From Streptomyces sp. NBC_00285 (GTDB lineage Bacteria > Actinomycetota > Actinomycetes > Streptomycetales > Streptomycetaceae), in assembly GCF_036174265.1 (NCBI RefSeq), contig NZ_CP108055.1, forward strand, positions 5,704,001 to 5,768,000: DNA of 64,000 nucleotides, written 5' to 3'. The position numbers and the translations under genes are program-made. Shown here in pieces: positions 1 through 64,000 of this stretch (position 1 is the first letter of the stretch; every line of letters begins with the position of its first letter). A model generated the notes under the pieces. The model saw only the letters and a program-made list of their open reading frames with translations. It had not been told where the DNA came from and ran no database searches.

Positions 1-1094
1 GGGTAGTCGGACGTGGTGCCGTACTGGTCGGAGGTATAGAACAGCGCGGGGTTGGTGCCCTTGCCCATGGGCTTGGCACCGCTGTACTGCGCCGGGTTCG
101 AGCAGTACTCGGGCTGTGTACCGGTCTCCGAATGGAGCAGGCCGCGGACGTTCGCCAACTCGATGCTCAGCGTGGCCTTCCTGGCTCCCTTCCGGGCCCG
201 GTCCGCGAGGCCGCTGCCGGGATACCGGCTGAGCAGACGGTCGTAGTCCGTGCGCGCCTCCTCCCAGTCGCCGTCCGCCAGGAGGTCGTCACCGCACCCG
301 ACGAGTGCCGCGGGCTCGGTCCTCCCGGCGGCGTCGGCGGTCCGTTCCAGTAGGTCGTGGCTCCACTTCCGGTCGCGGAGCCAGTCGGTGACGGTCGCGG
401 TGTCGCAGGGGTCCTTGGCGGGCAGCCCGCCGAGGAATCCGTTCAAGGTCGCTTCGGCCGTCTTCTCGTTGCCGTCCTCGGCCAGTACGGAAGCGAGTGT
501 GTCGAAGCCTTCCGTCAGGGCTTCGGTGTCGCCCGTCAGCGCCGTGCTCAGCTCGGCCCCGGCCGTCCGCAGCCGGTCGCACGCCGCCACGGCCTCGTCA
601 CCGCGGGCGGTGAGCGGGGCGTCGGCGAGGCGGGGCCCGAACCACACGCGGTCCTGGGCGTCCGACACCCGTGCGCAGTCGCCGCTCTCGCGTGCCTCGG
701 TGACGCTCCGGCCGATCCTGGACGCGTCGAAGCGCAGCAGCCCCACCGCCAGCAGCACCGGCAGCGTGATGCCGAGCGCGACCAGACGCTGTCTGCGCAC
801 GGCCCCCCGGCTGCCGCCGCCTCCGCGTGCCAGGAACCACCCATGGGCGACGACGGCCGCCCACCACCCGAGCAAGGCCACCTCGTACGACGGCGAGGTG
901 GTCGTGACCAGCCGCCACACGAGCACGGTCGTGCCGGCCACGGCGGCGAGGGCGAGCCCGCGCCGCCGCAGCATCAGATAGCCGACACCGAGCAGCGAGG
1001 CATTGCCCAGGGCGACGGCCATCGGGTCGGGCGCCCTGGGCTCGTCGGGCGCGGAACTCGGCATGGTGGGCAGGGCGTACGTCGGGTCGCTCAT
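1..1094 (-). CDS. Membrane protein with extracytoplasmic helical-repeat region, 3' end outside window
   Basis: The gene starts at ATG 1094-1092 (MSDPTYALPTMPSS) and reads open to the left edge with no stop, so about 364 codons are visible and the C-terminus is missing. The N-terminal part has about three hydrophobic segments (around residues 25-85), then another helix (LVALGITLPVLLAVGLLRF), after which the chain becomes polar and rich in short helices that look like tetratricopeptide units (for example a 'DWEEARTDYDRLLSRYPGSG' stretch). I infer a membrane-anchored protein with an outside repeat domain. It is divergent from the kinase at 1311, and the 216-bp gap must hold both promoters. No enzymatic motif was seen, so its function is unknown. 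Confidence 0.8.
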   Translation of the reverse strand, partial: MSDPTYALPTMPSSAPDEPRAPDPMAVALGNASLLGVGYLMLRRRGLALAAVAGTTVLVWRLVTTTSPSYEVALLGWWAAVVAHGWFLARGGGGSRGAVRRQRLVALGITLPVLLAVGLLRFDASRIGRSVTEARESGDCARVSDAQDRVWFGPRLADAPLTARGDEAVAACDRLRTAGAELSTALTGDTEALTEGFDTLASVLAEDGNEKTAEATLNGFLGGLPAKDPCDTATVTDWLRDRKWSHDLLERTADAAGRTEPAALVGCGDDLLADGDWEEARTDYDRLLSRYPGSGLADRARKGARKATLSIELANVRGLLHSETGTQPEYCSNPAQYSGAKPMGKGTNPALFYTSDQYGTTSDY

Positions 1095-1310
1095 CCTGAT
1101 CTCCCCCGGTCTCGGTCACGAACAGGTCTGGTGCGCGCATGGTGCGGCGCCGTTCCCGGGAGGGGTCCCGGGCGGACCGTGAACCGGCCGTGCTGTGGGG
1201 GTTGTGGGAGGGTCCGCCCGAAGTCCGGTGAAAGAGATCACCGCCAGGTGCGGGCTGAGTACACTCCGTCGTCTGGCAGGACCGTCGGCGGTGGGGCGAG
1301 GAGTGGGGCG

Positions 1311-3266
1311 GTGCTGGTGACGCCGGAGGCCGGGGACAGGATCGCCGGCCGGTACCTCTTGCGGGAGCCCATCGGCAGAGGCGGGATGGGCGTCGTCTGG
1401 CTGGCCTGGGACGAGCGGCTCGAACGACGGGTCGCGGTCAAGTGCGCACGCCTGGACGACGATCGGGCCGCGCGACGGCTCATGGGCGAGGCGCGCAACG
1501 CCGGGCGGCTGCACCACCCGAACATCGTGGGCGTCTTCGACTTCGTCGACGAGGGTGCCACCTGCTGGATCATCATGGAGTACGTCCCCTCGCGCAGCCT
1601 CGCGCAGATCCTGACGGAGAGCGGTCCGCTCACGCCCGAGGCGGCCGGGTCGATCGGCTGCCAGATCGCGGCCGCGCTGGCGAAGTCCCACCACGAGGGC
1701 GTGGTGCACGGCGATGTGACACCGGAGAACATCCTCGTCACCGACGAAGGCGTCGCGAGACTGACCGACTTCGGGATCTCGCGGGCCCTGTGGAGCGACG
1801 TCACCCACAGCGGGACGGGCAGTGTGGGCGGAAAACCCCGGTATCTGGCCCCGGAGTTGGCCAAGGGGCTGCCCGCGGGCGAGAAGTCCGACGTGTTCTC
1901 CCTGGGCGCCTCCCTGTACATGGCGGTCGAGGGCCGGTCGCCGTACGGCGAGGTCGAACACCCCATGGCCTACCTGGCCCGGGCCGTCGAGGGACACATC
2001 GAGCCCGCGCACCGGACCGGCCCGCTGGCGGAGCCGCTCACCGCCCTGCTGGAGGTGGAGCCCCGGCGCCGGCCCGACGCGGCCCGGGCGCAGAAGCTGC
2101 TGACGCGCGCCGCACCACCGCCCCCGCACATAGCGGAGCAGCTGCACGACAGCCGTATGCGGGACGTCACGTCCCCCACCCTCCGGCTGCGTCGACTCGT
2201 CCGCCGAGCGCAGGACTCCACGCCCTTCGTGCCGCAGCCGCAACAGCCCCTACGCAGACGCCGGTTGGCCATCGCCGCGGTGGCGCTGGCCGCGGCGGGC
2301 GCGATCACGGCCGGGCTGGTCGTCTTCGGCCCGTGGTCCTCGAAGAACGAGGGAGACGAGGACGGCCGTAAGGGCGCGACCGATGCGAAACCCTCGGCCA
2401 CGGCGCAGGCCGGTGCCATCGGCGACGAGCGCACGGCGGACCCCTGCGGCCTGCTCGACGCCGCCTCGCTGAGCCGCTTCGGCGCCGCCGTACTCGACCC
2501 GGACTACGGGGAGTTCGACCGCTGCGACGTCCTGGTGCGCAACAACAGCGGTGACGAGAACGCGGACGTCCAGGTCAACCTCGACTCGGACCGGGACGAC
2601 TTCGACAACATCGCATCCACCCACCTCGCCGGCGGTCTCACGGTCGTGAACATCAAACGGGACGGGAGGACCTGCGAGCGGGCCGTCCTGACCGCCGACG
2701 GCAAGCAGATCCGCGTCATCGGGAAGCAGCTCGCCGAAGTGGCGCCCGACCCGTGCCAGATGGCCGACGCCGCCACCGACCGCGTGGTCGGCGTGCTGGC
2801 CGACGGCCCGGTGCCCCGGCGTTCGTCGTCGCCGGCCGCGAACTCCCTGGCCCTGCTGGACACCTGCACCCTGCTCGACGCCACCGCGCTCAAGCGGCTT
2901 CCCGGCGTCGAGGCGGACAACCGGGACCGAGGCTTCGGTTCCTGGTCCTGCGACTGGTCGAGCGATGACGGCACACGTGAGGTGGAGATCCAGTTCAGCC
3001 GGGACAACTCGCTGGACGCCGATGACGGAACGGCGGTGGACGTCGCCGGGAGGCGGAGCTACTACGTGGCGGCCGAGGCCGAGGCCGACAGCTGCACCGT
3101 ACGGACGCCGCACCGTACGTACACGAACTCCGTCGGCGACCGTACGACCGAACTGGTCCAGCTGACCGTGTACGCGCCGCAGTCGGACCGGCAACTGTGC
3201 GACAGCGCGGCGGAGTTCGCGGCCGTCATCGTGCGGAACATCGCGAAGCGACTGCCGGAGGCGTGA
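1311..3266 (+). CDS. Receptor-type serine/threonine protein kinase with atypical catalytic loop
   Basis: A 651-residue protein. The kinase domain fills roughly residues 10-270: glycine loop IGRGGMGVVW, beta-3 lysine K44 in VAVK, and DFG at 153-155. The catalytic loop reads HGDVTPEN (133-140) instead of HRDxKPEN: the arginine is glycine and the loop lysine is threonine, while the aspartate and asparagine remain. A single transmembrane helix lies near residues 320-342, then an outside part with two related Cys-containing repeats (each beginning D-x-C-x-LLDA). I chose GTG 1311 because it has GAGGAG about 7 bases upstream and sits just before the kinase fold; an open frame extends far upstream but has no kinase character. 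The FHA gene starts one base after the stop, which suggests a kinase/phosphopeptide-reader pair. Confidence 0.88.
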   Translation: MLVTPEAGDRIAGRYLLREPIGRGGMGVVWLAWDERLERRVAVKCARLDDDRAARRLMGEARNAGRLHHPNIVGVFDFVDEGATCWIIMEYVPSRSLAQILTESGPLTPEAAGSIGCQIAAALAKSHHEGVVHGDVTPENILVTDEGVARLTDFGISRALWSDVTHSGTGSVGGKPRYLAPELAKGLPAGEKSDVFSLGASLYMAVEGRSPYGEVEHPMAYLARAVEGHIEPAHRTGPLAEPLTALLEVEPRRRPDAARAQKLLTRAAPPPPHIAEQLHDSRMRDVTSPTLRLRRLVRRAQDSTPFVPQPQQPLRRRRLAIAAVALAAAGAITAGLVVFGPWSSKNEGDEDGRKGATDAKPSATAQAGAIGDERTADPCGLLDAASLSRFGAAVLDPDYGEFDRCDVLVRNNSGDENADVQVNLDSDRDDFDNIASTHLAGGLTVVNIKRDGRTCERAVLTADGKQIRVIGKQLAEVAPDPCQMADAATDRVVGVLADGPVPRRSSSPAANSLALLDTCTLLDATALKRLPGVEADNRDRGFGSWSCDWSSDDGTREVEIQFSRDNSLDADDGTAVDVAGRRSYYVAAEAEADSCTVRTPHRTYTNSVGDRTTELVQLTVYAPQSDRQLCDSAAEFAAVIVRNIAKRLPEA

Positions 3267-3267
3267 C

Positions 3268-4068
3268 ATGACGGAGCCGGTGACTCCCGACGGCACAGGC
3301 GCCAGGCGGTTGCCCGCCACCCATGGGAGCCTCGCCCGGGGCGCGTCCGCACGGCTGCCCGGCACCGTCTTCGTGCTCGCGCTGACCGGCGGTATGACGT
3401 TGGGGCCGGGGGAGGGCCGCGAGGTCCTGTTCGGCCGCAACCGCCCCGAGGTGCATGTCTGCCTCGGCGAGGACGACCCCCAGGTCAGCCGCCACCAGGG
3501 CACGCTCACGCACCGGGACGGCCACTGGTGGGTGAGCAACTCCGGGCGGCTGCCGATCCGTTGTGCGGGGGCCCGGCTGCTGTTCCGGGACGAGGAGTCA
3601 CTGCCGCTCGACACCGGCTACACCCCGCTCTTCGTCGGTGGTTCCCACGGGCGCGAGCACCTGCTGGAGGTCTTCGTCACCGGCCCCGAGGGCGACCGGC
3701 CGCAGCCCCGGCACGAGGACGTCACCCGTCCGCCCCGGGTATGGGCGCTCACCGAACAGGAGAAGCTCGCCCTCGTCGTCCTCGGCCGGCGCTACCTGCT
3801 GCACGAACCCCGGCCACAGCCGCTGACCTGGCGGCAGACCGCCGCCGAACTCGCCGAATCGCAGCCGCACGCGGGCTGGACGGACAAGCGCGTCGAGCAC
3901 CTGGTCAACGGCGTGCGCACCCGGCTGTCCCGCGACGGGGTGCCCTGGCTGACCCGCGAGGAGCTCGGCGAGCCGGTGGGCAACGCGCTCAACGACCACC
4001 TGATCCGGGCCCTGTTGGCGTCGACCACGCTCGTACCGATGGACCTGGCCCTGATCGACGCCGCCTGA
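3268..4068 (+). CDS. FHA-domain protein, likely partner of the upstream kinase
   Basis: 266 residues. A forkhead-associated fold is visible around residues 50-115: FGRNRPEVHV, then the signature SRHQGTLTHRDGHWWVSNSG, which carries the GR, SRH and NSG residues used to bind phosphothreonine. The second half (about 155-260) is helical, with basic and aromatic residues that could form a winged-helix-like domain, but I cannot name it. The ATG follows the kinase stop by one base, so the two are translationally coupled and the kinase may phosphorylate this protein or its partners. The gene ends right next to an integrase fragment, so this is the last intact gene before the mobile-element debris. Confidence 0.82.
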   Translation: MTEPVTPDGTGARRLPATHGSLARGASARLPGTVFVLALTGGMTLGPGEGREVLFGRNRPEVHVCLGEDDPQVSRHQGTLTHRDGHWWVSNSGRLPIRCAGARLLFRDEESLPLDTGYTPLFVGGSHGREHLLEVFVTGPEGDRPQPRHEDVTRPPRVWALTEQEKLALVVLGRRYLLHEPRPQPLTWRQTAAELAESQPHAGWTDKRVEHLVNGVRTRLSRDGVPWLTREELGEPVGNALNDHLIRALLASTTLVPMDLALIDAA

Positions 4069-4088
4069 AGCCGCCTGCCGCCGTCACC

Positions 4089-4280
4089 ATGGCCGCCGAC
4101 ACCGGCGCCAAGCTGAAGGACCTCATGGTCCGCGCCGGCCAGTCCTCGGAGAAGGCCCAGTTGATCTACCAGCATTCGACGGTGAAGCACCAGCGCAGGC
4201 TTGCTCACGGCATCGACGCGGAGGTACGTGCCCAACTCCGTGAAGCCGCGGCATCCCAGCAGAGTGCCCGTGAGGCATGA
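4089..4280 (+). pseudogene. C-terminal remnant of a tyrosine-recombinase integrase
   Basis: The 63 readable codons match the C-terminal end of phage or ICE tyrosine integrases: TGAKLKDLMVRAGQSS corresponds to the usual 'TGAxLxELMxRxGHSS', followed by LIYQHST with the nucleophilic tyrosine. The usual GH is GQ here. Everything upstream (core domain, box I arginine, HxxR) is absent; the fragment begins just after the FHA stop. It is on the plus strand, about 450 bp left of the left attachment repeat at 4731. It cannot be functional and is the trace of an element that once used this site or an adjacent one. Confidence 0.75.
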
Positions 4281-4392
4281 ACGATTGCCGTCCACGGGGG
4301 GCTCGGCCGGCCTGCTCGCCGGGTGCCGTGTGAGCCGAGCCTGGTACTGCTGGGATGAGACCCGTCCCGTACCACGAACCGGGTGAACCGGC

Positions 4393-4638
4393 TCAGTCGT
4401 GCGGTCCTGCGCCGTGCAGGATTGTGCCGGTGACGAGTGCGACCAGCGCGTCCGGGTCGTACGCGGCTGGGTCCTGATCGGCGCCGGGCCGGTTGAGGGC
4501 TTCGTTCATGAGGGCGTAGTACACCTGCCCTGTCCACTCCAGGTCCGCGTCGGGGGCGAGCAGACCTTCGCGCTGCGCGCGGGTCAGGAGTTCGCGGTGC
4601 CTCGAAAATCGAGCCCAAGGAGACTCCGGCGGCGCCTC
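4393..4638 (-). pseudogene. C-terminal remnant of a TetR-family regulator
   Basis: The minus strand reads 82 open codons that end at the stop 4395-4393 and begin right after an in-frame TGA at 4641-4639. The text SRHRELLTRAQREGLLAPDA, then DLEWTGQVYYALMNEALNRP and ALVTGTILHGAGPHD, is typical of the ligand-domain C-terminus of TetR/AcrR proteins. The DNA-binding half and any start codon are missing. The fragment is opposite to the integrase remnant and abuts the attachment-site region, so recombination at the integration site probably removed the rest. Confidence 0.7.
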
Positions 4639-4651
4639 TCACCTGCACTTA

Positions 4652-4670
4652 GGGCACGCGGAGGGCACGC
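4652..4670. repeat. Paired GGGCACGC repeat, possible recombinase arm site (left of attL)
   Basis: Two copies of GGGCACGC separated by three bases (4652-4659 and 4663-4670). The same arrangement recurs at 4886-4904 on the other side of the left att repeat. Paired short direct repeats flanking a core site are what arm-type binding sites of a tyrosine recombinase or its excisionase look like. The function is inferred. Confidence 0.4.
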
Positions 4671-4700
4671 CACCCTCGAATTGGACTAGACAACAAGTAA

Positions 4701-4723
4701 CCCCCAGGCCGCTGACCTGGGGG
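4701..4723 (-). terminator. Stem-loop downstream of the partial tRNA-Gly copy
   Basis: CCCCCAGG (4701-4708) pairs with CCTGGGGG (4716-4723). It sits in the same place relative to the tRNA sequence as the stem at 15520-15542. Both ends therefore carry tRNA 3' end plus terminator, which is more homology than a minimal attachment core. Confidence 0.6.
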
Positions 4724-4730
4724 CAAATTC

Positions 4731-4776
4731 TGGAGCGGGTGACGAGAATCGAACTCGCACTCTCAGCTTGGGAAGC
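4731..4776 (-). repeat. Left attachment repeat: 3' part of tRNA-Gly(CCC)
   Basis: 46 bases identical to 15550-15595, the 3' part of the intact tRNA-Gly gene including CCA, acceptor, T-arm and the anticodon region. Identity stops sharply at 4777. Weaker similarity continues leftward through the stem-loop to about 4682 (matching from about 15501). This is the direct-repeat signature left by site-specific integration into the 3' end of a tRNA gene, so 4777-15549 is the integrated segment. Confidence 0.88.
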
Positions 4777-4885
4777 GACGGCGCTTGGCCAGCGAGATGG
4801 CTTCTGACCTGGGCGTATATCATGTAGTGCGGCGCCTGGGAGTGCCGGGTTCGCACCGCTGTCGACCGTGGTTTACCGGTCTTAA

Positions 4886-4904
4886 GGGCACGCTATGGGC
4901 ACGC
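4886..4904. repeat. Paired GGGCACGC repeat, possible recombinase arm site (inside island)
   Basis: GGGCACGC at 4886-4893 and 4897-4904, again with a three-base spacer, matching the pair at 4652-4670. The stretch 4777-5055 around it holds no gene that I can support. Confidence 0.4.
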
Positions 4905-5055
4905 CGTCGACTCCGAGACGTGCAGATCGCTTCGAGGTGGTCGGCGAGCGGCCGAGCACGGGAAGCGAGCACCGGCCGGAAGGGTGCCGTTGCGGGAGCA
5001 CATCGAAGGCAGTGCTTGTCGAGTACGGAGCATCGGCGATACTCGCCGCCGTGGC

Positions 5056-6399
5056 TCAGATGCGGTAGGCGCCCGCCGGTACGCCATGGGCGACGCCGTA
5101 CGTAGTCAGGGCGATGACGCCGGTGCCGCGTGACGGTGTGTCCGCAGCGAGGTCGAGAGGGATCGCGGCGCCGAGGGAACGAGCGATGTCCGGGGCGAGG
5201 TCGTGTGCGGTCCACCGCCACTCGTCCTCGTCGTCCTCGCTCTCCTGTGCGGCGTCCCAGTCGGGGTGCAGACCCAGTTCCGTACGGCGTGTTCGTTCGT
5301 ACGGCAGCGGCTCCCCGATGGTCAGCAACTCGTCCTCCGCTTCGCCGGGTTCGCCGTACCGCCGGATCACCGTGCCGTGCTCGGCCACGAGCCAGGCGGA
5401 GCTGTCGCCCTGGCCGCCGTAGTAGTACGCCTGTGCCCGGCCGTAGCGGCCACTGAGCTCGGTGCACAGGCGCAGCACGTCCTCGCGGCGCTCCTGGCCG
5501 TGCGGGTCGCACCAGGCGCCGAGGACGAGGGTCCAGCCGGCGAGTTCGGGGGTGACGAAGACCCGTTCGTAGCCGGTGTGTTCGTCCGTGTCGCAGCCGT
5601 CGCCGTCGACGATGTCGTTGCCGAGCGCGAAGGTCACCGGTCGTGGGTTGCTCAGACCGAGGGTGCGCATGATCCCGGCCTGGTCTCCGCCGGGGACGGC
5701 CATCCAGTGGTTCCAGCAGGCCCACAGCGGTTCGGGGCGATCCTCCGGGAGCTTGATGCGGATGAGTCGCTCGATCGCGGCAGTGTCGGCGCGCGACAGA
5801 GCCGCTTCGCCACCGAGTTCGGCGAGTACGGTCAACGCCCGCGCCCGCTGGCGGCCCGCTCCCCGTTCCCGGACGCGCCGGAGCAGCGGAATCACGTGCT
5901 CGCCGCCGGTGCGGATCAGGGTGTCCTGGGCCTGCCTGGCGACCTCCTGGTCCGGGTCGCCGAGCAGCGGCACCAGGGCGGCGGCGGACCGGCCGGCCTC
6001 GCCGCAGTGCTCGATCCCACGGACTGCCTGACGGCGCACGAGCGGCACGGGATGGGCGAGGGCCGCGGCGTAACGGTCGAGAACGGCCACACCGAGCCTG
6101 GCGAACGCGAAGCCGACTCGCTTGCGGGACTCCTCGGTGGACGCGGAGACGAGCCCCTGGAGCAGACCTTCGAACCCCGCGTCCCCGATCTGCCCGAGTA
6201 CGGCGGTGATCGGCCGCCAGTCCACCGGAGACTCCGCGTCCATCACCTCCCGCACCAACTGCTCCACCCCGACGGCGCCGAGCGTCACCAACGCGGCTGC
6301 TGCTGCATCGTGCCGGTCCGGCCTGCCGAGGTCCCGTATCAGATCGGCGTTCACCACGAGCCCCTCCAGCAGTGTCGCGTCCGTCCCTGTGCAGGCCAT
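5056..6399 (-). CDS. HEAT-repeat protein with C-terminal YYYGGQGDSSAWLV-type domain
   Basis: 447 residues. The first 240 or so form helical pairs of HEAT type, e.g. AALAHPVPLVRRQAVRGIEH and LVPLLGDPDQEVARQAQDTL. The C-terminal half contains RVFVTPELAGWTLVLGAWCD and AQAYYYGGQGDSSAWLVAEH, a pattern I associate with small actinomycete proteins of unknown or immunity-like role, then an acidic stretch before a hydrophobic end. The start is ATG 6399; a GTG about 14 codons further in is an alternative. It is the first gene inside the island and is transcribed outward, toward the left att site, away from the nuclease gene. No catalytic residues were recognised; a scaffold or accessory role is a guess. 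Confidence 0.75.
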   Translation of the reverse strand: MACTGTDATLLEGLVVNADLIRDLGRPDRHDAAAAALVTLGAVGVEQLVREVMDAESPVDWRPITAVLGQIGDAGFEGLLQGLVSASTEESRKRVGFAFARLGVAVLDRYAAALAHPVPLVRRQAVRGIEHCGEAGRSAAALVPLLGDPDQEVARQAQDTLIRTGGEHVIPLLRRVRERGAGRQRARALTVLAELGGEAALSRADTAAIERLIRIKLPEDRPEPLWACWNHWMAVPGGDQAGIMRTLGLSNPRPVTFALGNDIVDGDGCDTDEHTGYERVFVTPELAGWTLVLGAWCDPHGQERREDVLRLCTELSGRYGRAQAYYYGGQGDSSAWLVAEHGTVIRRYGEPGEAEDELLTIGEPLPYERTRRTELGLHPDWDAAQESEDDEDEWRWTAHDLAPDIARSLGAAIPLDLAADTPSRGTGVIALTTYGVAHGVPAGAYRI

Positions 6400-6920
6400 C
6401 CGCCCGAGAAGGCCGGGCCGACCAGTTCGCCGCCGTGCGGGGCCGGCAGCAGGCCGCCCTGCTGGACGATCGCGAAGGTTCGATTGGACCGTTGGAAGGG
6501 GCCCTTTGCAGACTCATACGGTGAAGATGAGCTGCCGCAAGAAGGTGTCGGTTATTCGGATACCGTCGAGCATCTGGCTACGCTCGCGGTTTGCAGGATC
6601 CCGTCACGAGATACATGCAAATAACAGAGCTAAGTAATCCGAGTTTCTCACGACAGCTCTTGCTTGGGCATCCGAGTAAGACAGATGAATAGAGGTGCGC
6701 ACGCAACTGTCGAGCCTCGCAATCTCTGATACACCCAGCACAGTTGGCGTCACGCCACGGGACTCCCCGGTGATCAACTTGATGCTTCGGCCGGAATGAG
6801 AAAGGTAAGTTGGCGATCAACCCTCAAGTGCCATGTACCGAGCGCTACGGGAAGTCGCTATGGAGGGTGAGTTCTTTGGTCTGAAGGAATTTATGCACGG
6901 TCGCGATGTAATATTGAGGC
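6400..6920. other. Intergenic region between divergent island genes
   Basis: About 520 bp, visibly richer in A and T than the surrounding chromosome. I see no convincing gene: an 80-codon minus frame (6578-6820) has no recognisable content or codon bias. It must hold the divergent promoters. A TAATAT at 6909-6914 lies 6 bases before the GTG of the nuclease gene and could be the -10 of a leaderless transcript; no clear -35 was found. Confidence 0.5.
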
Positions 6921-9900
6921 GTGATCGACACTACCTCGCAACGAGCTGTATCCGCCGGTGGAGAAGACCCGTGGGAGCCGTGGACCGCGGATCCCAATCT
7001 CAGCGCTACGCCCGAGCCTGGCGCCTCAGACAACGTCCCACCGGGCGAGGACCTTGATCTGCACATCGGCTGGGATCGTTTCGAGAAGCTCGTCCTGGCA
7101 CTGTCACGCGGCGTGCTCGGTCTGAGAGGTGTGAAGTTTCGCCGCTACGGCACGCAGGGGCAGGCGCAGCACGGCATCGACCTTGCCGGCCGTGAGCCGG
7201 ACGGCAACTACACCGTTGTCCAGTGCAAGGACTATCAGACATTCACTGCTGGCGACCTGCGAGCAGCCGTGGAGACTTTCACACGTGGTAGGCGCCCCTT
7301 CGACGCGCACCATCTAATCATTGCCACCTCGGCCACCACACAGCCCACTCAGGTCGTTGATGAACTTGCCAGACTCCAGGACGCACACTCCGACCTCGAG
7401 CTGGACCTGTGGGGATCCGAGCAGATCAATGAGTACCTGCGTTTCCAAGGCGATGTGGTCACCCGATTCTGGACCCGCGAGACGGCGACGACATTCTGTA
7501 CGGGCGCTCCCCCACAAGGAGTTCCCGTACCACTGCCCGATCGGCAGGAGCAGGCGGAGAGGATCCTTGTCGGCCCGCTGCAGACCAACGACGTGGCTCC
7601 GATTCTGCGACGAGCGGACGCCCACCGAGCGACCGCGCCGAAGGAGTCCGCCCGACTGTACGGCGAACTGGCCGAACGGCTCGACGACGCCGGTTTTCGC
7701 GGTCATGCGGTCACCATGCGAGGCAAGCAACTCGACGCACTGGTGGACGCCCAACTCGTTGATGAAGCCCTCGATTTGGCTGCGCATCTCGCGGTCGTCG
7801 CACTGCACTTCGGGGATCGCGACGAACCCCCGAGACTGTTGCGCCGTATCGAACAACTGACCGCCGACGAGAAGGTGTCCGGGTGGACGCAGACAGCACT
7901 CGCGCAACGTCACCTCCAATTGGTCGGTGCCGCCGTCAAGAGCATCCTCCATCCTCTCGGTCATTTCGTTGCAATGCGTGCCGCGTTGGAGGCACCTGCT
8001 GCGGAAGAGCCGGTTTACCAGCCGTTGCTGGTGCTGATGTTCGCCGAACATCTGCTGGCATTGGACCCGGACCGACTCGAAAACCTGGACGGGCTCATCA
8101 CTACAGCCATCTCCCGAGCGGACACGGAGCTGATCAGACGGGTCGCCGAGGACGCTGTCATCCGGTTGCGTTTGGTGCGCGCCGAGTACGACCTCGCCGA
8201 GCGCACGGAGCTCAAGCGGCTGGCGCGGCATCACCGGGTGTCCGGTCGACAGGCAGCTTTGATCAACGCACGCGAAGCCAGGCTCTGCGCCCTTGAGGGC
8301 CGAGCGGAGGAGGCAGTCGAGACCTGGCGCGATGCGGTCTACGACGCCATCCATGCCGGGATGACCGAGGATGCCGCGGACTGGCTCTACGCGATCCGGG
8401 CAGTGAACGCCCAGTACGGTCCTCTGACCTCGCTCATCGATGACGAGCATCGGCTCGCGCAGGCGCTCCGCGCAACCGGTACGGGACGTCTGCTTGACCG
8501 CGTGCGCTCATTCCGGGAACAGGCTCTGTCGGCCAAGGTGAACGGCAAACCCGTCGAGGCGGTCCTGTCCGCCCGACGCTGGCTTACCGACGCGGTGACC
8601 ACTGGAGACTGGGGCAGCGAGTTCGAGGCACTTGATTTTCTGGGGGACTTGTATCGAGAGAGTCACGAATCATCCCTTGCCGCCCAGTACTACCAACGCG
8701 CGGGAAGGACGAAGAAGCTCAAGGAACTCGCTACTGCCGTTGGCGACCTCACGTTGCCACTCGGCCCCCTCTCCGATGCTCCCTGGTGGGTACTCCATTG
8801 CCGCACCACGATCGTTGAGGCGCAGGCGGACCTGATCGCCGACGAGACGGCTGGTGATCTGCTCGGCGAGTTGACTGCTCTGGCTCAACGGGCCAGAGCG
8901 GGCGAAGTGGCGGATTCCCCCTTCCGCAACCTCGCACATCAGGCCACCCGCAGCGCCTGCGTCCTCGCGGCACGGGGAACACGGGAACAAGCTCTCGCTG
9001 TTCTCGATCTTTTGGCACCTGATGTCCCACGGGGGCCCAACCAGTACCACCACTCGGACGATTGCCATGCGTCCGCCTGCGTAGCCATCGCCAGAACCCA
9101 TGGGGCCATCGCGATGACAGCTCTGACCAGACTCTTCGATCTGGCAGACGGAAGGGCGCATAAGGCGCTTGAACTCGTCGTGGATGAGGAGGTGATCAGC
9201 CTTCTGCAAGCGCGGCAAGCGGAAACGGAACCCCGAGCAGGCTCCGTTGTCCCGGGCGGACTGGCTGAGGACGACCTCATCCGGCTCCGGGCGAGAGTCG
9301 GCCGCCTCGACGACAACGGCCTCTACTTGGCCGACGTCGCACGGGCTCTGATCGACCCCGACCACGTCGCGGTGCGCGAACGAGCGGAGCAGGCACGGAC
9401 CCGCATTCTTCAACACCCCGAACCGATACCTGGCGTAGCGGAGCTCGGAACCAGGTTGGTCTCCGATTCCTACCTGGCAGGCAAGCTTGGCGAGGAGAAT
9501 CGCGCGGAATGCCTCGACAAGCTCATGAGCATCGCGAATGACGTACGTGAAGTGGCCACAACCAGGAAGGACGCGCTCATCGGCATCCGTAATCTGGTGG
9601 CCGACCTGCCCGTCGACGTCCAGCGACAGGTGTTCGGTACAGCGAAGGGCTTTGCGGTCGGCGACCAGGACGGCAGTCACCTGGACGACCAGCTGACCGG
9701 CACCCCTCACCCGCTTAGCTCTTTCAAGATCTCTGGGGGCTCGGCGTCTCTGCGAGGAGAAGCTCTACTTCTGGCAGCCGCGTCGGCCACAACCCCCGAA
9801 GAACATGCATGGGTTCGCGGGCAGGCCATCGGTCTGCTCTCCAGCGAGGACACCGCTCACCTTCATGCTGCGGCAGTCGCGCTCAGCCGACCTTCGGAAG

Positions 9901-10181
9901 GCATCACCACTGATGTCGACGCCGACCTTCTGGCGGCACACCGGCATATCAATGTGCGTCAAGCCTGCGCGGTGCTGTGCCTACGGCATCCCGATCGCTA
10001 CCGGGATACCGTGATGCGCCTGGCCAAGGACAGTGAGCACAGAGTCCGTCAGACACTGGCCGAAGCAGCTGCTCAGACTGACCCCAAGCGATCCGAAACG
10101 GCGAGAGCCGTACTGGAACTCCTTGCCCGCGACCCACGCCACAGCGTGCGCGTGGCGGCCGGCATCCGGTCCCGTGAATGA
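6921..10181 (+). CDS. Giant protein: N-terminal Mrr-like restriction nuclease domain plus helical repeats
   Basis: 1086 residues. Residues 48-190 resemble the Mrr/PD-(D/E)xK restriction endonuclease fold: GWDRFEKLVLALSRG helix, HGIDLAGR with D87, then YTVVQCKDYQ with Q101-x-K103, the usual metal-binding D...QxK variant. The remaining 850 or so residues are all-helical, with tetratricopeptide-like pairs in the middle and HEAT-like repeats at the end (DPRHSVRVAAGIRS). GTG 6921 is the first start before the conserved part and has no good Shine-Dalgarno, so leaderless expression is possible. It converges with the exonuclease/STAND operon. Nuclease plus large repeat sensor is typical of anti-phage effectors; that role is inferred. 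Confidence 0.8.
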   Translation: MIDTTSQRAVSAGGEDPWEPWTADPNLSATPEPGASDNVPPGEDLDLHIGWDRFEKLVLALSRGVLGLRGVKFRRYGTQGQAQHGIDLAGREPDGNYTVVQCKDYQTFTAGDLRAAVETFTRGRRPFDAHHLIIATSATTQPTQVVDELARLQDAHSDLELDLWGSEQINEYLRFQGDVVTRFWTRETATTFCTGAPPQGVPVPLPDRQEQAERILVGPLQTNDVAPILRRADAHRATAPKESARLYGELAERLDDAGFRGHAVTMRGKQLDALVDAQLVDEALDLAAHLAVVALHFGDRDEPPRLLRRIEQLTADEKVSGWTQTALAQRHLQLVGAAVKSILHPLGHFVAMRAALEAPAAEEPVYQPLLVLMFAEHLLALDPDRLENLDGLITTAISRADTELIRRVAEDAVIRLRLVRAEYDLAERTELKRLARHHRVSGRQAALINAREARLCALEGRAEEAVETWRDAVYDAIHAGMTEDAADWLYAIRAVNAQYGPLTSLIDDEHRLAQALRATGTGRLLDRVRSFREQALSAKVNGKPVEAVLSARRWLTDAVTTGDWGSEFEALDFLGDLYRESHESSLAAQYYQRAGRTKKLKELATAVGDLTLPLGPLSDAPWWVLHCRTTIVEAQADLIADETAGDLLGELTALAQRARAGEVADSPFRNLAHQATRSACVLAARGTREQALAVLDLLAPDVPRGPNQYHHSDDCHASACVAIARTHGAIAMTALTRLFDLADGRAHKALELVVDEEVISLLQARQAETEPRAGSVVPGGLAEDDLIRLRARVGRLDDNGLYLADVARALIDPDHVAVRERAEQARTRILQHPEPIPGVAELGTRLVSDSYLAGKLGEENRAECLDKLMSIANDVREVATTRKDALIGIRNLVADLPVDVQRQVFGTAKGFAVGDQDGSHLDDQLTGTPHPLSSFKISGGSASLRGEALLLAAASATTPEEHAWVRGQAIGLLSSEDTAHLHAAAVALSRPSEGITTDVDADLLAAHRHINVRQACAVLCLRHPDRYRDTVMRLAKDSEHRVRQTLAEAAAQTDPKRSETARAVLELLARDPRHSVRVAAGIRSRE

Positions 10182-10242
10182 AAGCGCAGCAGAGTTGGGA
10201 CGTCGAACTCGTACGCCTCCGTATGATCACTGATGCCGTGCG

Positions 10243-11283
10243 TCAGACGAGATCGTGCTCCTTCCAGTCCAGCGCCCGAACCGTCTCCAAAGGCCAACGA
10301 CGATCCCTGTCCCTGCTAGGACGCCGAGCCTCAGCCTCCTGCACGTACTGCTCGTGCCAGCGGACCTGTTCCCGGTGGAGCGCGGGGCGGGACAAGCGGC
10401 CTACGGCGGGGTGGCAGGCCGCGATGACCTGCGCGAGGACGAGCGTGGTTTCGGCGTCGAAGGAGGGGTCACCCGGGCGTTCATGCGGGATGCCGTACCA
10501 CTTGGCGACCGTTTCCAGGGCGCGTCCGCCGGAGCGGAAGGGCTCGGCGTGCCGGTCCAGAACGAGTGGGTCGCAGATCGGTGACATGCCGTTGGCCAAG
10601 CGATCGGACAGTGGTGTGAGTCCGTGCCGGAGCAGTTCACTCTCCAACGTGGTCAGCACGAATTGGGCATACCAGACCACCATCGGTTCCTTGGTTGCCA
10701 ACTGCCCCACAAGCACAGTCGTCAATTCCTCCAGAGCCTCGATGGCAGGCGTTCCGTGGGCACGGGCATGCTCCACTGAAATGCCGTGATTCTTACGAGG
10801 CGTGACGGACAACGGGCCGGGGCCGGGATCGATGAGCCAGAACCGATTCCTTCCGTCAGTGGTGCGTACCGCCGCGCCGAGAATGCGGTCGACACCGTAA
10901 CGGTTGCCCGTGGTCGCGATGTCCAGGGCCATGAGGCGGCGTCGGTGCCAGCCCGGATGGTGCTGGCGTGGTGGCGGAGCAGGCTCACGGACGTGTTCAC
11001 GGTGGTAGACGTCCCACCCACCGAAGCCGGTGTTCACGAGCACCCCCAGCCCGGCCGGAACGACCGAGCCGCAGGTCTCGCACTCCCCCTCTCTCTGATT
11101 GGGGCGCATCGCGGACGAGTCAGACGTGGTGCCGTCCGGATCGGGTGTCGCCGCGTGAGCTGGGTGATAGGTCACCCAGCCACCCCACACACTTCGGAGC
11201 AGCACCCCGGCCTCTGCCGGGACGTCTGCGCCGCACCGGGCACAGCGGCCCGCGTATTGGTTCGTCCGTACCGGGCTGTTCAC
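10243..11283 (-). CDS. DnaQ-fold exonuclease-like protein with two zinc modules, active site degenerate
   Basis: 346 residues. The N-terminus has two copies of a CxxC-x22-HxxH module (C14/C17/H40/H43 and C68/C71/H94/H97), each containing a VPA-x-x-GVL stretch. The rest follows the DEDDh exonuclease fold (residues 117-290): LMALDIATTG keeps D121 but has A123 where the family has Glu; the Exo II segment VVWYAQFVLTTL lacks its Asp (V209); Exo III GDPSFDAE keeps D276 but lacks the His. Three of five metal or catalytic residues are therefore missing and the enzyme is probably inactive. It lies 72 bp downstream of the STAND gene on the same strand, probably one operon, and may act as a nucleic-acid-binding sensor. 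Confidence 0.78.
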   Translation of the reverse strand: MNSPVRTNQYAGRCARCGADVPAEAGVLLRSVWGGWVTYHPAHAATPDPDGTTSDSSAMRPNQREGECETCGSVVPAGLGVLVNTGFGGWDVYHREHVREPAPPPRQHHPGWHRRRLMALDIATTGNRYGVDRILGAAVRTTDGRNRFWLIDPGPGPLSVTPRKNHGISVEHARAHGTPAIEALEELTTVLVGQLATKEPMVVWYAQFVLTTLESELLRHGLTPLSDRLANGMSPICDPLVLDRHAEPFRSGGRALETVAKWYGIPHERPGDPSFDAETTLVLAQVIAACHPAVGRLSRPALHREQVRWHEQYVQEAEARRPSRDRDRRWPLETVRALDWKEHDLV

Positions 11284-11355
11284 TGCCTCGCCTCGATGAA
11301 GATCAGACTCTGCGGCAGAGCAGGGTGGGTGTTCTCGTCGACCGACACCGGTGCC

Positions 11356-14300
11356 TTAGCCATGGGCTGCGGTAAGGAGCTGTGCCGCACGTTCGGGGGA
11401 GAGGTCCCACTGCAGGGCGACCATGATCAGGAATTCCATCTCCTGGAAGTCGTCAGTCGGTTGGCCGGTGGCGCCTTCAGCAATGGCGACGGCGAGATTC
11501 GGTACGCCCGGGTCTCGGACCGCTGTGCCCGTGTCGATTTCGCTCTGCACCCGGAGGGTCAGGGTGCCGAGGAAGTCCACGATCTTACTGATGACCAGGT
11601 CTCCGGGACGGAGTTCCGTGATGATGCGATGTGTCTCCTGGAATAGCGTCGCGGCTTCGTCGGCGACGCTCTGGTGCAGTGGAGCGATATCCCGCAAGGT
11701 CGCCAGGTGCGCCAGACCAGAGAGGCATTGGAGAGCCTGATGGGCGTCGATGACCGCGTTGGTGAGCGGGGTCGGGTGGGCCTCAGGGAGGGCCGCACTC
11801 CAGGTGTCGAAGAGGTCGACTCCCGGCCACAATGTGGTCTGGAGCTGCTGGGTCAGGAGGCGGACCGGTCTGCCGTCGATGAGTGGCATGAGGAGGACGG
11901 GTCCCCGGTATCCCTGCGACACATAATCGTGGTGCATCAAGGCGCTTAGTTCGTCCACCGCCGCTGACCATCCGATGACGTCATCGAGGTACACGCCCAC
12001 CGCCGACTCAACAGCTGGCCATTCCATCGCGTTCGGATCGGCGGGAGGGCGGGTGAAGAGCTGAACGGAGAGTCCCTCGGCCTCAGCGTCGGCTTGGAGC
12101 TGTTGCTGTGCGGCGGGCGCTCTGGCGTCGGCGGCGGTGCGGGCAACGTCCGCGGCCCGGGCGAGAGCGACGCCGGACGGCCCTGATCGTGCCGCGGTCC
12201 TGATGGCCTGTAGGCCGAGGGTGCCCCACGTAAGCTCAGCGAGAACGGCGTGAAGGTCGGTGAGAGCCTTCGTCAACTGGTCCAGGACAGCTGGCGGTTC
12301 TTGGTCGACGAGGTGCCATTGCTCCTGGTCCCGCACGCCCAACGCGCTATTCCTCAGCGAGTCTCGGACGTACCCGGCGAGTGATCTGTACTCCTCGGGA
12401 TCGAAGATCCGTCGTGTCAGATTGTCCGCGATCCCGTGTGCGAGCGATTGCAAGTGGTCCGCTCCGCCACCCGGGACCGCGTCATCGGCAGGCAGCGAGG
12501 ACAGGTGGGTATTGTCCATGGGCAGTGTCAGCGCGGTGGCCTGCTTGTACAGGTCGGCCTGCACCGTCTTAAGCAAGGCGACGTCCCGGGGCTGGCTGCG
12601 TCCGGTGAGCCAGACTCGGGTCAGATCAATCAAGTACTTGTACAGCTCGGGGAGCAGGGCGCTTGCCGCAACGGTCCTGCTGGTCCGGTCAGTGGTGCCG
12701 GCCAGGGTGGTGGCGATCAGGCTCTGCGCGCGAGTCCATGCCACCTGGGTGGGTGAGCGATCGTACTGACGCTCCAGACGGCTGATCCCAGCTGTGAAGT
12801 CACCGAAGGTTTGGGGAATGCCACCGGGCAGAAGGCTCTGAACGTCCACGCTCTCGCAGTGAGGGAGGCAGCGCAGCAGGATCCGCCCGAAGGTCCGGAT
12901 CGCTTGTTCCGCCTCCGGCTGAGCCCGATCGGACACGTGCAGAAGACGGGCGTACGCAACCTGTCGGCCTTCCCGCTCTACGACGGATACCTCGTACAAC
13001 CACGGAAAGTGGGCTCTCAGTCTCGTCAGAACAGCCTCCTCTCCGCCCACGAGTTCCAGCAGGCTGTTCGCCAGATCCAACGACACGGCTCGCGCCGCTG
13101 TGAGAAGGTCCCCCAGCGACTCAATCGATGAACCGGTCAGCAGTCGGCCGAACGGAGAATCCGCGAGTGTTGGAGCCCAGTTCGTAAGATCCAGGTCTGT
13201 TCCTGTCAGGACGGCCAGGACCCTCTGTGTCTCGGTCGGTTCCGTGCACTGGGCGAGAAGTTGGGCCAACTGGGCCGTCCCGAGCCGTTCCACCAGGGTG
13301 TCGCGCAGCGGCGAGCTCAGCGGAAGGTACGCGCGGATCTCGGCTGTGGCCGCCGCGATCTCGGGTTGCAGGTTGGGCAGTGGATCCCCGTCGAGCAGCG
13401 CGAACTGCAGAAGGGTTCGACGGTGTGCGAGCGCTACTTGATGCCGGTCGAGGATCTGCTTCCAGTCGGTGGCGCAACGAGTGAAATCGACCAGCCGGAG
13501 CGCCTGGAGGACACCGATGACCGCAGTCGTTCCGTGCCTTTGCCCAACTTCGACGACAATCTGGTCCAGTACGACGGAATCGAGCTCGGGGCAGTCCGTG
13601 AGGACGCCGGCCGCGAACGGCTGGAGTTGTTCGTCCGTCAGCATCCGCATGACCGCGATGACGGTCTCGTCGAGTACGGGTGGCGGTACCGCGTGTACGG
13701 CGTCCGCCAATCTGCCCGAGCGCAGTTGGTGGAGTCCGGACAGGTGCCCGAGCCGCTCGTGAACGAGGTGCTCGTGGACCAGACGCGAGAGCGCGGCGCG
13801 GAGTTCCACGTCCTCAATGCCGAGTTGTCGCTGGAGCGCCCGTACCGGCAGATCGGTGCCCCATCGATGGGCCACCGAGATCCTGGCCAGAATGTCGACT
13901 TCTGTCTGTCGTTCTTCGACTACCCGCCGGTCGACCTGCTCCGACAGAACGTCCGAGAGCCGCCTTCCTTTGGTGAGAAGGTGAGTGAACTCCAGAGTCA
14001 GACCGTCGGCTGCCTCGTATGCCTCCCGCCAGTGCGGTGTCGTCGTGGCACCGGAGGCGGTCAGCCCGGTGTGGATCTCCTTCGCGACGTCCTCGTCAAG
14101 TGTCACCGCGATCTGCGTACACCTGGCCCGGCTCCGCAGGGGCAGCAAGTCCTCACTGCGGACAGAACCCAACAGCAGGACTCCGGGAATCGGGGCGAGT
14201 TCTCGCTGAAGGGCGTCCCAAGCCTCGGCCGAGCCGATTCCGATGCCGTCCACCAGGAATCCGACCGGCGAGCGTGTCGAGGGTTGCAGTGCTCTTGCCA

Positions 14301-15378
14301 GCCGCACCAACGCGGCGATGTCCCCGTCTCGGAGACGCCTGATCCGATACCAGAGCACATGCCTGGTCACGTAGGCGGCCGTCCACATGACAGTCGACTT
14401 GCCCACTCCTGACGGGCCGACAATGAGGATGCTCTCTTCGCGGTCAATCGCCGTCACCACCTGGCCGGTCAGAGCCTTCCTGGGTGCGGGCAGGCCGGCT
14501 GCGATGTGGCCGGGCTGCACGTCGATGCCTTCGTAGAAGCCGGTTGGCAGAAGAGGTCGGTCGAAGTCCACCGGCTCGCAGGCACCTGACGACAGGGCCT
14601 CTTCCAGTGACTCGCGATCGATGGTTTCCATGACCTCCTGAGCGATGCGCTCGATGCTCGTTCGAGCGAGCCCGGCTGCCTCGCCCAGACTTGCCTCTGC
14701 GTTGGCATCCGCTTTGCCTGCCACCTTGTCACGTAGGGCCAGCACAATAGGTTCGGCGGCCACAGGAAGCAGCCCGAAGCGCTGTACCACTGCGGCCCGG
14801 GTTTCTTCTGCTGCGGCGCCCCATGGCAGCACGTAAAGGCTGACAGCCTCGCACCAGGTGTCGATCTCGTCCCTGTTCAGACCGGCGTGCGCACCTTTCG
14901 TGGCGAATTCCCGCAGCACGGGATGGCCTGTTGGGAGAGCGCTCAACGGACGATCCCAGTGAGTGAACAGCTCTCCTGCCACTGGCCGTTCGAGAATGAG
15001 GATCGCGCGATCGGTCACTCCCGCCGCTGCCCGCCTGGCATGCGCCTTGGCCATGGTGACGAGGTGCCCAGCCACATCGACAGCGGTGAAATCACCTACC
15101 CGTTCCTGACGTGATTTTACTTGGACATGCCAGGATGTTGGGCCCTCACAAGAGAGATCTTCAAACCCCTCCGGGACAATGCGATCGATGACGAGCTGGC
15201 CGGACAGGACCCGGCCGCACAGCCATGCTCCGACGGCATCCTGGTAGTGAAACCCGCGACCGGCTCGTGCCCCCGATCGTGTCTGCGTCCACAGGGGTTC
15301 GGCGGGGCCACTGGTCGGATCGCCTCGGCGCACGGGTACGGCGGGCCGCTCTCGCCGTCCTTTGTTCCTACTGGCCAT
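11356..15378 (-). CDS. STAND-type NTPase with N-terminal PD-(D/E)xK nuclease (Avs/DUF4297-like)
   Basis: About 1340 residues from ATG 15378 (MASRNKGRRE); the frame is open to 15495 but that stretch is near the att region and looks non-coding. Residues 40-140 look like the DUF4297/Cap4-type nuclease: GRGFHYQDAVGAW, PEGFEDL (E70/D74), then WHVQVKSRQ (Q86-x-K88). Residues 321-329 are a Walker A, GPSGVGKST, and VGFLVDGIGI (about 372) is a Walker B, followed by VLLLGSVRSEDL. The remaining 900 or so residues are helical repeats without named motifs. This architecture (effector nuclease, P-loop switch, long sensor) is that of antiviral STAND ATPases. The exonuclease-like gene follows it in the same direction. 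Confidence 0.8.
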   Translation of the reverse strand: MASRNKGRRERPAVPVRRGDPTSGPAEPLWTQTRSGARAGRGFHYQDAVGAWLCGRVLSGQLVIDRIVPEGFEDLSCEGPTSWHVQVKSRQERVGDFTAVDVAGHLVTMAKAHARRAAAGVTDRAILILERPVAGELFTHWDRPLSALPTGHPVLREFATKGAHAGLNRDEIDTWCEAVSLYVLPWGAAAEETRAAVVQRFGLLPVAAEPIVLALRDKVAGKADANAEASLGEAAGLARTSIERIAQEVMETIDRESLEEALSSGACEPVDFDRPLLPTGFYEGIDVQPGHIAAGLPAPRKALTGQVVTAIDREESILIVGPSGVGKSTVMWTAAYVTRHVLWYRIRRLRDGDIAALVRLARALQPSTRSPVGFLVDGIGIGSAEAWDALQRELAPIPGVLLLGSVRSEDLLPLRSRARCTQIAVTLDEDVAKEIHTGLTASGATTTPHWREAYEAADGLTLEFTHLLTKGRRLSDVLSEQVDRRVVEERQTEVDILARISVAHRWGTDLPVRALQRQLGIEDVELRAALSRLVHEHLVHERLGHLSGLHQLRSGRLADAVHAVPPPVLDETVIAVMRMLTDEQLQPFAAGVLTDCPELDSVVLDQIVVEVGQRHGTTAVIGVLQALRLVDFTRCATDWKQILDRHQVALAHRRTLLQFALLDGDPLPNLQPEIAAATAEIRAYLPLSSPLRDTLVERLGTAQLAQLLAQCTEPTETQRVLAVLTGTDLDLTNWAPTLADSPFGRLLTGSSIESLGDLLTAARAVSLDLANSLLELVGGEEAVLTRLRAHFPWLYEVSVVEREGRQVAYARLLHVSDRAQPEAEQAIRTFGRILLRCLPHCESVDVQSLLPGGIPQTFGDFTAGISRLERQYDRSPTQVAWTRAQSLIATTLAGTTDRTSRTVAASALLPELYKYLIDLTRVWLTGRSQPRDVALLKTVQADLYKQATALTLPMDNTHLSSLPADDAVPGGGADHLQSLAHGIADNLTRRIFDPEEYRSLAGYVRDSLRNSALGVRDQEQWHLVDQEPPAVLDQLTKALTDLHAVLAELTWGTLGLQAIRTAARSGPSGVALARAADVARTAADARAPAAQQQLQADAEAEGLSVQLFTRPPADPNAMEWPAVESAVGVYLDDVIGWSAAVDELSALMHHDYVSQGYRGPVLLMPLIDGRPVRLLTQQLQTTLWPGVDLFDTWSAALPEAHPTPLTNAVIDAHQALQCLSGLAHLATLRDIAPLHQSVADEAATLFQETHRIITELRPGDLVISKIVDFLGTLTLRVQSEIDTGTAVRDPGVPNLAVAIAEGATGQPTDDFQEMEFLIMVALQWDLSPERAAQLLTAAHG

Positions 15379-15519
15379 CCAGGAAGCATGGCAGTTCGGT
15401 CGGACAGGCGAGGTGACTTGTCCAGACGGCTCCCCTCGGTGGCGCCTACAGAAGCAGAGAATCTGGGGCCCGGTTGCTGAGGGTGCGCCACCCACAAAAA
15501 TGGACTAGACAACAAAGAA

Positions 15520-15542
15520 CCCCCGGGTCATCGACCTGGGGG
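15520..15542 (-). terminator. Terminator of tRNA-Gly
   Basis: CCCCCGGGTC (15520-15529) pairs with GACCTGGGGG (15533-15542) with one wobble, immediately downstream of the tRNA 3' end and followed in the tRNA direction by TTCTTTGTTG. Confidence 0.6.
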
Positions 15543-15549
15543 TTTCTCC

Positions 15550-15595
15550 TGGAGCGGGTGACGAGAATCGAACTCGCACTCTCAGCTTGGGAAGC
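15550..15595 (-). repeat. Right attachment repeat inside tRNA-Gly
   Basis: Identical over 46 bases to 4731-4776. It ends within the anticodon arm, the usual crossover zone for tRNA-targeting integrases. With the left copy it defines a 10.8-kb integrated segment. Confidence 0.88.
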
Positions 15596-15623
15596 TGATG
15601 TTCTACCACTAAACTACACCCGC
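15550..15623 (-). tRNA. tRNA-Gly(CCC)
   Basis: The 74-nt gene folds as a standard cloverleaf on the minus strand: acceptor GCGGGTG pairing with CACCCGC, discriminator T, encoded CCA, T-arm GAGTTCGATTC, and anticodon stem TCAGC/GCTGA with loop TTCCCAA giving anticodon CCC. It is the intact copy at the right boundary of the island. Its 3' 46 bases are the attachment repeat, so the island inserted without destroying the tRNA. Confidence 0.93.
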
Positions 15624-15895
15624 GTGAGCGCCGGTCGGACCGGTGCTGAAATGCAATGTCACCCTACATCATCCCAGGCTCCCGGCGCTGAAGCCGTGGG
15701 GCCTGTGTGCGTTCCCGGAGGTGGGACGGGGCTGCGGGGGACGGGAGTTGGGGCGTACGGTGGAGGCGGGGAAGAGGGTCCGGGCGGGACCGGAGGGTCG
15801 CCTGGAAGCTCGCCCCGTCCATCCCGTAATGTGCCTTTTGTCGTCGGGTGAGCAGCAGCCCGACGCGGCTCTTGGGGAAGGGACTCTAGGACTTG

Positions 15896-16054
15896 ATGGA
15901 GCGCACCGTCGTCCGTTGTGCCGATGGGCACGTGTTCAGCACCGCTTCGTTTCCGATGCAGCAGGCCGAGCGCCTGGGTCCCGGACGACTCGTCCGGTGT
16001 CCTCGCTGTGCGCGGCTTCGCAGTGTCGTTCAGGTGACCTTGGAGAAGCACTGA
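15896..16054 (+). CDS. Small CxxC zinc-ribbon-like protein
   Basis: 52 residues, MERTVVRCADGHVFSTASFP ... GRLVRCPRCARLRSVV. One Cys-x-x-x-His element near the start (C8, H12) and RCPRCAR near the end would make a single zinc site. Codon use fits the chromosome and ATG 15896 has purine-rich sequence upstream. It lies between the tRNA and dcd, same strand as dcd. I believe a near-identical small protein is common in streptomycetes, but that is memory and not a search. Function unknown. Confidence 0.7.
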   Translation: MERTVVRCADGHVFSTASFPMQQAERLGPGRLVRCPRCARLRSVVQVTLEKH

Positions 16055-16123
16055 AAGATCGGTACCAGGCGCGCGGGTCCGTCCGATTGTGGTCGGTCCG
16101 CGCGCCTTGCGTATCCTCGGGGC

Positions 16124-16699
16124 GTGCTTCTCTCAGACAAGGACATCCGGGCCGAGATCGATGCCGGGCGAGTGCGGATCGATCCATACGACGAATCCAT
16201 GGTGCAGCCGTCCAGCGTCGACGTACGCCTCGACCGCTTCTTCCGGGTGTTCGAGAACCACCGGTACCCCCACATCGACCCCTCCGTGGAGCAGGCCGAC
16301 CTGACCCGGCTCGTGGAGCCGGAGGGTGACGAGCCGTTCATCCTCCACCCCGGCGAGTTCGTCCTCGCTTCGACGTACGAGGTCATCAGCCTCCCCGACG
16401 ATCTCGCCTCGCGCCTGGAGGGCAAGTCCTCCCTCGGCCGGCTCGGGCTCGTCACCCACTCCACCGCCGGCTTCATCGACCCCGGGTTCAGCGGGCACGT
16501 GACCCTGGAGCTGTCGAACCTCGCCACGCTCCCCATCAAGCTCTGGCCGGGCATGAAGATCGGCCAGCTGTGCCTGTTCCGGCTCTCCTCGCCGGCCGAG
16601 TTCCCCTACGGCAGTGAGCGCTACGGCTCCCGCTACCAGGGCCAGCGCGGCCCCACGGCCTCCCGCTCCTTCCTGAGCTTCCACCGGACCCAGGTGTGA
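16124..16699 (+). CDS. dcd: dCTP deaminase
   Basis: 191 residues, the normal length. It begins [20 protein letters not shown] and contains [39 protein letters not shown] and [15 protein letters not shown], the conserved trimerisation and active-site blocks of Dcd. It converts dCTP to dUTP (some relatives go directly to dUMP), feeding thymidylate synthesis in the cytoplasm. The GTG start overlaps nothing upstream; the downstream phosphoribosyltransferase overlaps its stop by four bases, indicating translational coupling in a two-gene nucleotide-metabolism operon. Confidence 0.95.
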
Positions 16700-17205
16700 G
16701 CGCCGTACGGGAGAACCTCACCTACGAGGCGTTCGGCACCGCCGTCCGCGAACTCGCGCAGACCATCGCTGACGACGGGTACGAGCCCGACGTCGTTCTC
16801 TCCATCGCGCGCGGCGGTGTCTTCGTCGCCGGCGGTCTCGCGTACGCCCTCGACTGCAAGAACATCCACCTCGTGAACGTGGAGTTCTACACCGGCGTGG
16901 GGACCACCCTGGAGATGCCGGTCATGCTGGCCCCCGTCCCCAACACCATCGACTTCTCCGACAAGAAGGTCCTCATCACCGACGACGTCGCCGACACCGG
17001 CAAGACGCTCAAGCTGGTGCGCGACTTCTGCCTCGACGCCGTCGCCGAGGTCCGCTCCGCGGTCATCTACGAGAAGTCCCAGTCCCTGGTGAAGTGCGAG
17101 TACGTCTGGAAGCGCACGGACGACTGGATCAACTTTCCGTGGAGCGTTCTGCCTGTAGTACGTAAGTCGGGCGAGCCGATCACTCCGTCGAAGGAAGCGC
17201 TCTGA
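16696..17205 (+). CDS. Phosphoribosyltransferase-domain protein
   Basis: 169 residues with the type I PRTase signature [14 protein letters not shown], which is the PRPP-binding loop, preceded by [16 protein letters not shown]. These features suit hypoxanthine/xanthine or related purine base salvage enzymes. The specific base cannot be read from sequence. GTG start overlaps the dcd stop codon (GTGA), so the two are co-translated. The C-terminus is basic ([16 protein letters not shown]). Confidence 0.88.
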
Positions 17206-17287
17206 CCTGCGGGTGTGATGACCGCTCGTAGCCGCTCTCTCGTCGGGTCCGCTTCCGCCGGCAATGGCGTGATGCCAGGATGCGGCC

Positions 17288-17578
17288 ATGCGGATTGGCG
17301 TTGTGACCTCCTGGACAGCTCGTCTCTGCGCTACGGTCGGCGGCATTGCGCTCGCTCCGATCCTTCTCGTGGCTGGCGGCCCTCTCCTCCGCTGCTACTT
17401 GCGGTACGTCTACAGCAACGGAGGCCCAGGGCTTGTGGACAAGGAGCGTGGCTGGGTGAACCCCGGTTGGTACGTAGTCCACAACGTGGTCGTGCGGTAC
17501 CTGATCTGGCCTTCAGAGCAAGTGATGGCCAGGCTCGACCGCCGACGACCAACGTGGCATCGCCAGGACGGTTCTTGA
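17288..17578 (+). CDS. Small membrane protein, unknown
   Basis: 96 residues from ATG 17288. One or two hydrophobic stretches (CATVGGIALAPILLVAGGPL) are followed by an aromatic-rich segment VNPGWYVVHNVVVRYLIWPS and a basic tail. Codon usage is acceptable but not strong, and no family was recognised. The spacing to the next gene is loose, so it is probably monocistronic. Confidence 0.5.
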   Translation: MRIGVVTSWTARLCATVGGIALAPILLVAGGPLLRCYLRYVYSNGGPGLVDKERGWVNPGWYVVHNVVVRYLIWPSEQVMARLDRRRPTWHRQDGS

Positions 17579-17757
17579 CCACCGCCGGTGGCTTCCCGAA
17601 CCGGTGACCATCTCGATGCGAACTATGGGCACGACGGTCCCTGAGGTCTGCTCGGCTGGTCACACGATCGGATGTGGCTGCTGACGGTCGACTCGGGTCG
17701 CGACGGTTGCTGTACCTCCCTGCTGTACGCCAGGAAGGGCTCTGCTTGGATCGGCCC

Positions 17758-18060
17758 ATGATTTCTGTTGGCACCCCGGACGAGACGCAAGAGAAAGCAG
17801 AGCTTGCGGTCGGGTTCGGCGGAGCGTCCTTGGCGTGCTGGTTCTGCTGTCCGTTTTGGATACTGGTCAGCTTCATCGCGCTGCCTCTGGCGCTCGTTGG
17901 CCTGGTGCGGGCCTTTGTCGAGTACCGCGCATCAAAGTCGGGGCGAGCGAACAGGACGCGAGCTGTAGTGGGTGGCGCGTTGTCCCTCTTGGGGGCGGCA
18001 GCGGCAATCACCTACATGATCTTTCTGGCAACCCATCCTGATCTTCCCGTTCAGGGGTAG
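17758..18060 (+). CDS. Small two-to-three-helix membrane protein
   Basis: 100 residues from ATG 17758 (MISVGTPDETQEK). Hydrophobic segments around CWFCCPFWILVSFIALPLAL and VVGGALSLLGAAAAITYMIF flank a short charged loop. The composition resembles DUF4190-like membrane proteins, but I cannot assign it. An upstream in-frame extension from 17674 exists; the ATG was chosen because the extension lacks protein-like content. Confidence 0.55.
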   Translation: MISVGTPDETQEKAELAVGFGGASLACWFCCPFWILVSFIALPLALVGLVRAFVEYRASKSGRANRTRAVVGGALSLLGAAAAITYMIFLATHPDLPVQG

Positions 18061-18274
18061 CCGCCTCATTGGTGGCCTGTTCGATGTGGGTCAGGCGGAC
18101 GAATAGACCCACCACTTTAGGAGCGAGGTTGGGCGATCATAGGCTTGACCTGCGGATTCCCTAGCTTGGGCAGAGCCTGGCGGGCTCACCCTTGCGAACC
18201 CCGGTTCCCAGTGAGTCCCCGTCCGTTCTGGCACGAGAGTGGCAGGCTTCGCGGCCCCCTCGAACCGGCATCGA

Positions 18275-18520
18275 TCAAGGCTCCTGCGACTCGCCTGCGG
18301 CAGTGTCATCCGAGGAACCTCCGCGGCCTCGCCTGGCTGCCCGAATTTGGCCGATGATGAGTCCTGCAGTTCCAGCCAGGAAGCAGATCGCCGCTACGCC
18401 AAGTCCCACCCTCAGTAGTAGCGGTCGTCCGTTACTCGAAGCGCGGAAGCCAGCCCACGCCGCTCCGGCCATGAGCCCGAGACCTTGTATCCACCATCGC
18501 TCATCTCTGGTCTTTGTCAT
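18275..18520 (-). CDS. Small membrane protein, unknown
   Basis: 81 residues from ATG 18520 (MTKTRDERWW). Two hydrophobic stretches, IQGLGLMAGAAWAGF and LGVAAICFLAGTAGLIIGQI, are followed by an Arg/Gly-rich and then acidic C-terminus. A longer start at 18553 exists but adds only 11 residues without character. No family recognised. Confidence 0.5.
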   Translation of the reverse strand: MTKTRDERWWIQGLGLMAGAAWAGFRASSNGRPLLLRVGLGVAAICFLAGTAGLIIGQIRAARRGRGGSSDDTAAGESQEP

Positions 18521-18737
18521 GTACTTAATCAGCGCCACACGTGATGATCTCACTCGCGCCTACCCACCACTCGCCCCGGCTCCCATCACAAGTCGGGCGG
18601 GGCGCCCAAGGTGAACAGGGAAGCGGTCTGACCGAGTGGGCGCGGGGTGTCGTGGTGCGCAAGGCGGGGGACACCGTCGCGACCTGCACGGAGGTCTTCC
18701 GGTCCGGTGGCGTACCCGCCTTGCGCGTGGCACCGTT

Positions 18738-19523
18738 TCAGCTCGCGCGCAGACGCCGCACGCCGTCCCGCTCGAAGTCGTAGATGCGGCCGTTGAGCCG
18801 GAGGCCGTCGATCGCGCCGACCCACATGTTGTCGCGGCCCTTGCCCACCGCGACCGAGAACACCGTCGGTGTCGCGCTGACGCTGGTGAACGAGGTCCGC
18901 AGCTGGGTGAAGGTGCACGGTGACGACGAGGTGCACGCCGTCTCGCCGCCCGTGAGGTACCAGGTGCCGGTCGTGGTGGCGTCGAGGTAGGGGCTCCACC
19001 GGTTGGCGTTGACGGCCGAGATCCCCGGCGGTACCCACACCAGAGTGGAGTAGTTGTCGTTGGGGGCCGACGGCACGTTCGGGTCGATCTCGAACCTGAT
19101 GTTCGGCATGTTCGTCGCGCCGCCGTAGACGACGTTCTCACCCGTCTGGAAGACGCGGAAGCCGACCTGACGGAGCGTCAGGATCCGGTTGCCGACGAAG
19201 TCCACCTCGTTGCCGAAGTCGACCTTCTCGCTCGGCGGGGTGAGCGTGGTGGAGTTGTTCGCCACCTCGATACCGAGGCTCCCCCGCCCGAACGGCGGTT
19301 TCGCGACGGAGGCCGGTACGCCCGAGACGTACGGGCCGTTGCGCAGTTCGGCCACGGGGGAGCCGATCGTGTTGCGGGCGATCACGCCCCAGTGATCCGG
19401 GGTACTGCCGTCGCCCCCGTCGGCGACCGCCGATCCCGGGAGGATCGCGGCGAACAGGGCGGCCAGGAGAGCGGCCGCGAGCACGCTTCTCCAGCTCCTA
19501 CCAGAACGAGATCCAGCGAACAC
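18738..19523 (-). CDS. Secreted protein of unknown function
   Basis: 261 residues. A Sec signal peptide is clear: basic start, hydrophobic LAAALLAALFAAILPGSAVA and AxA-type cleavage near residue 35. The mature part is rich in Thr, Ser, Gly and Asn, with a beta-sheet look (FGNEVDFVGNRILTLRQVGF), and contains a Cys pair in ETACTSSSPCTF. Start GTG 19523 has AAGGAG upstream. An 8-bp inverted repeat sits 58 bp upstream (19582-19611) and may be its operator. No enzyme family recognised; an extracellular binding or structural role is possible. Confidence 0.7.
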   Translation of the reverse strand: MFAGSRSGRSWRSVLAAALLAALFAAILPGSAVADGGDGSTPDHWGVIARNTIGSPVAELRNGPYVSGVPASVAKPPFGRGSLGIEVANNSTTLTPPSEKVDFGNEVDFVGNRILTLRQVGFRVFQTGENVVYGGATNMPNIRFEIDPNVPSAPNDNYSTLVWVPPGISAVNANRWSPYLDATTTGTWYLTGGETACTSSSPCTFTQLRTSFTSVSATPTVFSVAVGKGRDNMWVGAIDGLRLNGRIYDFERDGVRRLRAS

Positions 19524-19581
19524 TGAGCGCTCCTTGCAGAGGGTGCGGGAGCGGTCACATTAACTGACTCTCGGTAGCGAT

Positions 19582-19611
19582 ATGGGTGAGGCGTGGGGGT
19601 AAGTCACCCAT
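19582..19611. promoter_or_regulatory. 8-bp inverted repeat upstream of the secreted protein gene
   Basis: ATGGGTGA (19582-19589) and TCACCCAT (19604-19611) are perfect inverted repeats with a 14-base gap. It lies upstream of the minus-strand gene at 18738 and downstream of the YIP1-like gene stop at 19674. It is a candidate operator; the DNA lacks the T-run expected of a terminator. Confidence 0.4.
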
Positions 19612-19673
19612 TTGTCCGATTAGTGCTCGCGGGATCTCTTACTCTGAGTTAGGGGATCAGGGGCTTGCAGACC

Positions 19674-20654
19674 CTAGAACGTCCCCAGCTTCACGATCGA
19701 CAGCAGTGCGATCAGCTGGATCGCCGACGCGCCCAGTGCCTTGGGCCAGGGGAGGTCGTGTGACGCCTTGACCATGAGGGTCAGGAGGACGCCCGCGGCC
19801 ACCCAGGTGGCCCAGCCGAGGATTTGGACGAAGGACGCGTCGCCGCCGGCGAACATGGCGACGACCAGGCGGGGGGCGTCCGTGAGGGACATGATCAGCA
19901 TGGAGAGACCGACCGTGGGCTGCCATGCGCCGTCGCCGCCGAGCTGGCGGGCCAGGGCGTGGGTGACGACGCCGAGGACGAAGGCGGACAGTGCCATGGC
20001 GACGGCCGTCGTGAGGACGATCGGGATCGCGTTCGAGAGGGTGGCGCTGATCGCGTCCTCTCGGGCGCCCTCGAAGCCGAAGACCGCGAGCAGGCCGTAG
20101 AGGAAGGTGACGACGAGGGCCGGGCCCCACATCGAGTAGTCCCGCATCTGGAGGAAGGTCTGGTTGGGGGAGATGAAGATTCCCCTCAGCAGGGCCTTCC
20201 AGTGCAGCCGGGGGCCTGCCGGGGGCGCCGGAGTCGAGCCCGCCCGGTAGGTGCCGCCCGGGTTGTAGGGGTCCTCGCCGACCGAGAAGGCCTGGGTGTG
20301 GCCCGGGTTGTCGGCCGCGTACGGGTCCGGGGCGCCCTGTGGGTGCGGGGCACCCGCGCCGGCGCCGAAGTACTCCGGCTCGTCGTAGCCCCCACCACCG
20401 CCCTGGGTCCACTGGCCCTGGGCGCCTGCAGCGCCGTAGGGCTGGGGCTGCGGGGGCGCGGGGGGGTAGCCGTACGGCTGTCCCTGGGGCGCCTGCTGCC
20501 CGTACGGAGGTTGTTGCGGTCGCGTATGAGGAGCGCCGTTGTCCCGGCCGCGTCCGATCCTGAATCCAGCCACGTCTTCGAACGTACCTGGTCCCGGAGA
20601 GCTACGTGCGGGGCCGGGCGTTTCGGGGACGGCTTTGCTGCCGAGCTGTGACAT
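19674..20654 (-). CDS. YIP1-like integral membrane protein with Pro/Gly/Tyr-rich N-terminus
   Basis: 326 residues. The first 150 are low complexity, rich in Pro, Gln, Gly and Tyr (repeated PYGQQ, PQGQPYGYPP units). The second half has about five membrane helices in the arrangement of the YIP1/Yip1-domain family, after the amphipathic entry LHWKALLRGIFISPNQTFLQ. Such proteins are membrane organisers of poorly known function in bacteria. The ATG at 20654 is only about 30 bases from the hairpin at the end of the TnpB element and lacks a good ribosome-binding site, so the insertion may have replaced its leader. Confidence 0.8.
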   Translation of the reverse strand: MSQLGSKAVPETPGPARSSPGPGTFEDVAGFRIGRGRDNGAPHTRPQQPPYGQQAPQGQPYGYPPAPPQPQPYGAAGAQGQWTQGGGGGYDEPEYFGAGAGAPHPQGAPDPYAADNPGHTQAFSVGEDPYNPGGTYRAGSTPAPPAGPRLHWKALLRGIFISPNQTFLQMRDYSMWGPALVVTFLYGLLAVFGFEGAREDAISATLSNAIPIVLTTAVAMALSAFVLGVVTHALARQLGGDGAWQPTVGLSMLIMSLTDAPRLVVAMFAGGDASFVQILGWATWVAAGVLLTLMVKASHDLPWPKALGASAIQLIALLSIVKLGTF

Positions 20655-20659
20655 CCGTT

Positions 20660-20718
20660 GCTGGGAGCCTCAACAGCTCTCAGTAATCCGGGCGTTTCGG
20701 CCCGGATGGTCCGTCTCG
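20660..20718 (-). ncRNA. Possible omega-RNA scaffold end / right end of the TnpB element
   Basis: Immediately after the tnpB stop the minus strand folds into a perfect 8-bp stem: ATCCGGGC, loop CGAAAC, GCCCGGAT (20707-20686), followed by a weaker hairpin. TnpB nucleases use a guide RNA transcribed from the 3' end of their gene through the element's right end, so this is where the scaffold should lie. The exact end of the element and the RNA are not determined here; the assignment is inference. Confidence 0.4.
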
Positions 20719-22182
20719 TCACCAGAGCGTGAGGGCTGCGGTTTGAGTACGGTCTCTCGCTTCTGTCTGCCGCTGGTGCGGCAGGGTTGCGCCACCTGCC
20801 CGCCCCGTCCCCGTCTTGCGGCGGGGGAGGGTGGTGCGGGTCTTGTGGTCGGCTCCACGAGGCTTCGACACCTTGGGGGTGTCCTGGTCTCCGGCCACTC
20901 CGGTACCAGTTGTTGCGGCTGCCGCGAGTGTGGCGAGGTTGAGTGCGGCGTTGTCGTCCCGGTCGATGACCAGGCCGCAGGTGTCGCATTCATAGGTCCG
21001 GACGTGCAGCGGCAGTTTGGCTTTCACCGCGCCGCACCCGGAACAGGTCTTCGAGGAGGGGAACCAGCGGTCGGCGACCACGATGCGGCAACCGTTCCGG
21101 CGGGTCTTGTAGGTGAGCTGGCGGCGGATCTCGCCGAACCCGGCGTCGGCGATGTGCCGGGCCAGGCGCCGGTTGCGGAGCATTCCGGCGACGTTGAGGT
21201 CTTCGACCACGACCGTGCCGTACTCGGCCGTCACGGCGGTGGTCAGTTTGTGCAGGGCGTCGGCGCGGAGGTTCGCGACCCGATGGTGGACCTTGTTGCG
21301 GGTAGCGTTGGCCCGCTCCCAGCGCTTCGACGCTTTCTGTCCGGTCCTGCGGTCGGGGCCCTGGCGGCGGGACACGGCGCGGGAGGCCCGGCGGAGTTGC
21401 TTGAGGGCGCTGTCGAGGTGTCGGGGATTGGGTGCCTGACGGATCTCCCCGGTGCTGTCGGCCATGACCGCGAGTGTCTTGATCCCGAGGTCGATGCCGA
21501 CCGCGACACCGGGGCGGGCGACGCGGTGGATCTCGTGCTTCACCTCGGTCTGGAAGGACACGAACCAGCGGCCCCGCTCGTGCCGCACGGTGGCGGACAG
21601 GATGCGGGCTGTCCCGGCTTGGACGCGGCCGAGGAGCTTGGCGGTGGGCTCGTGGACGCGGATCGTGCCGAGGCGGGGCAGCGTGACATGGCGTCCGTCC
21701 GCGTCGACTCGGATCACGCCGGTGGTGAATCGGCAGGACAGGCGTGCCTTCCGCTTCGACTTGAAGCGGGGCATCCCGACCTGCTTGCCCTTGCTCTTGC
21801 CCCTGCGCTTGCCCTGCTTCGACTTCGCGTAGTTGTCGAACGCGGCAGCGGCGTTGGCCAGGCCGGTGTTGTAGGCCTCCTTCGAGTTCTCCTCCCACCA
21901 GGAGGCAAACCTCGGATCGGTGCGCTTGACCTGGTTGAACTCCTTGCGCAGCGACGGCAGCGACCACGGCCGCCACTGCGTCAGCCCGGCCTCGCCGATG
22001 CCGTACGACTGCTCGGCGCGGCGCTGCCACCATGATGCTGACACCCAGCCGACAGCCCAGTTGTAGGAGGCGCGTGCCGCGCCGCAGTGCGAACGCAGGG
22101 CGGTTTCCTGGGTGGCGTTCGGGTCCAGTGCGAACTTGTACGCCTGCACCACGAAACCGGGCTGCGCCTGGAACTTCTTCAC
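20719..22182 (-). mobile_element. tnpB: TnpB RNA-guided nuclease of an IS605/IS1341-like element
   Basis: 487 residues. The RuvC-like core is complete: GIDLGIKTLAV (D231), VVVEDLNVAGM (E327) and DRDDNAALNLA (D410). The zinc ribbon CSGC (380/383) ... CDTC (399/402) is intact. The N-terminal region has the usual helix (LDPNATQETALRSHCGAARA) and Lys/Arg-rich GKRRGKSKGKQ. I chose GTG 22182 because GGGAGGTCGGG precedes it; the frame opens further upstream. There is no TnpA transposase nearby, so the element would move only in trans. A 45-residue basic tail follows the catalytic end. It lies between the YIP1-like gene and a divergent HTH gene. Confidence 0.92.
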
Positions 22183-22201
22183 CCCGACCTCCCCTGTTCG
22201 C

Positions 22202-22240
22202 AGTGACTGTGAATAACCTAGCATGCATATCATAGTCACT
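22202..22240. promoter_or_regulatory. 11-bp inverted repeat between tnpB and the HTH gene
   Basis: AGTGACTGTGA (22202-22212) and TCATAGTCACT (22230-22240) are inverted repeats with a single mismatch and 17 bp between them. The right arm ends exactly at the ATG of the HTH gene, and a TATCAT (22228-22233) suits a -10 for a leaderless transcript starting at that ATG. The repeat therefore overlaps both divergent promoters. It could be the operator of the HTH protein or the left end of the element. Confidence 0.55.
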
Positions 22241-22444
22241 ATGAACATCGATGGCTTCCTCAGCACCGAACAGGCCGCCGAGCGACTGGGCGTGAAAACC
22301 GAGTCGGTCTACACCTTCGCCCGCCGCCTCGACGGCTTCCCCCAGCCCACCCGCATCGGCCGCACTCTCCTCTGGCCCGCCGACCAGCTCGACGCATGGC
22401 GGGCCCAACACCCCCCGCGCAAGACAAAACGCGATGAAAGTTGA
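22241..22444 (+). CDS. Small helix-turn-helix (AlpA/MerR-like) DNA-binding protein
   Basis: 67 residues, MNIDGFLSTEQAAERLGVKT ... RIGRTLLWPADQLDAWRAQH. The STEQAAERLGVKTESVYTFA helix-turn-helix followed by the wing-like IGRTLLWP fits the helix_turn_helix_17/AlpA type found in excisionases and small regulators. ATG 22241 directly abuts the inverted repeat; an upstream in-frame ATG at 22223 would lie inside that repeat and is less likely. It is divergent from tnpB. It is either a regulator of the pair or a passenger; no serine recombinase is fused to it as in IS607. Confidence 0.72.
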   Translation: MNIDGFLSTEQAAERLGVKTESVYTFARRLDGFPQPTRIGRTLLWPADQLDAWRAQHPPRKTKRDES

Positions 22445-22534
22445 GAGACGCAGATGAATCCCGCAGCGGTTGGCAACCCCTAAGGGACCCCGGAGGGACC
22501 CCCGAGAGGAGCCGAGAGGCCTGACGGGGAGCGC

Positions 22535-23821
22535 TCATGTGGTCAGAAACACCGAGGTCGAGAAGGTGACCGACGGCTCCGCCGCGACCAGGCCTTTCCT
22601 CGCGCCCGGGTAGACCGCGACGGTGTCCTTCGTCTCGCCGCGGTACGTCCGGATCGCCAGGTCGGCGCGGCCGTCGCCGTCGAAGTCGGCGACCGTGAGG
22701 ACGCGGGTGGTGCCGGTGGCGGTGGGTTCGACGGTCACCATGGCCTTCGGGGAGGGGCCTGCCGTGCGGCCCCGGAAGATCCGCAGGCGCGATCCGCTGG
22801 AGACCAGTTCGGACAGGCCGTCGCCGTCGAAGTCGGCGGCGTCGAGGACCGAGCCCGCCGCGTCCAGGGTTCCGCGTACGGCGGTGGGAAGGTCGTAGCG
22901 CAGAGACGTTCCGCCCATGGCGCCGACCGCCGCGTCCAGGGCGCGGCCCTTGCCGAAGGCTCCCAGCGCCACATCGATTCCGGACGGCAGGACGGTTCCG
23001 GTGCGGGTCGGGCCCGCCGGGCCGCCCAGGACCACTGCGGAGGGGCCGGTGCCCTGGGCCGTACGGACGACGAGGTCGTCGTAGCCGTCGCGGTCGACGT
23101 CGGCGGCCGGGCCCGTGGGGACCTCGCCCGGTGACCGGAGCGGGGCGCCGGCCGCCTTCGGGGCGCCCTTCTTCGTGAACGGGCCGCGCAGGTAGGTGAG
23201 TTTGCCGCCGGTCGCGTGCAGGACCAGGTCCTTCGCGCCGTCTCCGTCGAAGTCGCCGCAGACCGGCTGGTCGGGCCAGTCGTTGCCGGCGCGGGCGACG
23301 GACGGGACGGTGAGGTGAACTGCCTTGCCCGTCAGGCCTGTCGGGGAACCGAAGAGGATCTGGAGCGGGACCGGCGGTCGGCCCTGGCCGTCGAAGGGCG
23401 GGTCGGTGGAGACGACGAGGTCCGTGAAGCCGTCGCCGTCCAGGTCGCAGGTGGCCTCCGCGTCGAAGACCGCGGGGAGTTGGCCCTCGGTCGCCGCGCC
23501 CTGTCCCTTCGCGGTGACCAACTGCCGGGCGCCCGGGACGAGTCCGCGTGCGCCGCCGTAGACGATGCCGATGCCGGGGTCGTCGGCGTGGGCCTGGGCC
23601 TTGACCAGGTCGCCGAGGAGGAGGTCGCGGTGGCCGTCGCCGTTGAAGTCGTCCGGGACCTTGCTGCCCTTGCCGCGGGGGACGGGCAGATGGGCCGGGG
23701 CATCGGCGATCCGGAGCGGGCCGCGGTCCGGGGAACCGGCTTGTTGCGTGGGGCCGCAGGCGGCCAGGAGAAGGGTGCCGCAAAGGGCCGCCGTACCCAC
23801 AACACCTCTGTGCGCGCGCAC
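22535..23821 (-). CDS. Lipoprotein with FG-GAP/VCBS repeats
   Basis: 428 residues. A lipobox LLLAAC at about residue 21 predicts membrane anchoring after lipid modification. The rest holds at least five FG-GAP calcium-loop units (DFNGDGHRDLLLGDL, DLDGDGFTDLVVSTD, DFDGDGAKDLVLHA, DVDRDGYDDLVV, DFDGDGRADLAI), so it should fold as an integrin-like beta-propeller on the outside of the cell. The GTG start at 23821 lies in MRAHRGVVGTAALCG. It has its own promoter region upstream. A relative sits at 26185-27570. The ligand is unknown. Confidence 0.85.
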   Translation of the reverse strand: MRAHRGVVGTAALCGTLLLAACGPTQQAGSPDRGPLRIADAPAHLPVPRGKGSKVPDDFNGDGHRDLLLGDLVKAQAHADDPGIGIVYGGARGLVPGARQLVTAKGQGAATEGQLPAVFDAEATCDLDGDGFTDLVVSTDPPFDGQGRPPVPLQILFGSPTGLTGKAVHLTVPSVARAGNDWPDQPVCGDFDGDGAKDLVLHATGGKLTYLRGPFTKKGAPKAAGAPLRSPGEVPTGPAADVDRDGYDDLVVRTAQGTGPSAVVLGGPAGPTRTGTVLPSGIDVALGAFGKGRALDAAVGAMGGTSLRYDLPTAVRGTLDAAGSVLDAADFDGDGLSELVSSGSRLRIFRGRTAGPSPKAMVTVEPTATGTTRVLTVADFDGDGRADLAIRTYRGETKDTVAVYPGARKGLVAAEPSVTFSTSVFLTT

Positions 23822-23953
23822 CGTTCACCTCGTCGGCATCATTGACAACAACCGGTCAATCATGCACATGTTCGAGGCGGGGCGACAGTCCTGGGCGGTG
23901 CCGGCCGTGCGCGAGAGGAGTGGTCCTGTGCACGCACGGCCGCCGGTCGATCT

Positions 23954-24484
23954 CTAGCTGCAGGTGCGGTAGTTGTAGCCCGCGATGCGGCCGCTGCCGT
24001 CGCCGTCGGTGAAGTGGTAGTAGCCGTCGCTGTCGCGGCTGAGATCCAGGGAATAGCTGGTGCCGATGTAGTGGGCCACGGTGCTGCCGTCCGGTAGCCA
24101 ACTGGAGTTGCGCAGCCAGTTGCCGGCCGCGGTCCAGGTCTGCTTTCCGGCCGAACCGTCGCTGGGCACCTGGAACTTGGTCTGCCACCTCGCGGTCGCG
24201 GCCGCGGTGTTGCTCCCGAAGTCACCGTCGATGCCGGATGCGGCGAGCTCGCCGTCGGCCCACAGGATCTTCTGCCACAGGCAGGTCGCGTTGGACTGCT
24301 TGTTGTGGCTGGTGTCCACGATGCCCTCGTTGTCCCAGTCGTCGGCGAAGACGCCGCCGCCGTAGACGTAGGCCAGCCCGCTGTACGACCCGCTCGCCGA
24401 CGCCGGTGTGGCGCTCAGCGCGAGGACGCCGGCCGTCAGGGCGCCGATCGTGCAGGCGGCCAGCCTGGATCTCTTCGAAGTCAC
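23954..24484 (-). CDS. Secreted protein with a peptidoglycan-binding-like domain
   Basis: 176 residues from GTG 24484, with GGAGGAA eight bases upstream. Signal peptide (AACTIGALTAGVLALSATPASA) is followed by a domain of about 65 residues, CLWQKILWADGELAASGIDG then DFGSNTAAATARWQ, matching the peptidoglycan-binding type 1 fold: L-x-x-x-G..DG-x-F-G..T..AV-x-x-x-Q. A Ser/Tyr-rich C-terminal part closes with a Cys. It likely binds the cell wall. It is divergent from the ArsR-type gene at 24632. Confidence 0.78.
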   Translation of the reverse strand: MTSKRSRLAACTIGALTAGVLALSATPASASGSYSGLAYVYGGGVFADDWDNEGIVDTSHNKQSNATCLWQKILWADGELAASGIDGDFGSNTAAATARWQTKFQVPSDGSAGKQTWTAAGNWLRNSSWLPDGSTVAHYIGTSYSLDLSRDSDGYYHFTDGDGSGRIAGYNYRTCS

Positions 24485-24631
24485 GGCAGTTCCTCCTGGT
24501 TCGGGTGACGGCGGACCGTCGGATTCGGGCCACTGTGACCAGTTGGCCTGGCGGAACCTTGGCAGGGACTCGTCAGCGGCGACACACTCTTGCGGCACAG
24601 CGCAAATGTGGAGATCCGCGGGGGGAATCAC

Positions 24632-25624
24632 GTGCTCCGTATTCACTTCACCGAAGTCGATCTCGCCCGGGTCCGCGTCGCCAGGGAGCCGGATCCGATG
24701 TGGGAAGTGCTCTCGACCCTCCACCGGCTCCAGTCGCGCGGCGGCCGTGGGCAGTTCGCCGCCTGGTACCGCACGACGCGTGCCGGCCTGCACGCGGCGG
24801 GACTGGCCAGGCCCGTGCGGGAGGTGCTGTTCGCCCTGTACCCCCTCGGGCCCTACCTGCCCGACTTCCTGACACCGGCGGAGTCCGAGGACGGACTGGA
24901 CGCGGGCCTCGACGGCATCCTGCGCCTCCCCCGCCGGGAGATCCTCACCGAGCTGCAGCTGCTCCACCGGTTCCACGCCCCGCCCGCCTGGGCCCCGCGG
25001 CTGGTGCAGCAGGAGGAGCGCGGGGAACTCACCGAGCTGATCAGCCGCTTCCACGCGGTCGCCGTGGCCCCCTTCGGCGAGCGCATGGACAGCGGGATCG
25101 TCGCGCACCGGGGTCTGCTCGCGCGCGTACTGCTGGCCGACGGGGTGGAGGGGCTGCTGTCGAACCTCGGACCGCGGGTGCGCTGGCGCAGGCCCGTCCT
25201 GGAGGTGGACTACCGGACGGACCGTGACCTCCACCTCCGGGGCCGTGGGCTCCGGCTCGTGCCGACGTACTTCTCGTGGGGGACGCCGGTCGCCCTGGCC
25301 AACCCCGATCTCCCGCCCACCCTTTCCTATCCGCTGAGCCGTCCGACGGTGCCCGAGGACGCGCTCCCCGATGACGCGGTGCCCCTGCGCGCGCTGCTCG
25401 GCGGCACGCGGGCGCGGGTCCTGCGGTGCGTCGCGGACGGCCTGACCACGGGGGAGCTCGCGCAGGCCGCGGGGGTCTCCCTCTCCGCCGCCAGCCGGCA
25501 CGCCACGGTGCTGCGGGACGCCGGCCTGACAACCAGCCAGCAGATCGGCCCGACGGTCCTGCACACCCTGACCCCGCTCGGGGCGGCGGTGCTGCGGCGG
25601 GCTGCGGGGGTGGGGGTGGCGTAG
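24632..25624 (+). CDS. ArsR-like winged-helix regulator with a large N-terminal domain
   Basis: 330 residues. The last 75 or so form a winged helix: LLGGTRARVLRCVADGLTTG, then ELAQAAGVSLSAASRHATVL and a recognition helix, then the wing QQIGPTVLHTLTPLGAAVL. The first 250 resemble the N-terminal domain (MWEVLSTLHRLQSRGGRGQF) seen in several actinomycete ArsR relatives with unknown ligand. Start GTG 24632 has GGGGGAA upstream. It shares a divergent promoter region with the secreted peptidoglycan-binding protein and might regulate it. Confidence 0.78.
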   Translation: MLRIHFTEVDLARVRVAREPDPMWEVLSTLHRLQSRGGRGQFAAWYRTTRAGLHAAGLARPVREVLFALYPLGPYLPDFLTPAESEDGLDAGLDGILRLPRREILTELQLLHRFHAPPAWAPRLVQQEERGELTELISRFHAVAVAPFGERMDSGIVAHRGLLARVLLADGVEGLLSNLGPRVRWRRPVLEVDYRTDRDLHLRGRGLRLVPTYFSWGTPVALANPDLPPTLSYPLSRPTVPEDALPDDAVPLRALLGGTRARVLRCVADGLTTGELAQAAGVSLSAASRHATVLRDAGLTTSQQIGPTVLHTLTPLGAAVLRRAAGVGVA

Positions 25625-25909
25625 GGCTCCGGGTACCGGTGCACTCCCGGGCTTGTGTGTGGAGGCGGGGGTGGCGTTCGGGGCGTAGGGAAGTGCTTCA
25701 CCGGGCGGCCGCGCACGCTGACGCCGCTCGGGGTGCGGGTGGGCCCCCGGGGTTGGGGTGCCGTTCCGGTGGTAGGGAAGTGCTTCACCGGTTCCGGCCG
25801 CGCGCTGAGCCGGTGGTGGCGTAGGGCTCCGGATACGGCCGCACCCCCGGCCCGTGTGGGGGTCGGGGGTGCGGTTCGGGTTCGGGGCGTGGGGAAGCTA
25901 CTTCACCGG
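25617..25909. repeat. Imperfect tandem repeats with a gene-tail motif
   Basis: GTAGGGAAGTGCTTCACCGG occurs at 25685-25704 and 25772-25791, and a third, GTGGGGAAGCTACTTCACCGG, at 25889-25909. GTGGCGTAGGGCTCCGG occurs near 25617 and again near 25813. On the minus strand the CTTCACCGG block reads as the end of an '..EPVK-stop' coding tail, as at 28278. The segment looks like repeated duplications of a gene terminus and holds no intact gene. Confidence 0.55.
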
Positions 25910-26110
25910 TTCCGGCTCCGGTTCGTTCTCCGACTCCGCCGCGTCCGCGGGGTCGACCGGCGTCCTGACCGAGTCCAGCAGGGTCGTCGCGCCCGCGTCC
26001 CCGGTCGTGGCGAGGTCCTCGGAGACGACGCCGATAGCCGGCTCGCCGTAGCCGTAGCCGTTGAAGTCCGCCTGCGCCTGTGGATGCGGCGGCGGTGGCC
26101 GTGGTGAGGG
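25898..26110 (-). pseudogene. Chimeric fragment: FG-GAP repeat joined to the tail of an Fe-S protein
   Basis: The minus strand reads about 70 codons to the stop 25900-25898: ADFNGYGYGEPAIGVVSEDL, an FG-GAP repeat, then DSVRTPVDPADAAESENEPE ending PEPVK. That ending closely follows the last residues of the Fe-S oxidoreductase at 28278 (SVKTPAED... ETENEAEPQPVK) at both DNA and protein level. There is no start codon or signal peptide in this frame; signal-like codons appear in another frame upstream, suggesting a frameshift. It looks like a recombination product of two neighbouring genes. Confidence 0.5.
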
Positions 26111-26184
26111 CGTGCGCGCGGGGTCTCCCGCGGCATGCGGGGATGCCCGGCGGGCATCCCCGGCCGGTGGCGTACGACCGCCGC

Positions 26185-27570
26185 TCAGCCCGCCAGGATC
26201 GAGCCCAGCCGCGGGTCGTCCGCCGTCGGGATACCGAACGCGCTCGGGCCGTAGGTCTTCACGCCGGACGTGATGAGGCCCGAGGCGGATCCCTTCAGAA
26301 GGGTGACGAGGCCGTCCGCGTCGTTCTCGCCGTTCGCCCCGGCCAGCAGGTCCGCCTTGCCGTCCTTGGTGAGGTCGGCGAGCAGGACGCCCTCCCCGAA
26401 GAAGTCGTTCGTCTCGGCGGCACCGGGGACCCCCGCGCTGTCCTGCGTGAGCGTCACGGCGTCCGTTGCGAGACCGGAGGCGGTGCCGTAGTACAGGTGC
26501 ACCGCGCCGGCCACGGCCGCCTCCGCGGAGTAGTCAGGGTCGCCGAGCACGAGGTCCTTGCGGCCGTCGCCGTTGATGTCACCGACGGACGGGATGCCGG
26601 GCCAGGGGAGCTGCAGCGAGGAGGAGACGGCGCCCGTTGAGGTGAGGTACGACACGATCGCCGCTCCGTTGCCCTCCAGCGAGCCGCCGGTCTCGGTCTG
26701 CGTCCACCCGGTGACGACGTCGCCGTAGCCGTCCTTGTCGAGGTCGGCGAGGGCGGTCTGGGTGCCGTACGGCAGCTTCGTCTTCTTCGACGGGACCGAA
26801 CTCGTGCCGAGGTAGAGGTAGTTGTGGTCGAGGTGGTTCTCGGAGCCGGTCGTGACGCTGCCGCCGATGACCAGGTCCGCCTTGGCGTCGGTGTTCACCT
26901 TGCCGGAGGTGAGGCGGGTGACGCCCTTGCTGCCGGTCCAGGAGGTCGTGTAGGTGAGCTTCGCGCCGGTCGCACCTGCCTTGGTGAAGCCGCCCTTGAC
27001 GATGTACTGCGTGGTGCCGGTGGAGCCGACGGCGAGGTCGGGCCTGCCGTCGCCGGTGAAGTCGCCGACGGCCAGGGCCTGTCCCCAGCGGTCGTGCTTG
27101 CCGGGGGCCGGGTCCTGGACGGTGGTCGCGCCCTTCAGACCGCTGGAGGAGCCCCAGACGATCACGACGGTACCGCCCTCCACGTCGTTGCCGACCGTCT
27201 CGTTCGGGACGCCGACCACCAGGTCGCTGTACCCGTCCTTGTTGAGGTCGCCGACCGCCACCGCCTCGCCGAAGGTGTCGTAGTCCTCGGCGGCGCCGGG
27301 CACACCGGCGGTGTTCTGGCTGACGGACGCGGCCCGGCCGACGCCGGCCGCCGAGCCGTAGACGATGCCGACGGCGCCCGCCCACCAGGTGCCGCCGACG
27401 GCGGCCTGGGGCGCGGTGGCGACGGCGTCCTTGTAGCCGTCGCCGTTGAAGTCGGCCGTGTACTGGCCGCTCGCGGCCGTCGCCGGCGTGGCTGCCACGA
27501 ACGTGAGCAGACCACCTGACAGAGCGACCGTGACGGCCGTCGCGAGAGTCGGCCTGAGGTACTGGCGCAT
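26185..27570 (-). CDS. Secreted FG-GAP repeat (integrin-like propeller) protein
   Basis: 461 residues from ATG 27570 (MRQYLRPTLATAVTVALSGG) with GGAGAA upstream. The signal peptide ends after FVAATPATAA. At least six FG-GAP loops follow: DFNGDGYKDAVATAP, DLNKDGYSDLVVGVPNE, DFTGDGRPDLAVGSTG, DLDKDGYGDVVTGW, DINGDGRKDLVLGDPD and DLTKDGKADLLAGANGEN. This should be a calcium-binding beta-propeller outside the cell. It is a larger relative of the lipoprotein at 22535, without a lipobox. Partner or ligand unknown. Confidence 0.88.
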   Translation of the reverse strand: MRQYLRPTLATAVTVALSGGLLTFVAATPATAASGQYTADFNGDGYKDAVATAPQAAVGGTWWAGAVGIVYGSAAGVGRAASVSQNTAGVPGAAEDYDTFGEAVAVGDLNKDGYSDLVVGVPNETVGNDVEGGTVVIVWGSSSGLKGATTVQDPAPGKHDRWGQALAVGDFTGDGRPDLAVGSTGTTQYIVKGGFTKAGATGAKLTYTTSWTGSKGVTRLTSGKVNTDAKADLVIGGSVTTGSENHLDHNYLYLGTSSVPSKKTKLPYGTQTALADLDKDGYGDVVTGWTQTETGGSLEGNGAAIVSYLTSTGAVSSSLQLPWPGIPSVGDINGDGRKDLVLGDPDYSAEAAVAGAVHLYYGTASGLATDAVTLTQDSAGVPGAAETNDFFGEGVLLADLTKDGKADLLAGANGENDADGLVTLLKGSASGLITSGVKTYGPSAFGIPTADDPRLGSILAG

Positions 27571-27771
27571 GCGGTGTTCTCCTGCGGCACGCGGGGACGC
27601 CCGCGTCTCACGGGCCTCCCCAGTCGATGGGAGCGGACCACCGGTCGTACGGGGAAGCACACACGGCGGTCGGCGATCATGAGACCCGCGCCGACAGGTA
27701 ATGGTTGTACGTGAGTTCGGTAAGGTTTTCATCAGTCGCCGACTGAAGGCGGCACCTCGTACCTGCGGCGG

Positions 27772-28185
27772 ATGATGTCGGCCGACGACGTGGTGCACGG
27801 CCTCGGCTTGCTGCGGAGGGCGGAGGGCGAGGTCTGGAGCGGTGGCGGCCGGGGGATCGACGCCCTGATCGGCGAGCGGGCCCGGGACCACCAGGGGGCG
27901 GGTTCGTCGAGAGCCTGGACCGGCGGCCGGTCCGGTTCGTGGTCACCGCCCGGACGGGAGGCCGACCCGCACCCCCTGGTCTTCGCCGACGGCGGCTCGG
28001 CGCTCCAGGCCTCGCCCGATTCGGAGCGCCCGTGCGTCCACCCCGTCTCGTGGCTGGTGACGGGGACCAGCCACGGCGGGCCCGTGCCGGGTCTCCGCGC
28101 CGAGCAGCAGGTCGACTCCCTCAGGGATACGAGCCGTCGGAACGCGACCGGCACGAGCTGGCCCGGCTGCGCCGAATCTTCGGGA
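27772..28185 (+). pseudogene. Broken nucleotidyltransferase (aminoglycoside adenylyltransferase-like)
   Basis: Three reading frames together give one protein. Frame one: MMSADDVVHGLGLLRRAEGE, then SGGGRGIDALIGERARDHQ, with the GG-x-G-x-D pattern of the nucleotidyltransferase active site partly changed. After a shift: READPHPLVFADGGSALQAS and SWLVTGTSHGGPVPGLRAEQ. After a second shift: LPQGYEPSERDRHELARLRR. Each matches a consecutive part of small nucleotidyltransferases that modify aminoglycosides or related substrates. At least two frameshifts and loss of a middle segment rule out function. Confidence 0.6.
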
Positions 28186-28207
28186 CCGCCACGTATTTCC
28201 GAACGCA

Positions 28208-28244
28208 GAGGTGCCCCCGGCCCTTCCCAGACCGGGGGCACCTC
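28208..28244 (-). terminator. Strong terminator downstream of the Fe-S oxidoreductase
   Basis: GAGGTGCCCCCGG pairs perfectly with CCGGGGGCACCTC (13 bp, 11-base loop), 34 bp past the stop of the minus-strand gene at 28278. Confidence 0.75.
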
Positions 28245-28277
28245 GACACACCTGCGGAAAACCGCCTGCTTCGCCGC

Positions 28278-30569
28278 CTACTTCACCGGCTGCGGCTCCG
28301 CCTCGTTCTCCGTCTCCGCCTCGCCCGCCGGGGGCTCGTCCTCGGCCGGGGTCTTCACGGACTGCAACAGGAGCTGGGCGACGTCGACGACCTGGATGGA
28401 CTCCTTGGCCTTGCCGTCGTTCTTCTTGCCATTCACGGAGTCCGTGAGCATCACCAGGCAGAACGGGCAGGCAGTCGACACGATGTCCGGGTTCACCGAG
28501 AGAGCTTCGTCGACACGCTCGTTGTTGATGCGCTTGCCGATCCGCTCCTCCATCCACATCCGCGCGCCACCGGCGCCACAGCAGAAGCCGCGCTCCTTGT
28601 GGCGGTGCATCTCCTCGTTACGCAGCCCCGGGACGCTGGCGATGATGTCGCGCGGGGGCGTGTAGATCTTGTTGTGGCGGCCCAGGTAGCAGGGGTCGTG
28701 GTAGGTGATGATGCCCTCGACCGGCGTGACCGGGACCAGCTTGCCCTCGTCGACGAGGTGCTGGAGCAGCTGGGTGTGGTGGATGACCTCGTAGTCGCCG
28801 CCGAGCTGCGGGTACTCGTTGCCGATCGTGTTGAGGCAGTGCGGGCAGGTCGCGACGATCTTCTTGGCCGACTTCGGCTTCGCGGACTCGGCCACGACCT
28901 TGCCGTCGTCGTCCAGTTCCTCGCCGAACGCCATGTTCAGTGCCATGACGTTCTCCATGCCGAGCTCCTGGAACAGGGGCTCGTTGCCGAGGCGGCGGGC
29001 GGAGTCGCCGGTGCACTTCTCGTCGCCGCCCATGATCGCGAACTTGACGCCCGCGATGTGGAGGAGTTCGGCGAAGGCCTTGGTGGTCTTCTTCGCGCGG
29101 TCTTCCAACGCGCCCGCGCAGCCGACCCAGTACAGGTACTCGACCTCGGTGAGGTCCTCGATGTCCTGGCCGACGACCGGCACCTCGAAGTCGAGCTCCT
29201 TGAGCCACTCGAGGCGCTGCTTCTTCGCCAGGCCCCAAGGGTTGCCCTTCTTCTCCAGGTTCTTGAGCATCGTGCCCGCCTCGGACGGGAACGCGCTCTC
29301 GATCATCACCTGGTAGCGGCGCATGTCGACGATGTGGTCGACGTGCTCGATGTCCACCGGGCACTGCTCCACGCAGGCGCCGCAGGTGGTGCAGGACCAC
29401 AGGACGTCCGGGTCGATGACGCCGTTCTCTTCGAGCGTGCCGATCAGCGGGCGCTCGGCCTCGGCGAGAGCGGCGGCCGGAACATCCTTGAGGGCCTCCT
29501 CGGACGCCTTCTCCTCGCCCTCCATCGACTTGCCGCCACCCGCGAGCAGGTACGGCGCCTTGGCGTGGGCGTGGTCGCGCAGCGACATGATCAGGAGCTT
29601 GGGGGAGAGCGGCTTGCCGGTGTTCCAGGCGGGGCACTGCGACTGGCAGCGGCCGCACTCGGTGCAGGTGGAGAAGTCGAGCAGGCCCTTCCAGGAGAAC
29701 TGCTCGACCTGGGAGACGCCGAAGACGTCGTCGTCACCGGGGTCGGTGAAGTCGATCGGCTTGCCGCCGCTCGTCATCGGGAGCAGGGCGCCGAGCGAGG
29801 TCGCGCCGTCCGCGTTGCGCTTGAACCAGATGTTCGGGAAGGCCAGGAAGCGGTGCCAGGCGACGCCCATGTCGGTCTTCAGGGCGACCGTGATCATCCA
29901 GATGAACGAGGTCGCGATCTTCAGGCCGGCGAAGAAGTAGGTGAGGTTCTGGAGCGTGGAGACGTCGAGGTGCTCCAGCGCCGAGATCACCGGGTACGAG
30001 ATGAAGAACGAGGCCTCGTAGGAGTCCACATGGTGCTGGGCGCCCTCAAGGGCGTGCAGCATGAAGATGCAGACGCCGACGATGAGGATGACGGCCTCGA
30101 CGAAGTACGCCTGGCCGAAGTTGGAGCCGGCGAAGCGGGACTTGCGGCCCGGCTTGCGCGGGTGGCTCAGCTGGCGGATCGCGATCAGCACCAGGATGCC
30201 GAGCACCGTCATCGTGCCGATGAACTCGACGAAGACGTTGTACGGCGCCCACTCGCCGATGACCGGCAGCAGCCAGTCGGCCTGGAACAGCTGCCCGACG
30301 GCGTTGACGATCGTCAGCAGCAACGAGAAGAAGCCCACCGCCACGAACCAGTGCGCGACACCTACGACGCCCCAGCGGTTCATCCTCGTGTGGCCGAGGA
30401 ACTCCCTGGCCACGGTGACGGTGCGCCGGCCGGGCTCGTCGGTGCGGGTGCCCGCGGGCACGTCCTGGCCGAGCCGCATGAAGGTGTAGATCTGGAGGAG
30501 GGCGCGGGCGAACAGGGCCACGCCGACCACGATCAGAACCAGCGACACGATGATCGCGGCGAGTTGCAT
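28278..30569 (-). CDS. Membrane-bound iron-sulfur oxidoreductase (heterodisulfide-reductase-related)
   Basis: 763 residues from ATG 30569, GAGGAG upstream. The N-terminal 280 residues carry about five to six membrane helices. Then two 4Fe-4S motifs, CTECGRCQSQCPAW and CTTCGACVEQCPVD, and two CCG-type cysteine domains (CPHCLNTIGNEYPQ; YHDPCYLGRHNK ... RGFCCGAGGARMWMEE; ACPFCLVML) as in HdrD/GlpC-like subunits. The membrane part resembles a heme-binding nitrate-reductase-gamma type. It probably passes electrons from the quinone pool, but the substrate is not readable. The acidic tail ending PQPVK is copied in the fragment at 25898. Divergent from the transferase at 30762. Confidence 0.9.
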   Translation of the reverse strand: MQLAAIIVSLVLIVVGVALFARALLQIYTFMRLGQDVPAGTRTDEPGRRTVTVAREFLGHTRMNRWGVVGVAHWFVAVGFFSLLLTIVNAVGQLFQADWLLPVIGEWAPYNVFVEFIGTMTVLGILVLIAIRQLSHPRKPGRKSRFAGSNFGQAYFVEAVILIVGVCIFMLHALEGAQHHVDSYEASFFISYPVISALEHLDVSTLQNLTYFFAGLKIATSFIWMITVALKTDMGVAWHRFLAFPNIWFKRNADGATSLGALLPMTSGGKPIDFTDPGDDDVFGVSQVEQFSWKGLLDFSTCTECGRCQSQCPAWNTGKPLSPKLLIMSLRDHAHAKAPYLLAGGGKSMEGEEKASEEALKDVPAAALAEAERPLIGTLEENGVIDPDVLWSCTTCGACVEQCPVDIEHVDHIVDMRRYQVMIESAFPSEAGTMLKNLEKKGNPWGLAKKQRLEWLKELDFEVPVVGQDIEDLTEVEYLYWVGCAGALEDRAKKTTKAFAELLHIAGVKFAIMGGDEKCTGDSARRLGNEPLFQELGMENVMALNMAFGEELDDDGKVVAESAKPKSAKKIVATCPHCLNTIGNEYPQLGGDYEVIHHTQLLQHLVDEGKLVPVTPVEGIITYHDPCYLGRHNKIYTPPRDIIASVPGLRNEEMHRHKERGFCCGAGGARMWMEERIGKRINNERVDEALSVNPDIVSTACPFCLVMLTDSVNGKKNDGKAKESIQVVDVAQLLLQSVKTPAEDEPPAGEAETENEAEPQPVK

Positions 30570-30761
30570 TTGGGGGCTCCTCGGGCCTGCGAGGGTACTT
30601 CGAGCGAGATTACTAAGCGGTAACTTACGTCTGTCCGAGAGTACCCCTATCCTCCGCCGCACTGTAACCGGACGCGGGGTGATCTGAATCGCTGAGGGTT
30701 ACCTTAAAACCCGATCGTGTTATTCGTGCTGAATTGGTACATACGGCGCTAATTTGGCTTT

Positions 30762-31805
30762 GTGCTCTATGGGATTCTCGCTGCCACCTCCGCCCTGCTC
30801 CTCGCCGCCGTACTCGCCGGGCTGCTGCGGCTGCCCGCCCTGCGCCTCGGGATCGTCTGCCGGCGTCGGCGGCGGCCCGTGCCGCTGTCGGGCGGGGTGG
30901 CGGTGGTGACGGCCACCTGTCTTGTGGCGGTCGTCGGGGACTGGAGAGGCGTCACACCACTCGAACCCGACGTCGGCGCGCTGCTCGTCGCGGGGGGCGC
31001 GGTGGCCCTCCTCGGGCTCGTCGCCGACGTGCGGCGGGTGAAGGCGCGGTTTCTCGTCGGCGGTACGGCCATGGCGGCGGCCTGTGTGGTGCCGTACGAG
31101 GAGACTGGCGTGCTCGCCGGACTCCTCGCCGTCGGCTGGATCGTCTTCGTCGCCCTCGGGTTCAAGGCGCTGGACCATGCCGACGGGCTCGCCGGGACCG
31201 TCGGGGTCGTCACCGCCTTCGGGGTGGGGGCCTGTGCGGCGGCCGAGGTGATGGACGGGCTCGCCGTGCTGCTGAGCGTGCTGGCCGCCGCGCTGACCGG
31301 GTTCCTGATGCACAACTGGCATCCCGCGCGGGCGGGACTCGGCGCGTGCGGGGCGCTGTTCACCGGGTTCGTGCTCGCGTCGGCGGCCGTGACGACCCGC
31401 GCGGGACAGGAACTCGGCTCCGGCGCGGGGGAGTTGTTCGCGCTGACGGCGGTCGTGGCGGCGGACGTCCTGCTCGTGGTCCTGACCCGGCGGCCGCTGC
31501 TGCGCGGTGGTCCCGACCATCTCGCGCACCGGCTGCGCCGCCTCGGGCTCACCCCGCAGGGGGCGACCGTCGTGCTCGGTGCGGCGGCGTTCTCCGGGGT
31601 ACTCGTCGGGGTCCTCGCGCATCTGGGGTGGATCGCGGGGAGCGCAGTGTGGTGGGTGGACGCGGGAATGCTGGTCTTCGTGCTCGGATTGCTCCGCGTC
31701 AAGCCGCACATCCCCCGGCCCGGCCTCCCTGCCGACGCTCGGTTCGACTCCCGGCGCGTTGCGAACACCCAGGTCAGAGCCAGCTTGCGTGTAAGGAACG
31801 GATAA
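30762..31805 (+). CDS. MraY/WecA-like undecaprenyl-phosphate sugar-phosphate transferase
   Basis: 347 residues, about ten membrane helices. Family landmarks are visible: PVPLSGGVAVV near the start, the cytoplasmic LDHADGLAGTVG (usual motif NxxDGLDGLA), LGACGALFTGFVLA (usual MGDxGSLFLG) and PDHLAHRL (usual DHLHHRL). In the LDHADGLAG block some of the acidic residues used for catalysis remain, but the first Asn/Asp is altered, and G-D of the third block reads A-C, so full activity is uncertain. Starts GTG 30762. It is 95 bp before dnaK and ends within 3 bp of the first HspR-like operator. Confidence 0.75.
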   Translation: MLYGILAATSALLLAAVLAGLLRLPALRLGIVCRRRRRPVPLSGGVAVVTATCLVAVVGDWRGVTPLEPDVGALLVAGGAVALLGLVADVRRVKARFLVGGTAMAAACVVPYEETGVLAGLLAVGWIVFVALGFKALDHADGLAGTVGVVTAFGVGACAAAEVMDGLAVLLSVLAAALTGFLMHNWHPARAGLGACGALFTGFVLASAAVTTRAGQELGSGAGELFALTAVVAADVLLVVLTRRPLLRGGPDHLAHRLRRLGLTPQGATVVLGAAAFSGVLVGVLAHLGWIAGSAVWWVDAGMLVFVLGLLRVKPHIPRPGLPADARFDSRRVANTQVRASLRVRNG

Positions 31806-31807
31806 GA

Positions 31808-31828
31808 GTTGAGTCTCGGTGACTCAGG
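31808..31828. promoter_or_regulatory. HAIR-like HspR operator (upstream copy) of dnaK
   Basis: GTTGAGT-N7-ACTCAGG, a slightly imperfect copy of the HspR recognition sequence CTTGAGT-N7-ACTCAAG. It sits 32 bp upstream of the stronger site at 31860. TTGACC at 31833-31838 between the two could be a -35. Confidence 0.7.
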
Positions 31829-31859
31829 TCTGTTGACCGAGCCGCGGACGTCGTGCACA

Positions 31860-31880
31860 CTTGAGCCTGTTCCACTCAAG
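31860..31880. promoter_or_regulatory. HAIR operator for HspR in front of dnaK
   Basis: CTTGAGC-N7-ACTCAAG, one base from the HAIR consensus. It ends 20 bp before the dnaK ATG and overlaps the expected transcription start region, so HspR bound with DnaK would block transcription of the operon. Confidence 0.85.
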
Positions 31881-31899
31881 TCAGCTGGAGGAAATCACC

Positions 31900-33737
<1,838 letters not shown>

Positions 33738-33741
<4 letters not shown>

Positions 33742-34382
33742 CGGAGGAGACCCCGGGCTTCGACGAGAAGCCCGACGTCCCCTCCGGCGCCACCGACGAC
33801 GCCGAACCGAAGGCCGCCCCGCAGGAAGGGGCGGCCCCGGCCGGGGACGCAAGTGCCCAGATCGCAGGTCTGACGGCCCAGCTGGACCAGGTGCGCAAGG
33901 CGCTCGAAGAGCGCACCGCGGACCTCCAGCGGCTCCAGGCCGAGTTCCAGAACTACCGCCGCCGGGTCGAGCGGGACCGGGTCGCGGTCAAGGAGGTCGC
34001 CATCGCGAACCTCCTGACCGAGCTCATGCCCACGCTCGACGACATCGGCCGCGCGCGCGAACACGGTGAACTTCTCGGCGGGTTCAAGTCCGTCGCGGAG
34101 TCGCTGGAGACCGTCGCGGCGAAGATGGGCCTGCAGCAGTTCGGCAAGGAGGGCGAGCCCTTCGACCCGACGATCCACGAAGCCCTGATGCACAGCTACG
34201 CGCCGGACGTCACCGAGACGACGTGCGTGGCGATCCTCCAGCCCGGGTATCGCATCGGCGAACGCACCATCCGCCCCGCGCGGGTGGCCGTCGCCGAACC
34301 GCAGCCGGGTGCGCAGACGGGCAAGGCCGAGGACGGTTCCGAGGCCGGCGACGACAAGGACAACGGCCCTGAGGAGGGCTGA
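33738..34382 (+). CDS. grpE: Nucleotide exchange factor GrpE
   Basis: 214 residues. A long N-terminal helix with [20 protein letters not shown] leads to [20 protein letters not shown], the GrpE dimer signature, and then the beta domain ([36 protein letters not shown]). Both termini are acidic and low complexity. It releases ADP from DnaK. The GTG start overlaps the dnaK stop (GTGA), so the two are translationally coupled. Confidence 0.97.
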
Positions 34383-34433
34383 CGTCGTAGAAAGTGATCC
34401 GAACACCAAAACCGGAAAGGGGGCGCGTCGGGG

Positions 34434-35615
34434 ATGAGCACCAAGGACTTCATCGAGAAGGACTACTACAAGGTCCTCGGCGTCCCCAAGGACGCCACCG
34501 AGGCCGAGATCAAGAAGGCGTACCGGAAGCTCGCCCGCGAGTTCCACCCGGACGCCAACAAGGGCAACGCCAAGGCCGAGGAGCGCTTCAAGGAGATCTC
34601 CGAGGCGAACGACGTCCTCGGTGACCCCAAGAAGCGCAAGGAGTACGACGAGGCCCGCGCCCTCTTCGGCAACGGCGGCTTCCGTCCGGCGCAGGGCGGC
34701 GCGGGCGGCTCCTTCAACTTCGACCTGGGCGACCTCTTCGGAGGCGGCGCCCAGGGCGGGAGCCAGGGCGCCGGCGGCTTCGGCGGCGGAATCGGAGACG
34801 TCTTCGGGGGCCTGTTCAACCGCGGCAGCTCCGGCACCACGCGGGTGCAGCCCCGGCGCGGCCAGGACATCGACACCGAGGTCACCCTCAGCTTCACCGA
34901 GGCGATCGAGGGCGCGACGGTCCCGCTCAGGATGTCCTCGCAGTCTCCCTGCAAGGCCTGCTCGGGCACCGGCGACGCCAACGGCAACCCGCGCGTTTGC
35001 CCGACGTGCGTCGGCACCGGACAGGTGGCCCGCGGCTCGGGCGGCGGCTTCTCGCTGACCGACCCGTGCCCGGACTGCAAGGGCCGCGGTCTGATGGCGG
35101 AGAACCCCTGCGAGATCTGCAAGGGCTCCGGGCGCGCCAAGTCCTCGCGGACCATGCAGGTCCGCATCCCGGCGGGCGTCTCCGACAACCAGCGGATCCG
35201 GCTGCGCGGCAAGGGCGCCCCGGGCGAGCGCGGCGGACCCGCGGGCGACCTGTACGTCACGGTGCACGTCGACGCCCACCCCGTCTTCGGCCGCAAGGAC
35301 GACAACCTCACGGTGACCGTCCCGGTGACCTTCACGGAGGCGGCGCTCGGCGGCGAGGTCAGGGTCCCGACGCTCGGCGGACCGGCGGTGACGCTGAAGC
35401 TGCCGCCGGGCACCCCCAACGGCCGCACCATGCGGGCGCGGGGCAAGGGCGCGGTCCGCAAGGACGGCACCCGGGGCGATCTGCTGGTCACCGTCGAGGT
35501 GAGTGTCCCGACCGAGCTGTCGGGGAAGGCTCGTGACGCGCTGGAGGCGTATCGCGAGGCGACCGCGGGTGAGGATCCGCGGGCGGAGCTGTTCCAGGCC
35601 GCGAAGGGAGCTTGA
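34434..35615 (+). CDS. dnaJ: Co-chaperone DnaJ (Hsp40)
   Basis: 393 residues. J domain with the KAYRKLAREFHPDANKG helix and HPD, then a long Gly/Phe-rich linker, four CxxCxGxG-type zinc motifs (CKACSGTG, CPTCVGTG, CPDCKGRG, CEICKGSG), and two C-terminal beta domains. It delivers substrates to DnaK and stimulates its ATPase. 51 bp after grpE and 6 bp before hspR, so all four genes form one operon. Confidence 0.98.
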   Translation: MSTKDFIEKDYYKVLGVPKDATEAEIKKAYRKLAREFHPDANKGNAKAEERFKEISEANDVLGDPKKRKEYDEARALFGNGGFRPAQGGAGGSFNFDLGDLFGGGAQGGSQGAGGFGGGIGDVFGGLFNRGSSGTTRVQPRRGQDIDTEVTLSFTEAIEGATVPLRMSSQSPCKACSGTGDANGNPRVCPTCVGTGQVARGSGGGFSLTDPCPDCKGRGLMAENPCEICKGSGRAKSSRTMQVRIPAGVSDNQRIRLRGKGAPGERGGPAGDLYVTVHVDAHPVFGRKDDNLTVTVPVTFTEAALGGEVRVPTLGGPAVTLKLPPGTPNGRTMRARGKGAVRKDGTRGDLLVTVEVSVPTELSGKARDALEAYREATAGEDPRAELFQAAKGA

Positions 35616-35621
35616 TTCGAG

Positions 35622-36068
35622 ATGGACGGCCGTCGACGCAATCCGTACGAACTGACGCAGGAGACCCCGGTCTACGTCATCTCGGTGGCGGCCCAGCTCT
35701 CTGGCCTGCACCCGCAGACCCTGCGTCAGTACGACCGTCTCGGCCTGGTCTCTCCCGACCGCACCGCCGGGCGGGGCCGCCGCTACTCGGCCCGCGACAT
35801 CGAACTGCTCCGCCAGGTGCAGGCGTTGTCGCAGGACGAGGGCATCAACCTCGCCGGCATCAAGCGCATCATCGAGCTGGAGAACCAGGTCGTGGCACTC
35901 CAGTCGAGGGTGGCCGAACTGCAGGCCGCCGTCGAGGGCGCGGCCGCGGCCATCCAGCAGCGTGAGGCGGCGGTGCACGCGTCGTACCGCCGCGACCTGG
36001 TGCCGTACCAGGAGGTCCAGCACACCAGCGCGCTGGTGGTGTGGCGACCGAAGAAGGCGAAGGACTAG
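35622..36068 (+). CDS. hspR: Heat-shock repressor HspR (MerR family)
   Basis: 148 residues. The MerR-type helix-turn-helix reads VISVAAQLSGLHPQTLRQYD, then RLGLVSPDR and the wing RGRRYSARDIELLRQVQALS. A coiled coil (ELENQVVALQSRVAELQAAV) follows. HspR represses the dnaK operon and clpB by binding HAIR sequences, with DnaK as corepressor, in streptomycetes. Operators of that type are present at 31808, 31860 and 48101. Last gene of the operon, before the terminator at 36082. Confidence 0.97.
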   Translation: MDGRRRNPYELTQETPVYVISVAAQLSGLHPQTLRQYDRLGLVSPDRTAGRGRRYSARDIELLRQVQALSQDEGINLAGIKRIIELENQVVALQSRVAELQAAVEGAAAAIQQREAAVHASYRRDLVPYQEVQHTSALVVWRPKKAKD

Positions 36069-36081
36069 GCGCAGCAGAGGA

Positions 36082-36113
36082 GAAGGGGCCCGGAGGATTC
36101 TCCGGGCCCCTTC
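36082..36113 (+). terminator. Terminator of the dnaK operon
   Basis: GAAGGGGCCCGGAG and CTCCGGGCCCCTTC form a perfect 14-bp stem with a 4-base loop, followed by TTCC. It also stands between the stops of the convergent genes hspR and 36130. Confidence 0.85.
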
Positions 36114-36129
36114 TTCCGTCCGTGCGGGC

Positions 36130-38571
36130 TCAGATCCAGGAGTCCCAGACGCCGTACGCGATCGGCGTGGTCGCGGCCTCGGCGCCGGCGGCGTCCAGAC
36201 GGACGACGCGGTAGTAGTACAGGCCCAGCGCGTCCTCGTGGACCGTCCTGTCCATGAAGAACACGGCGTCGTACATCGTGCCCTCGGTGAGGGTGACATA
36301 GGCGGCCGAAGCCGGGTCCCAGCGCTCCACACGGTAGCTCGCGAACCGGCCGCAGTCGCCGAGGCCGGAGCTCTCCGAGCAGCCGACGTACAGCTCCGGG
36401 TACTGGTCCTCACGGATCTCGGTCCCCGTCCAGCCCGGCGGCCGGGTGTCGGGCAGGGTGACGGAGAGCTCGGCGGGGTGGAAGGCCTCGGGGCCGTCGT
36501 ACGAGTGGATCAAGGGGGAGCCGTCCGTGGCGGCCACCTTGTAGGTGTGCGTGGCGCCGTCGGGGACCGTCGGGCAGAGGATCTCGGTGTCGGCCAGGGA
36601 GTCGCCCGTCCAGCAGTTCTGGTCCCAGACCGTCTCGCCGGTCTCCGGGTCCGTGACGCCCTGCCACACCTTGTAGCCCGTGACGTCGTCGTCGGCGGGC
36701 GGTGTCCAGGTCAGGCGCACACCGAGCGGGATCTGCTCGGCGGCCAGGTTCTCCACCGGGGCGGGGCGCTCGGTGTCCGGCGTGGTCGCGGTGGCGGCGG
36801 GGCCGGGCTGCGACTCATGGCCGTACGGGTCGATCGTCACGACCGTGTAGTCGTACGTCGTCTCGGAGGCACCGGAGACGTCCCAGCAGACGCCGTTGAT
36901 CTGCCGGGCACCGGCGTAGTCGGGGGCGTCGCCGGTGTTCCAGGTCCAGTACGTCTCCGGGTCCGTCAGCGGCAGGTCCTGCGAGCTGTTGGGCTTGCAG
37001 GCGGCCACCACGCTGCTCTCGCCGGTCGCCTTGTCGGTGCGGATGATCCGGTAGGTGAGCAGGGGCTTGTCCTCGCCGAAGGTCCACGGATCGGCGCTGC
37101 TCCACTCGATCATCACCCCCTCGTCGAACCTGCTCGCGGTGGTGCTGAACGGCGCGATCGCCTCGGGCCGGTCGGCCATCGTCAGCGTGACCTCCACCGG
37201 GGCGGCCGCGTTGCCCTTGGCGTCCACCGAGCGCACCGCGTACCGGTAGCCGTCGGCGACCGCGAGCAGCTGGCGCGGCACGGTGTCGGTCCCCGTGGTG
37301 GTGGCCGGGGTGTTGCCACCCGCGGCGCGGGGCAGCGCGTCGAGCCAGCCGCCGGTCGCCCGGTCGTACTGGAGGACCTGGTACGAGGCCGCCCCGTCGA
37401 CGGCCGACCACACCACGTGCGGAACGCCCGACCGGTACTCGACGCGCGCGTCGGCGGCGGTGGCGGGCGGTGTCAGGTCGGACGTGGAGAAGGTGGTGGC
37501 CGCCGAGTACGCGGACCAGTTCCCGACGGCGTCCCGGGCCCGGCCGCGATAGGTGACCTTGCTGCCGTCGGCGGCGTAACCGGTGTCGCAGATCGCCCCC
37601 TTGGTCCCGGTGTACACGGTGGCCCAGGTGCGGCTGACGGGGTCGAGCCGCTGCATCTCGTAGAGGGCGATGTCGGCGGCGTTCTCCGAGGTCGTGACGA
37701 GCTCCGGGGCCGCGTAGGGCTGGTCCACCGGACACGCGTCCATCTCCAGGAACGGCGCCGCGGGCGGAGTCGTGTCCGCGGTGGTGACGGGCTGGTCGGC
37801 GGTGCCGCCCGAGGTGTTGCCGGCCTTGTCGCGGGCGCGGACCTCGTAGTAGTATGTGGCGCCGGTCGGCGGCGGGGTGTCGGTGTACGAGGTCGAGGTG
37901 GTCGTCGTGAGCGGAGTGGCCGGGAAGGAGGTGCCCTTGAGCCGCCGGTAGACCTTGTACCCGGCGAGGTCCATCTCCTTGTTCTTCGCCCAGGTCAGTT
38001 TCGCCTTGCCGGTGGGCTGGTCGTACGTCACCGAAGTGCCGGTCGGGACGAGGGGCTTGACCTTGTCGACGTCGGCGGTGGTGCGGGGCGTGTACGTGAC
38101 CTTGGCCTTGGCGGCGCCGGTCCAGTTGGCGTAGTCGATGCGCAGGGTGTGCTTGCCGGAGGGGATCGTCACGTTGGCGGTCTTCTTGACCGTCGCCGAG
38201 ACGTTCTTCCACAGGTCGATCTTGCGGACGCCGTCGACGTAGACGCGGATGCCGTCCAGGCCGGTGGCGCTGAGCGCGAAGGGGCCGCCGGAGCCGAAGT
38301 CGCGGGTCACGGTCCAGCGGACGCCGAAGTTGTCCTTCGGGAGGCCGGAGGCGGGGGCGCCGCTCCAGCTCTCGTCGACCGCGTTGTCGCAGTCGGTCTT
38401 CTTCGGGGTGCCGGAGAAGGACGTGTTCGCGAAGAACTGACGCTTGAACACCGGGGAGGCGCACGACACCGCCGCAGAGGCGGGGGCCGTCGTCACGGCG
38501 AGCAGGCTGCCGGCGGTGGCGAGCACGACGGCGGCGGCTGTCGCCGGGGCCGTGCGTCTGGCTGACTTCAT
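36130..38571 (-). CDS. Secreted protein with PA14-like and multiple fibronectin type III domains
   Basis: 813 residues from ATG 38571 (MKSARRTAPATAAAVVLATA) with AGAGG upstream. After the signal peptide a PA14-like beta domain (KRQFFANTSFSGTPKKTDCD; GIRVYVDGVRKIDLWKN; TIPSGKHTLRIDYANWTG) occupies about residues 35-170. Then about five to six fibronectin type III units follow (KLTWAKNKEMDLAGYKVYRR; RLTWTPPADDDVTGYKVWQG). There are two Cys-rich stretches. PA14 often binds sugars, so it may stick to carbohydrate or mediate contact outside the cell; no catalytic domain is seen. A long inverted repeat lies 60 bp upstream. Confidence 0.85.
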   Translation of the reverse strand: MKSARRTAPATAAAVVLATAGSLLAVTTAPASAAVSCASPVFKRQFFANTSFSGTPKKTDCDNAVDESWSGAPASGLPKDNFGVRWTVTRDFGSGGPFALSATGLDGIRVYVDGVRKIDLWKNVSATVKKTANVTIPSGKHTLRIDYANWTGAAKAKVTYTPRTTADVDKVKPLVPTGTSVTYDQPTGKAKLTWAKNKEMDLAGYKVYRRLKGTSFPATPLTTTTSTSYTDTPPPTGATYYYEVRARDKAGNTSGGTADQPVTTADTTPPAAPFLEMDACPVDQPYAAPELVTTSENAADIALYEMQRLDPVSRTWATVYTGTKGAICDTGYAADGSKVTYRGRARDAVGNWSAYSAATTFSTSDLTPPATAADARVEYRSGVPHVVWSAVDGAASYQVLQYDRATGGWLDALPRAAGGNTPATTTGTDTVPRQLLAVADGYRYAVRSVDAKGNAAAPVEVTLTMADRPEAIAPFSTTASRFDEGVMIEWSSADPWTFGEDKPLLTYRIIRTDKATGESSVVAACKPNSSQDLPLTDPETYWTWNTGDAPDYAGARQINGVCWDVSGASETTYDYTVVTIDPYGHESQPGPAATATTPDTERPAPVENLAAEQIPLGVRLTWTPPADDDVTGYKVWQGVTDPETGETVWDQNCWTGDSLADTEILCPTVPDGATHTYKVAATDGSPLIHSYDGPEAFHPAELSVTLPDTRPPGWTGTEIREDQYPELYVGCSESSGLGDCGRFASYRVERWDPASAAYVTLTEGTMYDAVFFMDRTVHEDALGLYYYRVVRLDAAGAEAATTPIAYGVWDSWI

Positions 38572-38631
38572 TCGGTCCTCTGGTCGTACGGGGAGCAGCA
38601 GTTGTGGGGCTGCCGTGATCACGACTCGCGA

Positions 38632-38676
38632 GGTGTGAAGTTGGTTGTACTAGTGTTCGTGCCAATTCTTCACACC
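38632..38676. promoter_or_regulatory. Inverted repeat upstream of the PA14/Fn3 gene
   Basis: GGTGTGAAG (38632-38640) and CTTCACACC (38668-38676) are perfect inverted repeats with a 27-base gap; TTGG/CCAA just inside extend the symmetry with a two-base offset. It lies 60 bp upstream of the minus-strand start and 136 bp before the sugar-binding gene, so it could serve either as operator. Confidence 0.5.
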
Positions 38677-38811
38677 ATCGGCGGAGAGTGGCGTTGCGCA
38701 CTCGTTAAGTGATTCCGCTTGACGTCGGTGGGCGCCGCCGCGTTGGCTTTTCAGTCACATGGGCCGCAACGCCGCGCCCACGTCCTTAAAGCACCAGAAG
38801 TGAGCAGCCCC

Positions 38812-39915
38812 ATGCGTCGTATCGCCATAGCCGTGGCAGCGTCCACGATGACCTTCTCGCTGGCCGCCTGCGGGGCGCTCGGCGCCGCGAGCGGGAGCGA
38901 GGCGAGCCCGACCAAGGGCAACGACGTCACCGTGGGTGTGCTGATGCCGGAGAAGACGAACACCCGTTACGAGGAGTTCGACTACCCGATCATCCAGAAG
39001 AAGGTCGCCCAGCTCACGAACAAGCAGGGCAAGACCATCTACGCCAACGGCGAGGCCAGCGCCAAGAAGCAGGCCACGCAGATGCAGCAGATGATCGACG
39101 AGAAGGTCGACGTGATCCTGCTGGACGCGGTGGACTCGCACGCCATCGCGGGCATGGTGAAGAAGGCCAAGGACGCGGGCATCCCGGTCATCGCCTACGA
39201 CCGGCTCGCCGAGGGTCCGATCGACGCGTACGTCTCCTTCGACAACGAACTCGTCGGTGAGGTGCAGGGCCGCTCCCTCGTCGAGGCGATCGGCTCGAAC
39301 ATCGACACCTCCGACAAGATCGTCATGATCAACGGCTCGCCGTCCGACCCGAACGCCGGACAGTTCAAGGCGGGTGCGATGTCCGAGCTCAACGGCAAGG
39401 TGACGATCGCCGAGTCGTACGACGTGGACGGCTGGAAGCCGGAGATCGCCCAGAAGGACATGTCCCGGGCGATCAGCGCGCTCGGCAAGGGCAACATCAA
39501 GGCCGTCTACTCCGCCAACGACGCCATGGCCGGCGCCGCCATCCAGGCGATGGAGGCCGCGGGCATGACCAGCCTCCCGCCGATCACCGGCCAGGACGCG
39601 GAGCTGCCCGCGGTGCAGCGGATCCTCTCGGGCGAGCAGTACATGAGCGTCTACAAGCCGTACCCGGGCGAGGCCGAGGCCGCCGCCGAGATGGCCGTGA
39701 TGAAGATCCAGGGCAAGTCGATCCAGTTCGACGCGCTCGCCACGGACAGCGTCGACAGCCCCACGAACAAGGACATCCCGGCGCAGCTCGTCCAGGTCGT
39801 CGCCCTGACGAAGGACAACATCAAGAGCACGGTCGTCAAGGACGGCATCTACACGATCAAGGACATCTGCACCGCGGAGTACAAGAGCGCCTGCGCGGCG
39901 GCGGGCCTGAAGTAG
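38812..39915 (+). CDS. Sugar-binding lipoprotein of an ABC importer (XylF-like)
   Basis: 367 residues. Signal with lipobox SLAAC near residue 20, then a periplasmic-binding-protein fold typical of xylose/ribose family: VGVLMPEKTNTRYEEFDYPI, VILLDAVDSHAIAGMVKKAK, GIPVIAYDRLAEGPIDAYVS, INGSPSDPNAGQFKAGAMSE, YSANDAMAGAAIQAMEAAGM. No ATPase or permease gene is adjacent, so it is an orphan binding component that must work with a system elsewhere. GTG 38800 is an alternative start, four codons upstream. Confidence 0.9.
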   Translation: MRRIAIAVAASTMTFSLAACGALGAASGSEASPTKGNDVTVGVLMPEKTNTRYEEFDYPIIQKKVAQLTNKQGKTIYANGEASAKKQATQMQQMIDEKVDVILLDAVDSHAIAGMVKKAKDAGIPVIAYDRLAEGPIDAYVSFDNELVGEVQGRSLVEAIGSNIDTSDKIVMINGSPSDPNAGQFKAGAMSELNGKVTIAESYDVDGWKPEIAQKDMSRAISALGKGNIKAVYSANDAMAGAAIQAMEAAGMTSLPPITGQDAELPAVQRILSGEQYMSVYKPYPGEAEAAAEMAVMKIQGKSIQFDALATDSVDSPTNKDIPAQLVQVVALTKDNIKSTVVKDGIYTIKDICTAEYKSACAAAGLK

Positions 39916-39961
39916 CCCCGCCGGGGCGGAGGGGGACCCCGGAGCCCCTCCGCAGTCCCGG

Positions 39962-40804
39962 TCAGGCCACCCGCGTGAACTCCACCGTCACCTCCGGCGG
40001 TCCTCCCGGCACGCCCCGGTAGATGCCCTTGTGCGGCGTCACGTCGTCGTAGTCGCGCCCCCGTGCCACCACCACGTGGGACTCGTCGGCCCGGACCCGG
40101 TTGGTGGGGTCGTAGGCGCACCAGTCGCCCGCCCAGTACTCGATCCAGGCGTGGCTCTCCCCGGCGACGGGCCGGTGGAGTTCGGCGTCGCGTTCCGGGT
40201 GGAGGTAGCCGGAGACATAGCGGGCCGGGAGGCCGGCGCCGCGCAGCAGGGCGATGGTGAGATGGGTGATGTCCTGGCAGACGCCGGCGCCCTGCTCCCA
40301 GGCCTCCGCGGGCGAGGTGTTCACGCTGGTCGCGCCGGGCAGGTACGTCACCCGGTCGGCGACCAGCTCCGACACCGCGACCGCCGTCTCGTGCGGGTCG
40401 AGGCCGGCCGCAGCCTTCCGGGCCTTCTTGACCAGCTTCGGCGGGACCGTCGTACGGCCCGTCGGGCCGGCGAACTCCAACAGGCGGGTCCGCGCGATGC
40501 GTTCGGCCACCTCGTCCCAGGTGGGCGGGGCCGGCAGCGGTTCCGGACGGGACGTCTCGACCAGGCTGGAGGCGGTGATGGTGAGATGGCCGTGCGGGTC
40601 CGTCAGGTCGAAGGCGGTGACCTGGGTGCCCCAGTAGTCCCAGTACGACCAGGTGGGCGTCGCCGGGCTGACGGTGACCCGGGCGTCCAGGGTGGTCTGG
40701 GCGGGCAGCGTCAGCGGGGTCATGCGGACCTCGTTGTGGGACGAGGCCGCGGGCTGGGCGTACGAGACGTTCGTGACGTGATTGATCCGGAGGCGGCTGG
40801 TCAT
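39962..40804 (-). CDS. Transglutaminase-like cysteine protease (third gene of an ATP-grasp operon)
   Basis: 280 residues. N-terminal beta region (YAQPAASSHNEVRMTPLTLP), then the transglutaminase core: GAGVCQDITHLTIALLRGAG holds the catalytic Cys, GESHAWIEYWAGDWCAYDPT the His and Asp. It starts two bases after the alpha-E stop, so the three genes 43280-39962 are one operon. In other bacteria these three families recur together and are predicted to make and process peptide or amide conjugates; the substrate is unknown. Confidence 0.88.
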   Translation of the reverse strand: MTSRLRINHVTNVSYAQPAASSHNEVRMTPLTLPAQTTLDARVTVSPATPTWSYWDYWGTQVTAFDLTDPHGHLTITASSLVETSRPEPLPAPPTWDEVAERIARTRLLEFAGPTGRTTVPPKLVKKARKAAAGLDPHETAVAVSELVADRVTYLPGATSVNTSPAEAWEQGAGVCQDITHLTIALLRGAGLPARYVSGYLHPERDAELHRPVAGESHAWIEYWAGDWCAYDPTNRVRADESHVVVARGRDYDDVTPHKGIYRGVPGGPPEVTVEFTRVA

Positions 40805-40806
40805 GC

Positions 40807-41739
40807 TCACGCTCCTTCCTGGGCCCACTCGACGGGCCCCTGGTACGGGAAGAACCGCTCCGCGACCGCCTCCGCGGAGGCCATGCAGGCGGTCTGCAGG
40901 TCACCCAGCAGAAGGGGGAGTTGATCCTCCAGGGCGTGCAGGTCGAGGTATTCGAGACGGGTGCGCATCCGGCCGATCGGGCGGCGCGCGGGGTCCTGGC
41001 GGGGGCGGCCGAGCGCGGTCAGGCACTCCTCGGCCGTGGTCAGCGCGTGCAGCGCGGAGCGCGGGAAGTCCCGGTCCAGGAGCAGGAACTCGGCCACGCG
41101 CGGGGTGTCGCCGAAACCGCTGTACACGCGTGCGTACGCCTCGTCGGCGCCCGAAGCGCTCAGCAGGGTCGGCCAGTCGGGCGCGTGGTCCGCGTCCAGG
41201 ACCCGGACCGACAGCAGCCGCACGGTCATGTCCACCCGTTCCAGGCTCCGGCCGAGCACCACGAAACGCCAGCTGTCGTCGCGGCTCATGGTGGAGTCGG
41301 TGAGCCCGAAGAAGAGCGCCGAGCGGCGCCGTACGAGCTCCAGATAGGCGTAGGGGCCCGTACGGCGGGCCGCGAGGCGCTGGTCGGCGAGGGCGTGCCA
41401 GGTGGAGTTCAGGCACTCCCACATCTCCGAGGAGACCGCCTCACGGGCACTGCGCGCGTTGAGCCGGGCCGCGCCGAGCGCGCCCTCGATGGAGCAGGTC
41501 GAGCGGGCGTCGAAGGCGAGCTGGTCGAGGACCTGCTGCATGTCCACGCGGGTGCCGCCCGCGTCGACGCCGAGGATCGCGTACAGCGACCGGCAGGCCA
41601 CGTCCTGGTCGCGCCAGGGGTCCTCCAGCATCCGGTGGAGGTAGGCGTCGAGGATCCGGCCCGTGGCGTCCGCCCGCTCGACGTACCGGCCGGTCCAGAT
41701 GAGTGCCTCGGCTATCCGGGAGAGGATCACGTCGTTCAC
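40807..41739 (-). CDS. Alpha-E domain protein
   Basis: 310 residues, nearly all helical, starting LSRIAEALIWTGRYVERADA and containing YLHRMLEDPWRDQDVACRSL and FGLTDSTMSRDDSWRFVVLG, hallmarks of the alpha-E family. Its biochemical role is unproven; it almost always accompanies circularly permuted ATP-grasp proteins and transglutaminases. It overlaps the upstream ATP-grasp gene by four bases and is followed at once by the transglutaminase. Confidence 0.88.
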   Translation of the reverse strand: MNDVILSRIAEALIWTGRYVERADATGRILDAYLHRMLEDPWRDQDVACRSLYAILGVDAGGTRVDMQQVLDQLAFDARSTCSIEGALGAARLNARSAREAVSSEMWECLNSTWHALADQRLAARRTGPYAYLELVRRRSALFFGLTDSTMSRDDSWRFVVLGRSLERVDMTVRLLSVRVLDADHAPDWPTLLSASGADEAYARVYSGFGDTPRVAEFLLLDRDFPRSALHALTTAEECLTALGRPRQDPARRPIGRMRTRLEYLDLHALEDQLPLLLGDLQTACMASAEAVAERFFPYQGPVEWAQEGA

Positions 41740-43280
41740 TGCTGCTGCGCCCCTTCCTGCGCGACGGTGGGGGTGCCGTCTGGACCGTGCTGACGTGGGG
41801 CGATGTCGAAGCGGGCGGTCCCGTTCGCGGGCGTGGGCGGCTCGGCGGGGCCCTCGGCGAGCACCCAGGTGTCCTTGGAGCCGCCGCCCTGGCTGGAGTT
41901 GACGATCAGGTTGCCCTCCTGGAGGGCGACCCGGGTCAGGCCGCCGGGCAGCACCCAGATGTCGTTGCCGTCGTTGACGGCGAAGGGGCGCAGGTCGATG
42001 TGGCGGGGTGCCATGTGGTCACCCGCGAGGGTGGGGGAGGTGGACAGGGCGACCGGGCGCTGGGCGATGAAGCCGCGGGGGTCGGCCCTGACCGCTTTCC
42101 GGGTGCGTTCCAGGGTCTCGCGGTCGGCCTTGGGCCCGATGACGATGCCCTGGCCGCCGGATCCGTCGACGGGTTTCACGACGAGCTGGTCGATCTGGTC
42201 CAGGACGGCCTCCAACTGCCCCGGCTCGTCGGGCCGGAAGGACTCCACGTTGGGAAGAATCGGTTCCTCGGAGAGGTAGTAGCGGATCAGGTCCGGGACG
42301 TAGGTGTAGAGCAGCTTGTCGTCCGCGATGCCGTTGCCGACCGCGTTGGCGAGGGTGACGTGGCCCGCCGTGGCCGCGCTCATGATGCCCGGGCAGCCGA
42401 TCACCGAGTCGGGCCGGAAGTGCAGCGGATCGAGGAAGTCGTCGTCCAGGCGCCGGTATACGACATGGACGGGCACCTCGCCGCGCGTGGTCCGCATCCA
42501 CACCCGGTTGGTGCGGCACACCAGGTCGTGCCCCTCGACCAGCTGTACGCCCATCAGCCGGGCCAGCAGCGCGTGTTCGAAGTAGGCGGCGTTGCTGGGC
42601 CCGGGGGTGAGGACGACGACCCGGGGATCCTTCACTCCGTCGGGGGCGGCGGCGCGCAGGGCCGCGAGCAGCTTCTGCGCGTATCCGTCGACGGGGACCA
42701 CATGCTGTTCGGCGAACAGGGACGGGAAGACGCGGGTCATCGCGCGCCGGTTCTCGATGACGTACGACACGCCGCTGGGAACACGGACGTTGTCCTCCAG
42801 GACCCGGAAGTCGCCCTGTTCGTCGCGTACGAGGTCGATGCCGGCGACATGGATGCGCACGGAGTTGACCGGTTCGATCCCGTGGGCGGCCCGGTGGAAG
42901 TGCGGGGAGCTCAGGAGCAGCCGCCAGGGCACCACGCCGTCCTCGAAGGCCCGGGCGTGACCGTAGGCGTCGGCGAGGTAGGCCTCCAGGGCCCTGACCC
43001 GCTGAGCGACTCCCCGTTGGATGAGATCCCATTCGAGAGCGTCGAGGATCCTCGGCACCAGGTCCAGCGGCCAGGGCCGCTCCTCGCCCGCGAAGGCGTA
43101 GGTCACACCCCTGTCGGTGAACGCCCGTGCCATCTGGTCGGCCCGGAACCTGAGTTCACTCGGTTCGATCGGCTGGAGTGCGGCCAGCACCGGCTCGTAG
43201 GCGGTCCTGACCTCACCCGGCCGCTCGAACATCTCGTCCCACGCGTCGGCCAACGCGTATGCGTCAAATATGTCCGCCAT
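41736..43280 (-). CDS. Circularly permuted ATP-grasp protein
   Basis: 514 residues from ATG 43280 (MADIFDAYALADAWDEMFER). Features of this family are VRIHVAGIDLVRDEQGDFRV then LEDNVRVPSGVSYVIENRRA, DLVCRTNRVWMRTTRGEVPV, and PVDGSGGQGIVIGPKADRET, the glycine-rich ATP loop, followed by ALSTSPTLAGDHMAPRHIDL. It is a predicted peptide or amide ligase. First gene of the operon with alpha-E and transglutaminase genes; promoter in the 307-bp gap 43281-43588, where no other gene is evident. Confidence 0.9.
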   Translation of the reverse strand: MADIFDAYALADAWDEMFERPGEVRTAYEPVLAALQPIEPSELRFRADQMARAFTDRGVTYAFAGEERPWPLDLVPRILDALEWDLIQRGVAQRVRALEAYLADAYGHARAFEDGVVPWRLLLSSPHFHRAAHGIEPVNSVRIHVAGIDLVRDEQGDFRVLEDNVRVPSGVSYVIENRRAMTRVFPSLFAEQHVVPVDGYAQKLLAALRAAAPDGVKDPRVVVLTPGPSNAAYFEHALLARLMGVQLVEGHDLVCRTNRVWMRTTRGEVPVHVVYRRLDDDFLDPLHFRPDSVIGCPGIMSAATAGHVTLANAVGNGIADDKLLYTYVPDLIRYYLSEEPILPNVESFRPDEPGQLEAVLDQIDQLVVKPVDGSGGQGIVIGPKADRETLERTRKAVRADPRGFIAQRPVALSTSPTLAGDHMAPRHIDLRPFAVNDGNDIWVLPGGLTRVALQEGNLIVNSSQGGGSKDTWVLAEGPAEPPTPANGTARFDIAPRQHGPDGTPTVAQEGAQQQ

Positions 43281-43588
43281 GACCTGACGTTAAGTGCGGC
43301 ACGTAACGGGGTGATCACTGCGTGGTTTCCGGGAGTTGACACGCGGAGCGGGTTGTTCCGCACGGGGCCGGCCCCGGCCGTACGGGGGGCGCGGCTCGGT
43401 GCGGCCGGGCGAGGGGTGGCCGGGATGTAGTGGTGCATACCGGCAGCTTTCCGGGATCCTGGCTCCAGGAGCCGTGTTGCGGAGCCCGTCCGGGCCGCGC
43501 ATAGTTGCGGAGCCCAGGGAACTTCGACGCCCCTGCGGGAAGCAGTGCAAGAGGGCGGCAGACGCTGGAACCGGGGGTGGGATGGGCA

Positions 43589-44620
43589 ATGGCCGGGTAC
43601 ACGGCGGACGACCATCCACACGGCGCTGACCGGCTGTGCGAAGCCGGGGACCACGTGTACTCCCGGGCGGTACGGCGCGGCCGGGTGCCGCGCTCCGACG
43701 CCGAACCGGTGCCCTGCCTGCTGGAGCTGGCCCTGCTGCACCCGGACCCCGACGACATGGACTGGCTGGTGCCGACGGCACCGCAGGAGGTCATGACCCG
43801 GCTGCTGCGCGGGGTCTACGACGACGTCAGCGCGAGCCAGCGACGGGTCGGGGCGGTGGTCGCCGCGGTGGAGCGGTTCGCCGGGCTCGGGCCCAGTGTC
43901 GTCGCGGGCGCCGGCGAGGGCACCGCGATCCGCGTCCTGGACGGCCTCTCCCGGATCCAGGCCGCGATGGACGAGGCGACCGAGGCGTGCACGACCGAGG
44001 TCCTCACCGTGCAGCCCGGCGGCATCCGCCCCGAGCACGAGCTGACCGAGGGCCTGCACCGGGCGCTGGCGCTGCGCGGCCGGGGCGTACGCATGCGGGA
44101 CCTCTACACACATGTGGCACGGCACGGCCAGGGACTGCTCAACTACCTTGAACTGATGGGCGGTTCGGTCCAGGCCCGCACCCTCGACGAGGTCATCGAC
44201 CGGCTGATCCTCTTCGACCGCACGGTCGCCTTCGTCCCCGCGAACGCCGACCGCACCCTCGCGCTGGAGCTGCGGCACCCGGCGCTGGTGGAGTACCTGG
44301 TGACGGTCTTCGAGCGGCTGTGGCGCCTGGCGATCCCGCTGACGGCCCCCCTTCCCGACACCGGCATCGAGGGCATCTCCCATCGCGAACAGTCCATCGC
44401 GGCCCTGCTCGCGGAGGGCCACCAGGACGCGGTGATCGCGGAGCGCCTGGGGATAAGCGTGCGCACCTGCCGGGCCCACATCGCGCGGCTGTCGGAGACG
44501 CTGGGGGCGGCCAGCCGTACCCAGCTGGGCGTCCGGATAGCGCAGGTGGGCCTGGACCGCAGCCCGGCCTCCGTCCCCTCCGTCACGCTCCCCGGTCAAG
44601 AATCCCGGACTGCGCGATGA
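43589..44620 (+). CDS. LuxR-type transcriptional regulator, paralogue 1
   Basis: 343 residues from ATG 43589 (GTG 43577 is possible). The C-terminal 60 form a LuxR helix-turn-helix: REQSIAALLAEGHQDAVIAE then RLGISVRTCRAHIARLSETL. The N-terminal 270 are a shared sensor-like region with CLLELALLHPDPDDMDWLVP, RVLDGLSRIQAAMDEATEAC, and ELRHPALVEYLVTVFERLWR. No receiver domain or known ligand motif is seen. It is convergent with paralogue 2 and overlaps it by 38 bp. One of three related genes beside a small peptide gene. Confidence 0.88.
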   Translation: MAGYTADDHPHGADRLCEAGDHVYSRAVRRGRVPRSDAEPVPCLLELALLHPDPDDMDWLVPTAPQEVMTRLLRGVYDDVSASQRRVGAVVAAVERFAGLGPSVVAGAGEGTAIRVLDGLSRIQAAMDEATEACTTEVLTVQPGGIRPEHELTEGLHRALALRGRGVRMRDLYTHVARHGQGLLNYLELMGGSVQARTLDEVIDRLILFDRTVAFVPANADRTLALELRHPALVEYLVTVFERLWRLAIPLTAPLPDTGIEGISHREQSIAALLAEGHQDAVIAERLGISVRTCRAHIARLSETLGAASRTQLGVRIAQVGLDRSPASVPSVTLPGQESRTAR

Positions 44621-45572
44621 GGTAGCCGAGCTGGGCGCGGCTCTCGCTGCCGAGGGTGGCGGCGAGTTTGGCGATGTGGACGCGGGCGGTGCGGATGTTC
44701 ATGCCGAGCCGGTCGGCGATCACGGCGTCGGTGTGGCCCTCGACGAGGAGGGCGGCGATGGCTTGTTGGCGGGGGGTGATGCCGTTGCGGGTGGGCTGGT
44801 GCACGGCCTCGGGGTGCATCGGGGTGGCCAGCCGCCACAGCCGGTCGAAGGTCGTGACGAAGAAGGTGGTCAGGGCCGGGTGGCGCACCTCCAGGGCGAG
44901 GCTGCGGTCCTTGTTGGCGGGGATGAAGGCCACGGTCCGGTCCACGATGATCAGGCGTTCCGTCACCTCGTCCAGGGACCGGGCCTCCACGTCGCCGTGC
45001 AGGCGCTCGTAGCGGGCCACGACGCTGGGCGCGTGGCGCAGGGTGTGCTGGTAGAGCGTGCGGATACGGCCGCCCCGGGCCAGCAGGTCCTGGTCGCGGT
45101 CGAACGCCTCCACATGCACGGACGGGGGCGGCTGGGCGTGTCTGTCGCTGGTGTTCGGCTGGATGGACAGCAGCTCGGAGCCGGCGGCCACGGCCTGGCC
45201 GATGACCCGGCCGATGAGGTCGATCCCGCTGAGGACGCTGATCATCGACGAGTCCTCGGCTCCCGTGCGACGGCCCTCGATCCGCATGAGGGGCTCGAAC
45301 GTCTCGGCCAGCAGGGCCTCACGCCGCCGTTCCTCCGCGACACGCTCCTCCGCGATCCGCAGCATGCGGTGCAGGGCGACGACCGGGGCGACCGGTTCCA
45401 GCCGGTCCGGGTCCGTGACGGCGGGATGCAGGAGCCCGAAGTCGAGCAGGCAGGGCGCCGCGCCGGCTTCGACGCCGAGCACGTACCCCTCGCGCAGGGC
45501 GCGCGCGTACAGCTCCGTCCCTGCCGCGCACAGGTTCTCCACGCCGTGCTCCGGATGTGGCACCGGGTTCAC
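44583..45572 (-). CDS. LuxR-type transcriptional regulator, paralogue 2
   Basis: 329 residues, GTG start. It shows the same arrangement as its neighbours: PCLLDFGLLHPAVTDPDRLE, GGRIRTLYQHTLRHAPSVVA, TVAFIPANKDRSLALEVRHP, and HTH RQQAIAALLVEGHTDAVIAD with RLGMNIRTARVHIAKLAATL. The ending LIAQSGILDRGA is nearly identical to paralogue 3 (LIAQSGILDQGH), so these two duplicated more recently. It converges with paralogue 1. Ligand unknown. Confidence 0.87.
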   Translation of the reverse strand: MNPVPHPEHGVENLCAAGTELYARALREGYVLGVEAGAAPCLLDFGLLHPAVTDPDRLEPVAPVVALHRMLRIAEERVAEERRREALLAETFEPLMRIEGRRTGAEDSSMISVLSGIDLIGRVIGQAVAAGSELLSIQPNTSDRHAQPPPSVHVEAFDRDQDLLARGGRIRTLYQHTLRHAPSVVARYERLHGDVEARSLDEVTERLIIVDRTVAFIPANKDRSLALEVRHPALTTFFVTTFDRLWRLATPMHPEAVHQPTRNGITPRQQAIAALLVEGHTDAVIADRLGMNIRTARVHIAKLAATLGSESRAQLGYLIAQSGILDRGA

Positions 45573-45853
45573 CCGGTCACTCCCTCCCGCTCAAGGACTC
45601 CTGGTTCCGCTGTGCGGCGGCCGCCCGCCGCGGCGGCACACCCCGGCATCGCCCCCTCGTGCGGCTCAGGGCGCCGACGGACGGCTGGTCGGCGGTGGCC
45701 GAGGGGGCGGCTGCGCCCGGGCCGCAGGCGGCGTTTCCCGGCCGTGGCCCGCTCATCGCCGTCGGCCGCTCCTCGTGGCGGGGTCCGTCCGCGTCCCCGG
45801 CACCCGGCCGCCGCTTTTCGCGCGGCGCGCGGGTGCGTATGTCCAGGCCTCCC

Positions 45854-46894
45854 TCACGGGTGCCCGTCCCCCTGCGCCGCCGCGTGCCCCTGGTCGAGGA
45901 TCCCCGACTGGGCGATGAGGAAGCCGAGCTGAGCGCGGCTGCCGCTGCCCAGGGCCGTCGCGAGCTTGGCGATGTGGGCGCGGCAGGTGCGCACGTTCAT
46001 GCCCAGCCGCCGGGCGATCGCCTCGTCCACGTGCCCCTCGACGAGGAGCTTGGCAATGGAGTGCTGGATGTCGGTGATGCCGTCCGGCGCGGTCTCGTAG
46101 GGAGCGCCGGCGCTCAGCGGGACCGCCCGGCTCCACATGAACTCGAAGACCTTGGTCAGGTAGCTGACCAGTCCCGGGTGCCGGAGCTCCAGCGCGACCT
46201 GCCGGTCGTCCCGGACGGGTATGAAGGCCACGGTCTCGTCGCAGATGATGAGCCGCTCCACCAGCTCGTCGATCGTGCGGTACTCCACCTTCCCGTCGGC
46301 GAACTGTTCCATGTAGGCCAGCCGCTCGGGGCTGTACCGGGCGACGTGCTGGTACAGCGTCCGGATCCGGACGCCCCGGTCTATGAGAGTCCGGTCGCGC
46401 TCCAGCCCCTCGATGAGCCGATTGTCGGGGCGGCGGCCGCGGCTCGGCTGGACGGTGAGCACCTCGGACTGGCACTGGGACGTCGCCAGGTCGAGCGCGG
46501 CGTTGATCCGGTCGAGCCCCTCCAGAACCGTGATCGAGTGCGCCGGCGCCATCTGCTGAGCGCTGAGCGCCATGAACGGCTCGAAGGAGTCCGCGAGCTC
46601 GATCGACAGCCGTCTGCGCTCGGTGATCTCGTGTTCGAGGGGATTGAGCCGCTGAGCCAGCGCGACCGAAGGCGGAACCGGAAGCATCCAGTTCGCGTCG
46701 TCCGGGTCGGGGTGCAGCAGAGCGAACTCCAGCAGGCAGGGAATCGACTCCGCGTCCCCACGGGAGACCCGTCCTGTGCGCAGCGCGGTGGCGTAAAGAC
46801 GGCCGCCTTCGTCACACAGTTCGGTCACCGCGTGGGGATGTGTCGCGTTAGTCCCATTCGATACCAAATTTCCACCCCCCAGGGTCCTGAACAT
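45854..46894 (-). CDS. LuxR-type transcriptional regulator, paralogue 3, divergent from peptide gene
   Basis: Up to 346 residues. PCLLEFALLHPDPDDANWML, ITVLEGLDRINAALDLATSQ, GVRIRTLYQHVARYSPERLA, and HTH IQHSIAKLLVEGHVDEAIAR then RLGMNVRTCRAHIAKLATAL. ATG 46894 has no ribosome-binding site; TTG 46867 has GGGGGTGGAAA upstream and matches the starts of the paralogues, so it may be the real start. It is divergent from the exported peptide at 46981, with only 86 bp between them, the expected place for it to act as regulator of the peptide gene. Confidence 0.86.
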   Translation of the reverse strand: MFRTLGGGNLVSNGTNATHPHAVTELCDEGGRLYATALRTGRVSRGDAESIPCLLEFALLHPDPDDANWMLPVPPSVALAQRLNPLEHEITERRRLSIELADSFEPFMALSAQQMAPAHSITVLEGLDRINAALDLATSQCQSEVLTVQPSRGRRPDNRLIEGLERDRTLIDRGVRIRTLYQHVARYSPERLAYMEQFADGKVEYRTIDELVERLIICDETVAFIPVRDDRQVALELRHPGLVSYLTKVFEFMWSRAVPLSAGAPYETAPDGITDIQHSIAKLLVEGHVDEAIARRLGMNVRTCRAHIAKLATALGSGSRAQLGFLIAQSGILDQGHAAAQGDGHP

Positions 46895-46980
46895 GCAGGA
46901 ACATGATGCACCGTTCGTGTGGCCATGATGTGCCCGAATGAGCCATCGTCTTACTCGACGGGGGAAGAGGGGACCTTCAA

Positions 46981-47184
46981 GTGAGGACGAAGCCGACTAT
47001 GCGTAACAAAATGCTTCGCTCGGTGCTTGTCGCCGCCTTCTCTACCGTTGTGGCCTTCGGCGCACTGGCCGGCCTCTCCGGCGTGAAGGGCGACGTTCAC
47101 AGAGCAGGCGGTGCCGAGGCTGCGGACACCGTGGTTGTCGGCGAAGAGGTGCAGGCATTCCCTGCTGACACCGTCTGGGACTGA
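46981..47184 (+). CDS. Small exported peptide next to LuxR regulators
   Basis: 67 residues from GTG 46981. A signal-like N-terminus, MRTKPTMRNKMLRSVLVAAF then STVVAFGALAGLSG, is followed by an acidic tail of about 30 residues, with the sequence ADTVVVGEEV and the end FPADTVWD. The repeated DTV-V/W element (residues 49-52 and 63-65) and the C-terminal Trp-Asp stand out. No known bacteriocin or lantipeptide leader was recognised. The stop is one base before the next gene, so the two are co-translated. It could be a signalling peptide for the adjacent regulators. Confidence 0.65.
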   Translation: MRTKPTMRNKMLRSVLVAAFSTVVAFGALAGLSGVKGDVHRAGGAEAADTVVVGEEVQAFPADTVWD

Positions 47185-47185
47185 C

Positions 47186-47521
47186 ATGACTACTCCACCT
47201 GACGACCGCTCCTTTCGCAGGGAGATGGCCACCGCCTACCGATCCGGCTGGCACTTCATCGATCTGGTCACCGCGATCCCCCACACCGGTGACTCGTTGA
47301 TGGTGACGGTCTTCGGTGAACCGGTGGTCGTCACGCGGGACGACGACGAGGACGTGCGGGCGTACCGGTGTCTGCGGCGGCCTCGGGGGGCGCCGCAGCC
47401 TGTCCGGTGTGCCATCCGGTACGGAATGATCTTTGTGAACCTGGACCAACGAGACCATCGGCTGGTGGAACCGGAAACCCCCACCCCCCGGACCATCTCA
47501 GCCACCCCCCGCAGTGCCTGA
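47186..47521 (+). CDS. Rieske-fold-like small protein lacking histidine ligands
   Basis: 111 residues. GWHFIDLVTAIPHTGDSLMV, TVFGEPVVVTRDDDEDVRAY and RYGMIFVNLD correspond to the Rieske domain of ring-hydroxylating oxygenases. The cluster ligands would be C62-x-H64 and C75-x-x-H78; both cysteines are present, but both His positions are Arg (CLR and CAIR). A 2Fe-2S cluster of Rieske type is therefore not expected. It may bind metal or partner proteins differently. It starts one base after the peptide stop and is followed by a strong terminator. Confidence 0.68.
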   Translation: MTTPPDDRSFRREMATAYRSGWHFIDLVTAIPHTGDSLMVTVFGEPVVVTRDDDEDVRAYRCLRRPRGAPQPVRCAIRYGMIFVNLDQRDHRLVEPETPTPRTISATPRSA

Positions 47522-47564
47522 CGCGATTCCCCCGACGTAACAGATCGCGCAGGTGCTTCCCCCC

Positions 47565-47605
47565 GCAGCGGCGTCACCGTGACCTGAACACGGTGACGCC
47601 GCTGC
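47565..47605 (+). terminator. Terminator after the peptide/Rieske-like pair
   Basis: A perfect 17-bp stem (GCAGCGGCGTCACCGTG with CACGGTGACGCCGCTGC), 7-base loop, followed by AGTTTTGG. One of the strongest intrinsic terminators of the window. Confidence 0.85.
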
Positions 47606-47649
47606 AGTTTTGGGCGACATTTACCGCCATGGGGTGATCGGGTCGCGGC

Positions 47650-48063
47650 TCAAGGGCGCCCCATCGCCCCGGTCAGCGAGATCTCGATGACCACCCGCAA
47701 CGGGTTCGGTGACGGCGTCCGCTCGTAGCGCTCGGCGTACCGCCGCTCCGCCTCCGCGACCCGCTCCGGTTCGTCACGGACGTACGCCCGCCCCTCCAGC
47801 GTCGCCCACCGCGGCCCCGCCACCTGGCACACCGCCACCGCCGCCCCGCCCTCGCCGGCCGCCAGCACGTGCCGTACCTTCGCGCTCGTCCGGCTCGCGA
47901 TCACCCGGGCGAGACCGGCCTCGGGGTCGTAGGTCACCCCGACGGGTACCACGTGCGGGCCGCCGTCCGGGCGGGGTGTGGTCAGCGTGCACAGATGCCG
48001 TTCCCGCCAGAAGCTGAGGAACGGCGCGTCCGGGGCACCCGGATCCTGGGCGTAGGAGGTCAT
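47650..48063 (-). CDS. PPOX-class (pyridoxamine-phosphate-oxidase-like) protein, probably F420/flavin-dependent
   Basis: 137 residues. FLSFWRERHLCTLTTPRPDG then GPHVVPVGVTYDPEAGLARV and VCQVAGPRWATLEGRAYVRD are the conserved blocks of this split-barrel family; PRWATLEG contacts the cofactor. Many actinobacterial members bind F420 rather than FMN; the choice is not certain here. Divergent from clpB, and the HspR operator lies between the two. Confidence 0.85.
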   Translation of the reverse strand: MTSYAQDPGAPDAPFLSFWRERHLCTLTTPRPDGGPHVVPVGVTYDPEAGLARVIASRTSAKVRHVLAAGEGGAAVAVCQVAGPRWATLEGRAYVRDEPERVAEAERRYAERYERTPSPNPLRVVIEISLTGAMGRP

Positions 48064-48100
48064 ACCGGGAAGCTAGTCCCTCAGCCCTCCCGGGGATCGC

Positions 48101-48121
48101 CTTGAGTGGAATAGACTCAAC
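48101..48121. promoter_or_regulatory. HAIR operator for HspR in front of clpB
   Basis: CTTGAGT-N7-ACTCAAC, one base from consensus, 60 bp upstream of the clpB GTG. A further short palindrome (CTGACT-G-AGTCAG) follows about ten bases later. Matches the dnaK operators at 31808 and 31860, so clpB and the dnaK operon are in one regulon. Confidence 0.85.
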
Positions 48122-48180
48122 TTTGTATACGCTGACTGAGTCAGACAGGGCGAGCCGAGACCGAGGAGGAGTACGCGAAC

Positions 48181-50778
48181 GTGGATGCCGAGCTGACCAA
48201 CCGGAGCCGGGACGCGATCAACGCGGCCAGCAACCGTGCCGTGACCGGGGGGCACGCCGATCTCACCCCCGCCCACCTGCTCCTCGCTCTGCTCCAGGGG
48301 CAGGACAACGCCAACATCACCGACCTGCTCGCCGCCGTCGACGCCGACCAGGCCGCCGTCCGCGCCGGGGCCGAGAAGGCGCTCGCCGGGCTGCCCAGCG
48401 TGACCGGCTCCACCGTCGCGCCCCCGCAGCCCAACCGCGACCTGCTCTCCGTCATCGCGGAGGCACAGGCCCGCGCCGGGGACCTGGGTGACGAGTACCT
48501 CTCCACCGAGCACCTGCTCATCGGCATCGCCGCCAAGGGCGGGCCGGCGGCGGACGTGCTGACACAGCAGGGCGTCACCGCGAAAAAGCTGGTGGACGCC
48601 TTCCAGAAGGCCCGAGGAGGGCGCAGGGTGACCACCGCCGACCCCGAGGGGCAGTACAAGGCGCTGGAGAAGTTCGGCACCGACTTCACGGCCGCCGCGC
48701 GCGAGGGCAAGCTCGACCCCGTCATCGGCCGGGACCAGGAGATCCGCCGCGTCGTGCAGGTGCTCAGCCGCCGCACGAAGAACAACCCCGTCCTCATCGG
48801 CGAGCCCGGCGTCGGCAAGACCGCCGTCGTCGAGGGGCTCGCCCAGCGGATCGTCAAGGGGGACGTGCCCGAGTCGCTCAAGGACAAGCGGCTCGTCGCG
48901 CTCGACATCGGAGCCATGATCGCGGGCGCGAAGTACCGGGGTGAGTTCGAGGAGCGGCTCAAGACCGTCCTCGCCGAGATCAAGAACTCCGACGGCCAGA
49001 TCATCACCTTCATCGACGAACTGCACACCGTCGTGGGCGCCGGCGCCGGAGGCGACTCCGCCATGGACGCCGGCAACATGCTCAAGCCCATGCTCGCCCG
49101 CGGCGAACTGCGCATGGTCGGCGCCACCACCCTCGACGAGTACCGCGAGCGGGTCGAGAAGGACCCCGCCCTGGAGCGCCGCTTCCAGCAGGTCCTGGTC
49201 GCCGAGCCGACCGTCGAGGACACCATCGCCATCCTGCGCGGGCTCAAGGGACGCTACGAGGCCCACCACAAGGTCGTCATCGCCGACAGCGCGCTGGTGG
49301 CCGCGGCGGCCCTCTCCGACCGGTACATCACCTCCCGCTTCCTGCCCGACAAGGCCATCGACCTCGTCGACGAGGCGGCCTCCCGCCTCCGCATGGAGAT
49401 CGACTCCTCGCCCGTCGAGATCGACGAACTCCAGCGCGGAGTCGACCGGTTGAAGATGGAGGAGCTCGCGCTGGAGAAGGAGACCGACCCCGCCTCCCGC
49501 GAACGCCTGGAGCGACTGCGCCGCGACCTCGCCGACCGGGAGGAGGAGCTGCGCGGCCTCACCGCCCGCTGGGAGAAGGAGAAGGAGTCCCTCAACCGCG
49601 TCGGTGAGCTGAAGGAGAAGCTCGACGAACTGCGCGGCACGGCCGAACGGGCTCAGCGCGACGGCGACTTCGACACCGCCAGCAAGCTGCTCTACGGCGA
49701 GATCCCCACCCTGGAACGGGACTTGGAGGAAGCCTCCCAGGCCGAGGAGGAGGCCTCCAAGGACACCATGGTCAAGGAGGAGGTCGGCCCCGACGACATC
49801 GCCGACACCGTCGCCGCCTGGACCGGCATCCCCGCGGGCCGCCTGCTGGAGGGCGAGACGCAGAAACTCCTGCGCATGGAGGACGAGTTGGGCCGTCGCC
49901 TGATCGGGCAGACGGAGGCCGTGCAGGCCGTGTCCGATGCCGTACGGCGCACCAGGGCCGGGATCGCCGACCCGGACCGTCCCACCGGATCCTTCCTCTT
50001 CCTCGGCCCCACCGGCGTAGGCAAGACCGAACTCGCCAAGGCCCTCGCCGACTTCCTCTTCGACGACGAGCGGGCGATGGTCCGCATCGACATGTCGGAG
50101 TACGGCGAGAAGCACAGCGTCTCCCGGCTCGTCGGCGCGCCTCCCGGCTATATCGGCTACGAGGAGGGCGGCCAGCTGACCGAGGCGGTGCGCAGGCGGC
50201 CGTACAGCGTGGTGCTCCTCGACGAGGTCGAGAAGGCCCACCCGGAGGTCTTCGACATTCTGCTCCAGGTGCTGGACGACGGGCGGCTGACGGACGGTCA
50301 GGGCCGTACGGTCGACTTCCGCAACGCCATCCTGGTGCTGACCTCCAACCTGGGCAGCCAGTTCCTCGTCGACCCGATCACCAGCGAGGCGGAGAAGAAG
50401 GAGCAGGTACTGGAGGTCGTGCGGGCCTCTTTCAAGCCGGAGTTCCTCAACCGGCTCGACGACCTGGTCGTCTTCTCGGCCCTCAACAAGGACGAGCTCG
50501 GCCGGATCGCCCGCCTCCAGATCGACCGGCTGGCCAAGCGCCTCGCGGAACGCCGGCTCACCCTGGAGATCAGCGAGGAGGCCCTGGCCTGGCTCGCCGA
50601 CGAGGGCATGGACCCGGCCTACGGCGCCCGCCCGCTGCGGCGCCTCGTCCAGACCGCCATCGGCGACCGGCTAGCCAAGGAGATCCTGTCCGGCGAGGTC
50701 AAGGACGGCGACACGGTCCGGGTGGACACCTTCGGTGACGGCCTGATCGTGGGACCGGCCACCGGCAAGACGCTCTGA
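48181..50778 (+). CDS. clpB: ATP-dependent disaggregase ClpB
   Basis: 865 residues from GTG 48181. An N-domain with two repeat halves, then the first AAA+ module ([36 protein letters not shown]), the long coiled-coil middle region typical of ClpB ([20 protein letters not shown] onward), and the second AAA+ module ([40 protein letters not shown]). It pulls apart aggregates together with DnaK. No ClpP-binding loop (IGF/L) was noticed. Controlled by HspR through the HAIR site at 48101. Confidence 0.97.
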
Positions 50779-50800
50779 GGGGGGTTGCGACGAGGGGACG

Positions 50801-50832
50801 GTGACGAGTGGGGGCACCGCCCCCCTCGTCAC
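50801..50832 (+). terminator. Terminator of clpB
   Basis: GTGACGAG at 50801 pairs with CTCGTCAC at 50825-50832, with GGGGG/CCCCC inside, forming a long stem 22 bp after the clpB stop. Confidence 0.75.
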
Positions 50833-50854
50833 GGCCGTCACCGCCGGTCACGGG

Positions 50855-51340
50855 TCACGGTGCGGACGCCACGAACCGCACATCGGACCAGTTCTTCCCG
50901 TTGTCGGTGATCTCCACCTGTACGGAGGCGCCCTGCGCGGCGGCCGGATCCGGGGTCAGGCACTGGCTGATCCCGCTGCGGCACTGATCGGCCCGCAGCG
51001 CCGTCGCGTCCGGGTAGGTGGCCGTCAGCCAGTCGCGGACCCCGTCGCGCGGCATGCGGAAGAGGACCTCGTACCGGGGTTTCTGGCCGGCCTGCTGGCT
51101 GCAGGCGGTGTCGTACGCCCCGTCCGGCAGCTGCGCCCCGCCGTAGGACAGCGCCTTCGCGCATGAGACGGACCGGAAGCCCGAGTCGACCGAGTCGTCC
51201 GTGAACAGCCAGGCGACCAGCAGCGCGATCAGCCCCGCCACCACCAGGGTCGGCACGGCCAGGATGGCCGCCAACACGCCCCATCTGGTCCTGCCCCGCA
51301 CGGTCTGCTCCGCCGCCGTTCCGGTCTGGGTGTCCGTCAT
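50855..51340 (-). CDS. Single-pass membrane protein with outside Cys-containing domain
   Basis: 161 residues. One transmembrane helix (WGVLAAILAVPTLVVAGLIA) near residue 30, then an outside domain containing four cysteines (SCAKALS, YDTACSQQ, DQCRSGISQC) that may pair, and a VQVEITDNGKNWSDVRFVAS end. No family recognised. Convergent with clpB, followed by a divergent YbjN-type gene. Confidence 0.65.
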   Translation of the reverse strand: MTDTQTGTAAEQTVRGRTRWGVLAAILAVPTLVVAGLIALLVAWLFTDDSVDSGFRSVSCAKALSYGGAQLPDGAYDTACSQQAGQKPRYEVLFRMPRDGVRDWLTATYPDATALRADQCRSGISQCLTPDPAAAQGASVQVEITDNGKNWSDVRFVASAP

Positions 51341-51479
51341 GTGCTCCCCGCTTCCTCGGTACCTGTTTCCGTGGCTGACCGGATCATGTCAGCCCTGGGA
51401 GGACAGGGTCGGCCGGGGCTTGCCACCCCCCTCCCCGGATGGGGGAGGATGGCGGAATCCGTACGAAGGGAAATTCACG

Positions 51480-52013
51480 GTGACCATCGACCCGTCCTCG
51501 ATTCCGAACTTCGGGGGCCAGCCCGAGCCGCAGCAAGGACCGGCGGGCCCCGTCGTCCCGGATCAGGATCTTGTGAAGCAGCTCCTCGACCAGATGGAGC
51601 TGAAGTACGTCGTCGACGACGAGGGAGACCTCGCGGCGCCGTGGGAGCAGTTCCGTACGTATTTCATGTTCCGTGGCGAGGGTGACCAGCAGGTCTTCTC
51701 GGTGCGGACGTTCTACGACCGGCCCCACAAGATCGACGAGAAGCCTCTGCTGCTGGAGTCCATCGACGACTGGAACCGGCGCACCCTGTGGCCCAAGGTC
51801 TACAGCCACACCCACGACGACGGCACCGTCCGCCTGATCGGCGAAGCACAGATGCTGATCGGCACCGGCGTCAGCCTGGAGCACTTCGTCTCCTCGACCG
51901 TCAGCTGGGTGCGGGCCGCCATCGAGTTCGACAAGTGGCTCGTCGAGACGCTCGGCATCGAGGAGAACGTCAGCGACGCCGAACAGCCTGAGCAGCCCGA
52001 GGGCGACGAGTAG
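51480..52013 (+). CDS. YbjN-domain protein
   Basis: 177 residues from GTG 51480, with GAAGGGAA upstream. LLDQMELKYVVDDEGDLAAP, then EQFRTYFMFRGEGDQQVFSV and LLESIDDWNRRTLWPKVYSH, then DDGTVRLIGEAQMLIGTGVS followed by SWVRAAIEFDKWLVETLG are the blocks of the YbjN family, a T3SS-chaperone-like fold of unclear role in actinobacteria. C-terminal tail is acidic. Confidence 0.82.
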   Translation: MTIDPSSIPNFGGQPEPQQGPAGPVVPDQDLVKQLLDQMELKYVVDDEGDLAAPWEQFRTYFMFRGEGDQQVFSVRTFYDRPHKIDEKPLLLESIDDWNRRTLWPKVYSHTHDDGTVRLIGEAQMLIGTGVSLEHFVSSTVSWVRAAIEFDKWLVETLGIEENVSDAEQPEQPEGDE

Positions 52014-52028
52014 GCGGCAGGACCTGCG

Positions 52029-53234
52029 CTACAGGGGCGTGTGGGCGATCACGACCAGATACGCCCCGTAGGCGAACGAGAGCCCGGCCAGGGCACCGGC
52101 CACCACGGCCGCGTGCCAGGGCCGGGCTCTCGCCGTCCGCACCAGCGCCCGCGCCAGAGGCAGCAGCAGCGGGAAGGCGGGCAGCAGGAAGCGGGGCTTG
52201 GAGGCGAAGAACCCCGAGCCGCCGAGCGCGACCAGCAGGAGGACCCCGCTGTAGACCAGCAGGGGGAGCGGAGCACGGTCGGCGATCAGCAGGGCGTACA
52301 GGAGTACGGCGGCGGCGACCAGCAGTATCGCCATCGGGAAGACGAGACGGTCGCTCTGCAGCACCAGATGCCGGACGAATCCCAGCGAGCCCCGGCCGAG
52401 GTCGAAGCGGGAGCCCCACCGGCGCTGCACCTCGAAGTAGCCGCCCAGCAGGTCGCCCTTGCGATGACCGACCCACAGCACGTACCCGAGCCAGCCGAGC
52501 GGGGCGAGCGCCACGCCCGTCCACAGCCTGTGGGTAACTTTTCCGCGCCGCCTCACGATCTCGTGGGCCGCCGTGACGAGGACCGCCGCCGCGACCGCGA
52601 AGCCGTTGGGCCGGGACAGCCCGGCGAGGGCGGCGAGAGTCCCCGCCCACACCCAGCGGCCGCTCAGCACGGCGTACAACGACCAGGCGGCGAAGGCGGT
52701 CAGTACCGGTTCCGTGTACGCCAGCGACAGCACCACCGAGTGCGGCAGCAGGCCCCAGAGGAGGACCACGGCGACGGCCACGGCCCGTCCGTGCAGGCGC
52801 AGGGCCACCGCGTGGATGCCGGCGGCGGCCACCGCGGCCGCGGTCCACGACACCAGCAGGCCGGCCGCGCCACCGCTCAGCGTGGTCGTCGCCGTCACGG
52901 CCCGGACCAGAGTCGGGTACAGCGGGAAGAACGCCAGATCGTCGAAGACGAGACCCGGCCGGACGTGCACCGTACGGACGTAACCGTGTGCGGCGATCCC
53001 CAGGTACCACCGTGAGTCCCAGGACCGCCCGAGCAAGGTGAGCGGCCCGTGGCCGGTGGCCCAGGCGGTGACCGCGAGCACGGCGAGCCCGGTGAGCCGG
53101 GCGGCGGCGAAGAGGCCGAGCGCCGCCGCGAGGGGGTACCAGGGGGTGGTGCGGCCGTGGGTGCCGGGCCGCGCGAGAGTGCCGACGTGGGGGCGGGCCT
53201 GCGTGCTGGCATGGGTCACATCAGCACATTGCAT
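52029..53234 (-). CDS. Polytopic membrane glycosyltransferase (PIG-V/mannosyltransferase-like)
   Basis: About 401 residues. Ten or so membrane helices. WDSRWYLGIAAHGY near residue 70 matches the WD-x-x-WY motif of the PIG-V mannosyltransferase group, and LAFFPLYPTLVRAV follows. It uses a lipid-linked sugar, probably polyprenyl-phosphate mannose, on the outer face of the membrane; the acceptor is unknown. The start is uncertain: ATG 53234 or ATG 53258 in the same frame. Close to a divergent RelE-like fragment at 53293. Confidence 0.78.
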   Translation of the reverse strand: MQCADVTHASTQARPHVGTLARPGTHGRTTPWYPLAAALGLFAAARLTGLAVLAVTAWATGHGPLTLLGRSWDSRWYLGIAAHGYVRTVHVRPGLVFDDLAFFPLYPTLVRAVTATTTLSGGAAGLLVSWTAAAVAAAGIHAVALRLHGRAVAVAVVLLWGLLPHSVVLSLAYTEPVLTAFAAWSLYAVLSGRWVWAGTLAALAGLSRPNGFAVAAAVLVTAAHEIVRRRGKVTHRLWTGVALAPLGWLGYVLWVGHRKGDLLGGYFEVQRRWGSRFDLGRGSLGFVRHLVLQSDRLVFPMAILLVAAAVLLYALLIADRAPLPLLVYSGVLLLVALGGSGFFASKPRFLLPAFPLLLPLARALVRTARARPWHAAVVAGALAGLSFAYGAYLVVIAHTPL

Positions 53235-53292
53235 AAGAAACAAGTCATAAGCGAGCATCACGCGGTGGTGTCTGCGGGACCGTGGAACTCCG

Positions 53293-53478
53293 GTGTCGAG
53301 TCGATGGATCGAGTTGGAGAGCGACCCGCTGGGGTTCAACACCACGGCTCTCGTCTCCCAGCCCGACCGGCGCCGTCTACGGGTGGGCGACCACCGCGTG
53401 ATCTACACAATCGACAACGGCGAGCTGGTGGTGTGGGCCGTACACGTCGGGCATCGCTCCACCGTCTGCGACACCTGA
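53293..53478 (+). pseudogene. Truncated RelE/ParE-type toxin
   Basis: The 61 codons correspond to the C-terminal two thirds of RelE-like mRNA interferases: SQPDRRRLRVGDHRVIYTID, then NGELVVWAVHVGHRSTVCDT, where DRRRLRVGDxRVIY is the characteristic core. Full-length relatives are about 85 residues with an N-terminal VVWEPEAxKxLRRL-like helix that is absent here, and there is no antitoxin gene. A start codon exists, so a shortened protein could be made, but it is probably inactive. Confidence 0.6.
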
Positions 53479-53493
53479 GTGTTCCAGGTTCCA

Positions 53494-53519
53494 GGGGCCT
53501 GACTCTTCGGTCAGGCCCC
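53494..53519. terminator. Bidirectional terminator between the RelE fragment and the aminotransferase
   Basis: GGGGCCTGAC and GTCAGGCCCC form a perfect 10-bp stem with a 6-base loop, between two convergent genes (53293 plus, 53586 minus). Confidence 0.75.
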
Positions 53520-53585
53520 CTCGGCGGCCTTCGGGACGGTCGTGCTCACAGAGGAATGCGACGACCGGTTCCTTCAGGGCAGCGG

Positions 53586-54779
53586 TCAGCGCGCGAAGGC
53601 CTTGCGGAGTCGGTCCGCCGCGTCCGTCAGGATCTCCGTGCGCTTGCAGAAGGCGAAGCGTACGTAGGGGGCGCCGGCGTCCTTGTGGTCGTAGAAGACC
53701 GCGTTCGGGATGGCGACGACGCCGGCTCGTTCCGGGAGGGCTCGGCAGAAGGCGAAGCCGTCGGTCTCGCCGAGGGGGCGGATGTCGGTGGTGATGAAGT
53801 ACGTGCCGGCGGGCCTGAAGACCTTGAAGCCGGCCTGCGTCAGGCCGCTTGCCAGCAGGTCCCGCTTGGCCAGCATGTCGGCGCGGAACGCCTCGAAGTA
53901 CGTGTCCGGGAGAGCCAGGGCCTCCGCCACCGCGTACTGGAAGGGCCCCGACGCCACGTACGTCAGGAACTGCTTCGCCGAGCGGACCGCCGAGACCAGC
54001 GCGGGTGCCGCCGTCACCCAGCCGACCTTCCAGCCCGTGAAGGAGAAGGTCTTGCCGGCGGAACCGATCGAGACCGTGCGCTCCCGCATCCCCGGGAAGG
54101 TCGCGAGGGGGAGGTGTTCGGCGTCGTCGAAGACCAGGTGCTCGTACACCTCGTCGGTGATCACCAGCAGGTCCCGCTCCACGGCCAGCTCGGCGATCGC
54201 GGTCAGCTCCTCGCGGGTGAGGACCGTGCCGGTCGGGTTGTGCGGGGTGTTGATCAGGAGGAGCCGGGTCCGGTCGGTGACGGCGGCGCGCAGCTCGTCG
54301 AGGTCGAGGCGGAACGAGCCCTCGTGCGGGCGCAGGGTCACGGGGACCCTGGTGCCGCCCGCCATCGCGATGCAGGCCGCGTAGGAGTCGTAGTACGGCT
54401 CGAACGCGACGACCTCGTCGCCGGGCTCGACCAGGGCCAGCAACGCGGCGGCGATGGCCTCCGTGGCGCCCGCCGTGACGAGGACCTCGGCGTCGGAGTC
54501 GTAGGACAGGCCGTAACGGCGCTCCTGGTGCGCGGCGACGGCCGTGCGCAGCTCCGGGACGCCCGGACCCGGCGGGTACTGGTTGCCGCGCCCGTCACGC
54601 AACGCCCGCACGGCCGCCTCCCTGATCTCCTCGGGACCGTCCGTGTCGGGAAAACCCTGGCCCAGGTTGATCGAACCGGTCCGCAGTGCCAGGGCGGACA
54701 TCTCGGCGAAGATGGTCGTCCCGAACTCGGCGAGACGGCGGTTGAGCAGGGGACGCGCGCTGGAGGTCATGCCGGTCAT
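53586..54779 (-). CDS. Class I/II aminotransferase
   Basis: 397 residues. NLGQGFPDTDGPEEIREAAV near the start, LLLINTPHNPTGTVLTREEL, and the PLP lysine in VSIGSAGKTFSFTGWKVGWV. It belongs to fold type I PLP enzymes. The pattern is that of the group called succinyl-diaminopimelate aminotransferase (DapC) or kynurenine aminotransferase; sequence alone cannot decide between the two. Immediately divergent from the Cys-rich membrane protein. Confidence 0.88.
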   Translation of the reverse strand: MTGMTSSARPLLNRRLAEFGTTIFAEMSALALRTGSINLGQGFPDTDGPEEIREAAVRALRDGRGNQYPPGPGVPELRTAVAAHQERRYGLSYDSDAEVLVTAGATEAIAAALLALVEPGDEVVAFEPYYDSYAACIAMAGGTRVPVTLRPHEGSFRLDLDELRAAVTDRTRLLLINTPHNPTGTVLTREELTAIAELAVERDLLVITDEVYEHLVFDDAEHLPLATFPGMRERTVSIGSAGKTFSFTGWKVGWVTAAPALVSAVRSAKQFLTYVASGPFQYAVAEALALPDTYFEAFRADMLAKRDLLASGLTQAGFKVFRPAGTYFITTDIRPLGETDGFAFCRALPERAGVVAIPNAVFYDHKDAGAPYVRFAFCKRTEILTDAADRLRKAFAR

Positions 54780-54908
54780 CCTGCGCCCAAGCTCTGGAGT
54801 TCCTCAACTCTGCTTTGGCCCGTGAGACGGAAGGGCATCTCCAGCTCACGCAACCGGCGAGGCGCCCACGGGGGGTCGCTTCGGGGGACTTGGAAGGAGG
54901 GTGGCGCC

Positions 54909-55241
54909 ATGGGTATCGGCATCATCCTGGCTCTGGCCGTGATCGCCGTTCTGACGGTGGCGGGACTCGCGGCCGCCGGCCGTAAGGCCCGCAGGCCCGT
55001 CAGGGCGAACATGCTCGGCAAGCGGCACGGCAGCAGGGGAAGCGGCAGCAGCAGCGACAGTTGGTGGGTGGCCGGGTCGGCCGGGGCCGCCTCCTCGTGC
55101 AGCACCTCCAGCGGGGACTCCGGCGGACATCACGGCGGCCACTCGCACTCCTGTGGTGGCGGGCACTCCTGCGGCGGTGGGTCGTCCTGTGGTGGCGGGT
55201 CGTCCTGCGGCGGTGGGGGCGGATGCGGGGGAGGCAGCTGA
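54909..55241 (+). CDS. Small membrane protein with Cys/Gly/His-rich tail
   Basis: 110 residues from ATG 54909, AGGAGG upstream. One N-terminal transmembrane helix (GIGIILALAVIAVLTVAGLA), a basic segment, then a low-complexity tail HGGHSHSCGGGHSCGGG followed by three CGGG repeats. The histidines and cysteines could bind metal ions. Tails of this kind also end the larger TIGR04222-type membrane proteins of actinomycetes; this one stands alone. Terminator at 55298. Confidence 0.75.
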   Translation: MGIGIILALAVIAVLTVAGLAAAGRKARRPVRANMLGKRHGSRGSGSSSDSWWVAGSAGAASSCSTSSGDSGGHHGGHSHSCGGGHSCGGGSSCGGGSSCGGGGGCGGGS

Positions 55242-55297
55242 CACGGGGCAGCTGAGCTCCGTCAGGGGGAACCGCATCCGCAGACGGGGGCGGGGAA

Positions 55298-55345
55298 AAG
55301 CGGGGGCGTGAGTCCGGACCTGGGTCGGGATCCACGCCCCCGCTT
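55298..55345 (+). terminator. Terminator after the Cys/Gly-rich gene; rest of 55242-55648 empty
   Basis: AAGCGGGGGCGTG and CACGCCCCCGCTT form a 13-bp stem around a 22-base loop, followed by TGTCGCTTTTT. The remainder of the 406-bp gap contains no gene I can support; it must include the promoter of the gene at 55649. Confidence 0.7.
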
Positions 55346-55648
55346 GTCGCTTTTTCACTCCGGTGCTCCCGCGCTCCGGCATACGCGCCGCCCGCCGTGG
55401 CGCGCGCCGTGGTTGAACAGTTGAGCTGGGGAGCCCACGGAGGGATGGAAACCCCACGAAGTTGGGTAAAAACGCTGTGGTGGCGTCACTGTTCATGATT
55501 CCCTCTAAATCACCAACACAGCCCCTCGGACGTCCTACGGACACCTCCTGACCTCCCGACTGGGCTGACCGGGCAGATCCCCCCACCGTCGCCCGGGCGT
55601 GCTGGAACCCCACACCACCCTTTCTTTGCGTGCTAGCGGAGCCGATCC

Positions 55649-56179
55649 ATGCTCACGACCCTGAACACCTCGTACACCGACACGCGCGCGGCCGACCTCG
55701 CCTGGGCCCTGGGGCGCGAGCCGCTGCCCGCCCTCGCCACGCTCGACCTCGAACTCGGCCGGGCCAAGCTTCAGTTGAGACTCCTCGGCGCGTCCCACCA
55801 GGTACTCCTGGAGGAGGAGCGGGGCACCTGTTCGGAGACGGTGGCGTGCATCGCCGGCAGCAGTACCCCACTGCCGCTGGGCGTGGCCAAGCGGGTGGGC
55901 GACTGGGAGTACGAGTTCGCCGCGCGCGTGGAGGCACTGTCACCGGGCCAGTTCGCCGGGCGGGCACAGGAGTTGCTGGCGCTCGTCTGTGATCATCCGA
56001 ACGGGCTGGCCGGGGTCTTCCCCGGCAGTCCGCACGCGTTCACGGCGATGCTGGCCCAGCGGTACGACGGCCAGGTGCAATGGCGGACCTGGCACGCGTA
56101 TCCGCAGGACGGGCACCTGGTGGCGACCCGGACGAGGGTCGGGGCCCGGGTCACGGCGGGGGCGCCATCGGCTCGTTGA
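55649..56179 (+). CDS. DUF2617-family protein
   Basis: 176 residues from ATG 55649. DLAWALGREPLPALATLDLE, LELGRAKLQLRLLGASHQVL, and HPNGLAGVFPGSPHAFTAML then QWRTWHAYPQDGHLVATRTR are features of the DUF2617 family, which is largely confined to actinobacteria and often sits next to spermidine-synthase-like genes, as here. Function unknown. Confidence 0.82.
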   Translation: MLTTLNTSYTDTRAADLAWALGREPLPALATLDLELGRAKLQLRLLGASHQVLLEEERGTCSETVACIAGSSTPLPLGVAKRVGDWEYEFAARVEALSPGQFAGRAQELLALVCDHPNGLAGVFPGSPHAFTAMLAQRYDGQVQWRTWHAYPQDGHLVATRTRVGARVTAGAPSAR

Positions 56180-56263
56180 GGTAAACCAGCGGGGCGTGGT
56201 TGACCCGGAGTTCCACACGTGTGGGTGACGAATCGTGACTCTTCAGTGACGTAACGTCGCAGC

Positions 56264-57904
56264 GTGATCGAGCCGCACGCCCCCGCCCCTCCCGGCGCTC
56301 CGCCGTCGTGGGCCGGGCCTGCGCGGCTGCCGGTCCGCCCCAGTACGGGCCGGTTCCTCGTCCTCGCCTGTGTGTTCGTCTGCGCGGCCTGCGGACTGGT
56401 GTACGAACTCGAACTGGTCGCCCTCGCCTCGTACTTGATCGGCGACTCCGTCACCCAGGCCTCCGTCGTGCTGTCCGTCATGGTTTTCGCGATGGGCATC
56501 GGCTCACTCGCCGCCAAGGGGCTGCGCCGGCGGGCGGCGGCCGCGTTCGGCGTGCTGGAGGCGCTGCTCGCCCTGGTCGGCGGATGCAGCGCGATGGCGC
56601 TGTACGCCGTCTTCGCGTGGACCGGCGACTGGGGCGGCCTGTGGGCCAGCGGCCCGCGCTGGCTCCTGGTCGCCTTCTCCCTCGCCATCGGCCTGCTCAT
56701 CGGCGCCGAGGTCCCCCTGTTGATGGAGCTGATCCAGCGCATCCGCCGCCAGGACGCGGGCGGCGCGGTGGCCGACCTGTTCGCCGCGGACTACGTCGGC
56801 GCGCTCGTCGGCGGCCTGGCCTTTCCCTTCCTGCTGCTGCCGCAGTTCGGCCAGTTGACCGGCGCGATGCTCACCGGCACGGTCAACGTGGCCGCGGGCG
56901 CCGCTCTCGTCCTCGGTCTGTTCCGCCGCGACCTGACCCGCCGCGCCCGTTGGCTGCTGGTGTGCGCCAACCTCGCCGTGCTCGGCGTCCTCGCCACCGC
57001 CGCCGTCCTCGTCGACGACTTCGAACGGGCCGCGCGGGAGGAGGTCTACGGCAACGACGTGCGCGTGGCCCTCCAGACCGGCGTCCAGGAGGTCGTCCTC
57101 ACCGGCGGCACCCACGGCCGTCCCCTCGGCCTCTTCCTCGACGGCCGTCTGCGCGTCAGCGGCCGCGACGAACACCGCTACCACGAGGCACTGGTCCACC
57201 CCGCGATGAACGGCCCCCACGCGCGCGTGCTCGTCCTCGGCGGCGGCGACGGCCTCGCCGCCCGCGAGGTGCTGCGGTATCCCGGTGTACGGCGGGTCGA
57301 CATCGTCGAGCTCGACCCCGCGGTGGTGGACCTGGCCCGCAGCGACCCGGCACTCTCCCGGCTCAACGGCCATGTCCTCGGCGACGCACGCGTCCATGTG
57401 ACCACCGACGACGCGTTCCGCCGACTGTGGACGGCGCCGCCCGTGCCGTCGTACGACGTGGTGATCGCCGATCTCCCCGACCCCGGCATCACCGCGAGCA
57501 CCAAGCTGTACTCGCAGGAGTTCTACGGCCTGGTCCGCCGCGTCCTGGCCCCCGACGGGCGTCTCGTCGTGCACGCGGGGCCGGTCTCCTCCCGCCCCCG
57601 GGCCTTCTGGACCGTGGAGGCGACGATGCGTGCGGCGGGCTTCCTCACCACCCCCTACCGGGTCCGCGGCCGGGACTCCGGCTTCGCCGCGGGCCCCGAC
57701 CGCACGGCCGGCGCGTCCCGCGCCCCGGACGACTGGGGCTTCGTGCTGGCGTCGCAGTCGGCGCGCCCGGCACTCGGCCTCGATCCCCGCGAGCCGCGGC
57801 CGACGACCCTGACGGAGGAATCACTGCGGGCGGCGCGGCGGGCGGCGCAGGCGACGAGGGTCAGCGGCCTGGTGGCATCGACGTTGGTTCATCCGCGCTA
57901 CTGA
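56264..57904 (+). CDS. Membrane-fused spermidine-synthase-like protein
   Basis: 546 residues from GTG 56264. The N-terminal 240 residues have about seven membrane helices ([40 protein letters not shown]), and the C-terminal domain has the aminopropyltransferase fold: [35 protein letters not shown], and the catalytic-site [12 protein letters not shown]. Fusions of this kind make or sense polyamines, or do a related transfer at the membrane; true spermidine synthesis is not certain. DUF2617 gene upstream. Confidence 0.88.
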
Positions 57905-57974
57905 CACCGAAGGGCGCGGTCACTTTCCACCAACGGGGGTGCGCGACCGTCGCCCCTGGGTAGGCTCGGCAACC

Positions 57975-58763
57975 ATGGAGCATGAGGTGTTCGTTCCGGT
58001 TCCGGTCGAGCGGCTGAGGGAGGCCCTGGGAGATCCCGTCAGGGTCGCCCGGGCGGTTCCCGGGTTCCAGCAGGACGCCGGCGCGGAACCCGGCACCGGG
58101 CGCCTGAAGGTGCGGGTCGGCAGCCACTCCGTCACCTACCGGGGCGCGGTCCGCGTCCTGGGCCACGACGACGGCTCCTACGCCGTCGAGGCGGACGCCA
58201 CTGAGGCCCGCGGCACCGGCTCCGTCAAACTCACTCTCACCCTCCGCCCGCGGGACGCCGACGGCGGCGCGACCCTGGCCTTCGACGCCACGGCGACGGC
58301 GGACGGCCGCGTCACGGAACTCCCCCAGGACGCGGTGGGCGCCGCGGTCGTACGCCTGCTGAACCGTTTCGCGGAGGCGCTGGCCGAGGGGGAGGAAGAG
58401 ACCCCGGGGGCTTCGGGGGAGACGGAGGCTCCTGAGGCCGTGGAGACACCGGAGGCCGTAGAAACTCCCGAGCCCCTGGAGACTCCCGAGGTCGTGGAGA
58501 TTCCCGAGGAACCCCCGGTGCCGCTCATCGAGGACTTCACCGAGCCGGTCGGCCCCCCGGCCGAGGCGGCCCACGCCCGGCGCACGATGATCGGCCGCAG
58601 CGCGGAAGAGGTCGACCACGCGCCCCCGAGGGGCCGCTACGCCCCCGTCCCCGCCCCCCAGACGGTGGCCTCAGGAGCGGCTCTGCGCTGGGCGGCCCCG
58701 GCGGCCGCAGTGGTGCTGGCCTCGGCGATCGTGGTGGGAAGGGCCCTGCGCAAACGCCGTTGA
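57975..58763 (+). CDS. SRPBCC-domain protein with a Pro/Glu-rich repeat linker and membrane tail
   Basis: 262 residues from ATG 57975. The first 145 form a SRPBCC/CoxG-like domain (EVFVPVPVERLREALGDPVR; LTLRPRDADGGATLAFDATA). Residues about 150-190 are a tandem ETPE linker (ETPEAVETPEPLETPE). A C-terminal transmembrane helix (AAPAAAVVLASAIVVGRALR) anchors it. Such domains bind hydrophobic ligands. The membrane tail and repeat linker suggest a peripheral protein held away from the membrane. Confidence 0.75.
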   Translation: MEHEVFVPVPVERLREALGDPVRVARAVPGFQQDAGAEPGTGRLKVRVGSHSVTYRGAVRVLGHDDGSYAVEADATEARGTGSVKLTLTLRPRDADGGATLAFDATATADGRVTELPQDAVGAAVVRLLNRFAEALAEGEEETPGASGETEAPEAVETPEAVETPEPLETPEVVEIPEEPPVPLIEDFTEPVGPPAEAAHARRTMIGRSAEEVDHAPPRGRYAPVPAPQTVASGAALRWAAPAAAVVLASAIVVGRALRKRR

Positions 58764-58834
58764 GCGGCACCCCCCCGCCGGCGCGGGCGCGACCAGCCCC
58801 TCCGGACCGCACGGTGACGGCATAGGGTCGTCCC

Positions 58835-59626
58835 GTGAGCCATGAACACATCACGCTGACCGCGGGCACCGCGGAAGTCATCGTGCAGCCGGAGAACGGC
58901 GGACGAATCGGCGGCCTGAAGGTCGACGGCACCCAACTCCTGCGCCAGGGCGACCGTTTCGGCTGCTTCCCGATGGTCCCCTGGTGCGGCCGTACCAGGG
59001 ACGGCCGTTTCCGCGACGGCGCGACGGTACGTCAGATGCCCCTCAACTCCCCGCCGCACGCCATCCACGGCACGGCACGCGACGGCGCGTGGACCGTCGC
59101 CCGCAGCGGGAGCGACTCCGCGGTCCTCACGTACGACCTCGTCGACCCCTGGCCCTACCCCGGCCGTGTCACCCAGGTCGTCGCCCTCACCGAGGACACC
59201 CTGACGCTCACGATGTCCGTGGAGACGTACGACTCCTCGTTCCCGGCCCAGATCGGCTGGCACCCGTGGTTCAACCGCACCCTCGACGGCGGCGAACCCG
59301 TGCGGCTCGACTTCACCGCCGCCTGGCAGGAGGAGCGCGGCGACGACCACCTGCCCACCGGCAACCGGATCGACCCCGGGCCCAGCCCCTGGGACGACTG
59401 CTTCGGCATGCCCGGCGGCGTCGACGTCACGCTCACCTGGCCCGGCCGGCTGGAGCTGAAGGTCGCCAGCCGCGAGGAGTGGGTCGTGGTGTACGACGAG
59501 CAGGAGGCCGCCGTCTGCGTGGAGCCCCAGACCGGGCCGCCCAACGGCCTGAACACGCTCCCGCGCCTGGTCACCCCGCTGGAGCCGCTGGAAGCCGCCA
59601 CCACGTGGACTTGGCGCCACCTCTAA
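58835..59626 (+). CDS. Aldose 1-epimerase family protein
   Basis: 263 residues from GTG 58835. PENGGRIGGLKVDGTQLLRQ, PMVPWCGRTRDGRF, SPPHAIHGTARDGAWTVARS (the first active-site His), QIGWHPWFNRTLDG (second His) and VVYDEQEAAVCVEPQTGPPN (the base Glu) fit the galactose mutarotase group. It probably interconverts sugar anomers; the exact sugar is unknown. The gene is 10 bp before pyrE on the same strand. Confidence 0.88.
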   Translation: MSHEHITLTAGTAEVIVQPENGGRIGGLKVDGTQLLRQGDRFGCFPMVPWCGRTRDGRFRDGATVRQMPLNSPPHAIHGTARDGAWTVARSGSDSAVLTYDLVDPWPYPGRVTQVVALTEDTLTLTMSVETYDSSFPAQIGWHPWFNRTLDGGEPVRLDFTAAWQEERGDDHLPTGNRIDPGPSPWDDCFGMPGGVDVTLTWPGRLELKVASREEWVVVYDEQEAAVCVEPQTGPPNGLNTLPRLVTPLEPLEAATTWTWRHL

Positions 59627-59636
59627 GCTGACCGTC

Positions 59637-60185
59637 ATGACGGACGTACGCGGCGAGCTGCTGCAGCAGATCAAGGACAAGGCCGTGGTGCACGGCAAGG
59701 TGACCCTGTCGTCGGGCCTGGAGGCCGACTACTACGTCGACCTGCGCCGCGTCACCCTCGACGGCGCGGCCGCCCCGCTGGTCGGGCAGGTGCTCCTCGA
59801 CCTGACCGCGGACCTGGAGTTCGACGCGGTGGGCGGGCTGACCATGGGCGCCGACCCGGTCGCCGGCGCCATGCTGCACGCGGCCGCCGCGCGGGGTAAG
59901 CACCTGGACGCCTTCGTCGTCCGCAAGGCCGCCAAGGCACACGGCATGCAGCGGCGCGTGGAGGGCCCCGACATCGCGGGCCGCCGGGTCGTGGTCGTCG
60001 AGGACACCTCCACCACCGGGGGCTCCCCGCTCGAAGCGGTCGCGGCCGTGCGCGAGGCCGGCGCCGAGGTCGTCGCCGTCGCGACGATCGTCGACCGGGC
60101 GACCGGCGCCGCGGAGAAGATCGAGCAGGGTGCGGGAGTGCCGTACCGCTTCGCGTTCTCCAAGGACGAGCTGGGCCTGGACTGA
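59637..60185 (+). CDS. pyrE: Orotate phosphoribosyltransferase
   Basis: 182 residues. VHGKVTLSSGLEADYYVDLR, then TMGADPVAGAMLHAAAARGK, then RRVVVVEDTSTTGGSPLEAV, the PRPP loop. Lys residues in AFVVRKAAKAHGMQR fit the OPRTase group. It adds PRPP to orotate in pyrimidine synthesis. Starts ATG 59637 closely after the epimerase gene, so an operon is likely. Confidence 0.93.
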   Translation: MTDVRGELLQQIKDKAVVHGKVTLSSGLEADYYVDLRRVTLDGAAAPLVGQVLLDLTADLEFDAVGGLTMGADPVAGAMLHAAAARGKHLDAFVVRKAAKAHGMQRRVEGPDIAGRRVVVVEDTSTTGGSPLEAVAAVREAGAEVVAVATIVDRATGAAEKIEQGAGVPYRFAFSKDELGLD

Positions 60186-60310
60186 CCGCAGGATGGACCA
60201 TCCGGCCGAGTCTGGAAAGATGGGGCCGACGATGATGTCGCCCCCCACAAGGTCTAGGTCAGGGCCGTAAGCACGCCGTACGCCAACCCGCACACCCAAG
60301 GAGCGGACAC

Positions 60311-61342
60311 ATGCCGATCGCAACCCCCGAGGTCTACAACGAGATGCTCGACCGGGCGAAGGCAGGCAGGTTCGCCTACCCGGCCATCAACGTGACCTCG
60401 ACCCAGACCCTGCACGCTGCGCTGCGCGGCTTCGCGGAGGCCGAGAGCGACGGCATCATCCAGATCTCGACCGGCGGCGCCGAGTTCCTGGGCGGTCAGT
60501 ACAGCAAGGAGATGGTCACGGGTTCCGTGGCCCTCGCCGAGTTCGCGCACATCGTCGCCCAGAAGTACCCGGTCACCGTCGCCCTGCACACCGACCACTG
60601 CCCCAAGGACAAGCTCGACGGGTACGTACGCCCGCTGATCGCCGTGTCCGAGGAGCGCGTGAAGGCCGGTGGCAACCCGCTGTTCCAGTCCCACATGTGG
60701 GACGGCTCGGCGGAGACCCTCGCCGACAACCTCTCCATCGGCCAGGAGCTCCTGGAGCGCGCCCGCGCCGCGAAGATCATCCTCGAGGTCGAGATCACCC
60801 CGACCGGCGGCGAGGAGGACGGTGTCACGCACGAGATCAACGACTCCCTGTACACGACGGTCGACGACGCGATCCGTACCGCGGAGGCGCTCGGTCTCGG
60901 TGACAAGGGCCGCTACCTGCTGGCCGCCTCCTTCGGCAACGTCCACGGTGTGTACAAGCCGGGCAACGTCGTCCTGCGCCCCGACCTGCTGAAGGAGCTG
61001 AACGACGGCGTGGCCGCCAAGTTCGGCAAGCCGGCCGGTTCCCAGCCGTTCGACTTCGTCTTCCACGGCGGCTCCGGCTCCACGGAGGAGGAGATCCGCA
61101 CCGCGCTGGAGAACGGCGTCGTCAAGATGAACATCGACACCGACACGCAGTACGCCTTCACGCGTCCGGTCGCCGACCACATGTTCCGCAACTACGACGG
61201 TGTCCTGAAGGTCGACGGCGAGGTCGGCTCGAAGAAGACCTACGACCCGCGGACCTGGGGCAAGCTCGGGGAGGCCTCGATGGCCGCCCGTGTCGTGGAG
61301 GCCACGCAGAACCTGCGCTCGGCGGGTACGCGGATCAAGTAG
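60311..61342 (+). CDS. fba: Class II fructose-bisphosphate aldolase
   Basis: 343 residues. MPIATPEVYNEMLDRAKAGR, YPVTVALHTDHCPKDKLDGY (Zn-binding His), EVEITPTGGEEDGVTHEIND, ASFGNVHGVYKPGNVVLRPD and FDFVFHGGSGSTEEEIRTAL follow the E. coli-type class II aldolase with its divalent-metal His ligands. It splits fructose 1,6-bisphosphate in glycolysis. AAGGAG lies before ATG 60311. It has its own promoter space (125 bp after pyrE) and a terminator at 61368. Confidence 0.96.
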   Translation: MPIATPEVYNEMLDRAKAGRFAYPAINVTSTQTLHAALRGFAEAESDGIIQISTGGAEFLGGQYSKEMVTGSVALAEFAHIVAQKYPVTVALHTDHCPKDKLDGYVRPLIAVSEERVKAGGNPLFQSHMWDGSAETLADNLSIGQELLERARAAKIILEVEITPTGGEEDGVTHEINDSLYTTVDDAIRTAEALGLGDKGRYLLAASFGNVHGVYKPGNVVLRPDLLKELNDGVAAKFGKPAGSQPFDFVFHGGSGSTEEEIRTALENGVVKMNIDTDTQYAFTRPVADHMFRNYDGVLKVDGEVGSKKTYDPRTWGKLGEASMAARVVEATQNLRSAGTRIK

Positions 61343-61367
61343 TTCCCGCTGGTTCCCGCGTTTTCGG

Positions 61368-61395
61368 CGAGCCCGGTGCCACGGCACCGGGCTCG
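61368..61395 (+). terminator. Terminator of fba
   Basis: CGAGCCCGGTGCC (61368-61380) and GGCACCGGGCTCG (61383-61395) form a long perfect stem directly after the aldolase gene. Confidence 0.85.
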
Positions 61396-61410
61396 CTGTA
61401 TATCTGGGGC

Positions 61411-62880
61411 ATGCCCGATGTCCGGATCGCCTCACCGCAAGGCAAGTGGATCCTCCTCACCACCGTCCTCGGCTCCAGCATGGCCCTGCTGGACTCGACC
61501 GTCGTCAACGTCGCCCTGCCGCGCATCGGCCGTGACCTGGACGCGGACCTCGGCGCGCTGCAGTGGACGGTCAACGCGTACATGCTGACGCTGGCCGGGC
61601 TGATCCTGCTCGGCGGTTCCCTCGGGGACCGGTACGGCCGTCGCAAGGTGTTCGTGGTCGGGGTCGTCTGGTTCGCGGCGGCCTCCCTGCTGTGCGGTCT
61701 CGCCCCGAACGCCGGTGTCCTCATCGCCGCCCGGGCCCTCCAGGGGGTGGGCGGCGCCCTGCTGACGCCGGGGTCGCTGGCGTTGATCCAGTCCTCCTTC
61801 CATCCCGACGACCGGGGCCGTGCCGTGGGCCTGTGGTCCGGGTTCGGCGGCGTCGGGGCTGCGGTCGGGCCCTTCGTGGGCGGCTGGCTGGTGGACGGGC
61901 CGGGCTGGCGGTGGGTGTTCCTGCTGAACGTCCCGCTGGCGCTGCTGTGCGTGCCGATCGCCGTACGGCATGTGCCGGAGTCTGCGGACGGTCGCGCGGA
62001 CCACGGGCGTTTCGACGTGCTCGGCGCGGTGCTGGGCGCGCTGGCGCTCGCGCTGGTGACGTACGCGCTGATCGAGGCCCGTTCCGGTTCCCTTCTCGTC
62101 GCGGTCACGGCGGTCGCGGGCGTGGCCGCCGGGGTGGCCTTCGTGGCGGTGGAGAAGCGGCGGCCCGATCCGTTGATGCCGCCCGCGATCTTCGCGTCCC
62201 GGCAGTTCGCGGCGGTCAACGTCGTCACGCTGTGCGTGTACGCGGCCCTCGGCGGCTTCTTCTTCCTCGCCGTGCTCCAGCTCCAGGTCGTGGTCGGCTA
62301 CTCGGCGCTGCAGGCGGGTACGGCCCTGCTGCCGACGACCGTGCTGATGCTGCTGTTCTCCGCCCGCTCGGGCGCGCTGGCCGACCGGATCGGCCCCCGG
62401 ATCCCGCTCACCGTCGGGCCGCTGCTGTGCGCCGCCGGGATGCTGCTGATGCTGCGGGTCGGGCCGGGGGCGTCGTATCCCGTCGACGTGGTGCCCGCGC
62501 TGCTGGTCCTCGGGGCGGGCCTGGTGACGCTGGTCGCGCCGCTGACGGCGACCGTGCTGGGGGCGGTGGACGCCTCTCGGGCGGGGCTGGCGAGTGGGAT
62601 CAACAACGCGGCGGCACGGGCGGCGGGACTGATCGCGGTGGCCGCGTTGCCGCTGGTCACGGGGATGGGCGAGGAGGCGTACCGGTCGGCTTCGGCTTTC
62701 GACGACGCCTTCGGGCGGGCGATGACGGTGTGTGCGGGGGTGCTGGTGGTGGGGGCGGCGGTGGCCTTCGCGACCGTACGGCCGCTGCCGCCCGGGTGCC
62801 GACGGCCGGAGTGCCGGACGCACGGGGCGGTGATGGCGCCGCCGCTGGAGGGGGCGCCGGTGCGGAAGCGGTTGTCGTAG
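61411..62880 (+). CDS. DHA2-type MFS drug efflux transporter
   Basis: 489 residues, about 14 membrane helices. LLDSTVVNVALPRIGRDLDA is motif D1 of the 14-TMS family, LGGSLGDRYGRRKVFVVGVV the loop-2/3 motif A, and LQGVGGALLTPGSLALIQSS is motif C of exporters. The end is short and basic. It exports small toxic molecules by proton exchange; the substrate is unknown. The start ATG 61411 sits 16 bp after the fba terminator. Confidence 0.92.
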   Translation: MPDVRIASPQGKWILLTTVLGSSMALLDSTVVNVALPRIGRDLDADLGALQWTVNAYMLTLAGLILLGGSLGDRYGRRKVFVVGVVWFAAASLLCGLAPNAGVLIAARALQGVGGALLTPGSLALIQSSFHPDDRGRAVGLWSGFGGVGAAVGPFVGGWLVDGPGWRWVFLLNVPLALLCVPIAVRHVPESADGRADHGRFDVLGAVLGALALALVTYALIEARSGSLLVAVTAVAGVAAGVAFVAVEKRRPDPLMPPAIFASRQFAAVNVVTLCVYAALGGFFFLAVLQLQVVVGYSALQAGTALLPTTVLMLLFSARSGALADRIGPRIPLTVGPLLCAAGMLLMLRVGPGASYPVDVVPALLVLGAGLVTLVAPLTATVLGAVDASRAGLASGINNAAARAAGLIAVAALPLVTGMGEEAYRSASAFDDAFGRAMTVCAGVLVVGAAVAFATVRPLPPGCRRPECRTHGAVMAPPLEGAPVRKRLS

Positions 62881-63037
62881 GGCGAGGGCGACGGCGGGTG
62901 CGACGGCGGGTGCGGGTGCGTGGGGGGCTGGTCGCGCCGTTCCCCGCGCCCCTGAGCGGGTGCGGGCGGGGGGTGTCGTAGTCGGCCCCCACCGGCCCGC
63001 GGAACAAACACTGCCGTCCGCGAGGGAAACTGGACCC

Positions 63038-63451
63038 ATGTCGATTCACGAGAACCTTCTCGGGGGCCCGCCCCCGACCCACCTGCCCGACGACCCGGAG
63101 CCCCGTGAGCTCCTGGCGAACGGCACCGCGCCCGCGGATGTCGCCGCGAAGTACCCGACCTCCTCGCTGGCCTGGGCCCAGCTGGCCGACCAGGCGTTCG
63201 AGCGGGGCAGCGTCGTGGAGTCGTACGCCTATGCCCGCACGGGCTATCACCGCGGCCTGGACTCGCTGCGCCGCAGCGGCTGGAAGGGCCACGGGCCGGT
63301 CCCGTGGGAGCACGAGCCGAACCGCGGCTTCCTGCGTGCCCTGCACGGCCTCGCCCGGGCCGCCGGAGCCATCGGCGAGCAGGCGGAGTACGAGCGCTGC
63401 ACGCAGTTCCTGAAGGACTCCTCTCCGGAGGCGGCCCAGACGCTGGGCTGA
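63038..63451 (+). CDS. DUF3151-family protein
   Basis: 137 residues from ATG 63038, GAGGGAAA upstream. MSIHENLLGGPPPTHLPDDP, AAKYPTSSLAWAQLADQAFE, SYAYARTGYHRGLDSLRRSG, and PVPWEHEPNRGFLRALHGLA match the small actinobacterial DUF3151 family. Function unknown; it is conserved close to glycolytic and tryptophan-degradation genes in relatives I remember. Confidence 0.85.
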   Translation: MSIHENLLGGPPPTHLPDDPEPRELLANGTAPADVAAKYPTSSLAWAQLADQAFERGSVVESYAYARTGYHRGLDSLRRSGWKGHGPVPWEHEPNRGFLRALHGLARAAGAIGEQAEYERCTQFLKDSSPEAAQTLG

Positions 63452-63611
63452 CCGCCCCGGTCCTGAGGCCGTGATGTGAGGTCCGTCCGATGTGACCGGG
63501 CGGGCCTTGCGTTTTCGCGGGACCATCGAAGAGGATTTGCCGCGGGGACCGGGGCGTCCTGCCGACAACGGCAGGGGCGGACCGCTACCCGGAGTAATGC
63601 AGGAGACAGCG

Positions 63612-64000
63612 ATGTCGTCCCATGAGGCTCAGGAACCGCAGGAGCCCGAGACCCCGCATCTCGACTTCCAAGGCACGACGCCGTACGAGGACTACGTCAA
63701 GGCGGACGTGCTCACCCACCTCCAGCACACCCTCTCCGACGATCCCGGAGAGATGGTCTTCCTGGTCACGACCCAGGTGATGGAGTTGTGGTTCACCGTC
63801 ATCGTCCACGAGTGGGAGACCGCGGCGGGTGCGCTGCGCTCCGACGACGTGCCCACCGCGGTCGCCGCGCTGAAGCGTTCCGTGCGGGAGCTGGAGGCGC
63901 TGACCGCCTCCTGGAAGCCGCTCGGCCAGCTGACCCCGGCGCAGTTCAACTCGTATCGCAGTGCCCTCGGCGAGGGCTCCGGCTTCCAGTCGGCGATGTA
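63612..64000 (+). CDS. kynA: Tryptophan 2,3-dioxygenase, C-terminal part outside window
   Basis: The N-terminal 129 residues are visible and read off the right edge. TPYEDYVKADVLTHLQHTLS, VFLVTTQVMELWFTVIVHEW, then AALKRSVRELEALTASWKPL and LTPAQFNSYRSALGEGSGFQ are highly characteristic: the family's distal-haem-pocket His should lie in TTQVMELWF or VIVHEW, and the conserved GSGFQS ends the visible part. The enzyme opens the indole ring of tryptophan to make N-formylkynurenine. ATG 63612 has AGGAGA upstream; ATG 63597 is an alternative. Confidence 0.93.
   Translation, partial: MSSHEAQEPQEPETPHLDFQGTTPYEDYVKADVLTHLQHTLSDDPGEMVFLVTTQVMELWFTVIVHEWETAAGALRSDDVPTAVAALKRSVRELEALTASWKPLGQLTPAQFNSYRSALGEGSGFQSAM

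Follow-up and report, generated by a model that had tools for sequence, protein, structure and literature searches.

A species-specific DxxW peptide and its co-changing regulator: a candidate language between Streptomyces cells

Next to the heat-shock gene clpB, many Streptomyces genomes harbour a small unit where a secreted-looking precursor carries a four-residue word, [D/E/N]-x1-x2-W, which differs from species to species, and where residues 145 and 167 of the neighbouring regulator, R3, change in step with x1, as shown by sequence comparison. This co-variation strongly supports R3 as the cognate receptor of the peptide, and the two together have the appearance of a peptide language between cells, one not described before. 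With a probability of about 0.78, we understand the locus as a quorum-sensing channel, where a pheromone with a tetrapeptide core would be read directly by R3.

The locus and its repeated word

The window, a stretch of 64,000 nucleotides from Streptomyces sp. NBC_00285, had been the subject of a sequence-only reading that pointed to three LuxR paralogues, an exported-looking peptide and a Rieske protein deprived of its histidines. All these parts are indeed present; that reading had missed the word, which is both repeated and species-specific, along with the promoter palindrome, the sensor of PLD/TrmB type and the wider family. The features are the following:

43589..44620, plus strand: R1, a LuxR-type regulator with a sensor region as in R3 (S. 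coelicolor counterpart SCO3666 by its length, 394 aa)
44583..45572, minus strand: R2, a tandem-duplicating paralogue (S. coelicolor counterpart SCO3665 by its length, 327 aa)
45854..46894, minus strand: R3 (paralogue 3), proposed pheromone receptor and transcription factor, with a possible TTG start at 46867
46106..46552, minus strand: PLD/TrmB-like sensor, residues 115-263 of R3
46460-46462 and 46394-46396, minus strand: specificity residues 145 and 167 of R3, respectively
46885..46900, no strand: palindrome TCCTG-N6-CAGGA, a candidate operator for R3 within the promoter shared by R3 and the peptide
46981..47184, plus strand: proposed pheromone precursor, 67 aa, with a conserved signal-like leader, a hypervariable linker and a C-terminal DTVW-D
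47167..47178, plus strand: codons of DTVW, the proposed active core
47186..47521, plus strand: RSK, a degenerate Rieske-like protein with both histidine ligands replaced by arginine and a nearly invariant C-terminal tail
47565..47605, plus strand: hairpin with a 17-bp stem, closing the peptide-RSK unit

R1 and R2 each share 48% identity with R3, and the number of R2 copies per locus goes from 0 to 4. The genes of R3 and of the peptide are divergent, while RSK starts one base past the peptide stop. The order R3-like regulator, RSK, clpB was found in 60/60 loci chosen by the peptide and in 60/60 chosen by RSK, clpB adjoining the locus in all 120 that were fetched. Regulators, precursor and RSK make the constant unit, with no further gene being constant: an adjacent ATP-grasp gene, considered as a member, could be matched in 25 of the 121 loci within the flanks retrieved, and was not counted in. 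A search for plasmid copies of the peptide-RSK stretch gave no match.

The C-terminus FPADTVWD, singled out earlier as unusual, exemplifies a word that recurs across the genus, DTVW in the window. Among 120 precursors, which hold 1 to 10 copies each, the tail tryptophan lies inside the word in 312 of 314 cases, and the middle residues, varying between species, make up 32 types. Concordance between copies can be assessed only in the 87 multi-copy precursors, the other 33 of the 120 having a single copy; the middle pair is identical in every copy in 83 of these 87. Within a precursor, identity reaches 100, 100, 98 and 100% at the four positions of the word versus 28-58% at its flanks, and, at the two middle positions, 34% and 43% of the identical residues are encoded by different codons. 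It had been asked whether the peptide would be lost where the regulators are kept; this was examined, and the word was present in 61 of 61 ORFs similar to the peptide of the window, the latter included. A word-bearing ORF separates R3 from RSK in 121 of 121 loci, a count that is partly so by construction, as ORFs were accepted only if they held the word. The leader was called signal-like by eye, and the export of the precursor is predicted from it.

Co-variation of the word with the sensor of R3

The evidence for recognition is concentrated at one place. Column 145 of R3 follows x1 with a partial r of 0.81 (z 53), the next of the 229 columns having a z of 10 and the remainder at most 5.2. In the code table, built over 114 loci (all 121 were tabulated separately), x1 Ser goes with Met145 in 50/50 cases, Thr with Val in 32/32 and Pro with Leu in 11/11, while Asp167 occurs only when x1 is Ser or Thr. 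At least 25 switches between Ser and Thr took place at x1, and independent contrasts on a tree of clpB and RSK agree in 16 of 16 cases for Ser/Thr with Met/Val145. Further independent pairs on this tree, for traits picked after the code table had been seen, agree for Ser/Thr with Asp167 (6/6) and for Lys/Arg at x2 with Ser155 (7/7). A second, named set of loci, which shares species with the first, associates x1 Ser with Met145 and Asp167 in 49/49 loci, Thr with Val145 and Asp167 in 18/19, and Val with Val145 and Ser167 in 7/7; an exception is the Thr-type locus L238, with Leu145. The z of column 167, 10, is no higher than that of the best RSK and ClpB columns, so that support for this residue comes from the code table and the six concordant pairs. 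Determinants of x2 appear to be many, some of them outside the sensor (columns 276 and 275, z 10 and 9); an association of x2 Gly with Thr191 was borne out by just 2.3 out of 10 independent pairs.

In the control proteins, the best x1 columns had z values of 5.6 (R1), 6.4 (R2), 9.8 (RSK) and 9.4 (ClpB), none near that of R3 145, the R1, R2 and R3 sets being thinned of near-identical rows and the RSK and ClpB sets not. The R1 residues equivalent to R3 145 and 167 are Val and Ala in 81 of 85 R1 proteins, whatever x1. A partial Mantel analysis of word distances gave a rho of 0.285 for the R3 sensor versus 0.029 for that of R1 and -0.036 for RSK. RSK, R1 and R2 were thus set aside as readers of the word, on the ground of these correlations, of per-column values far below that of R3 145 and of the fixed Val/Ala pair of R1. 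With a common fold but not a common code, the R1 and R2 copies may serve as partners, respond to other words or regulate downstream steps.

In the same analysis the N-terminal part of R3 had a rho of 0.191 and its HTH of 0.118: outside its sensor R3 tracks the word too, more weakly, as linkage would give. One may thus ask whether the co-variation results from joint horizontal transfer of two linked genes rather than from molecular recognition, since R3 and the peptide gene, adjacent and divergent, would move together, and the weak following just noted would fit. Such transfer should leave its association along all of R3, whereas the x1 signal stands in one column, and the pairs are chemically complementary (Ser-Met, Thr-Val, Phe-Ala, and an Asp167 restricted to Ser/Thr in the 114 loci). 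We hold this explanation to be very improbable, the least probable of those considered here.

The paralogues had been credited with an uncharacterized sensor-like region. The region is there, and it can now be matched to a known type of fold: residues 115-263 of R3 alternate strands and helices and match the PLD and TrmB folds, the stretch 21-261 aligns with TrmBL2, and residues 269-336 match HTH domains of the NarL type. R1 and R2 lie above the GerE cut-off of Pfam, R3 below it. Pfam matches of R3 include no TPR family, and no TPR-type entry stands among its listed fold matches, which bear chiefly on the part after residue 110, a list that excludes nothing. No autoinducer-binding domain was matched by Pfam in R1, R2 or R3 at E values up to 10.

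The promoter, RSK and the proposed course of events

In 105 of 121 loci a TCCTG-N5/6-CAGGA palindrome is present within the 200 bp that precede the precursor; the other 16 lack the exact palindrome. As the annotated ATG of R3 sits within this conserved element, the true start may be the TTG nine codons inward, at 46867; alternative starts of this kind exist in three relatives. Other R3 targets were sought with the 23-base operator over the whole genome, where, allowing for three mismatches, the only match was its own site. At the other end, what had been read as a strong terminator is indeed a hairpin (z -4.5), with a short T-run, and it was not flagged by the terminator scan; pattern scans for sigma-70 promoters and intrinsic terminators found none between 46700 and 47700.

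In the channel that we propose, the precursor would be exported and cut into a short peptide containing the tetrapeptide, which would build up outside the cells before an oligopeptide permease brought it back in. The imported peptide would bind the PLD/TrmB-like sensor of a cytoplasmic R3, and the latter would act at the TCCTG-N6-CAGGA site between its own gene and that of the precursor, with feedback on R3, precursor and RSK and effects that may extend to antibiotic production. The co-variation would also fit a cell-autonomous sensor, where the word, cut from an exported or stalled precursor, would inform R3 of the same cell about, for example, secretion, proteolysis or envelope state, without any communication. 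The constant proximity of clpB is in line with such a role, as is the lack of an importer among the genes mapped in the locus. A purely internal ligand would have no evident reason to diverge, however, and 32 words with so many Ser/Thr switches are what is expected of partner discrimination between strains; we therefore see this sensor as unlikely, while the most serious competitor of the quorum-sensing channel.

The place of RSK is less easily drawn. It was found in 245 of 291 Streptomyces genomes, and, as noticed at the outset, both Rieske histidine ligands are arginine (R64, R78), in 121 of 121 loci. One cysteine ligand is kept in 121 and the other in 120 of 121, so that the set of two cysteines and two histidines of a Rieske [2Fe-2S] centre is not present; single homologues, P0093 and P0117, are also without one cysteine. 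The sequence-only reading had proposed a peptide-based signalling system with RSK maturing or binding the peptide. The first part is strongly supported by the co-variation of R3 with the word; the second finds no support as regards the species-specific part, because RSK is highly conserved, its distances show no correlation with the variable residues and its best column is on a par with that of ClpB. RSK could still work on the leader, the conserved part, or belong to the outputs of the circuit. These features also bear on the idea that the product is an antimicrobial or otherwise bioactive RiPP-like peptide, modified by RSK and sensed by R3 for self-regulation only. Leader, multiple cores and hypervariable linkers do resemble multi-core RiPP precursors, and a Rieske-derived protein is encoded next door, yet the unit has no other constant gene, RSK lacks both histidines and its distances ignore the middle residues, which makes this idea improbable.

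Kinship with known systems and meaning for Streptomyces

The RRNPP systems of Bacillota (Rap/Phr, PlcR/PapR, NprR/NprX, PrgX) rely on TPR receptors. The Streptomyces locus resembles them in its small precursor with an export signal (here a signal-like leader, in 121 loci), its short signal, its pherotypes and its receptor-regulator beside the peptide gene, with uptake and a cytoplasmic receptor that are here proposed. It appears to differ in the type of receptor, the R3 sensor matching a PLD/TrmB-like fold followed by a C-terminal LuxR/NarL HTH rather than a TPR protein, and it differs in a word repeated up to 10 times, whose two variable residues stand between an acidic residue (or Asn) and a Trp. 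With the archaeal regulators TrmB and TrmBL2, R3 shares the PLD-like sensor fold, but it has no Pfam match to the N-terminal TrmB HTH, its LuxR HTH is at the end and its proposed ligand is a peptide. The C-terminal GerE/NarL-type HTH recalls LuxR solos and LuxR/AHL receptors, from which R3 departs by Pfam matches devoid of an autoinducer-binding domain and by a GerE score under the cut-off that R1 and R2 pass; no LuxI-type synthase was seen among the genes mapped around the unit. Yeast alpha-factor, made from a multi-copy secreted precursor, offers the same layout of identical active words and variable spacers in one precursor (with secretion predicted here), while the present case is bacterial, with a four-residue core and a proposed cytoplasmic receptor. 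No description of an R3/DxxW system was found in the open-licence literature of PubMed Central, subscription papers and preprints being outside this search.

The best known hormones of Streptomyces are small lactones. In a published transposon screen, disruption of SCO3664, which by gene order and neighbour lengths appears to be the R3 of S. coelicolor, raised actinorhodin over 50-fold. For S. coelicolor the predicted word is DTIW, as deduced from S. violaceoruber. According to PMC9640686, a BldK-imported peptide signal has been assumed in Streptomyces for decades, in the form of a 655-Da extracellular peptide in S. coelicolor, and strains may use different peptides. The proposed channel has in common with it an extracellular peptide and, hypothetically, oligopeptide permease uptake, but 655 Da fits no unmodified word-holding fragment: the S. 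violaceoruber precursor has no such substring between 650 and 660 Da. VAEVPAA (655.35), from the linker, is one of three substrings in a 10-Da mass range and was taken as chance.

The locus may not be alone. A divergent, W-ending, secreted-like peptide accompanies related regulators in 18 of 30 loci versus 51 of 3000 controls, and one paralogue, R4, has an N-terminal TrmB winged helix. The 167 rule is not kept in R4 paralogues, where Asp/Asn goes with many words (20 rows, 3 not extractable), and simple scans with crude criteria met no convincing W peptide beside R4 relatives outside Streptomyces. We lean, with some reserve, towards a large family of peptide languages in Streptomyces, perhaps in other Actinomycetota, made of W-ending four-residue words and LuxR-type receptors with TrmB/PLD sensors, mostly divergent. 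The clpB channel would be the widespread member, conveying species identity via the 145/167 code for x1 and gating antibiotics, with parallel channels using DAGW, DMSW, DLGW, SINW, VIGW, GNIW and others. For each species examined there is now a predicted word and a predicted receptor, under a code testable with synthetic tetrapeptides. Streptomyces being the source of many antibiotics, and the apparent receptor gene SCO3664 being tied to that large change in actinorhodin, the signal could become a handle to wake or silence antibiotic clusters, species by species.

The peptide locus and its conservation

The window's genome, 10.3 Mb long and judged by its relatives to be that of a Streptomyces, holds the locus as the sequence-only reading had described it: three LuxR-type regulators (R1, R2 and R3, the last divergent from the peptide gene), the gene of a 67-residue peptide and, coupled to it by one base, that of a Rieske-like protein (RSK) with arginine at both histidine-ligand positions. 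A PNPOx-like gene and clpB come next after RSK. Conservation of this block, proposed by that reading as a check, was followed in two hand-picked sets of 60 loci, one drawn from the better peptide matches of a search of 295 genomes, with longer contigs favoured, the other from RSK matches, with the more diverged ones supplying 40; in this second set some peptides missed by the automatic rule were recovered by reading the gap. The order divergent regulator, RSK, clpB was present in 60/60 loci of each set, and a plus-strand R1 was recognised in 60/60 of the first and 24/60 of the second. At E <= 1e-10, 245 of 291 Streptomyces genomes had a match to RSK, no fewer than five of them only at 1e-12 to 1e-17. 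An order-wide sample searched at E <= 0.001 gave RSK in 110 of 147 genomes, including three with weak matches only, and in one of five genera. Of the 46 Streptomyces genomes without RSK, the 20 listed by the RSK search gave peptide matches of E = 0.005 at best, if any, in the 295-genome peptide search.

Other features of the locus in the window are as follows.

40807-43280: circularly permuted ATP-grasp gene beside R1, with another, codirectional ORF immediately following; the ATP-grasp gene is matched in 25/121 fetched loci
44583-45572: R2; its copies number 0, 1, 2, 3 and 4 in 49, 54, 15, 2 and 1 of 121 loci (120 fetched and the window), in tandem where repeated
47501-47521: end of RSK, where a linker of varying length leads into an almost invariant ATPRSA tail, as if this tail were a docking or degradation tag

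A word in the precursor and its proposed reader

The tail of the precursor carries a four-residue word, [D/E/N]-x1-x2-W. In 120 precursors D, E or N stands three residues before 312 of the 314 tail tryptophans, the count being limited to ORFs that opened with a known leader start and contained the word once or more (the 121st, L164, joined later). Where the word was not a condition of acceptance it was present in 61/61 first-set ORFs, window included, which bears out the conservation of the peptide on which the sequence-only reading had made its proposal depend. Copies range from one (33 loci) to ten, and in 83 of 87 multi-copy precursors all copies agree in both middle residues (L147, L149, L152 and L153 are discordant), with 32 distinct middle pairs overall, such as TV, SS, ST, SG, PT, IG, IA and FG. 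Inside a precursor the four word positions are 100, 100, 98 and 100% identical (504 copy pairs) and the flanking positions 28-58%; between loci the middle residues agree in 28% and 15% only. Identical middle residues are written with different codons in 171/502 and 215/496 pairs, so recent duplication of DNA does not account for the copies: protein-level selection maintains the word, and the spacers drift. The window's precursor has a single copy, DTVW (residues 63-66), preceded by a DTVV that may once have been another.

In 66 loci, distances between R3 sensors (the PLD/TrmB-like region, residues 115-263) follow word differences, with a partial rho of 0.285 given ClpB (0/300 permutations). 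The word is tracked less closely by the N-terminal part of R3 (0.191) and its HTH (0.118), hardly by PNPOx (0.061) and not by the R1 sensor (0.029). The earlier suggestion that the Rieske-like protein acts in peptide maturation or binding gained no support as regards the species-specific part, RSK distances being without link to the word (-0.036). When 229 R3 columns were tested one by one, in the 114 loci left once near-identical R3s had been removed, x1 was matched far best by residue 145 (partial r 0.81, z 53), with residue 167 second (z 10) and all others at or below z 5.2. The top x1 columns elsewhere reached 5.6 in R1, 6.4 in R2, 9.8 in RSK and 9.4 in ClpB, so that residue 145 stands far above the background of shared ancestry, while 167 alone does not.

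Residues of R3 found with each first middle residue of the word (114 loci)
x1 Ser: M145/D167, 50/50 (52/52 over all 121)
x1 Thr: V145/D167, 32/32 (35/35 over all 121)
x1 Pro: L145, V or M at 167, 11/11 (one Pro row is a gap over all 121)
x1 Ile: V145, G or A at 167, 11/11
x1 Phe: A145/A167, 2/2
x1 Leu and Val: mixed, 8 loci

These pairs are chemically reasonable, a smaller ligand residue going with a larger residue of the predicted pocket and Ala facing Phe; Asp167 is confined to the hydroxyl residues Ser and Thr. The signal for x2 is diffuse, led by columns 191, 155, 163, 161 and 227 (z 12-15) and exceeding z 5 in 22 sensor, 4 N-terminal and 3 HTH columns, with Lys/Arg accompanied by Ser155 in 9/9.

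Shared descent might produce such associations. On a tree of clpB and RSK DNA, R3 and peptide excluded, a minimum of 40 changes is needed for x1 and of 25 for Ser/Thr. Among pairs on supported, non-overlapping paths of this tree, the traits having been chosen after inspection of the table, Ser/Thr went with M/V145 in 16/16 independent pairs (p 3e-5) and with D167 in 6/6 (p 0.03), and Lys/Arg at x2 with S155 in 7/7 (p 0.02); Gly at x2 with T191 was weak (2.3/10). These comparisons indicate that the association of R3 with the word is not inheritance alone. In another set, the best 80 of 456 or more named loci and partly overlapping in species, the 77 readable members gave Ser with MD in 49/49, Thr with VD in 18/19 and Val with VS in 7/7.

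The code positions of R2 and its relatives hold mostly L/D (51/100), a pair absent from all 121 R3; different words may be recognised by the R2 copies.

A promoter palindrome and a probable link to actinorhodin

The gap between R3 and the peptide gene contains a block with most columns more than 90% conserved, and TCCTG-N5/6-CAGGA lies within 200 bp before the precursor in 105/121 loci, the 16 without the exact form being mostly diverged ones. In the window the palindrome overlaps the annotated ATG of R3. The 23-base site occurs only once in this genome when up to 3 mismatches are allowed, which suggests that R3 is a local switch acting on itself, with further outputs that might pass via RSK, R1/R2 or weaker sites. 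Palindromes of the form TCCTG-N3-CAGGA, spaced unlike the R3 site, were seen in L036-L198 at 22 sites upstream of R2 and 17 elsewhere.

In Streptomyces violaceoruber (L071) the possible lengths of R1 and R2, 394 and 327 residues, equal exactly those listed for SCO3666 and SCO3665 of S. coelicolor in PMC3282765, and clpB is SCO3661 in PMC2687793; by order, R3 would then be SCO3664. In PMC6585502, mini-Tn5 insertions in SCO3664 ("regulator") are among those giving more than 50-fold more actinorhodin; a complementation plasmid is listed, and restoration is reported for 12 of 16 regulator mutants tested. The 655-Da peptide imported by BldK, a presumed signal that may differ among strains (PMC9640686), was considered as a word fragment and rejected, the masses of unmodified word-holding fragments of the S. 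violaceoruber precursor being off 655 Da.

Related regulators and place among known systems

The same genome encodes a further paralogue, R4, at roughly 20 kb ahead of the window.

L282:1486-2511: R4, with TrmB HTH and LuxR HTH (TrmB-PLD-LuxR)
L282:3110-3319: 69-residue secreted-like peptide near R4 and divergent from it, ending in three DAGWQ words
L322, L323, L324, L325, L326, L327, L328, L331, L332, L335, L339, L342, L345, L346, L347: secreted-like peptides, divergent, with xxxW repeated or at the end, beside R4-type regulators of the 30-locus survey below

Relatives of the DAGWQ peptide were found at E <= 1e-13 in 3/61 Streptomyces genomes, its own included. Thirty R4-like loci, out of 22 of 46 Streptomyces genomes, were surveyed for a small secreted-like ORF with repeated xxxW or a Trp among its last five residues, a rule drawn up when these loci had already been inspected once. 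The divergent upstream ORF conformed in 18/30, three of these being near-orthologues with the common word DAGW, compared with 1 to 3/30 in each of the three remaining flank orientations and 51/3000 control stretches. The words include DAGW, DMSW, SMGW, DMGW, DVTW, DLGW, SINW (twice), VIGW (five times), DLPW (three times), NAQW, GNIW, GFSW and GLIW, and these peptides are apparent further signalling channels. In L343 and L344 a secreted-like peptide with two DFVW words is convergent, not divergent, to the R4-type regulator. The equivalent of R3 residue 145 is Phe in the three DAGW receptors, in line with the size rule; that of 167 is Asp or Asn in R4 paralogues regardless of word, and R3's two-residue code can therefore not simply be applied to R4.

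RRNPP pheromone systems combine an exported precursor, a short word, pherotypes and an adjacent receptor-regulator. The present system, as read from its genes, would resemble them in all four; its R3 sensor, however, matches another fold, and it is therefore not filed there, while LuxR/AHL signalling is excluded by domain content. Although peptide quorum sensing is an old principle, no pheromone family known to us combines such a receptor fold with a repeat-bearing precursor and a word framed in this way, and the open-licence literature searched gave no description of such a system.
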